This document shows positions 1-32,299 of a DNA stretch of 32,299 nucleotides, in pieces. The stretch covers positions 1 through 32,299 of the forward strand of contig PFQF01000039.1 in the NCBI GenBank assembly GCA_002793435.1, written 5' to 3'. Made by a program: the position numbers and the translations under genes. Source of the stretch: Candidatus Berkelbacteria bacterium CG_4_10_14_0_2_um_filter_35_9_33_12 (GTDB taxonomy: Bacteria; Patescibacteriota; UBA1384; GWA2-35-9). The notes under the pieces were generated by a model. That model searched no databases. It was not told where the DNA came from and worked only from the letters and a program-made list of their open reading frames with translations. Numbering within the stretch: position 1 is the first letter of the stretch; every line of letters starts with the position of its first letter.

Positions 1-77
1 TCTGGCGTTACAATCACAGAAGCTTAAATGTTAAAGAACAGACGAATTATTTATTAAATTTGGTGGCAAAAATTTGA
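1..77 (+). CDS. 3' end of an unidentified ORF, possibly transposase/integrase tail (partial)
   Basis: A reading frame is open from the window edge and stops at TGA 75-77. Its last residues read YNHRSLN...QTNYLLNLVAKI. The Y-N-x-R-S-L-N stretch resembles the C-terminal end of integrase-core transposases (usually YNxxRPHxSLNxxTP), so a transposase tail is possible but weakly supported. The final residues recur almost unchanged in the small ORF at 31706-31786, and the DNA similarity continues past the stop codon. The 5' part lies outside the window. Confidence 0.35.
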   Translation, partial: WRYNHRSLNVKEQTNYLLNLVAKI

Positions 78-86
78 CTATACCCT
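55..86 (+). repeat. Direct repeat copy 1 (32 bp, partner at 31764-31795)
   Basis: This 32-base stretch matches 31764-31795 at 30 of 32 positions in the same orientation, with differences at two bases near its 3' end. It covers the end of the upstream partial ORF and continues past its stop codon. That makes a shared mobile-element end more likely than conserved protein alone. Confidence 0.7.
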
Positions 87-123
87 TATCAATTACGGGT
101 TTAGAAATAAAATATTTAGTCGT

Positions 124-480
124 TTGTGTCTTTCTGAGGAATCAGAGAGAATACATATAGTATTAGAAAATCAGTCAAAAAATACAGCTCAAAATATTTA
201 TAATGGTATAAGTCGAATAATTGTAAGAGATGTAGATCCAAATAAAATAATTTACGTGATTTGCGATAAATTTAGAAAAATTAAAGTAAAAATTCTAGTT
301 TATCAAATTAAAAAACTTTTCTTAAATACAGGGAAAATAAAAATTATTGGATTTAAAAGAAAAGATATACATCCGCATAGTAATTATTTTTATCAATTTT
401 TTACTGGATTGCGGTATTTATCTTTTCACAAATTTGCTGAAGATATGTCAATAAAAGCAAAAAACAAACACCCCGCTTAG
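124..480 (+). CDS. DUF218/YdcF-like protein, probably 5'-truncated
   Basis: This is a 118-residue product if read from TTG at 124. The frame is open back to about 55, but no ATG or GTG is present. The stretch LENQSKNTAQN resembles the E-x-x-S-x-N-T-x-E-N signature of DUF218 (SanA/YdcF/ElyC) proteins. The following KIIYVICDKFR fits the strand that normally carries the T-x-x-x-H-x-x-R segment, but the His is missing. DUF218 proteins are usually about 200 residues and membrane-linked with roles in envelope metabolism; here the N-terminal half is absent. No good ribosome binding site precedes the TTG. The TAG stop lies inside the terminator hairpin at 466-490. It is most likely a remnant of a longer gene, possibly cut by the mobile sequence just upstream. 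The family call is tentative. Confidence 0.4.
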   Translation: MCLSEESERIHIVLENQSKNTAQNIYNGISRIIVRDVDPNKIIYVICDKFRKIKVKILVYQIKKLFLNTGKIKIIGFKRKDIHPHSNYFYQFFTGLRYLSFHKFAEDMSIKAKNKHPA

Positions 481-490
481 CGGGGTGTTT
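466..490. terminator. Bidirectional intrinsic terminator
   Basis: An 11-bp GC-rich stem (AAACACCCCGC / GCGGGGTGTTT) closes on a TTA loop and is followed by T residues on the plus strand, with A residues upstream giving a U tract on the minus strand. It sits between the DUF218-like ORF and the convergent tRNA-Asp and can serve both. Confidence 0.85.
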
Positions 491-493
491 TAT

Positions 494-570
494 TGGCGGA
501 CTGGACGGGACTTGAACCCGTAACCTTCTGCGTGACAGGCAGATGCTCTAACCAATTGAGCTACCAATCC
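494..570 (-). tRNA. tRNA-Asp(GTC)
   Basis: The minus strand folds into a complete cloverleaf: acceptor GGATTGG/CCAGTCC, anticodon stem TCTGC/GCAGA, loop CTGTCAC with anticodon GTC, normal T-arm, and an encoded CCA. GUC tRNAs are substrates for queuosine insertion by Tgt, whose gene lies at 997-2196. Confidence 0.95.
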
Positions 571-663
571 ACTAAATATTTCCAAATTTTTAATCTTTAT
601 TAATTTCTTAATATATGATATAAGATAAATACAATTTAATCAATAGAAAGAGAGGTCGAAAAT

Positions 664-912
664 ATGAAAGATAATTTAATTGGTCATGTCATCCACTATT
701 TTGGCAACATTTCAGTGGCTGTCATAAAGCTGGATGGCAAGTTGAGTGTTGGGGATTCTATCAAAATTGAGGGAGCAACTACCAACAGCGATCAGACGGT
801 CAGGTCAATTCAGATCGATAAAAAAGATCTCGAAAGTGCCGACAAGGGAGATGAAGTTGGTATCAAAGTAGTTGACAAAGTTCGAGTTGGAGATAAGGTT
901 TATAAAATCTAA
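664..912 (+). CDS. Small EF-Tu domain-2-like beta-barrel protein
   Basis: This 82-residue protein has a pattern typical of translation-factor domain 2: IGHVIHYFGNISVAVIKL, then KLSVGDSIKIEG, and a closing KGDEVGIKVVDKVRVGDKVYKI. There is no GTPase domain, so this is a free-standing barrel of the kind also fused to U32 peptidases and other RNA or translation proteins. A GAGAGG ribosome binding site lies about 8 bases before the ATG. Its codons look more GC-rich than those of the neighbouring genes (for example runs such as CTGGATGGCAAG). It is followed directly by tRNA-Gly and tgt on the same strand. The function is unknown. Confidence 0.65.
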   Translation: MKDNLIGHVIHYFGNISVAVIKLDGKLSVGDSIKIEGATTNSDQTVRSIQIDKKDLESADKGDEVGIKVVDKVRVGDKVYKI

Positions 913-917
913 CTCTT

Positions 918-2196
<1,279 letters not shown>

Positions 2197-2253
2197 TAAG
2201 GCTAGAAATTATATTTATTATATGCTATATTACTATTTGCAATAGTTCATTAA

Positions 2254-2330
2254 GCCCCCTTAGCTCAGTGGATTAGAGCGCCACGCTTCGGACGTGGAAG
2301 TCGGGGGTTCGAATCCCTCAGGGGGTACCA
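2254..2330 (+). tRNA. tRNA-Arg(TCG)
   Basis: Acceptor GCCCCCT/AGGGGGT, anticodon stem CCACG/CGTGG with loop CTTCGGA (anticodon TCG), T-loop TTCGAAT, encoded CCA. First of a three-tRNA run with Val and Phe. Confidence 0.95.
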
Positions 2331-2386
2331 AAAGTAAATTTTCAATTCAAAATTTTAAATTTTAAACCTAGTGAGTTAGAAATATA

Positions 2387-2463
2387 GGGCGATTAGCTCA
2401 GTTGGCTAGAGCGTCTCGTTTACACCGAGAAAGTCGGGGGTTCGAGTCCCTCATCGCCCACCA
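2387..2463 (+). tRNA. tRNA-Val(TAC)
   Basis: Acceptor GGGCGAT/ATCGCCC, anticodon stem TCTCG/CGAGA with loop TTTACAC (anticodon TAC), T-loop TTCGAGT, encoded CCA. One base separates it from tRNA-Phe. Confidence 0.95.
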
Positions 2464-2464
2464 A

Positions 2465-2539
2465 GCCGAGGTAGCTCAGTGGTAGAGCAGGTGCCTGAAG
2501 AGCATCGTGCCGTCAGTTCGATTCTGACCCTTGGCACCA
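2465..2539 (+). tRNA. tRNA-Phe(GAA)
   Basis: Acceptor GCCGAGG/CCTTGGC with one G-T pair, anticodon stem GGTGC/GCATC, loop CTGAAGA (anticodon GAA), T-loop TTCGATT, encoded CCA. Confidence 0.95.
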
Positions 2540-2638
2540 TATAAAATCAAATATTAAAAAGAAAAAATTAAAGATTTTATTTATAAAATTCAGAATTTAA
2601 ACCAACCATTCCCAAAAAGCGATGAGAAATTTTTTTAT

Positions 2639-2962
2639 TTGTTTATCTATATTTCATTTGGGATTTTGTTTTTAAATATAATTATCCAGTTATTTTTTTT
2701 AAGTAATAATAAAGTTAAAGAAAAATTGCAAAAAAAAATAATTTTATTTCTCTATACTTGCACAATTTCTTACCTTATGTTAATATTTTTTAGGTGGCAA
2801 GAGCTTCCAATTTTAAATTATCAAATCGTTTGGTATTTATTGACAGTAATCTTGGTGATTTGGTTATTTAATATATTAATGTATTTATTATTTAACTATA
2901 AGAAAGACATAAAAAATTGTAAACAAGAAGCGGTTTATTATAAATATTTAGGAAAAAAATAG
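2639..2962 (+). CDS. Small hydrophobic membrane protein, function unknown
   Basis: The product is 107 residues from TTG 2639, with about three predicted membrane-spanning segments (roughly residues 2-22, 34-50 and 62-88) and a basic tail rich in Lys. I do not recognise a family. No ATG or GTG occurs in this frame upstream, so the TTG start is a guess, and the frame is open back past the tRNA-Phe spacer. The stop lies one base before the S1-like gene, which suggests cotranscription with that operon. Confidence 0.5.
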   Translation: MFIYISFGILFLNIIIQLFFLSNNKVKEKLQKKIILFLYTCTISYLMLIFFRWQELPILNYQIVWYLLTVILVIWLFNILMYLLFNYKKDIKNCKQEAVYYKYLGKK

Positions 2963-2963
2963 T

Positions 2964-4139
2964 ATGGCAACAAAAAACAAAAAAATAATTAGTATGGATG
3001 AACTAGTTGAAAAATATGGACAAGACATTGTCCCTATTTCAGTTGGAGATTCAGTCGAAGTTGAGGTTTTAACCAAATCAAAAAATAAAATCACAGTTGA
3101 TGTTAGCGGACTTGCGAGTGGAGTAATACCTGAAAAAGAATTTTCGTACAGTTGTAACGATATTAAAACAGGAGATGTGATTACAGCTAGTGTTTTATTG
3201 ACAGAAAATGAAAATGGTTTTGTGATTTTGTCGCTTAAGCAAGCCGATAACAATCGAGCCTGGGATATTTTGGAAGAAAAAAAGAAAGCCAAAGAAAATG
3301 TTCAAGTTAAAATTAAATCTGCTAACCGTGGTGGTTTAATTGCAGAGTACAAAGATACTGAAGGTTTTATTCCCGTATCTCAACTTGCGCCGAATAATTA
3401 TCCAAAAGTCGAAGGCGGTAATCAAAGTTTAATTTTAAAAAAATTACAGAGTTTTGTCGGAGAACTGATGGATGTAAAAGTTATTTCAGCGGATAAAAAT
3501 TCAGAAAAACTAATATTTTCAGAAAAAATTGCGGTTGGATCTATTAAAGATGAGGATGTAAAAAACTTAGAATTAGGCAAAGAAGTTGAGGCGCTTATTA
3601 CATCAATGGTTGATTTCGGATTATTTGTAAAAATAAATGTCAAGAAAAAAGAATATGACGGTTTGATACATTACAGTGAGATTACATGGAACAAACAGGA
3701 AGATTGGAAAAAAAACTATAAAGAAGGTCAAAGGATTAAAGCGGTAATTATTTCATTAAAAGACGGCAGATTAGCTCTTTCAATCAAGGCACTTGAAAAA
3801 AATCCATGGGAAAAAGCTGAGGGTAAAATTAAGAAAGGGAAGACAATCGAAGGAAAAATTACCAGTATTACGCCCTATGGAGCATTTGTAGAGGTTATGA
3901 AAAATGTGGAAGGAATGGTGCATATTTCAAATCTGGGAAGTAAAATTACCGATCCGAATAAAGTTTTGGAAAAAGATAAAAAGTACAAATTTGAAATTTT
4001 AGATTTAGATTTGAAAGATAAAAAGATTTCTTTAAAACTTATAAAATTGGCGAAAAAAAATAAAACTATAAAAACACAGAAAAAAGATGTAAAAACAAAA
4101 GCCAAAACATTAAAAAGTAAATCTAAAAACAAAAAATGA
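2964..4139 (+). CDS. rpsA: S1-domain protein, ribosomal protein S1-like
   Basis: The 391-residue protein carries four S1 RNA-binding repeats at roughly residues 20-90, 98-175, 185-270 and 285-360. The last two are the clearest: VEALITSMVDFGLFVKI...GLIHYSEI and IEGKITSITPYGAFVEV...GMVHISNL. A Lys-rich tail follows. Bacterial S1 helps mRNA engage the 30S subunit; four-domain versions are common outside Proteobacteria. The stop TGA overlaps the ATG of the next gene (ATGA, 4136-4139), implying coupled translation with the MBL-like gene and nrnA. The TGA is followed at once, in frame, by TAA. Confidence 0.85.
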   Translation: MATKNKKIISMDELVEKYGQDIVPISVGDSVEVEVLTKSKNKITVDVSGLASGVIPEKEFSYSCNDIKTGDVITASVLLTENENGFVILSLKQADNNRAWDILEEKKKAKENVQVKIKSANRGGLIAEYKDTEGFIPVSQLAPNNYPKVEGGNQSLILKKLQSFVGELMDVKVISADKNSEKLIFSEKIAVGSIKDEDVKNLELGKEVEALITSMVDFGLFVKINVKKKEYDGLIHYSEITWNKQEDWKKNYKEGQRIKAVIISLKDGRLALSIKALEKNPWEKAEGKIKKGKTIEGKITSITPYGAFVEVMKNVEGMVHISNLGSKITDPNKVLEKDKKYKFEILDLDLKDKKISLKLIKLAKKNKTIKTQKKDVKTKAKTLKSKSKNKK

Positions 4140-4606
4140 TAATTGCAAAAAAAGAGGGGAAACTGGTTGTAAAAAATAAAATCTCAACGATAAAATTTAT
4201 CGGCGAAGTTGTTAAAATAAATGATTATAAATTACCTGGACCAGGCGAATTTGAAGTAGGTGGAGTTTTGGCTTATGGATTAAGTGAAGGTGGGTATGTT
4301 TTAAAAGATGATGAATTCGGTTTTGGATATTTAGATGGAATAAATAAAGTACTTGATGAAAAAAGATTAGAAGATTTACCCGATGTTGAGATTCTTTTTG
4401 TAAATTTTTCAGACGATAAAAAAATGTCGGTAACCGAAAAAAACATTAAAATTTTTGATCCAAGAATCCTTGTTGCATTCGGTGATGGAGGAAAAACAGT
4501 CGCTAATATTGCTATGTTGGGAAGATGCGAGACAATAGTAGGAGTTCTCAAGCTGAAGAAATCTGATTTGCCACTCGAAGGGCAAAAGATATACTTCATC
4601 AAATGA
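4136..4606 (+). CDS. Degenerate metallo-beta-lactamase-fold-like protein
   Basis: This 156-residue protein has LPGPGEFEVGGVLAYG, close to the I-x-G-P-G-E-Y-E-V-x-G-V segment of UlaG/UPF0173-type metallo-beta-lactamase-fold hydrolases. It later has DVEILFVNFSDD, matching the V-D-I-L-F-V-P-V strand of that fold. The metal-binding HxHxDH motif is absent, so hydrolase activity is unlikely. It is coupled by ATGA overlaps on both sides to the S1-like gene and nrnA, suggesting an accessory or structural role in RNA metabolism. The family link is inferred from two motifs only. The stop TGA has an in-frame TAG three codons later. Confidence 0.55.
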   Translation: MIIAKKEGKLVVKNKISTIKFIGEVVKINDYKLPGPGEFEVGGVLAYGLSEGGYVLKDDEFGFGYLDGINKVLDEKRLEDLPDVEILFVNFSDDKKMSVTEKNIKIFDPRILVAFGDGGKTVANIAMLGRCETIVGVLKLKKSDLPLEGQKIYFIK

Positions 4607-5511
4607 CATCGATAGCAAATTTTTATAAGGTTATTTCTTCTTATGAAGAGATTGCTATAGTTGTTCATAAAAATCCTGATGGTGATGCAGTTGGTTCATC
4701 GTTGGCATTAAAAGATCTGCTGAAATATTTTGGTAAAAAAGTTAGAATTTATAGTTCAGGTGAATTGCCAGAAATGTTTATGATACTTCGAGATGGATAT
4801 ATGAATCTAAAAAATTATTCGATATTTGAAAAATTAATATTTATAGTTGATTGTGCCGATTTTAGTTTAACCGGTTTAAATAAAGATGACATTAAAAACA
4901 AAATTATCTTTAGCGTTGATCATCATAACCGAACTAAAATTAAAAATATTTCAAAATATTTAATTTATTCAGAAAAATCTTCTACTTCTGAAATTATTTA
5001 CAATATATTTAAATATTTTAATGTCAAAATCGAAAGCAAGACAGCGGATTACTTATTGTTAGGAATTTATTCGGATACAGGGGGAATGCTCCATTCAAAT
5101 GTTAATATAGGGACATTAGAAGTTGTTTCCAATCTACTTAAATATGGAGGTAAGCTGAAATTAGCTATGAGTTGTTTGAAAGAAAGGAAAAAGTTTAAGC
5201 GAGTTAAACTTTGGGGATATGCAATAGAAAGATTGAAATTTAACCAAAAATATGGTATACTATATTCCGTAATTAGTAATACAGAACTTGAAAAATATGG
5301 CTGTAGTAAGGAAGATGTTTCAGGATTAGTTAATTTTATTAATTCGGATAAGAATATCAATATCTTCGCTGTTTTTATTTGTCAAAATAATGAAATAAAA
5401 GGCTCAATGCGAACTGAAAATAAATTAATTGATGTTGGAAAAATTTCTGAAATATTTGGTGGCGGAGGACATAAAAAGGCGGCTGGATTCATGTATAAGA
5501 TTGAAGATTAA
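4603..5511 (+). CDS. nrnA: DHH/DHHA1 phosphoesterase, NrnA-like nanoRNase
   Basis: This 302-residue protein has the DHH-family motifs HKNPDGDAVGSSLAL (motif I), FIVDCAD (II), VDHHN (III) and YSDTGGM (IV). The DHHA1 domain ends with FGGGGHKKAAGF, the substrate-binding glycine loop. NrnA-type enzymes degrade 2-5 nt RNA and in many bacteria also dephosphorylate pAp, using Mn2+ in the cytoplasm. Its ATG overlaps the stop of the MBL-like gene. Placement behind an S1 protein points to a role in RNA turnover. Confidence 0.9.
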   Translation: MTSIANFYKVISSYEEIAIVVHKNPDGDAVGSSLALKDLLKYFGKKVRIYSSGELPEMFMILRDGYMNLKNYSIFEKLIFIVDCADFSLTGLNKDDIKNKIIFSVDHHNRTKIKNISKYLIYSEKSSTSEIIYNIFKYFNVKIESKTADYLLLGIYSDTGGMLHSNVNIGTLEVVSNLLKYGGKLKLAMSCLKERKKFKRVKLWGYAIERLKFNQKYGILYSVISNTELEKYGCSKEDVSGLVNFINSDKNINIFAVFICQNNEIKGSMRTENKLIDVGKISEIFGGGGHKKAAGFMYKIED

Positions 5512-5582
5512 ATAGAAAAGATAAAAGATTAATATTCTAAATTCTATATTCTGTATTCTGTGTTCAATATTCTAAATTTATT

Positions 5583-5668
5583 GCCGAGGTGGCGGAACGG
5601 AAGACGCACAGGACTCAAAATCCTGCGATAGCAATATCATGTGGGTTCGATTCCCACCCTCGGTACCA
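5583..5668 (+). tRNA. tRNA-Leu(CAA)
   Basis: Class II tRNA with acceptor GCCGAGG/CCTCGGT, anticodon stem CAGGA/TCCTG, loop CTCAAAA (anticodon CAA), a long variable arm and an encoded CCA. The AT-rich leader resembles the one before tRNA-Leu(TAG) at 6810. Confidence 0.94.
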
Positions 5669-5795
5669 CATAGGAAATTGCAAGTTTGAAAGGTTCGCCT
5701 CGCTTCGCTCGGCAACTAATTCGTATTCAATTTTTTTGGGGGTAAAAACGAATTCACGGTTTCGAATTTTGGGGGAAGAAAATATTTTAATCTTT
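5669..5795. other. Short GC-richer spacer before the SDR gene
   Basis: This spacer between tRNA-Leu(CAA) and the SDR start contains a CGCCTCGCTTCGCTCGGC stretch that is GC-rich compared with the surrounding DNA, then GGGGGTAAAA and GGGGGAAGAA runs. The second lies about 20 bases before the ATG, rather far for a ribosome binding site. No gene is apparent. Confidence 0.5.
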
Positions 5796-6593
5796 ATGAA
5801 GACTTTAATCATAATTAACGGAGTTACTGGAGCCCTTGGAGCAGCTTGTCTAGCTCGTTTTAGTCGTGAACACGGAACAACCATAGTCGGCTTGAGCCGA
5901 CAAGCACAAAAAGTTGATACTTTTTGTGCGAATGGATATTTGCCAGATAATACTTTAATTTGTTCCATAGGTGATATTTCTAGTAAAGAAGCTTGTAAAA
6001 GTTTCTCGCAAAAAATAGATAAAAGTTTTTACGAAAAAATTATATATATTCATGCGGTTGGTGTATATCCATTTGAGCTAGATACTACTGGTAATATTCA
6101 TGTTTCAAATGATAACGACAATGACGGAATTGATGATCGGGTTGTAAAACTTTCTCACGATGCTTTTTTTGCGATGACGGAAGCGCTTGAAGGTGTGGGC
6201 TTACCAGTTAGGGCTTTGATTTTTGGAGGTATCGCCGACAAATTCAAACCGGCGGTTCATAAGTCATGGTGGACTGTTATTGAAAAGACAAAAGACAGAA
6301 TGAAAAAAGAAGCCGAACAAAAAAATAAAACTTCTTTTTTCGTCTTGAATATAAGTTCTGTCATTTGTCCCCATGAGCTCATCACTCGTCCATTTGTATT
6401 TCAAAACACAAACGCAGACGCGAGCTTTTGGCTCATGCCACATGAAGTGGCGGAGCAAGTTGCTGCGCTTGTGTTTTCTAAAAGAAATGGTTTTGTTGAG
6501 GATAGACTTTTTCATAAAGCTGATTACTATGAAGAAGATTATTTTGCAGACCCCAAGTTCACAAAGCGGAAAAAAGCTGAACTTGGTATCTGA
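5796..6593 (+). CDS. SDR-like Rossmann-fold protein with a DxDxDG insert
   Basis: The 265-residue product from ATG 5796 starts with a Rossmann strand and glycine-rich turn (MKTLIIINGVTGALGAACLA). It continues like a short-chain dehydrogenase: acidic and Asp segments near residues 60-70, IIYIHAVGVYP in place of the NNAG region, and ALIFGGIAD. The usual YxxxK catalytic pair is not obvious. Between these lies NDNDNDGIDDRV (about residues 108-119), a DxDxDGxxD calcium-loop-like insert not normal for SDRs. The earlier in-frame start at 5589 lies inside tRNA-Leu and is rejected. The gene sits between two tRNA-Leu genes and is more GC-rich than its neighbours, suggesting acquisition. The TGA stop has an in-frame TAA four codons later. 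Confidence 0.6.
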   Translation: MKTLIIINGVTGALGAACLARFSREHGTTIVGLSRQAQKVDTFCANGYLPDNTLICSIGDISSKEACKSFSQKIDKSFYEKIIYIHAVGVYPFELDTTGNIHVSNDNDNDGIDDRVVKLSHDAFFAMTEALEGVGLPVRALIFGGIADKFKPAVHKSWWTVIEKTKDRMKKEAEQKNKTSFFVLNISSVICPHELITRPFVFQNTNADASFWLMPHEVAEQVAALVFSKRNGFVEDRLFHKADYYEEDYFADPKFTKRKKAELGI

Positions 6594-6604
6594 TTTTTAA
6601 TTTA

Positions 6605-6715
6605 ATGCCGCCAAAGAAAAACTTGAAATTGTCAGCGGTGCGGCTCCGCCGCCTTTCCGAATTTTCGCGGGGGGACTTCCTCGCCGATTGCGGTGGCGAA
6701 AGCGGTTCGGACTAA
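6605..6715 (+). CDS. Small GC-rich ORF after the SDR gene, uncertain
   Basis: ATG 6605 opens a 36-codon frame beginning MPPKKNLKLSAVRLRRLSEF and ending at TAA 6715, with an Arg-rich first half and an acidic Gly/Ser end. The DNA contains palindromic GC-rich pieces (GCGGCTCCGCCGC, and CGCCGATTGCGG near GGTGGCG) unlike anything around it. No ribosome binding site is visible. It could equally be a non-coding repeat or the scar of an inserted element. Confidence 0.25.
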   Translation: MPPKKNLKLSAVRLRRLSEFSRGDFLADCGGESGSD

Positions 6716-6809
6716 TTCAAGAATACTGCACCAAAAAAAGTGAAAAGTTTAAAGATAAAAAATAAAAAATTAATATTCTAAAATCTTTAATCTATATTAT
6801 ATTTATACT

Positions 6810-6896
6810 GCCGAGGTGGTGAAATTGGCAGACACGCTAGATTTAGGATCTAGTGAGCGAAAGCTCTTGGAGGTTCAAGTCCTCTCCTCGGCACCA
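6810..6896 (+). tRNA. tRNA-Leu(TAG)
   Basis: Class II tRNA with acceptor GCCGAGG/CCTCGGC, anticodon stem CTAGA/TCTAG, loop TTTAGGA (anticodon TAG), variable arm GAGCGAAAGCTC and an encoded CCA. One base separates it from tRNA-Lys. Confidence 0.95.
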
Positions 6897-6897
6897 A

Positions 6898-6973
6898 GGA
6901 CCAGTAGCTCAGTGGTTAGAGCAATTGCCTCTTAAGCAATGGGTCGTGGGTTCGAACCCCACCTGGTCCTCCA
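6898..6973 (+). tRNA. tRNA-Lys(CTT)
   Basis: Acceptor GGACCAG/CTGGTCC, anticodon stem ATTGC/GCAAT, loop CTCTTAA (anticodon CTT), T-loop TTCGAAC, encoded CCA. The discriminator base is T, which is unusual for lysine tRNAs. Confidence 0.93.
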
Positions 6974-7020
6974 TTAATTAATTTACAATTTTAAATTTTC
7001 AAATTTCAATGATCAATGAA

Positions 7021-7096
7021 GGCGCTATCGTCTAGTGGACTAGGACGCCAGGTTTTCATCCTGGAAACAGGGGTTCAATTCCCCTTGGCGCTACCA
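7021..7096 (+). tRNA. tRNA-Glu(TTC)
   Basis: Anticodon stem CCAGG/CCTGG with loop TTTTCAT (anticodon TTC), T-loop TTCAATT, encoded CCA. The acceptor GGCGCTA/TGGCGCT contains G-T pairs. Confidence 0.93.
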
Positions 7097-7114
7097 GTAG
7101 ATATAATTAGTTTT

Positions 7115-7255
7115 ATGTTGATTCTAAGAGATTTAGTGGTAGTTTTTTTTATGTTAAAGATGAGTTGGCTTGTACTATATCTCGTGGAGAAAAAGGTTTA
7201 CGTTCGGCGACCTCTGCCAAAAACCTTTTATATTTTTAATAAAAGTGTAAAATAG
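7115..7255 (+). CDS. Possible small membrane peptide (46 aa)
   Basis: ATG 7115 starts a 46-codon frame with a hydrophobic first half (MLILRDLVVVFFMLKMSW, then LVLYLV) and a basic second half. A perfect TATAAT (7102-7107) lies seven bases before the ATG, the same leaderless-type arrangement seen at other genes in the window. An imperfect stem (AAAAGGTTT / AAACCTTTT) around 7191-7230 overlaps the 3' half and could be the tRNA-cluster terminator. No family is recognised, so it may not be a gene. Confidence 0.3.
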   Translation: MLILRDLVVVFFMLKMSWLVLYLVEKKVYVRRPLPKTFYIFNKSVK

Positions 7256-7342
7256 AATAAAACAAAAATAATTAATAATAAACTCAAAATATGATTAATG
7301 ACAGAAAGATAATCAGATTTAGACTTGAGAAGGGAGAATCTT

Positions 7343-8845
7343 ATGACTATATTAGTTTGGCAACTTATTTCGATTACCTTAGGAAGTTTAGCGGTTGGCG
7401 CTGGTGCAGGTTTTGCGGCTAGAAAAGTACTCTTAGATAAAAAATTCAAAAATGCTGAAGAGAAAAACAAAGATCTTTTGAATAAAGCTAAAGATGAAGC
7501 TTTTGAAATACGGGAAAAAATGCAGAAAGAGGTAGAAAAAAGACGAGTTGATTTAGATGAAATAGAAAAAACATTAAGAGAAAAAGATAAAGCTTTAGAA
7601 AAAAGATCAATTGATTTAGATAAAACTCGCTCGGATATCGATAGTGATAAAAAAAGTATTCAAGAAAAAACTAATAAAATTGACGAGATATTGAATCAAC
7701 AAAATAAAAAGTTGGAGAGTATTGCAAAATTGAATAAAAAAGATGCGAAAAAAATATTATTTGATAATTTAGAAAAAGAATTTAAAGATGATTTGGTCAG
7801 AAAAATCAAAGAAATAAAGACTTATCACAAAGAAGAAGCTGAAAAAGAAGCAAGGAAAATAATAACCACTGCCGTTGAAAGATATGCCGGTGAACAAACG
7901 AATGAAATATCCACATATACTGTTCATTTACCCAGCGAAGATTTAAAAGGGAGAATTATTGGTAAAGAAGGCAGAAATATTCAACATTTTGAAAAATTAT
8001 CCGGTGTGGATGTGATTATCGACGATTCGCCTGATTCAGTTATGATTTCATGCTTTGACCCAGTTAGAAGATATATAGGGAAATTAGCATTAGAACAATT
8101 GATTTCAGACGGCAGAATTCATCAAGGAAGAATTGAGGAAGTATTAAAGAAAGTCGAGGAAAACATTTCTAAAGAGATCAAAGAAGCTGGCGAAAACGTT
8201 GCCATCGAGGTTGGGGTAGTTGGTCTTCATCCGGACATAATTAAGATATTAGGTCGTTTGAAATTCCGAACTTCGTATGGGCAAAATCAGCTAGATCATG
8301 CAAAAGAGGTGGCGATAATCGCTGGATTATTAGCCTCAGAAATTCGAGCCGATGTTAATGTTGCTAAAAAAGCCGCTTTATTGCATGATATTGGGAAAGC
8401 GGTTGACCATGAGGTATCAGGCGCTCACCATCATATTTCAATGGAAATTGCCAAAAAATATGGATTATCTGACGTTGTAGTTAATGCGATTGGCGCTCAT
8501 CATGATGATATTGAGCCGAAAACTGTCGAAGCGGTAATTGTTAAAGCTGCGGATGCAATTTCAGGTGCTAGACCAGGGGCAAGAAGAGAATCGGTTGAAC
8601 ATTATGTGAAAAGGATGACAGAATTGGAAAATGTGGCTAATTCATTTAAGGGTGTTGATAAGTCATTTGCAATTCAAGCTGGAAGAGAGGTAAGGATTAT
8701 TGTTCATCCGCAAGAAATTGATGATTTAGAAGCCATAAAATTAGCTAAAGATATTGCTCATAAAATTGAGAATGAACTTCAATATCCGGGCGAAATTAAA
8801 GTTAATGTGATTCGCGAAACTCGTGCAGTCGAACTAGCAAGGTAA
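7343..8845 (+). CDS. rny: Ribonuclease Y
   Basis: This 500-residue endoribonuclease initiates mRNA decay at the inner face of the membrane. It has an N-terminal membrane helix (about residues 3-25) and a long charged coiled coil (about 30-160). The KH domain contains GRIIGKEGRNIQ, and the HD domain contains LLHDIGKA with downstream metal ligands in GAHHHIS and GAHHDD. The length is close to that of the Bacillus enzyme. ATG 7343 is preferred over an in-frame TTG at 7325 because GGGAG sits at a proper distance before it and the membrane helix begins there. ymdB follows after three bases, the classic rny-ymdB pair. Confidence 0.96.
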   Translation: MTILVWQLISITLGSLAVGAGAGFAARKVLLDKKFKNAEEKNKDLLNKAKDEAFEIREKMQKEVEKRRVDLDEIEKTLREKDKALEKRSIDLDKTRSDIDSDKKSIQEKTNKIDEILNQQNKKLESIAKLNKKDAKKILFDNLEKEFKDDLVRKIKEIKTYHKEEAEKEARKIITTAVERYAGEQTNEISTYTVHLPSEDLKGRIIGKEGRNIQHFEKLSGVDVIIDDSPDSVMISCFDPVRRYIGKLALEQLISDGRIHQGRIEEVLKKVEENISKEIKEAGENVAIEVGVVGLHPDIIKILGRLKFRTSYGQNQLDHAKEVAIIAGLLASEIRADVNVAKKAALLHDIGKAVDHEVSGAHHHISMEIAKKYGLSDVVVNAIGAHHDDIEPKTVEAVIVKAADAISGARPGARRESVEHYVKRMTELENVANSFKGVDKSFAIQAGREVRIIVHPQEIDDLEAIKLAKDIAHKIENELQYPGEIKVNVIRETRAVELAR

Positions 8846-8848
8846 AAA

Positions 8849-9628
8849 ATGAAGATTTTATTTATAGGTGATATTGTGGGACAAACTGGAAGGGATATTT
8901 TAAAGACTCAATTAAAGTCTATTAAAAAAAATAATAAAATTGATTTTGTGATTGCGAATGGAGAAAATTCGGCTCATGGATCAGGAATTACTGAAAAAAT
9001 ACTTCGAGAAATAATTGATTCAGGGGTTGATGTAATTACTTCGGGCAACCATATATTTAAAAAAAAAGAAGCCATTGATTTAGTTAATAAAAAAGAGAAT
9101 CACTTGATTATTCCGGCTAATTATCCCGAGAAAATAAAAGCTAATCGTACAATAGAAAAGGTTATAGATGGGCAGAAAGTCGTTGTCATAAATTTAATGG
9201 GTAGAGTTTTTATGAAAGAGGGTTTGGACTGTCCATTCCAAAAAATCGATAATTTATTGACTAAAATATCATATAACGCTATAATTGTGGTTGATTTTCA
9301 TGGTGAAGTAACTTCTGAAAAGAGAGCTTTTGGTTTTTATACGGATGGAAAAGTTACCGCTGTGATAGGAAGCCACACTCATGTGCAAACATCGGATAGT
9401 GAAATTTTACCCAAGGGCACAGCTTACATTACAGATGCAGGGATGACGGGTTCTGTTAATTCGATTTTAGGCGATAAAAAGGAATCGATTATCAATAGTT
9501 TTTTGACTGGATTACCGTTTAAATTAGAACCAGAAGATCACCCGGCAAAATTGGAAGGGGTGATTATTGATATAGACGATAATACTTTAAAAGCCGAAAA
9601 TATTGAAACTATAAGAGTATTTGAATAA
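8849..9628 (+). CDS. ymdB: YmdB-family metallophosphoesterase
   Basis: This 259-residue protein has the calcineurin-like motifs of the YmdB family: MKILFIGDIVGQTGR, FVIANGENSAHGSGIT, DVITSGNHIF, VDFHGEVTSEK and GSHTHVQTSD. Bacillus YmdB hydrolyses cyclic nucleotides such as 2',3'-cAMP and affects gene expression partly through RNase Y. It starts three bases after rny. A role in RNA-derived nucleotide handling is inferred from this pairing. Confidence 0.92.
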   Translation: MKILFIGDIVGQTGRDILKTQLKSIKKNNKIDFVIANGENSAHGSGITEKILREIIDSGVDVITSGNHIFKKKEAIDLVNKKENHLIIPANYPEKIKANRTIEKVIDGQKVVVINLMGRVFMKEGLDCPFQKIDNLLTKISYNAIIVVDFHGEVTSEKRAFGFYTDGKVTAVIGSHTHVQTSDSEILPKGTAYITDAGMTGSVNSILGDKKESIINSFLTGLPFKLEPEDHPAKLEGVIIDIDDNTLKAENIETIRVFE

Positions 9629-9705
9629 CATTTCTTTAAAAAGGGAAAAATATCTGAAGACTAACGATGGTTATATGGATATTTATAAAAGAATTAGCGA
9701 ATAAC

Positions 9706-9795
9706 GGTGGGGTGCCGGAGTGGATGAACGGGACAGTCTCGAAAACTGTTGAACATGCAAATGTTTCGTGAGTTCGAATCTCACTCCCACCGCCA
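9706..9795 (+). tRNA. tRNA-Ser(CGA)
   Basis: Class II tRNA with acceptor GGTGGGG/TCCCACC, anticodon stem ACAGT/ACTGT, loop CTCGAAA (anticodon CGA), a long variable arm, T-loop TTCGAAT and an encoded CCA. Confidence 0.94.
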
Positions 9796-9805
9796 AAATA
9801 ATTAT

Positions 9806-9881
9806 GCCCTCGTAGCTCAGTAGATAGAGCGGTTCCGTCCTAAGGAAAGGGTCGTGGGTGCAAATCCTACCGAGGGCACCA
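9806..9881 (+). tRNA. tRNA-Arg(CCT), atypical elbow
   Basis: Acceptor GCCCTCG/CGAGGGC is perfect and CCA is encoded. The anticodon arm GTTCC/GGAAA has a G-A mismatch at its outer pair; loop GTCCTAA gives anticodon CCT. The T-loop reads TGCAAAT instead of TTCxAAT, and the D-loop carries G-A where G18-G19 normally occur. The usual 18-55 and 19-56 elbow contacts are therefore altered. It may be functional but relaxed, or decaying. Confidence 0.85.
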
Positions 9882-9882
9882 A

Positions 9883-9959
9883 CGGGGATTGGCTCAGCTT
9901 GGTAGAGCGCATCGTTCGGGACGATGAGGTCGTCAGTTCGAATCTGGCATCCCCGACCA
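9883..9959 (+). tRNA. tRNA-Pro(CGG)
   Basis: Acceptor CGGGGAT/ATCCCCG, anticodon stem CATCG/CGATG, loop TTCGGGA (anticodon CGG), T-loop TTCGAAT, encoded CCA. Confidence 0.94.
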
Positions 9960-10003
9960 GACTAGTGTAAAATAAATTAAATTGTGTTATTATTATCGAT
10001 AAT

Positions 10004-11023
10004 ATGAATAAAATAAACATAGTTGATGTTTCTTGGATGACTTATATTCGGCTAGTAATAGTACTTGCCGGACTTTGGTTATTGTGGGTAATAAAAGATA
10101 TATTATTTATTTTATTGTTAGTATTAATCATTGTTGCAGTCATCTCACCCGTTGTTAATAAACTTTCAAAAAAAATACCCAGATTATTAGCTATAATATT
10201 AGTTTATTTATTGATGGTAATTTTGTTAGGTTTATTTTCTTATCTGATTTTTCCACCACTGGTTACAGAAGTAAAAGAGCTATCCAAACAACTACCCGAT
10301 TTGGCTTTAATTAATTCTCCTGAATATGTCACATTAAAAGCGGTAATAGTTTCATCTCAAGAAGGATTAGTTTCACTTGCAAAAGAACTAACCAATTTTT
10401 CAAGCCGAATTTATTCAACGACCTTAGGATTTTTTGGCGGGATTATTACCGTTATTACAGTCATTATTTTATCTTTTTATTTATTAATTGAAGAACACGG
10501 AGCAAGAAATTTTATTAAACAACATCTGCCAATTGAGAACAGGGAAACTACTGTTGAGATTTTGCGTCGGGTCGTTTACAAAATTGGTTCATGGATAAAA
10601 GCACAATTATGGCTTGGGTTAATTGTTGGCTTGTTAAATTTTGTTGGTTTGTTAATTATTGGTCTTCCATACGCAATTTCATTAGCAATTTGGACAGCTG
10701 TAACCGAATTAATCCCGTATGTTGGTCCTGTTCTAGGAGGAATACCGACAGTCATAGTTGCATTTCTTTTTTTTCCAGCTGAGCCCATAAAATGGGTACT
10801 AATAATAATTTGGTTCACTGCAGTTCAGCAACTTGAAGCTCAGTTTTTAGTACCTAAAATAATGCAAAAAGTTATTGGTTTATCACCAGTTATAATTATT
10901 TTATCAATTTTGGTTGGAGGAAAAATTGCTGGATTAATGGGAGTAATTTTAGCTATTCCAACAGCTGCAATTATATCAGTATTGATACAAGAATATCCTA
11001 AAATTAGAAAAGAACTAAAGTAA
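10004..11023 (+). CDS. AI-2E family (PerM-type) transporter
   Basis: The 339-residue membrane protein has about eight hydrophobic segments arranged as in the AI-2E/PerM family: two near the N-terminus, an extracytoplasmic amphipathic stretch (about residues 85-135), then a helical cluster to the end. Typical family features are WTAVTELIPYVGPVLGGIP and the closing IIILSILVGGKIAGLMGVILAIPTAA. Substrates in this family vary (autoinducer-2, ions, osmolytes) and cannot be read here. TATTAT at 9991-9996 lies seven bases before the ATG, suggesting a leaderless or nearly leaderless transcript. Confidence 0.88.
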   Translation: MNKINIVDVSWMTYIRLVIVLAGLWLLWVIKDILFILLLVLIIVAVISPVVNKLSKKIPRLLAIILVYLLMVILLGLFSYLIFPPLVTEVKELSKQLPDLALINSPEYVTLKAVIVSSQEGLVSLAKELTNFSSRIYSTTLGFFGGIITVITVIILSFYLLIEEHGARNFIKQHLPIENRETTVEILRRVVYKIGSWIKAQLWLGLIVGLLNFVGLLIIGLPYAISLAIWTAVTELIPYVGPVLGGIPTVIVAFLFFPAEPIKWVLIIIWFTAVQQLEAQFLVPKIMQKVIGLSPVIIILSILVGGKIAGLMGVILAIPTAAIISVLIQEYPKIRKELK

Positions 11024-11030
11024 GTTTATA

Positions 11031-11059
11031 TTGACACAAGAAGAATAATGTTGTATTAT
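11031..11059 (+). promoter_or_regulatory. Promoter of ssrA
   Basis: TTGACA (11031-11036) is separated by 17 bases from TATTAT (11054-11059). The predicted start is close to the first base of tmRNA at 11071. It is one of the best promoter matches in the window, as expected for an abundant RNA. Confidence 0.8.
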
Positions 11060-11070
11060 TAGTTTGTTTT

Positions 11071-11411
11071 GGGGTCATTTAGATTCGACTGGAAGAATGA
11101 TGACTATAGTTCAAGTAGAGGATGTTTGTTACCTCTTAAATAATCAAACACAGTTGATAATTGCCAACTTATATAATAAGGTTAAAACCGCTTTTAGTGG
11201 TCTAAAACCAGCATTAGCTTTTGCTTAAATTTTAAGCAAGCGGGTTATTGAAAGTGTTAATCGTCCAATTTCAAATAACCCTCATATTGACGATTTATAG
11301 CTAATAAGGTAGCTTTAGTAATTAGCTGAAAAAACGAAAGTATCACATAAACTTGTCAACCTATTTTCAAAAGCTTTCAGGACGGGGGTTCAAATCCCCC
11401 TGACTCCACCA
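11071..11411 (+). ncRNA. ssrA: tmRNA
   Basis: The 5' end GGGGTCATTTAGATTCGACTGG and the 3' end GGTTCAAATCC...TGACTCCACCA form the tRNA-like domain (acceptor GGGGTCA/TGACTCC). The tag frame resumes at GCC 11163 and ends at TAA 11226-11228. It encodes A-N-L-Y-N-K-V-K-T-A, then F-S-G-L-K-P, then A-L-A-F-A: 21 residues with a hydrophobic tail of the type recognised by ClpXP-like proteases. A hairpin (GCTTAA / TTAAGC) covers the tag stop. Its partner SmpB is encoded at 12385-12807 on the other strand. Confidence 0.96.
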
Positions 11412-11499
11412 CGACATATCAACTTAATCATTTTTACATATTGTCCGCCTGTTATGACAGATAGTGTCGGGCAGGTAAGTGTGCAAGGTCGGTATATTC

Positions 11500-11528
11500 T
11501 TGACAAAATGTAAAGTTTACTTTACAAT
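11500..11528 (+). promoter_or_regulatory. Promoter with embedded palindromic operator for the HTH-Hsp20 gene
   Basis: TTGACA (11500-11505) and TACAAT (11523-11528) are spaced by 17 bases. Between them, and overlapping the -10, lies the inverted repeat TGTAAAG-TTTA-CTTTACA (11509-11526). The ATG at 11535 is six bases after the -10, so the transcript should begin at or near the start codon. The layout fits autorepression by the encoded HTH domain (inference). Confidence 0.7.
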
Positions 11529-11534
11529 TATAGT

Positions 11535-12233
11535 ATGGAAATAGAAATTTATTGTCAAAACCTACGTGATTTTAGAAAAAATTGTAAACTTTCACAAGAA
11601 AAATTAGCTGATATCTTAGGAGTTTCAAGACAGACTATATTTTCTCTAGAAACCGGAAAATCAATTCCGTCTTTAGATCTAGCTCATAAAATATCTAGTC
11701 TATTTGATACTGCTATTGATCAATTGTTTTTTAATCAGACAAAAGATACTGAGGTCGACAGTAATCAATATAAATTAATTGGAGATAGTATGGAAAGAGA
11801 ATTAATGCCTCTTTCACCTTTTCATGGGTTAGGAGATCTTCATCGTGAAATCGATCGATTTTTTAATGAATCTTTCACCGTTAGTCGTGGGTCAAGTCAG
11901 ATATTGCCAGCTTTAAATGTGTCTGAAAATGAAAATAATTACTCTATCGAATTGGCAATTCCTGGATACAATAATGATGATATTGATATTGAGGTTTATG
12001 AAGATTACTTAACAATTAAAGGTGAGAGAAAAGTTAAGGATGTCGAAAAAGAAAAGGGTTATGTAAGAAGAGAATTTGCGCACAATCAATTTGAAAGAAG
12101 TGTTTCATTCCTCCAAAAAATTGATAGTGAAAACACACAAGCAAAATTGGAAAGTGGAATTCTTGAAATAATAGCTCCAAAAGTAACTCCAGTAAAGCCA
12201 AAAGTTAAAACTCTTAAACCAATTAAAAAATAA
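11535..12233 (+). CDS. XRE-type HTH fused to an Hsp20/alpha-crystallin domain
   Basis: In this 232-residue protein, residues about 8-65 form an XRE/Cro HTH (NLRDFRKNCKLSQEKLA, then GVSRQTIFSLETGKSIPSL). A linker follows (about 66-105), then a small heat-shock protein domain (about 108-215). The Hsp20 part starts with a DLHREIDRFFNE-like segment. It includes LPALNVSENENNYSIELAIPG, TIKGERK and RREF...FERSVSFLQKI, and SGILEIIAPK marks the last conserved strand, followed by a Lys/Pro tail. Hsp20 proteins hold unfolding clients without ATP; the HTH should bind DNA. The combination suggests a repressor that senses unfolded protein. A palindrome lies inside its own promoter. It sits between ssrA and smpB. 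Confidence 0.85.
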   Translation: MEIEIYCQNLRDFRKNCKLSQEKLADILGVSRQTIFSLETGKSIPSLDLAHKISSLFDTAIDQLFFNQTKDTEVDSNQYKLIGDSMERELMPLSPFHGLGDLHREIDRFFNESFTVSRGSSQILPALNVSENENNYSIELAIPGYNNDDIDIEVYEDYLTIKGERKVKDVEKEKGYVRREFAHNQFERSVSFLQKIDSENTQAKLESGILEIIAPKVTPVKPKVKTLKPIKK

Positions 12234-12271
12234 ATTGCGCACAAACAACTTTCTAAATATAGTAAGTTATT

Positions 12272-12348
12272 TGGTGGACGATACTGGGTTCGAACCAGTG
12301 ACCTTCACAACGTCAATGTGACGCTCTAACCAACTGAGCTAATCGTCC
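12272..12348 (-). tRNA. tRNA-Val(GAC)
   Basis: Minus strand: acceptor GGACGAT/ATCGTCC, anticodon stem TCACA/TGTGA, loop TTGACGT (anticodon GAC), T-loop TTCGAAC, encoded CCA. Confidence 0.95.
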
Positions 12349-12384
12349 CGTATAAAGATAATATAGCAATTATTGTTAAATATT

Positions 12385-12807
12385 TCAAATGTTTCTAATC
12401 CGTTTATTTTCTTCTTTTTCTCTGATTTTTTTTCGTTTATCAAATTTTTTCAATCCTTTTGCAACTGCAAATTCAAGTTTCAAAATGTTCCGTTTGAAAT
12501 ATAATTTTAATGGTACAAGTGTAAAATTCTTTTCTTGCACTTTTCCAATTAATTTATTTATTTCCTGTCTATTCAAAAGTAACTTGATAGATCGGATATT
12601 TTCTTTATTTCCAAAATCACTCCCAATTAAAAATATCTCAGGATTAATATTTTGGTGATAGAGTAATTTAATATAGGCTGTAGAAATATTGACTTTTTTA
12701 TTTCGGGCAGATTTTACTTCAATCCCAGATAAAACTAAACCAGCTTCGAATTTATCATATAATTGATATAAAAAACCTACTTTTTTGTTTTGTGAAACTA
12801 TTTTCAT
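12385..12807 (-). CDS. smpB: SsrA-binding protein
   Basis: The 140-residue protein binds the tRNA-like end of tmRNA and brings it to stalled ribosomes. Family features: N-terminal KIVSQNKKVGFLYQLYDKFEAGLVLSGIEVKSAR, the central IFLIGSDF, LLLNRQEINKLIGKVQEKNFTLVPLKLYFK, and the basic tail KKFDKRKKIREKEENKR. ATG 12807 is preferred to an upstream in-frame ATG because SmpB proteins begin here and a promoter TTGCTA-N17-TATAAT ends six bases before it. The TGA stop is followed in frame by TAA three codons later. Confidence 0.94.
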   Translation of the reverse strand: MKIVSQNKKVGFLYQLYDKFEAGLVLSGIEVKSARNKKVNISTAYIKLLYHQNINPEIFLIGSDFGNKENIRSIKLLLNRQEINKLIGKVQEKNFTLVPLKLYFKRNILKLEFAVAKGLKKFDKRKKIREKEENKRIRNI

Positions 12808-12813
12808 AATTAA

Positions 12814-12842
12814 ATTATACTGGTAGACTGCGTGAATAGCAA
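12814..12842 (-). promoter_or_regulatory. smpB promoter, leaderless geometry
   Basis: On the minus strand TTGCTA (12842-12837) and TATAAT (12819-12814) are 17 bases apart. The smpB ATG begins six bases after the -10, so no room remains for a Shine-Dalgarno. Confidence 0.7.
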
Positions 12843-12885
12843 AATATTTGAGATTCAAATCCAATAGTGGTAATATTTATACATA

Positions 12886-14604
12886 ATGCAAAATATAAAT
12901 ATTGAAAAAATAAGACATTCATTAGCTCATATTTTAGCTGAAAGTGTTATAGATCTTTATCCAGAAGTTGAAGTTGCTATCGGTCCTGTTGTAGAAAATG
13001 GTTTTTATTATGATATTGATTTTAAAAACGAAAATATAAGTGTTGAAGATTTACAAAAAATTGAAACAAAAATGGTTGAAATTATCCAAAAAAAAAGAAA
13101 GTTTATTAAAAAACGGATTAGCCAGGGTGAAGCAAAAAAAATATTTTCAAAAAATAGATATAAATTAGAGTTAATCAAAGAAATCGAAGAAAAAAAATTA
13201 ACAATTTATCGTAGTGAAGGAGGAAATTTTATTGATCTATGCAAAGGTCCGCATATTGCGGACACAGACGAAATCGATGTTAAATCTTTTAAACTAACAA
13301 AATTAGCTGGAGCGTATTGGCGGGGGAGTGAAAATAATAAAATGTTAACTCGAATTTATGGTGTAGCCTTTGAAACTCCCGATGAATTAAAAATATATCT
13401 TGAAAATCAAGAAAAATTGTCTGGGTTGGACCATAAAACAATTGGGCAACAAATGGATCTTTTCTTTTTTGACCCAACTGCTCCCGGTATGGCATATTGG
13501 ACTGATAAGGGATTGAAAATTATTAATCAACTAATTGAATATTGGAGGAATACCCATGAAGCACTTGGTTATAAAGAATATCGCACACCATTGATAAATA
13601 AAAAAGAACTTTATGTAAAATCAGGACATTGGGATCATTACAATCAACATATGTTTATAGCAAATACTAAAGAAAAAGAAATTTATGGGTTAAAACCGAT
13701 GAATTGTCCCAATGCAATGATTGTTTACAAACATAAAATTAGAAGTTACAAAGATTTACCATTAAAAATATCGGATACTGACACATTACATCGATTAGAA
13801 AAATCAGGTACATTAAATGGCTTATTAAGAGTTAGAGAATTTAGTCAAGACGATGCGCATATATTTATTAGTTGTGATAATATAGAAAGTCAATATCTAG
13901 AATTGATTGGTCTAGTTGAAAAATTTTATAAATTGTTTGATATAGATTATTCATTTAGATTAGGAACTCGACCTGATAAATTTATAGGTAATAAAGAAGA
14001 TTGGAAAAAATCCGAGAATATTTTAGTTAAAGTATTAAAAAAATCAGGTAAAAATTATGATATTTTAGTTGGCGATGGAGCTTTTTATGGACCTAAAATT
14101 GATATTTTAATGAATGATAACTATGGACGAAGTTGACAAACCGGTACATTACAGCTAGATTTTCAAATTCCAAAAAACTTTGATCTTAAATATACTGACA
14201 AAGATGGTTTAGAAAAAACACCGGTCGTTATTCATCGAGTTATTTATGGGTCATTAGAAAGATTTATTGGTATATTGTTAGAACATACTAAGGGTGAATT
14301 ACCGATCTGGATTTCACCGGTGCAAATACGCCTTTTACCGATCTCTGAAAAATTCATCAATGAAACAGAAGTAATATTGAGTCAATTGAAAGAAAATAAT
14401 ATTCGAGCAGAAATTGATAATAGAAATTTAACACTTTCAAAAAAAATAAAATTTTCACAAAATGAAAAAATTCCGTATATGGCAGTTATCGGTAGAAGAG
14501 AGATTGATAGTTTAACGATGACAGTCAGAAAATATAATGAAAAAGAGTTAAAAAGTGTTTCTATTAATGATTTTGTAAAAATAATTAAAAAAGCGACTCC
14601 ATAA
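12886..14604 (+). CDS. thrS: Threonyl-tRNA synthetase with an in-frame TGA at a conserved Trp
   Basis: The frame would encode 572 residues if TGA 14134-14136 (codon 417) were read through. It lacks the N-terminal TGS domain and begins at the editing domain (HSLAHILAES, later CKGPH). The catalytic core has GLKPMNCPN (zinc Cys), the motif 2 region SGTLNGLLRVREFSQDDAHIF (zinc His), and GPKIDI. Next comes G-R-S-TGA-Q-T-G-T-L-Q-L-D-F where other ThrRS have W-Q-C/T-G-T-x-Q-L-D-F. After the TGA the frame continues with VIHRVIYGSLERFIGILLE (third zinc His, motif 3) and the anticodon-binding domain. Stopping at the TGA would remove essential parts. Other Trp codons in the gene are TGG. It is divergent from smpB. 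Confidence 0.9.
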
Positions 14605-14615
14605 GAGTAAATATT

Positions 14616-16949
14616 ATGATAATACAAAGGGAATTTGTAAAAAAAGGTTTAAGTCTTTTATGGGTAGTTGTAATTAGTAGTGTATTTTTTTTAGTTATCA
14701 ATAAGAATAGACCAAAATCAGATACAAATACCACTCGATCAAAAGAATTTGGAGTTGTGCTAAAAGAAAATAACCACACGGATAAAATTGCCGATCTAGG
14801 AGTAAAATATACTTTGTTTTCATATCCAGTTGAGTGGAAAGCATATGATGAAGATACTAGTAATTGTTACGCAAACCTTAATTCAAGCAACGGTCTGTTA
14901 TCGGTTAGTAACAAGATAATTATAAGTTTGTCAACCGGTTTTGGCTGGTCAAAAGTTGAGAACATAAATGGTCTTTATGATCCAAAGAAGTTATCTATGC
15001 CAAAAAATGAACATTTTTCTCAATTTGAAAATTTTATTAAAGATAGTTTTGTAAATACTGATGTAAACACCGAATACATAACTTATTCTGGAAAAATTGA
15101 TGATCCAGAAACTTCTTTGATCACCGGTGATGGTTGGGAAAAAATCTATGAAACATTAGGAAATAATTTTAATCGAAATGGAAAATCTTACACAACTGGA
15201 GGAATAGAACTAAAGTCGTTAGTATTATTCAGAGTATACGATCTATACCAAGCTGGATACAATGATGAAGCTTTTCAATTAGCAAGAATAGTTTTTGAAA
15301 ACTCAAATGACGCATATTATCGTAATTTGATAAATTACACAGACCAGATATCATTTTATTCAAAAATAACAACTGATGCAAAATCAAAATTTATCATTGA
15401 TATAATCGGTAAAGTTTTTTCAAACCAAAATAGAAATTATTATCAAGCCGTAAAAATCTATGATGATGATAATTATAATAACTACACTAGTTACAAAACT
15501 GCTCTTAACGAAGCATATAAAGTTATTAATCCAGATGGTTTAAATAATAAAGAGATAATTTATATTAAATCAAACGGTGCAATGGCAAACGATACATTAA
15601 AATCTGAAAATCAATTGGCTTATAATATGGTCAAAAATATAACCGCAATTTCTAGCAAAAACTCATCTAAAAATATAATCTGGAATTTACTTAAAGATAA
15701 TCAAAACAGTAGTGACGGTAACGATAATAGAAACGGGTTAATAGCTGAAAATGGAAGAGAAAAACCAATTTATTATGCCTTTAAAAATATAAATAATTTT
15801 CTATCTGGTAAAAAATTTGATTCAATAATTAAAGAAACAAATGATTCAGTAATATACAAATTTACTGATAATAATGAAAATATTTGGGTAGGATGGTCGG
15901 ATACAAATGAATCATTTAGCATTGCAACCAATGCAGAAAATTTAAAATCTGCTAATTTATTAAACGATAATGCTAGAAATTCGGCTCAAGTATTAACAAA
16001 AAACAATTATCTGTATAATATTTCCTTAACTAGTACTCCAGTTATTATTTTTGGAGATAAAAATAGTTCAAGCACATTGACAGCCGATATCACGGCTGTT
16101 CCAACTCAAATCAGAAGAGGGCAGTCGATTGCTTTATCTTGGTCTTCTGCGGGAGCAGGGAATTCAAGTCTAAAAATTTGTCAAAATATTGACTTAATTA
16201 ATTGTAATGACACTTTTGGCACAATTGCTCAATCTGGTTCAAGGATTATTCAGCCTCAACAAACACAGACTTATTTAATTGAAATTACTGACGGAGTGAC
16301 TATTGTTTCCGATTCAGTGACAGTGACTGTAACGCCTGATTTAGTAACGACCACAACAACGCAATCAAATTTAACGACTACAGCAACTACCATACAACCC
16401 GATTTAACCACAACCACAACAAAAATAGCTCCGCCACCTCCTCCGCTTCCGCCCAATCAAACAACAACGACATCGGTAATAAATACTACAACTCCAGTTA
16501 CCTCTCCGCCTCCACCCAATCAAACAACAACGACATCGGTAATTACTTTAACAACTCCAGCAACTCCATTTTCAACTACTTCTTCAAGTAGAATAATTAA
16601 TTCAACCACGACCACAACATCTCCGGGTGTGATAATCATTGGAACAAGAACTAGTACTTCAACCACTTCAATAGACAAAAAAGAATCAACTACAACCTCG
16701 TCAACAGTACCGAGTTATCAATTTGGTAATGAAGAACTAGATAAAATTGACTTAGTTTATGATGATATTTATGGCAAAAACATAGATTCCAGCCAACCGA
16801 AACAAGACAATATTTTGACTCAATTGGTCGGAACCGGTAAAAATAAAAAAATAAACATAGTTTTTATTGTTATCGCAATAATTGTGTTATCAGCGATTAG
16901 CGTATTTACATTTAAAAAATACAAAATAAAAAAAGTATCATCAAGCTAA
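14616..16949 (+). CDS. Surface-anchored glycosidase-like protein with Thr/Pro-rich stalk
   Basis: The 777-residue protein has an N-terminal membrane or signal helix (about residues 9-24), a large outer domain, an Ig-like segment (about 490-560), a Thr/Pro/Ser-rich stalk (about 565-690), a C-terminal membrane helix (about 748-767) and a basic tail. In the outer domain, AVKIYDDDNYNNYTSY, KEIIYIKSNGAM and ENGREKPIYYAFKNINNFLSG resemble late strands and the C-terminal beta part of clan GH-A glycoside hydrolases. The expected nucleophile Glu (I-T-E-x-G) appears as K-S-N-G, so activity is doubtful. The stalk contains a near-exact duplication. It follows thrS after 11 bases and may share its transcript. 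The fold assignment is inference. Confidence 0.6.
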   Translation: MIIQREFVKKGLSLLWVVVISSVFFLVINKNRPKSDTNTTRSKEFGVVLKENNHTDKIADLGVKYTLFSYPVEWKAYDEDTSNCYANLNSSNGLLSVSNKIIISLSTGFGWSKVENINGLYDPKKLSMPKNEHFSQFENFIKDSFVNTDVNTEYITYSGKIDDPETSLITGDGWEKIYETLGNNFNRNGKSYTTGGIELKSLVLFRVYDLYQAGYNDEAFQLARIVFENSNDAYYRNLINYTDQISFYSKITTDAKSKFIIDIIGKVFSNQNRNYYQAVKIYDDDNYNNYTSYKTALNEAYKVINPDGLNNKEIIYIKSNGAMANDTLKSENQLAYNMVKNITAISSKNSSKNIIWNLLKDNQNSSDGNDNRNGLIAENGREKPIYYAFKNINNFLSGKKFDSIIKETNDSVIYKFTDNNENIWVGWSDTNESFSIATNAENLKSANLLNDNARNSAQVLTKNNYLYNISLTSTPVIIFGDKNSSSTLTADITAVPTQIRRGQSIALSWSSAGAGNSSLKICQNIDLINCNDTFGTIAQSGSRIIQPQQTQTYLIEITDGVTIVSDSVTVTVTPDLVTTTTTQSNLTTTATTIQPDLTTTTTKIAPPPPPLPPNQTTTTSVINTTTPVTSPPPPNQTTTTSVITLTTPATPFSTTSSSRIINSTTTTTSPGVIIIGTRTSTSTTSIDKKESTTTSSTVPSYQFGNEELDKIDLVYDDIYGKNIDSSQPKQDNILTQLVGTGKNKKINIVFIVIAIIVLSAISVFTFKKYKIKKVSSS
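16452..16543 (+). repeat. Exact 29-bp repeat pair in the stalk of the surface protein
   Basis: A 29-base stretch starting CCCAATCAAACAACAACGAC is identical at 16452-16480 and 16515-16543 (63-base period), encoding P-N-Q-T-T-T-T-S-V-I twice with proline runs before each copy. It is the kind of coding tandem repeat that expands or contracts by slippage or recombination. Confidence 0.85.
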
Positions 16950-16973
16950 ACTAAAGTTTAGTTATTTTTTATT
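16938..16973. terminator. Weak hairpin between convergent genes
   Basis: AACTAAA-G-TTTAGTT followed by ATTTTTTATTT sits just after the stop of the surface protein and just before the end of the convergent rplY. The stem is AT-rich, so termination may be weak. Confidence 0.45.
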
Positions 16974-16978
16974 TGAGT

Positions 16979-17680
16979 TCATGTTTTTGTTTGTTGATTG
17001 AGTTTCGTTTCGTCAGTTGTCTCAGTTTCACTGCCTTCTTCATCTTGTTTATCGTGTTTTTCAACTTCAATTTCATCAATTTTTTCTTCAATTTTTTCGT
17101 CCAGTTCAGCTAATTCTTCTTCACTTCTTGGTTCTTGGACAAAAGCTACAACCTCTTCAATATCATCCAATATCTCAATAGTGTCAGGAAGTTTAATATC
17201 TTGAATATGAATTTGTTTTTCAAAATTATCAATAATTGATACATCAACTTCAACTTCATGAATTAAATCGGTTGGTAACGCCGAAATATTTAAGGATGAT
17301 TTATTTGTAATTAAACTTCCTCCCAATTCAATAACTGCTCTTGATTCACCCACAAAAATAATTGGAATTTCAGTCTCAATTTTTTCTTTCATTGAAACTT
17401 TATAAATATCGGCATGAAGAATATTGTCACTGACTGGATGGAATTGGACATCATGAATAATTGTTTTGTATTTTTCCCCATCATTTATTTCAAGATTAAT
17501 TATGGAACTTTTACCAGCTTCTGAAAATAGTTTATCAAAAACAGTATTTTTGACGGATAAACTAATTGGTTTTATTCCATGACCATACAAAACTAGTGGT
17601 GTCAAACCTTTAGCCCTGAGGAATTTAGCTTTTTCTTTATTTCTTATTTCTACTTTTAGACAATAATCTAGATTGGTCAT
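16979..17680 (-). CDS. rplY: Ribosomal protein L25 (CTC/TL5 type)
   Basis: This 233-residue protein binds 5S rRNA. It begins LKVEIRNKEKAKFLRAKGLTPLVLYGHGI, the usual L25 start (x-R-x-x-G-x-x-P-A-V-L-Y-G). It then has the TL5 C-terminal domain with HDVQFHPVSDNILHADIYKVS and the EVEVDVS...IHIQDIKLPDTIEIL region. A very acidic and Lys-rich tail of about 45 residues follows. Its start overlaps the 3' end of the upstream zinc-ribbon gene by 44 bases in another frame. The L25 start cannot move far downstream because LKVEIR is conserved. Confidence 0.88.
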   Translation of the reverse strand: MTNLDYCLKVEIRNKEKAKFLRAKGLTPLVLYGHGIKPISLSVKNTVFDKLFSEAGKSSIINLEINDGEKYKTIIHDVQFHPVSDNILHADIYKVSMKEKIETEIPIIFVGESRAVIELGGSLITNKSSLNISALPTDLIHEVEVDVSIIDNFEKQIHIQDIKLPDTIEILDDIEEVVAFVQEPRSEEELAELDEKIEEKIDEIEVEKHDKQDEEGSETETTDETKLNQQTKT

Positions 17681-17942
17681 ACTTGTTTACATTATTTTTA
17701 AAATCTAAGTAATCATTGTAATTTAAAGTTTCCGGCTGATCTCCATTACTCGTAATTGTTATCATTAAATTGAATAATTTATTATTTTGATGATTATTAC
17801 AAATTGAATCGACAATCATTAAATTATCAACCTCTCCTCTTATAAAGATATTATTTCTTTCAAATGGTTTTTTGCAGATCGGGCATGGAAGATTAGAAAC
17901 CATTTTTTTAATTAATACGATTTTTTTAAATCTATCTATCAT
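17637..17942 (-). CDS. Small zinc-ribbon-like protein, function unknown
   Basis: This 101-residue product has CPICKKPFE near residue 20 and CNNH around residue 48, a spacing that could form a Cys3His zinc site. It has a hydrophobic middle (LFNLMITITS) and a basic end. I cannot assign a family. The ATG at 17942 has no Shine-Dalgarno; TATAAT occurs about 22 bases upstream. The 3' end overlaps rplY by 44 bases, and the two genes share direction. Confidence 0.5.
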   Translation of the reverse strand: MIDRFKKIVLIKKMVSNLPCPICKKPFERNNIFIRGEVDNLMIVDSICNNHQNNKLFNLMITITSNGDQPETLNYNDYLDFKNNVNKYDQSRLLSKSRNKK

Positions 17943-18061
17943 ATTGTTTATTGTAACATTACTATTATAGGTAAAATATGTAAAAAGTCAAGTCGAAATA
18001 TTGACAAAATAAATAATTTATGATAGTTTTTATCTATTCGCAACTTGATAGGGAGGAAATA

Positions 18062-18388
18062 ATGTTAGAAGAATATCGAGGAAAAAGATATAACAAGATT
18101 ATTCCAAGCATAAATAATATTGGAAATGTTTATGCAATTGTTATTGAAAATGACTATTGTCATATTATTTACTATATTCAGGTAATTGGAATTGCCAATT
18201 ATAGAATACAGAGTGGGAAAAAATATTCTGATATAAAATTAACTCAAAATTTGGAAGTTGGTTTGCGATTACCAACCCCAATAATAGATGCAGAATACTT
18301 GAATACTCCACATATAATAGATTCTATTATTGGTTACGATGAAGATAATGAATATCTTTTTGGTCAGTGTACCTTGAAACCAGAGTAA
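18062..18388 (+). CDS. Unknown 108-residue protein
   Basis: ATG 18062 follows an excellent Shine-Dalgarno (GGGAGG, seven bases before the start). It is preferred over ATG 18020, which lacks one. A TTGACA at 18001-18006 may be the -35 element. The protein is soluble and mixed alpha/beta, with GNVYAIVIENDYCHIIYYIQVIGIANYRI and an acidic end; no family recognised. It is followed after 32 bases by a second gene with an equally strong ribosome binding site that is broken by a frameshift. The pair is enclosed by minus-strand ribosomal and tRNA-modification genes, so it may be an acquired two-gene unit. Confidence 0.6.
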   Translation: MLEEYRGKRYNKIIPSINNIGNVYAIVIENDYCHIIYYIQVIGIANYRIQSGKKYSDIKLTQNLEVGLRLPTPIIDAEYLNTPHIIDSIIGYDEDNEYLFGQCTLKPE

Positions 18389-18420
18389 ATATCCATTCAG
18401 AAAAGGAGGTGGTACTCAAT

Positions 18421-18705
18421 GGCAATAATAACTAAAAACATTGATGCTTTTGAATTGGACGAGTGTATGCGTAAACTATTACAACAAAGCAGGAAAAAGC
18501 CGGCAGAATTATTGATTCATGATACAAAATGTTTAGAAAATGTTGAAAAGCACTAAAAAACCAGTTCAAAATTACTGCTGATGAAGATGAAATATCAGCA
18601 TCCTTAATAAGGGTTTGTTTAAAACTAATAGATGAGGCGGAAAAAATGGTGAAAAATGTAATATCTAAGGTGGCTTATTCTAAACATCATTCCGCCAGTC
18701 TTTAA
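18421..18705 (+). pseudogene. Frameshifted small gene paired with the 18062 gene
   Basis: ATG 18421 is preceded by AAAGGAGGTGG, a near-perfect Shine-Dalgarno. The frame runs 45 codons (MAIITKNIDAFELDECMRKL...) to TAA near 18556. In another frame the text continues smoothly with KNQFKITADEDEISASLIRV, then CLKLIDEAEKMVKN and so on to TAA 18705. Restoring one base near GAAAAGCACTAAAAAACC would give one protein of about 94 residues (ENVEKALKNQFKI across the joint). The A6 run there is a typical site for slippage or sequencing error. The end overlaps the convergent trmD by 26 bases. No family recognised. Confidence 0.6.
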
Positions 18706-19318
18706 TTTCTCTATGATTACCCGAGAGTAAAATCTCGGGAATTTTTTTACCTTCAAATTCATTTGGCTTAGTGTATTGAGGATATTCTAAATAATTATCG
18801 GTTGTAAACGATTCATTTAAATAAGGTGTTTTATTCCCAAAAAATCTTTTTATATTTCTGGAAACAGCATCAATGATTGTCATAGCGGGAATTTCGCCAC
18901 CGGTTAAGACATATTTACCAATGGATATTTTTTCATCGACATAATCATTAATTCGTTCATCTACTCCTTCATAATGCCCACAGATTAAAACTAAATTATG
19001 TTTAGATTGCGCGATTGAAATAGCTTTTTTTTGATTAAATATTTTACCACGAGGATCTAACAAAATTACTTTAAGGTTTTTATCTTTTTTTTTGATAGAT
19101 TCTAAAGCTTTTACAATTACATCAACTCGTAGAATCATACCTCCGCCTCCACCGGCTGGCGTTCCATCAACGGTTTTTCGTTTATTAATCCCAAATTTTC
19201 TCAAATCAATCGGAATTATTTTAATTATTTTATTTTTTTCAGCCCGATAAATCATACTATGGTTTTTGAATGATTGAAGAAAATCAGGGAATAACGAAAC
19301 AATATAAAATATTTTCAT
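18680..19318 (-). CDS. trmD: tRNA (guanine-37-N1)-methyltransferase
   Basis: This 212-residue SPOUT methyltransferase makes m1G37 using SAM and prevents +1 frameshifting. Motifs: YIVSLFPDFLQSF at the start, VDGTPAGGGGGMILRVD, LVLICGHYEGVDERI, the knot segment EKISIGKYVLTGGEIPAMTIIDAVSR, and the Pro-rich YPQYTKPNEFEGKKIPEILLSGNH. The C-terminal domain is shorter than in E. coli (255 residues). It has its own TATAAT six bases before the ATG and is separated from khpA by a hairpin, so it can be expressed independently of rpsP-khpA. rimM and rplS, its usual neighbours, are absent. Confidence 0.95.
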   Translation of the reverse strand: MKIFYIVSLFPDFLQSFKNHSMIYRAEKNKIIKIIPIDLRKFGINKRKTVDGTPAGGGGGMILRVDVIVKALESIKKKDKNLKVILLDPRGKIFNQKKAISIAQSKHNLVLICGHYEGVDERINDYVDEKISIGKYVLTGGEIPAMTIIDAVSRNIKRFFGNKTPYLNESFTTDNYLEYPQYTKPNEFEGKKIPEILLSGNHREIKDWRNDV

Positions 19319-19324
19319 TGGCTA

Positions 19325-19330
19325 ATTATA
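19325..19330 (-). promoter_or_regulatory. -10 element of trmD (leaderless geometry)
   Basis: TATAAT on the minus strand is followed by TAGCCA and then the trmD ATG (six-base spacing). The -35 is weak. No Shine-Dalgarno fits in the gap. Confidence 0.6.
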
Positions 19331-19344
19331 GCTCTAAATAGTCC

Positions 19345-19372
19345 AAAAATCCAGTCGTAAGACTGGATTTTT
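19345..19372 (-). terminator. Perfect 12-bp hairpin between khpA and trmD
   Basis: AAAAATCCAGTC and GACTGGATTTTT are perfect complements around a four-base loop. The stem ends in a T5 run in the direction of rpsP-khpA transcription, so it probably terminates that operon before the trmD promoter. Confidence 0.75.
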
Positions 19373-19394
19373 GCTTAAACTGTATTTTCAAATA

Positions 19395-19784
19395 TTAAAC
19401 TATATCGGTAGTTTTTTCATCGTCAGATGTATCCACTGTTACAAATGGTTTTTCTTCTTCAATCGGTTTTTCAGCATTGATACTAGTTGTTTGAGAATCT
19501 TCATTATTAACACGATTAAAACCATCTGTTGAGCCTTCTGGTTCATTAATTTTTAAATTAATTCTAGAATTGGTTTTAGCGCCTAAAACTCTTAATAATG
19601 TTCTAACAGCTTTTGCGGTGTTACCACCCTTTCCAATAACTTTACCCATATCAATTGGGTCAACAGTTAAAGTCAAAAGAACACCTCGTTCGTCGATGGT
19701 TCTTTCTAATTTTACTTTATCTGGGGCGTCAACTAACTCTTTGATAATATATTCGATAAATTTTTGATCATTTTCTATTGCCAT
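19395..19784 (-). CDS. khpA: KH-domain RNA-binding protein KhpA-like
   Basis: In this 129-residue protein, the first about 80 residues match KhpA/YlqC: FIEYIIKELVDAPDKV, LTVDPIDMGKVIGKGGNTAKAVRTLL (the GxxG loop is GKGG) and a closing INLKINEP. KhpA binds RNA broadly and affects cell division and small-RNA biology in Gram-positives. It has an extra acidic C-terminal tail of about 45 residues. It follows rpsP after 27 bases, the common rpsP-khpA order. Confidence 0.9.
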   Translation of the reverse strand: MAIENDQKFIEYIIKELVDAPDKVKLERTIDERGVLLTLTVDPIDMGKVIGKGGNTAKAVRTLLRVLGAKTNSRINLKINEPEGSTDGFNRVNNEDSQTTSINAEKPIEEEKPFVTVDTSDDEKTTDIV

Positions 19785-19811
19785 AATTACTCCTATTGAT
19801 TAAATTATTTT

Positions 19812-20186
19812 TTATTCTTTATTTTCTTTAATTTTTTCATCTTTATTTATCTCGCTTTCGACCATTGGCGAGTTGAGTTGATTATTAGTTTTTTTATCAC
19901 TATCTTTTTTCTTTTTTACTTTTTTGTTAAAAGTATGTACAGATATCAATTTATGTTCAATTTTTTCTTTTTTAAAAAGTTTAGATATTGTATTGGTCGG
20001 TTGAGCGCCAAAATTTAACCACCTTAAAACAGCTTCTTTGTTCAAAGTAATTATTTTGGTTTTCGGATTATAAGTGCCTATCTTGGCAATAAATTTTCCT
20101 TTTACCGGTGCAGTCTGCTCAGCCACTACAATTCTATAAAGCACTAAATTTCTGCGTCCAACTCGCTGTAATCTGATTTTAAGCAT
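19812..20186 (-). CDS. rpsP: 30S ribosomal protein S16
   Basis: The N-terminal 80 residues match S16: MLKIRLQRVGRRNLVLYRIVVAEQ, GKFIAKIGTYNPKT and the EAVLRWLNFGAQPTNTISKLFKKE region. The remaining about 40 residues form a Lys/Asp/Glu-rich tail not present in E. coli S16 (82 residues). It is followed by khpA; fmt lies upstream on the same strand. Confidence 0.95.
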   Translation of the reverse strand: MLKIRLQRVGRRNLVLYRIVVAEQTAPVKGKFIAKIGTYNPKTKIITLNKEAVLRWLNFGAQPTNTISKLFKKEKIEHKLISVHTFNKKVKKKKDSDKKTNNQLNSPMVESEINKDEKIKENKE

Positions 20187-20225
20187 TTTAAAATTATCTG
20201 TTAATCAAGCATTTACTTTTCTAGT

Positions 20226-20963
20226 CTAACAAAATTTTGATAATTTGTCAAGCAATATTTTATCTTTTTCGCCTTTTTTGTACTCATCAAATGTAAGTGG
20301 TCTTTTACCTTCTTTCTGAATAACTTCTATTTTTAAACAATTATCAATAATTTTTGCAGTGTGAATAATTAGCCGTGTTTTATTATATAAAATATAAGCT
20401 TTTGGATTTGAAAAACATGCTCTTATTTTTCTATCGGCGATAATTATAGAATCGTTGAAATTGATTTTGCATTCTTTTTTTTCTAATTTTTGAGTATCTA
20501 AGATTTTATCAATATTTTGTTTTTTTGCCATTATTTTGCCATTCAAAAATAAGAATATATCATTAAGCATTTTTGATGCAATTAAAGCAGTTTTTTCCTT
20601 TAAAGTTTTAGTTGTGTCCGAGGGTAATAAATTATAAATATATTTAGAAATTATTTCCCCGGCATCAATTTTTTCATTCATTTTAATAAGAGTAACGCAG
20701 GATTGTTTAATGCCATCTAATATCATTGTTTGTAAAGGAGTTGATCCACGATAAGCGGGTAAGTCGGATGGATGAAAATTAAAAAAGCCAAATTTAGCAC
20801 AATTTAATTCATTTGGTTTAAATATATGTCCATAATCAGCTACAATTCCGATATCAAAATTATCATTTTCAACTATTTTAATGTTTGAAAATTTTATTAA
20901 TTCTGGCAAAATATATTGTTTATAATATTTAGATCCAAAAAAACGAACTTTATATATTTTCAT
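20226..20963 (-). CDS. fmt: Methionyl-tRNA formyltransferase, shortened
   Basis: At 245 residues this is shorter than the usual about 310. The catalytic region is present: FGFFNFHPSDLPAYRGSTPLQTMIL supplies Asn and His of the N-x-H-P-S motif, and MNEKIDAGEII supplies the Asp. Most of the first half of the Rossmann domain, including the usual S-L-L-P motif region, is missing or strongly reduced. The C-terminal domain (INFNDS...RKIRACFSNPKAYI) is recognisable. ATG 20963 is chosen because upstream codons lie within def, which it overlaps by 14 bases. It formylates Met-tRNA for initiation; Def removes the formyl group. Confidence 0.87.
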   Translation of the reverse strand: MKIYKVRFFGSKYYKQYILPELIKFSNIKIVENDNFDIGIVADYGHIFKPNELNCAKFGFFNFHPSDLPAYRGSTPLQTMILDGIKQSCVTLIKMNEKIDAGEIISKYIYNLLPSDTTKTLKEKTALIASKMLNDIFLFLNGKIMAKKQNIDKILDTQKLEKKECKINFNDSIIIADRKIRACFSNPKAYILYNKTRLIIHTAKIIDNCLKIEVIQKEGKRPLTFDEYKKGEKDKILLDKLSKFC

Positions 20964-21420
20964 TGTTGATTGCAATATTACACAATAATATTCCATTCAA
21001 ATGATCAGTTTCATGTTGAATAATTTGTGCTAAAAAACCATTAGTTTTAATTTTGCTACGGTTATTATTTAGATCAGTATTTAAAAGTTCAATCTTATCA
21101 TACCTCTCAACCTTAAATTCTTGTTTAGGTAAACTTAAACAACCTTCAGTTGTTAAGTATGGTTTTTCTTTTTTTATAATTTTTGGGTTAACAAGAACTA
21201 AGAAAGGAATATTTTTATCAGAAATATTTTCGTCATTATATTCAATTATTGAAAGAGCCATATTTTTACCAACTTGATTAGCTGATAATCCTACTCCGTG
21301 ATATTCATACATAACAATTTTCATTTTTTCAATCAACTTCAAAACAGGCTCATTGATACGAGATATGTGCTTGGTTTTTTTAGTCAATTTTTGATTTGGA
21401 TATGTAATAACTTTTAACAT
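20950..21420 (-). CDS. def: Peptide deformylase
   Basis: This 156-residue metalloenzyme removes the N-formyl group from nascent proteins. All three motifs are present: GVGLSANQVG (G-x-G-x-A-A-x-Q, with S for the first A), EGCLSLP with the metal Cys, and QHETDHLNG with the metal His pair and catalytic Glu (H-E-x-D-H). Its 3' end overlaps fmt by 14 bases, so the two are likely translationally coupled. A long perfect palindrome lies in the gap to the divergent priA-like gene. Confidence 0.94.
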   Translation of the reverse strand: MLKVITYPNQKLTKKTKHISRINEPVLKLIEKMKIVMYEYHGVGLSANQVGKNMALSIIEYNDENISDKNIPFLVLVNPKIIKKEKPYLTTEGCLSLPKQEFKVERYDKIELLNTDLNNNRSKIKTNGFLAQIIQHETDHLNGILLCNIAINNENI

Positions 21421-21465
21421 AAATTATAAATAATATACAGGTAATAACATTATTAATCAATCCAA

Positions 21466-21504
21466 ATAACCATTTACACACCTAGGATGTGTGTAAATGG
21501 TTAT
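21466..21504. promoter_or_regulatory. Perfect 16-bp inverted repeat between divergent def and priA
   Basis: ATAACCATTTACACAC and its exact complement flank the seven-base centre CTAGGAT. Because the genes on both sides point away, it is unlikely to be a terminator. The right arm ends where the -35 of the priA promoter (TATAAT 21526-21531) would lie, so it could be an operator, a cruciform or an early hairpin. Confidence 0.7.
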
Positions 21505-21541
21505 ACGTTAAAGAGTAAATTATTGTATAATTAAAATTAAA

Positions 21542-23272
21542 ATGAAATATGTTGAAGCTTATGTCAATCACCGATTAAATAATGACGAACCTCTTTTGTA
21601 TTCCATCAAACCGAAGGATCTATATAAAATAAAAATTGGTCAATTGATTGAAGTACCATTTCGTAACCGAAAAATTTTGGCAGTTGTAATTAAATTTACA
21701 AATCGAAGTGTTAATTATAAAGTTAAAAATATTTATCGTATCGTTAGTGGTAAAATTTATAATAATATTCACTTTGAATTAGCCAATTATTTATCAAACA
21801 ATTATTATTCTCCAATCGGTAAGAATTTATTTTCTTTTTATGGTGATATTCCTAAAAAGATTGTTGAAAACAATATGTTTAATCTTGAAGATAAAACATA
21901 TAATCAAAAACAAGTTGAGTACTATTTTTCAAACGATAATCAGCGACTAAAGTTTTATGAGGATTTGATCATAAAAAATAAAAAAATAGTATTTGCATTT
22001 GCAACTTTAAAACGGGCTGAAAAATTTGCTCAACTTGTTGGATACAAAAATAACATATACTCTAATATTCTTAATTTAAATGATAGATATGATTTAATTC
22101 ATAAATTTACTAATAATGATGAATCGATAATAATAGGCACTCGACAAGCGATTTTTTTACAATCAAATTTGGCGCATATTATTGTAGTTGATGAATACAA
22201 TCATATTGGACATGAAAATAACTCACACCCAAACTATAGATCGGAAAAAATTGTTAAAATATTGTCAAAATTTGGTATAAAAATATATCTATTTTCTACT
22301 TCGCCAACTATTTCGTCTATAAATAATAAATGGAATTATTTAGTTGATAAACAGCCTAAAATACTTTTTAAATCGTATTTAAAAAGTGACGACTTAAATT
22401 TTTATATAGAATCACTGGTTGAAAAGACAAATAATATTTTGATTTATAATCCAATTTATCGTTCAACAAGCATATTTTGCAACGATTGCAATGAATATGT
22501 TAAATGTAAAAATTGTTGGCAAAATGTGACAGGAATCAAGAGTAATGGACAACTATTTTGTAAAAAATGTCAGTTAGATTTAGCTGATAATATTTGTAAT
22601 TTGTGTAATGGCGCTAATTTGAAACAAATCCGTTTTGGGCTAGAAGATAATTTAAATTTAGTGAAAAATATTACTAACGATTATACGGAAATTAGTTCAT
22701 ATAATATCGGAAACATCGATAACAAAAATAAATTAGTTTTAGCAACGAGCAAAATATTTGATTATTTTAATTTAAAATTTGAGAGAGTAGTAATGTTTAA
22801 TTTCGATTTTTTGGTTAGTAGTAGAAATTATAACTTTGATGAAAAAATAATCGCCATCTTGTCAAATTTAAAAAAAATGGCAATAAAAGAATTAATAATT
22901 ACCACCAAAGACGAAGAAAATAATTTTTTTAAATTAAAAACTCAAAATGATTTAAAAAAATTTTATCAGGCTATTCTAAAAAAAAGACGGGATTATAAAT
23001 TACAACCTTTTTATTCTGTCATTAATTTAGTGGCACAAGATAACAATCCGTTTAAACTAAAAAATGATTCAAAAATTATATATCAAAATTTAAATAAAAT
23101 TAATGAAATAATTTGTAATAATTTTACAGAAAATATCTATAATTCAAAAACTAAATTCTGGCAAATGTTTTTAAAAATAAAAATTAAGAAAGGTGAAAAA
23201 GAAACTACAAAAAAAGAGCTTAAAAATATATTATACAAACTTCCAAATAATTGGAGATACAAGGTTAACTAA
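21542..23272 (+). CDS. priA: PriA-like primosomal protein, helicase motifs lost
   Basis: The 576-residue protein follows PriA architecture. The N-terminal 3'-DNA-binding-like part (about 1-110) includes IGQLIEVPFRNRKILAVVI. The central zinc region (about 313-355) has CNDCNEYVKCKNC...CKKCQ...CNLCNG, matching the eight-Cys PriA site. The helicase region is degraded. No Walker A (G-x-x-G-x-G-K-T) occurs where IIKNKKIVFAFATLKRAEKF stands, and the usual D-E-E-H box reads D-E-Y-N (VVDEYNHIG). ATP-driven unwinding is therefore improbable. PriA recognises stalled forks and loads DnaB; a binding-only scaffold role is the likely remainder (inference). TATAAT lies ten bases before the ATG. Confidence 0.75.
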   Translation: MKYVEAYVNHRLNNDEPLLYSIKPKDLYKIKIGQLIEVPFRNRKILAVVIKFTNRSVNYKVKNIYRIVSGKIYNNIHFELANYLSNNYYSPIGKNLFSFYGDIPKKIVENNMFNLEDKTYNQKQVEYYFSNDNQRLKFYEDLIIKNKKIVFAFATLKRAEKFAQLVGYKNNIYSNILNLNDRYDLIHKFTNNDESIIIGTRQAIFLQSNLAHIIVVDEYNHIGHENNSHPNYRSEKIVKILSKFGIKIYLFSTSPTISSINNKWNYLVDKQPKILFKSYLKSDDLNFYIESLVEKTNNILIYNPIYRSTSIFCNDCNEYVKCKNCWQNVTGIKSNGQLFCKKCQLDLADNICNLCNGANLKQIRFGLEDNLNLVKNITNDYTEISSYNIGNIDNKNKLVLATSKIFDYFNLKFERVVMFNFDFLVSSRNYNFDEKIIAILSNLKKMAIKELIITTKDEENNFFKLKTQNDLKKFYQAILKKRRDYKLQPFYSVINLVAQDNNPFKLKNDSKIIYQNLNKINEIICNNFTENIYNSKTKFWQMFLKIKIKKGEKETTKKELKNILYKLPNNWRYKVN

Positions 23273-23282
23273 CAATTAACGA

Positions 23283-23846
23283 CTAATACACTGGGTCCTT
23301 GAAACCTTCGCTAGCACGTACAATTCTAGCGTTAGAAAACGGGTAAATAACTAAAAAAACACGACCAGTAATATTTTCTTTGGAGATTGGTCCAATCGAA
23401 CGAGAATCTTGTGAATTATTACGATTATCTCCTAAAACAAAATATTCATCCTTATTTAATGTTTTTGAATAGTAATAATCTCTATTATTTTCATAATAGA
23501 TTAAATTACTTTTCAAGTATGGTTCAATGACTTGTGTAGAGTTGATAAATATATGACCCAATTGAATTTCAACTTTATCACCTGGTAACCCGACAATTCT
23601 CTTTATATAATTTATATCCTTATGTAATTCCGGTTTAAACACGATAACTTCACCATAATTTGGTTCTCTAACTTGATAAGATATTTTATCAACAATTACA
23701 AAATCATTATCTTTGTAATTAGGTAACATTGAAATTCCTTCGACTAAAAATGTTTGAATTAAAAAATATTTAATAAAAAAAGCCAAAATAAAAACGAGAG
23801 CAATATTTTTAATAAAACTTAACACTAATTTAAATATTTTTTTCAT
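23283..23846 (-). CDS. lepB: Signal peptidase I
   Basis: The 187-residue protein has an N-terminal membrane helix (about residues 9-28). The catalytic Ser is in GISMLPNYKDNDFVIVDK and the catalytic Lys in YIKRIVGLPGD. The conserved FVLGDNRNNSQDSRSIGPI box follows. It cleaves signal peptides outside the membrane. It starts nine bases after the Kef-type antiporter and is probably cotranscribed with it. Confidence 0.95.
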   Translation of the reverse strand: MKKIFKLVLSFIKNIALVFILAFFIKYFLIQTFLVEGISMLPNYKDNDFVIVDKISYQVREPNYGEVIVFKPELHKDINYIKRIVGLPGDKVEIQLGHIFINSTQVIEPYLKSNLIYYENNRDYYYSKTLNKDEYFVLGDNRNNSQDSRSIGPISKENITGRVFLVIYPFSNARIVRASEGFKDPVY

Positions 23847-23855
23847 AACAAGTTA

Positions 23856-25571
23856 TTAATAATCGAATTTTTTTAATATTTTTATATGTTGTTCTTTTTT
23901 ACTTTGTGAAAATTTATGAAAGTTTTTATAGTCTTTCAGCTTAACATCTTTGACCAGCATACTCAATGCATCCCAAGATAAGTGGTTTGGTAAAATAACA
24001 AAATCAGCACCTTTTTCATACAATTTTAAAGCATCCTGAGGTGAGTAGGCAGTCATATAGGTTAAACATTTGCGATTCATCAAATCTAACTTAGATAAAA
24101 TATTTAGATCGTCATGGAGTTCGTGCGTAGTTGAGATAACGATTTTTGCTTTATCAATATTTATTTGTTCTATCATTTCAGGATCACTCATATCTCCATA
24201 GATTGCGTCGATACCTTTCTTTTTTAATGATGATATAACATCAGGATCAAAATCGACAATCACAAAATCCATATCATGGTTTTTCATTATATTTAAAATA
24301 CGATCAATTAAGTGATTAGCACCAAAAATTATAATGTGATTTTTGAAGTCTTTGTCAATAGAAAATCTATCGTCTTGGAAATGATCTTTTCGTTCAAAAA
24401 ATTTAAGCACCGGACGAATAACTGGATAAATATAATCACTATTTTCAAAAAGATAAGTCGAAATGACTATCGTAATAATCATTACCATAGTTACAATAGA
24501 AACAATTTCTTGATCGATATGTCCTAAGGCAAAACCTGATGTGACTAATATCAAAGAAAATTCTGAAACTTGCGATAATAAAGATGAGAGCATAAAGCCA
24601 GTTCGACATTTAAAACCATGAATAAAAGTTAAAAAATTTAAAATTAAAAAACGGCTTAAAATTATTAATACGGAAAACCAAACAATTATTACCCATTGGT
24701 TTGAAATGTTCTGTAATGATACAGAAAGTCCCAAAGTAGTAAAAAATATTGCAGTAAAGAATAATTGTAAAGTTTTAATCCGAGATGAAATCTCGATTGA
24801 AAATGGTAAATTTGCAATTCCTACACCAGCCAAAAAAGCTCCAATTTCTAATGAAAATCCTAAGTAGTGTGTAATTAATGCGGTTCCTAACGCCCAACCA
24901 ATCGATGAGATGTAGAGCAGTTCTTGATTGGTGGCAAATTGTTTAAAAATTGGAGGCAGAACAACTCGGGCAATAATAAAGATTGAAGCAACTAATATCA
25001 AAAACGAACTAGCTAATTTCAATAAATCGTAGCTCAATGTTGTACTGTTTGAACTAATAAAACCGTGTATAAATATTAAGGATAAAATAGCTACAATATC
25101 TTGAACAAGCAAAACCCCGATTGATATTCGTCCAAAAAGTGAATTTAGGTCTCGTTTGTCATTTAGAAATTTAATAACAACAATTGTGGAACTAAACGAG
25201 AAAGCTAATGCAAAATAAAAACTGGCGTTAGCATCAAAGCCAAAAAAATAGATTGATATGAAAAAGAAGAAAATACCAGTTAAAATGATTTGTGATAAAC
25301 CAATTAAAAAAGATAATAAACCGAATGATTTTAATTTCGAAATAGAAAATTCTAAACCGACTAAAAATAATAGTAATGCAATCCCAAACTGAGATAACTC
25401 TTGGATTTGAGTTGTGTTTTCGATAACCTTAAAACCAAAAGGACCTAAGACAATTCCAGCTAATAAGTAGCCGATAATTAATGGTTGTTTTAATAGTTTT
25501 AAAAACAGACCAAATACTGACGAACTAAGAAAAATTATCGCCAGATTGAAAATAAGTGTTGCACCCTCCAT
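23856..25571 (-). CDS. Kef-type CPA2 cation/proton antiporter with TrkA-N-like domain
   Basis: This 571-residue protein has about 12 membrane segments in residues 5-385. They include PLIIGYLLAGIVLGPFG, LLFLVGLEFSI, ALAFSFSSTIVVIKFL and GAFLAGVGIANLPF, typical of monovalent cation:proton antiporters of the CPA2 family. Residues about 415-540 form a Rossmann RCK/TrkA-N domain (HIIIFGANHLIDRIL, FVIVDFDPD, IDAIYGDMSDPEMI). The usual G-x-G-x-x-G is degenerate (F-G-A-N-H-L), so nucleotide binding may be altered. TATAAT lies eight bases before the ATG (25580-25585 on the minus strand). lepB follows. Confidence 0.9.
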   Translation of the reverse strand: MEGATLIFNLAIIFLSSSVFGLFLKLLKQPLIIGYLLAGIVLGPFGFKVIENTTQIQELSQFGIALLLFLVGLEFSISKLKSFGLLSFLIGLSQIILTGIFFFFISIYFFGFDANASFYFALAFSFSSTIVVIKFLNDKRDLNSLFGRISIGVLLVQDIVAILSLIFIHGFISSNSTTLSYDLLKLASSFLILVASIFIIARVVLPPIFKQFATNQELLYISSIGWALGTALITHYLGFSLEIGAFLAGVGIANLPFSIEISSRIKTLQLFFTAIFFTTLGLSVSLQNISNQWVIIVWFSVLIILSRFLILNFLTFIHGFKCRTGFMLSSLLSQVSEFSLILVTSGFALGHIDQEIVSIVTMVMIITIVISTYLFENSDYIYPVIRPVLKFFERKDHFQDDRFSIDKDFKNHIIIFGANHLIDRILNIMKNHDMDFVIVDFDPDVISSLKKKGIDAIYGDMSDPEMIEQINIDKAKIVISTTHELHDDLNILSKLDLMNRKCLTYMTAYSPQDALKLYEKGADFVILPNHLSWDALSMLVKDVKLKDYKNFHKFSQSKKEQHIKILKKFDY

Positions 25572-25662
25572 AACTTTATATTATAATATAACATAAAGAT
25601 GATTGATAATAAATAAAAAGATCAATCTAATATCTTTTTTGTTTAATAGTTAAAAAATATTT

Positions 25663-26076
25663 ATGGCTATAAGAAAGAAAATAAAAGAAATAATTATTGG
25701 GCGTGAGTTAAGTGTGGAAGAAAAGAAAATTTTTAAAATGCTTGAGGATGAAAAAAATAAATTGGAAAAAGAAATAACAAAACTCAAAAAATTTTACGAC
25801 TATGGTACGGCTGATAGTGAAAATGCTCAGGAAATTGAAGAATTTTCTGGACAGATTGGTTTGAAGTCTAAATTAGATGAAGGATTATCTGAAGTCAAAT
25901 TGGCTATTAAAAAGATTAAAAAAGGTACTTATGGAGTATGTAGTAAGTGCAACAAAAAAATTGATCCTAAAAGAATGATAGCTAATAAAAGTGCTAACTA
26001 TTGCGTCAGTTGTAAAAATAACCTAAAAGTAAAAATTGTTAAAAAATGGTACAAATTTCCCTGGATGAAAAGATGA
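25663..26076 (+). CDS. DksA/TraR-type C4 zinc-finger protein
   Basis: The 137-residue protein has an N-terminal coiled-coil (about residues 17-60) rich in Lys and Glu. A DksA-like zinc finger follows: AIKKIKKGTYGVCSKCNKKIDPKRM and YCVSCK supply four Cys. The family binds the RNA polymerase secondary channel, often with ppGpp. The coiled-coil tip D-x-x-D-A of true DksA is not clear, so a different role is possible. The TGA stop is followed in frame by TAA two codons later. It ends two bases from the convergent rplT. Confidence 0.85.
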   Translation: MAIRKKIKEIIIGRELSVEEKKIFKMLEDEKNKLEKEITKLKKFYDYGTADSENAQEIEEFSGQIGLKSKLDEGLSEVKLAIKKIKKGTYGVCSKCNKKIDPKRMIANKSANYCVSCKNNLKVKIVKKWYKFPWMKR

Positions 26077-26078
26077 TA

Positions 26079-26423
26079 TTAAATAACTTTTTTAACCACT
26101 TTTTTAAATTCACTTGGGTACTCGGTGGCTAGTTGAGCTAATATTTTTCTATCCAGCTCTATATTTTTTTGAGCAAGAAGATTGACAAATTTAGAATAAG
26201 TAATATCAAATGCTTTAAGACCTGCATTAATACGAATTATCCATAGTCTTCTGAAATCTCTTTTTTTATTTTTTCTTCCTTTGAACTGATTTTGCCTGGA
26301 TTTCAAAAGCGCCTGGTTAGCTAAACGAAAAATATTTTTTCGACCTAAGTGAAAACCTTTGGCTTGTTTTAAAATTTTTTTATGTCTCTTACGAGCAAAT
26401 GTGCTTCTTTTAACTCTTGCCAT
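26079..26423 (-). CDS. rplT: 50S ribosomal protein L20
   Basis: This 114-residue protein is close to the standard length: MARVKRSTFARKRHKKILKQAKGF, RNKKRDFRRLWIIRINAGLK and the C-terminal LDRKILAQLA. L20 is an early 23S rRNA assembly protein. The ATG at 26423 shares its A with the TGA stop of rpmI (TGATG), giving tight coupling. An in-frame TTG one codon earlier is not needed. Confidence 0.96.
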   Translation of the reverse strand: MARVKRSTFARKRHKKILKQAKGFHLGRKNIFRLANQALLKSRQNQFKGRKNKKRDFRRLWIIRINAGLKAFDITYSKFVNLLAQKNIELDRKILAQLATEYPSEFKKVVKKVI

Positions 26424-26620
26424 CAAATTCCTAAAAGTTGTTTAATTTTTTTAATATCAGCTAATTTAATCGGTTGCTTTGACATTCGATTTTGTTTAGC
26501 TCTTTTTGATTTATGACGAACTAAATGACGGACTGACATTTTATTTCGTAAAAGTCTTCCTGACTTTGTAATCTTAGAAATTCTTTTTTTGACAGTCGTT
26601 TTAGCTTTAAATTTTGGCAT
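26423..26620 (-). CDS. rpmI: 50S ribosomal protein L35
   Basis: This 65-residue protein has the standard L35 pattern: MPKFKAKTTVKKRISKITKSGRLLRNKM, RHLVRHKSKRAKQN and the C-terminal IKQLLGI. It ends at TGA at the family's usual length, which shows that UGA does terminate translation here. It stands between infC and rplT, the conserved infC-rpmI-rplT order. Confidence 0.95.
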   Translation of the reverse strand: MPKFKAKTTVKKRISKITKSGRLLRNKMSVRHLVRHKSKRAKQNRMSKQPIKLADIKKIKQLLGI

Positions 26621-26673
26621 TATTTTTTAATTAATTATTAACTATATCCCTATATCCCTTAATTCCTGTATTC

Positions 26674-27162
26674 CTATTTTAGATTTCCAATCACTCGATT
26701 ACCCATTTTTTGGATTGGTTTTTCAACTTCTCTACCAACTAATTTAGCAAATTTCTCAACTATTTCAAATGCTTTCTGACTGTAAATATTTTCTCTGCCT
26801 TTCATAATTACTGTAACTCTAATTTTATCACCATCTTCAATAAATTTTTTAGCTTTTCTAACACGAGTGTTTATATCATGATCACCAGTATTGGGCGATA
26901 ATCTAATCTCTTTAATTTGCGATGATTTAGCTTTTTTCTTTTGATCTTTTTTTTGATTCTCGTAGCGTATTTTATCGAAACTGGCAATTTTAACAACCGT
27001 ACTACTCTGATTTTTCGAAATCAAAATTATATCTAGTCCCTTTCCATAAGCTAAGTATTTAGCTTGATCTAAACTTAAATCTCCTAAACTTTTGCCGTTC
27101 TCATCAATAACTAAAGCACTAATTGCCTTAATATCGTCATTAATAATAATTCGTTTATCTAT
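26674..27162 (-). CDS. infC: Translation initiation factor IF-3, ATA start
   Basis: The complete 162-residue IF-3 is recovered only by starting at ATA 27162-27160, since the first ATG would drop most of the N-terminal domain. The N-terminal part reads I/M-DKRIIINDDIKAISALVID, then GKSLGDLSLDQAKYLAYGKGLDIILIS. The C-terminal domain includes IKEIRLSPNTGDHDINTRVRKAKKFI and EKPIQKMGNRV. AGGAG lies five bases before ATA. IF-3 rejects non-standard start codons, and E. coli infC (AUU) is autoregulated this way; the ATA start suggests the same. The codon immediately before it is the TGA stop of the upstream gene, in the same frame. Confidence 0.92.
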   Translation of the reverse strand: MDKRIIINDDIKAISALVIDENGKSLGDLSLDQAKYLAYGKGLDIILISKNQSSTVVKIASFDKIRYENQKKDQKKKAKSSQIKEIRLSPNTGDHDINTRVRKAKKFIEDGDKIRVTVIMKGRENIYSQKAFEIVEKFAKLVGREVEKPIQKMGNRVIGNLK

Positions 27163-27939
27163 TCAATCTCCTTTTTCGTTTTTGACAATTTTTATATTAC
27201 CACGTTTGACAATAATATTCAAGAGGTTCCTGATTCGTGTTACTGAGATCGGTGTTTTGGCAATTACTTCACTTCCTCGGTAAACTGGTTTTGATCCATC
27301 TTCGCTACGGATAACATATTTTTTATGACTAAATTTTGAAATACTTGTTGCAATTTGTTTATGATCAACAAAAAAACCGGATAATTTATTCAATAATGAT
27401 GATTTGTCTTTTGAGATAATACTTAAATTCATTTCTGAATCAATGATTATTTGATAACAATATGTAAATATTTGATAATTAGATGTTGAAATAATATATT
27501 TTTCATTTTCTTTCTGATTGATAAGTAATGGAGAAAAGAAAAATTTGTTAGGCTCTAGATGTCCGATTGAAAATTTTGTAAAAAATCTTTGTTGTAATGC
27601 CAAACAAATCTCATCAAGATTTTTAAAGTTAAGATTTTCAGCAATTAGACTATCTTTATTTGATGGTATTAAGCCGATAACTATTTGATAACTCGGTTCT
27701 TTATAATATATATTTATTAATATTGAAATCACTTTATTAATAAAATTATCACTCCCGCAAATTACAAAAGTTGAGTACTGTTTTGACAGTCCTATCATAA
27801 TAATTTCTTCAATAGTACGAGCTGGAGATGGAATTGTATATTCACCAGAGATTTGGTATTCAGATAATTTTTCTTTAATTGTTTTTTGCCACTTACTTTC
27901 ACGCACTATTTTTGCCGGTTCGAAAATATAGTAGTACAT
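27163..27939 (-). CDS. Degenerate diacylglycerol-kinase-like protein
   Basis: The 258-residue protein begins YYYIFEPAKIVRESKWQ and has TFVICGSDNFINKVISIL followed by YQIVIGLIPSNKDSLIAENL. In order and spacing these resemble the DAGK catalytic domain (V-x-G-G-D-G-T-x-x-E and G-I-I-P-x-G-T-x-N-x-x-A). The nucleotide-binding G-G-D-G-T is reduced to C-G-S-D-N, so kinase activity is doubtful. The C-terminal half has beta-strand-like segments as in lipid kinases. The TGA stop abuts the infC ATA in frame; readthrough would fuse it to IF-3. It is the first gene of the infC operon. Confidence 0.55.
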   Translation of the reverse strand: MYYYIFEPAKIVRESKWQKTIKEKLSEYQISGEYTIPSPARTIEEIIMIGLSKQYSTFVICGSDNFINKVISILINIYYKEPSYQIVIGLIPSNKDSLIAENLNFKNLDEICLALQQRFFTKFSIGHLEPNKFFFSPLLINQKENEKYIISTSNYQIFTYCYQIIIDSEMNLSIISKDKSSLLNKLSGFFVDHKQIATSISKFSHKKYVIRSEDGSKPVYRGSEVIAKTPISVTRIRNLLNIIVKRGNIKIVKNEKGD

Positions 27940-27958
27940 AACTTTTATTTACAATCCT

Positions 27959-28009
27959 TCCCGATGTTTCAATCGGGATTCCGACATATTCAAAATATCG
28001 TCGGGATAA
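27959..28009 (-). other. Two adjacent hairpins between bactofilin and the DAGK-like gene
   Basis: CCCGAT-GTTTCA-ATCGGG (27960-27977) is followed by a second imperfect hairpin (CCGAC...GTCGGG, about 27981-28006). Neither has a clear T tract on either strand, so termination is uncertain; they could be a processing or attenuation structure. Confidence 0.5.
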
Positions 28010-28029
28010 TTTTCAATTTATTAAAATAT

Positions 28030-28449
28030 TTATTCAAGCTCGTAGTTGGTTTCTTTAGTATTTTCTTTACTAATCTCTTTGTCTGGCTTTACTTCAATAT
28101 TTTTTTCATTACCAGCTATCATAATACATTTACCGTTAAACAAAGCGCCCGATTGAATAACCAAATCTTTAGTGGTGATACTCCCTGAAACATTTCCACC
28201 GGGCAGTAATTCAAATTTTGTATGAGCTGTTACTGAACCATTAACACTTCCAGAGATAATGATTTGGTCGGCTGTAATTGGACCTTTGGCTGAAGCGTTT
28301 TCACTAATTACAACCGATTTTTGAGATTCAATTTCACCTTCTACTTTTCCGTGTATAATAATATCGTTAATATCTTTTAAAACACCAGTTAATTTTACAT
28401 TCGACCCAACGATTGTTCCCCCATTTTGACTTTCTTCTTGATTTGACAT
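28030..28449 (-). CDS. Bactofilin
   Basis: The 139-residue protein is a short bactofilin: GTIVGSNVKLTGVLKDINDIIIHGKVEG, the repeated SVVISENASAKGPITADQIIISGSVNGS, and LLPGGNVSGSITTKDLVIQSGALFNG form the right-handed beta-helix repeats. A short disordered Lys/Glu tail follows. Bactofilins polymerise without nucleotide and act in cell shape and envelope organisation. GGAGGTAA before the ATG is a clear Shine-Dalgarno. Confidence 0.92.
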   Translation of the reverse strand: MSNQEESQNGGTIVGSNVKLTGVLKDINDIIIHGKVEGEIESQKSVVISENASAKGPITADQIIISGSVNGSVTAHTKFELLPGGNVSGSITTKDLVIQSGALFNGKCIMIAGNEKNIEVKPDKEISKENTKETNYELE

Positions 28450-28631
28450 AAATTACCTCCGTTCCGTGATTTTCTTTCCTTAAAAGAAAAAATTCCGGAT
28501 GTCCACAAAAAGTTTAATCTATTTAGAAAAGAGGAATAATAACCTATTTCTCTAAGAGATTTAACAATAGTGGATAATTAATGATTAATTGTTTAAATCT
28601 ATATTTCAAAATATACCAAATAAAAATAGTA

Positions 28632-28660
28632 TTGCAATAGTCATTATCATATATTATAAT
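28632..28660 (+). promoter_or_regulatory. uvrA promoter
   Basis: TTGCAA (28632-28637), 17-base spacer, TATAAT (28655-28660). The predicted transcription start is only about five bases before the ATG, so the leader is too short for a Shine-Dalgarno. Confidence 0.7.
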
Positions 28661-28671
28661 TATTTGTCGAA

Positions 28672-31119
28672 ATGGCAAAAACAAATAATAGCAATCAAAC
28701 AGAATCAATTATTGTTAAAGGAGCACGGGTTAACAATTTAAAAAATATCGATTTTTCAATTCCTCATAATAAATTTACTGTAATTACTGGACTATCTGGA
28801 AGTGGGAAATCATCAATTGCTTTCGATACGATTTTTGCCGAAGGACAAAGAAGGTATCTAGAAAGCATGTCTTCTTTTACTCGACAATTTATGGGAGCTT
28901 TAGAAAAACCAGATGTGGATGAAATAAAAAATCTTTCACCAACCATCGCAATTGACCAACTTACAGCCCATCGTTCTTCACGGTCTACCGTTGGTACTAT
29001 GAGTGACACTTACGATTATTTACGGATTTTATTTGCCAATATTGCTGATGTCTATTGCCCAGATTGTAATAATTTAGCAGAAAAAAATAGTAAAAAGAAT
29101 CATAATAGTTTTAGTTGTAAAAAATGCAAAAAAAATCTCGTGGAAATTACAATTTCAAACTTTTCATTTAATAGTCCAGCTGGTGCTTGTCCAAAGTGCG
29201 AAGGCATTGGAAGGCATAAAGTCATAAATGAAAATAGTTTAATTCCAAATCCTAATTTAACAATTCGTGAAGGAGCTATCAGAATATGGCAAAGATTAAA
29301 CATTAACAATTATTGGGTTAAACAATTATCAAAACCGGCATTTGAAAATAAAATTTGTCTAAATACACCAATTAAGGATTTATCCGCTTTTCAAAAATTA
29401 AATCTTTTCCAGGGAATTGAAAATCTGCAATTTCCAGGTCTCATCAAAATATTAAAAGAAAAATATCAAGAGACAGAGAGTGATTATATCAAAAAAGAAA
29501 TTGAAATATATATGACAGACAAGATATGTGAAAGTTGTCACGGAGCACGTTTAAATAAACAAACACTAAACATAAAACTATCAAACAAAAATATATTAGA
29601 AATAAGCAATTGCACTATTGAAAATTTACCAAAATTGTTAAAAGCAATATACATAAAGCTAGACGAGACTAAAAAACAAGTTGCGCAATTAGCTTTCAGC
29701 GAATTAGAAAAAAGACTGTTATTTTTGAATAAAGTTGGGCTTGGATATTTATCTTTATCTCGAAATAGTCAAACATTATCCGGAGGTGAAGCCCAAAGGA
29801 TTAGGTTGGCTACTCAACTTGGTTCGGGCTTAATTGGCGTTACATATATTTTAGATGAACCATCAATTGGTTTACATCAAGCAGATCATAAAAAAATGAT
29901 TGATTCGCTAAATGATTTAAAAAAACTAGGCAATACAGTAATTGTTGTTGAGCACGATGAAATGACGATAAGAAGTGCTGATTATATTTTAGATATTGGA
30001 CCAGGCGCAGGTGAATTTGGCGGTGAATTGATTTTTGCTGGCACAATTGAAGAAATGGAAAAAAGTCAAAAGTCAATTACCGGTAAATATTTATCTGGGC
30101 AAAAAAAAATTGTTTCACGAAATAAAGTAAAAATTTTTGATAAGTTTATAATAATTAAAGGAGCCAGAGCAAATAATCTTAAAAACATTGATGTTAATAT
30201 TCCATTAAAAAGTTTAGTCTCAGTCACCGGTGTTTCTGGAAGTGGTAAATCAACTTTAATCAATGATATTTTAGCTAATTATTTACAAAACAAATTTTAT
30301 CGAGCTAAAGTTCAACCGCTCGAACATGACAAAATTGAGGGTGTGGAAAATATTAATAAAGTTGTTATTGTTGATCAATCACCAATTGGTAGAAATTCTC
30401 GTTCTAACCCGGCTACATACACAGGAGTATTTACTTTAATTAGAGAATTATTTTCCAATCTAAAAGAATCTAAAAAAGCAAAATTAAAAGCGACTGATTT
30501 TTCATTCAATTTAATTGGTGGTCGCTGTGAAAATTGCAAAGGTGAGGGTGTGCTTAAATTTGAAATGAACTTTTTACCGAATGTATTTGTTACTTGTGAA
30601 AAATGTGGAGGAAAAAGATTTCAAGTAAAGATATTAAAGATCAAATTCAAAGATAAAAATATCAGCGATGTTTTGAATATGTCAGTTAATCAAGCTATTT
30701 CATTCTTCATCCAATTTGATAAAATAACAAGTTTATTAAGAGTTTTACAGGAAGTAGGGCTTGGATATATTAAGCTCGGACAACCGGCAACGACTTTATC
30801 GGGTGGCGAGGCACAGAGAGTAAAATTAGCCGGTGAACTGGCTCGAAGCTCCAACGGCAAATCACTCTATATTTTAGATGAACCAACAACTGGATTGCAT
30901 TTTGACGATATTTCAAGATTATTAGAAGTAATTGATCGATTGGTAAAAAATAATAATTCAGTAATTGTAATTGAACACAATCTAGATGTAATTAAAAATT
31001 CTGATTGGGTGATAGAACTCGGACCAAAGGGAGGCAATGAGGGCGGAAAATTAATCGCCGAAGGAACACCAGCAGAAATCAAAAAGAACTCAAAATCTAT
31101 AACCAGTAAATATTTATAA
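28672..31119 (+). CDS. uvrA: UvrA-family ABC ATPase lacking the UvrB-binding domain (UvrA2-like)
   Basis: The 815-residue protein has two ABC modules: GLSGSGKSSIAFDTIFAEGQ and LSGGEAQRIRLATQLG with YILDEPSIGLH, then GVSGSGKSTLINDILANYL and LSGGEAQRVKLAGELA with YILDEPTTGLH. The structural zinc sites are present (CEKCGG, CENCKGEG, CESCHGARL, CPKCEG). After DVYCPDCNN (about residue 127) the sequence goes almost directly to CKKCKKNL...FSFNSPAGACP (about 163). The roughly 115 residues forming the UvrB-binding domain in canonical UvrA (about 940 residues) are absent. That is the class II (UvrA2) form, linked in some bacteria to drug or damage tolerance rather than standard NER. Confidence 0.93.
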   Translation: MAKTNNSNQTESIIVKGARVNNLKNIDFSIPHNKFTVITGLSGSGKSSIAFDTIFAEGQRRYLESMSSFTRQFMGALEKPDVDEIKNLSPTIAIDQLTAHRSSRSTVGTMSDTYDYLRILFANIADVYCPDCNNLAEKNSKKNHNSFSCKKCKKNLVEITISNFSFNSPAGACPKCEGIGRHKVINENSLIPNPNLTIREGAIRIWQRLNINNYWVKQLSKPAFENKICLNTPIKDLSAFQKLNLFQGIENLQFPGLIKILKEKYQETESDYIKKEIEIYMTDKICESCHGARLNKQTLNIKLSNKNILEISNCTIENLPKLLKAIYIKLDETKKQVAQLAFSELEKRLLFLNKVGLGYLSLSRNSQTLSGGEAQRIRLATQLGSGLIGVTYILDEPSIGLHQADHKKMIDSLNDLKKLGNTVIVVEHDEMTIRSADYILDIGPGAGEFGGELIFAGTIEEMEKSQKSITGKYLSGQKKIVSRNKVKIFDKFIIIKGARANNLKNIDVNIPLKSLVSVTGVSGSGKSTLINDILANYLQNKFYRAKVQPLEHDKIEGVENINKVVIVDQSPIGRNSRSNPATYTGVFTLIRELFSNLKESKKAKLKATDFSFNLIGGRCENCKGEGVLKFEMNFLPNVFVTCEKCGGKRFQVKILKIKFKDKNISDVLNMSVNQAISFFIQFDKITSLLRVLQEVGLGYIKLGQPATTLSGGEAQRVKLAGELARSSNGKSLYILDEPTTGLHFDDISRLLEVIDRLVKNNNSVIVIEHNLDVIKNSDWVIELGPKGGNEGGKLIAEGTPAEIKKNSKSITSKYL

Positions 31120-31200
31120 ATACTTGTAATTCATACAATTTATACATTATAAGTATACTTATTTATTAAATTTCTAAATAAACTTAAATCAATATTAATT

Positions 31201-31220
31201 ACTCTAGTACGCACTAGAGT
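31201..31220. promoter_or_regulatory. CTAG palindrome upstream of the TrpR-like gene
   Basis: ACTCTAGT-ACGC-ACTAGAGT is a perfect 8-bp inverted repeat with a four-base spacer. It lies where the -35 region would be, just before TGA-TATAAT (31228-31236, extended -10). TrpR-family operators also contain CTAG cores (established for E. coli). Autoregulation is inferred. The same arms recur at 31827-31846. Confidence 0.75.
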
Positions 31221-31242
31221 AATATTGTGATATAATAAATAT

Positions 31243-31677
31243 GTGAAAAAAATTGTCAAAACAAATGCAGGGATCGGCAATTATTATTGGGATTGGATTG
31301 AATTTAAATACTTAGTCGCTGTTTTAAAACAAGCCAAAGATTTTAAAGATATATTGAATATATTTATTGATATCCATACACAAAAAGAAATTTCAGAAAT
31401 TATAAGAAGAGTAATAATTGCATCATTATTTTTAGAAGGTAAAACATATGATGAAATTCAAGAATTAACAGGCTGTTCCAGAAGTACTTTAGTTAAAATC
31501 AACACAAAAATAATGAGAAAAAAAGCAGTGATTTCAACAGCAATAAAAAATACTGGCACTTTTGAAAAGTTTCGTTTTAATGAAGAAAAAATGGATACAC
31601 GAGATAGTTTAAGTAGATTGATAGATAATACATTAGCAAAAAGAGATGTATTCGGTATGTTCAGTCGCAAAAAATAA
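31243..31677 (+). CDS. TrpR-like (YerC/YecD-type) transcriptional regulator
   Basis: The 144-residue protein contains a TrpR-superfamily HTH at about residues 45-95: TQKEISEIIRRVIIASLFLEGKTYDEIQELTGCSRSTLVKI. This has the R-x-x-I-A-x-L-L-x-x-G-x-x-Y-x-E-I pattern of YerC and the helix pair ending in S-R-S-T. The C-terminal 45 residues are variable. GTG 31243 is the only reasonable start (ATG 31241 is out of frame and meets TGA at once). TATAAT ends six bases before GTG, giving a leaderless transcript, with a palindrome just upstream. The ligand is not predictable. Confidence 0.85.
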   Translation: MKKIVKTNAGIGNYYWDWIEFKYLVAVLKQAKDFKDILNIFIDIHTQKEISEIIRRVIIASLFLEGKTYDEIQELTGCSRSTLVKINTKIMRKKAVISTAIKNTGTFEKFRFNEEKMDTRDSLSRLIDNTLAKRDVFGMFSRKK

Positions 31678-31705
31678 ATCAAATTATATTAAGGAAAGGT
31701 AGAGT

Positions 31706-31786
31706 ATGAAATTGCCACCAATGATAGTATATAAATATATTAAAAAACAAACAAAATATCTAATAAATTTGGTGGCAAAAATTTAA
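31706..31786 (+). CDS. 26-residue small ORF ending in a repeated peptide
   Basis: ATG 31706 follows AAGGAAAGG at a good distance. The peptide MKLPPMIVYKYIKKQTKYLI ends in NLVAKI, the same ending as the partial ORF at the window start (QT-N/K-YL-x-NLVAKI). The DNA identity covers 32 bases including the stop and beyond, so this may be a piece of the same mobile element fused to a new start, or a real small gene. It lies 28 bases after the TrpR-like gene. Confidence 0.4.
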   Translation: MKLPPMIVYKYIKKQTKYLINLVAKI

Positions 31787-31795
31787 CTTTACCCT
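31764..31795 (+). repeat. Direct repeat copy 2 (32 bp, partner at 55-86)
   Basis: Matches 55-86 at 30 of 32 bases, same orientation, starting TAAATTTGGTGGCAAAAATT and ending in TACCCT. Confidence 0.7.
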
Positions 31796-32203
31796 AGACT
31801 AATAATATTTTACACAAACATCAAGTACTCTAGTATCCACTAGAGTACTTGATGTCTTGGGAAGAGTTTTGTTAGGAAGAAATAATACAATCTGGTTAAT
31901 TTGTAATATTGAGTAAGATGTGAATAAATTTTTTAGAATCACTGACAAATGATAGAACATAGGATACAATAAAACTGTTTTTTGAGAATGATTTGTTGTT
32001 TAAGAATGTGCGTCTAGTCAGATGAATAGATGATGGGGAGTTTTCACATTTATCTGGTCATCTGATAGACCACTAATTTATGTTGGTAGAGGTTCTAACG
32101 CACATAAAATTGCAGTCGTCACTCACAGAAAAAAGAGGGCTGATCTCAAGGTTGTTGCAAAAGATGTAATAGAACTAAACAAAAAACACCGGGGAATGCT
32201 TAA
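31787..32203. other. Gene-poor stretch with possible decayed coding sequence
   Basis: No intact gene is seen in these 417 bases. They contain the second CTAG palindrome. Short coding-like pieces occur in different frames: one reads DTIKLFFENDLLFKNVRLVR then TGA then IDDGEFSHLSGH, and another begins at 32034. The pattern fits a decaying gene but no family was recognised. Confidence 0.5.
31819..31854. promoter_or_regulatory. Second CTAG palindrome, extended to 16-bp arms
   Basis: CATCAAGTACTCTAGT and its exact complement flank ATCC. The inner arms (ACTCTAGT / ACTAGAGT) and the four-base spacing equal the site at 31201-31220; only the spacer bases differ. No T tract follows on either strand, so an operator is more likely than a terminator. 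Confidence 0.7.
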
Positions 32204-32282
32204 ATGTCGAGTAATTACGACGAATCGGCACCCAACCCGGTCTTTGTATTTATTATATCAATTTTTATCGTTTTGTCAATAG
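32034..32282 (+). other. Open 83-codon frame without a usable start, possibly decayed gene
   Basis: Directly after an in-frame TGA (32031-32033) a frame runs to TAG 32282: WGVFTFIWSSDRPLIYVGRG, then SNAHKIAVVTHRKKRADLKV, and later VITTNRHPTRSLYLLYQFL. Composition looks protein-like (ordered hydrophobic strands, basic helix), but there is no ATG, GTG or TTG near its beginning. It overlaps the next ORF in another frame. The family is unknown; it could be a fragment. Confidence 0.25.
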
Positions 32283-32299
32283 TTATTCTTAACAATCTC
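32204..32299 (+). CDS. N-terminus of a membrane protein (runs off the window)
   Basis: ATG 32204 begins a frame open to the window end (32 codons): MSSNYDESAPNPVFVFIISI, then a strongly hydrophobic continuation (FIVLSIVILNNL) forming one membrane helix after a short acidic Pro-containing start. The ribosome binding site is weak (GGGGAA, about 8 bases upstream). Too short for a family call. Confidence 0.45.
   Translation, partial: MSSNYDESAPNPVFVFIISIFIVLSIVILNNL

Follow-up and report, generated by a model that had tools for sequence, protein, structure and literature searches.

The HTH-Hsp20 gene and its surroundings

The window, by which we mean the whole stretch of 32,299 nucleotides that was analysed, holds a gene whose product joins an XRE-type DNA-binding domain to a small heat-shock protein (sHSP) domain (Table 1). 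An earlier note on this DNA had read both domains in one protein, and Pfam finds both far above their cut-offs, with 53.3 bits against 23 for HTH_3 and 61.8 bits against 20.8 for HSP20, which places the first half among XRE/HTH_3 regulator domains and the second among sHSP domains. The HTH half has the small XRE repressors CylR2, SinR and RstR as sequence relatives, the second half has bacterial and plant sHSPs, and a Foldseek search with the second domain leads to solved small heat-shock proteins. The AlphaFold2 model consists of two confident domains with a disordered linker between them and an arm helix at residues 101-113; because its pTM is 0.43, the placement of the HTH relative to the Hsp20 domain is not predicted. 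Only HTH_3-type models match the DNA-binding half in Pfam, with no MerR-type HTH, and neither the HrcA domain (PF01628) nor the CtsR domain (PF05848) is among the Pfam matches of the protein. A reading as a type II antitoxin of the HipB/Y4mF kind was rejected, since the Y4mF model scores well under its cut-off and no toxin gene adjoins, the neighbours being ssrA, tRNA-Val and smpB.

Table 1. Position of the HTH-Hsp20 gene, its control elements and its parts in the window
Feature	Position	Strand	Remark
ssrA (tmRNA)	11071-11411		upstream of the fusion gene
-35 element TTGACA of the fusion promoter	11500-11505	+	kept in most of 30 orthologues
Operator, perfect palindrome TGTAAAG-TTTA-CTTTACA	11509-11526	.	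same site at dnaK and dnaJ of the genome
-10 element TACAAT	11523-11528	+	overlaps the right arm of the operator
HTH-Hsp20 fusion gene	11535-12233	+	single unbroken frame, 232 aa
XRE-type HTH domain	11562-11723 (residues 10-63)	+	Pfam HTH_3, E 2.8e-14; five helices
Disordered linker	11739-11828 (residues 69-98)	+	pLDDT <50
Internal Shine-Dalgarno GGAG	11781-11784	+	shared by orthologues, with varying codon phase
Predicted free Hsp20, 147 aa, from internal ATG (Met86)	11790-12233	+	predicted
Hsp20/alpha-crystallin domain	11922-12212 (residues 130-226)	+	Pfam HSP20, E 7.1e-17; sHSP fold

The gene does lie between ssrA and smpB, as the earlier note had stated, with smpB on the minus strand and tRNA-Val(GAC) also between the two, but the arrangement is one of partly conserved synteny and gives no sign of a functional link. 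A tie to trans-translation is unsupported: of 30 class loci, 6 have the tmRNA near the fusion and about a dozen have tRNA-Val there, with no sign of a shared operon. The predicted tmRNA tag peptides of the class are long, at 21-25 aa in the window and at the loci L007, L014, L018 and L022, the tag of the window being ANLYNKVKTAFSGLKPALAFA.

The class to which the genome (590 kb in 46 contigs) belongs was sampled with 55 genomes, and most of the names on record for these relatives are Candidatus Berkelbacteria, besides one 'WS2' bin and some Patescibacteria. An HTH-Hsp20 fusion was found in 41 of the 55, full-length in 33 and as a shorter HTH plus alpha-crystallin fusion of about 190-202 aa in 8; two more genomes have a degenerate alpha-crystallin domain, one copy is cut by a contig end, and none was found in 11. 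The short variants have lost the arm while keeping the HTH, the alpha-crystallin domain and usually the operator, so the regulatory part can persist alone. In L130 (G023) and L131 (G006) the Hsp20 half is truncated or degenerate (142 and 151 aa), and both genomes still have operator sites. No full-length fusion was found outside the class among 192 genomes drawn from the phylum, where matches cover the Hsp20 part only, nor was a full-length match found on plasmids or phages. Beyond the class, matches at E<1e-36 could be taken for fusions; the six that were read proved to be hsp20 genes standing on their own, mostly close to hrcA, grpE or dnaK and several in the order hrcA-grpE-hsp20-dnaK.

Operator, regulon and the absence of HrcA

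The fusion promoter matches consensus at 11 of 12 positions with a spacer of 17, and the perfect 7-bp inverted repeat that had been noticed between -35 and -10 is present there, overlapping the -10 element as well. The start codon follows 7 nt past the -10 element, so the mRNA, and with it the full-length start, is probably leaderless. The palindrome is well conserved near orthologues, a point on which the first reading of the locus had been made to depend: it stands upstream of the fusion in all 30 aligned orthologues, exactly in 24 and with one mismatch in 6 (consensus TTGACAAAATGTAAAGTnTnCTTTACATT), and the gap of 8 nt between palindrome and start seen in the window recurs in 8 of the 30. 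When 140-nt upstream stretches were shuffled, a copy with two mismatches or fewer arose in 12 of 9000 trials; therefore, the operator in the orthologous promoters is not due to chance. The fusion protein presumably binds this dyad, and the position of the operator over sigma70-type elements points to a role in repression.

Exact operator sites number 125 in the 55 class genomes, against 1 for a control pattern, the same motif read backwards. The genome of the window has the motif at other promoters too, where the earlier note had proposed to look for it, its two other exact sites standing before dnaK (G000:C41) and dnaJ (G000:C12). At dnaJ a TTTACA lies within the right arm, spaced from a TATAAT as a -35 element would be, and thus the operator overlaps the promoter there too. 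Degenerate operators with two mismatches occurred in this genome at control level and were dropped. A groES gene was not found in this genome, a MAG about 95% complete.

We read 59 further operator sites in 23 genomes, and 47 of them precede genes for chaperones or proteases of protein quality control, namely groES (14), dnaK (12), clpP (8), dnaJ (6), clpB (3), grpE (2), a clpC-type gene (1) and ftsH (1); this tally is made up of 45 assigned by motif and two groES starts (L140 and L180) that the motif missed and reading added, and representative downstream genes were confirmed by Pfam. The other 12 sites precede an ABC-transporter ATPase in four cases, a metallophosphoesterase in three and a contig-cut fusion copy in one, and four are unassigned. 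Neither the ATPase (L147, L164, L169 and L175) nor the metallophosphoesterase (L158, L167 and L171) is a usual heat-shock gene. Among the 30 groES genes of the class, 19 are accompanied by a site of 0-2 mismatches no farther than 200 nt away and 11 by none, a point against the explanation preferred here. The view that the fusion regulates its own gene alone must be given up, because the operator also fronts dnaK, groES, dnaJ, clpB, clpP, grpE and other genes across the class.

Operator sites and fusion also go together across genomes. Exact sites are present in 39 of 41 fusion-bearing genomes and in 5 of 11 without a fusion (Fisher p 5e-4, or 2e-5 with the variant described next, for genomes that are related and hence not independent draws). 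In the genus g13 (G013 and G025) the fusion's own operator reads TGTCAAG-N4-CTTTACA, and G013 shows the same change at its dnaK site, G025 at its groES site; counting this variant, all 41 fusion-bearing genomes have sites. Such shared change suggests that one protein reads all of the operators. Four of the five genomes that have sites and no fusion found are incomplete MAGs. One, G001, fits an assembly gap, because neither the tmRNA stretch nor the fusion stretch was found there. However, G017, a single contig 95% complete, keeps an operator at clpP and no fusion was found in it, which counts against the explanation that we prefer.

HrcA (PF01628) matched none of the 55 class genomes, while control genomes matched as expected, and the CIRCE core pattern occurs once in all 55. 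The repressor was found in 161 of the 192 phylum-sample genomes, none of them class members, which corresponds to 161 of about 178 outside the class. The simplest reading of HrcA being absent and CIRCE nearly so is that the class exchanged this system for the HTH-Hsp20 protein, and it is most likely that the fusion serves as the group's global heat-shock repressor in place of HrcA. Five genomes (G004, G007, G009, G021 and G029) have neither HrcA, nor fusion, nor an exact operator site.

A probable internal start in the linker

The linker of the window protein carries the signal GGAG-atagt-ATG at 11781-11792, and the linkers of almost all orthologues contain a Shine-Dalgarno and ATG that leave 141-161 aa, the length of a normal sHSP with its arm. 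The mean anti-Shine-Dalgarno duplex energy at the internal start of the orthologues is -10.7 kcal/mol, against -6.5 after synonymous recoding over six residues, with a mild selection bias in that, of the ATGs that leave 139-162 aa, the best one was taken for the test. Other in-frame ATGs reach -2.3 and the upstream starts -1.4 kcal/mol. The Shine-Dalgarno is spelled through differing residues and codon phases (KGG, KE-V/A/T, EE and GD), suggesting selection at the nucleotide level. In the window itself the internal signal is moderate, at -6.4 kcal/mol, yet stronger than at most window genes, and the upstream start has none (+2.8); taken alone, the window's signal is not significant in the synonymous-recoding test (0.32). 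A recognisable Shine-Dalgarno is found at few window genes, and many starts look leaderless or free of one.

From these sequence features, the gene probably yields a free Hsp20 as well as the fusion. The earlier note had described a one-protein switch for proteotoxic stress, and the stress role stands; that a single protein makes up the switch is probably wrong, since the conserved internal ribosome-binding site and ATG should also give free Hsp20.

A proposed heat-shock repressor and its alternatives

The HTH domain is related by sequence to small XRE repressors of the CylR2, SinR and RstR type, but those relatives have no Hsp20 domain, and we know of no heat-shock regulon under their control. 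HrcA with CIRCE offers a parallel in function, as the fusion, too, probably represses its own gene and works through inverted repeats at the promoters of dnaK and groES, and other Patescibacteria keep hrcA, often in the order hrcA-grpE-hsp20-dnaK. The fusion differs in having no HrcA domain and in having its presumed sensor chaperone covalently attached. To our knowledge, the chaperones that modulate the known heat-shock repressors of bacteria are separate proteins. The operators differ too, CIRCE being TTAGCACTC-N9-GAGTGCTAA (PMC7464140) and that of the fusion instead TGTAAAG-N4-CTTTACA. With HspR and HAIR the fusion would share a chaperone-linked control of dnaK and clpB and autoregulation, whereas HspR is of the MerR type and reads CTTGAGT-N7-ACTCAAG (PMC7464140) and the fusion's HTH is of the XRE type. 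Among systems studied by experiment, the one closest in logic is IbpA of E. coli, an sHSP that senses aggregation, restrains heat-shock expression, its own included, and represses its own translation and that of sigma32 until aggregation-prone clients recruit it (PMC10474464). IbpA, however, uses its alpha-crystallin domain to act on the 5' UTRs of mRNAs, and the fusion has a DNA-binding domain apart from its alpha-crystallin domain and has its operators in DNA; binding of its own 5' UTR in the manner of IbpA is unlikely, because the mRNA in the window probably has no leader. The claim that no system of this form had been described agrees with our search of 5.4 million open papers (subscription papers and bioRxiv lay outside it), which returned no description of an HTH-Hsp20 regulator or of CPR heat-shock control, and a survey of sHSP monomer architectures (PMC2850924) mentions no HTH-Hsp20 regulator. 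The fusion is a real and conserved heat-shock regulator architecture, undescribed as far as the open literature goes, of the autoregulated-repressor kind and not a member of the HrcA, HspR or CtsR families.

We consider it likely that the protein is a client-sensing global heat-shock repressor with a free Hsp20 nested in its gene, and that it has replaced HrcA and CIRCE. Its XRE domain would bind TGTAAAG-N4-CTTTACA at its own promoter and at those of dnaK, groES(L), dnaJ, clpB, clpP, grpE and similar genes, where the bound protein would block RNA polymerase. The Hsp20 domain would be the stress sensor, in that misfolded proteins would pull this half into client complexes or alter its oligomeric state, upon which the HTH pair would leave the DNA and the regulon would be induced. 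The same mRNA, through the internal ribosome-binding site in the linker, would also give free Hsp20, which would add to the chaperone capacity and return the sensor to repression through competition for clients and perhaps through mixed assembly too. The sequences themselves show the fusion, the conserved operator, the regulon, the lack of HrcA and the nested start signal; binding of the operator by this protein, repression, synthesis of the short form, release driven by clients or heat and feedback by free Hsp20 are inferred. Client-driven release from DNA is the leading mechanism and a plausible one. On balance we lean towards a new class of regulator, confined to one CPR class, in which a sensor chaperone is joined to a DNA-binding domain, nested translation gives both sensor-repressor and free chaperone, and control of DnaK, GroE and Clp has passed to it from HrcA. 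Sensor and repressor would then share one polypeptide, unlike in known repressors, and a whole class would apparently have swapped its global heat-shock repressor while keeping the target genes. How these uncultured CPR bacteria control their heat-shock genes thus becomes a concrete hypothesis, a compact sensor of protein misfolding is on offer, and the titration model can be tested directly with a single purified protein, its 18-bp operator and the free-chaperone isoform.

The least unlikely of the alternatives keeps the same repressor and regulon and makes the Hsp20 half a direct thermosensor, with temperature shifting its oligomeric state and hence the pairing of the HTH domains. Known sHSPs do shift their oligomeric state with temperature, and the domains and operator suit a thermosensor as well as they suit client titration. 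We also counted in its favour that C. jejuni HrcA is reported to be an intrinsic thermosensor (PMC8533110), but a conserved internal start that would give free Hsp20 slightly better suits a competition circuit. That start could itself be a fossil of the gene fusion, with the full-length protein alone being made. Free Hsp20 would match ordinary sHSPs in size and arm, as if a complete hsp20 had once joined an HTH gene, and the window's own Shine-Dalgarno is of moderate strength; we nevertheless judge a fossil rather unlikely, as the signal persists through differing codon phases and residues in orthologues that share 31-47% identity with the window protein, and it exceeds what synonymous recoding gives and, by a wide margin, the signal of the upstream start.

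It is improbable that the Hsp20 half or free Hsp20 acts as a co-repressor required for DNA binding, in which case recruitment to clients would lower repression and the fusion itself would not leave the DNA on clients. Chaperones are known as co-repressors from HrcA with GroE and from HspR, which is helped by DnaK, and the proposal fits this logic; free Hsp20 could also pair with the fused form. On the other side, eight class genomes have a fusion without arm and internal start, and because most of these keep the operator, free Hsp20 from the fusion gene is not always needed. We give a slightly smaller chance still to a different XRE protein as the binder, with the fusion gene merely one of its targets. 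Other small XRE proteins exist in class genomes (the window's genome has one weak match), and the site kept by G017 would agree with such a binder, yet the operator is always present in the fusion's own promoter, the sites track the fusion across genomes, and the short variants that lack the Hsp20 arm retain the HTH and, in most cases, the operator. An assembly join or frameshift that makes two genes look like one, against which the earlier note had cautioned, can practically be dismissed, since unbroken fusions occur in many species and families, in independent assemblies and in some cases on single large contigs.

Elsewhere in the window, the threonyl-tRNA synthetase frame at 12886-14604 contains a single in-frame TGA at 14134-14136 and is otherwise complete to 14604 if read through. 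The codon falls where the enzyme presumably has a Trp as a rule (GR-x-W-QTGT), and it may be due to a sequencing error, a mutation or recoding.
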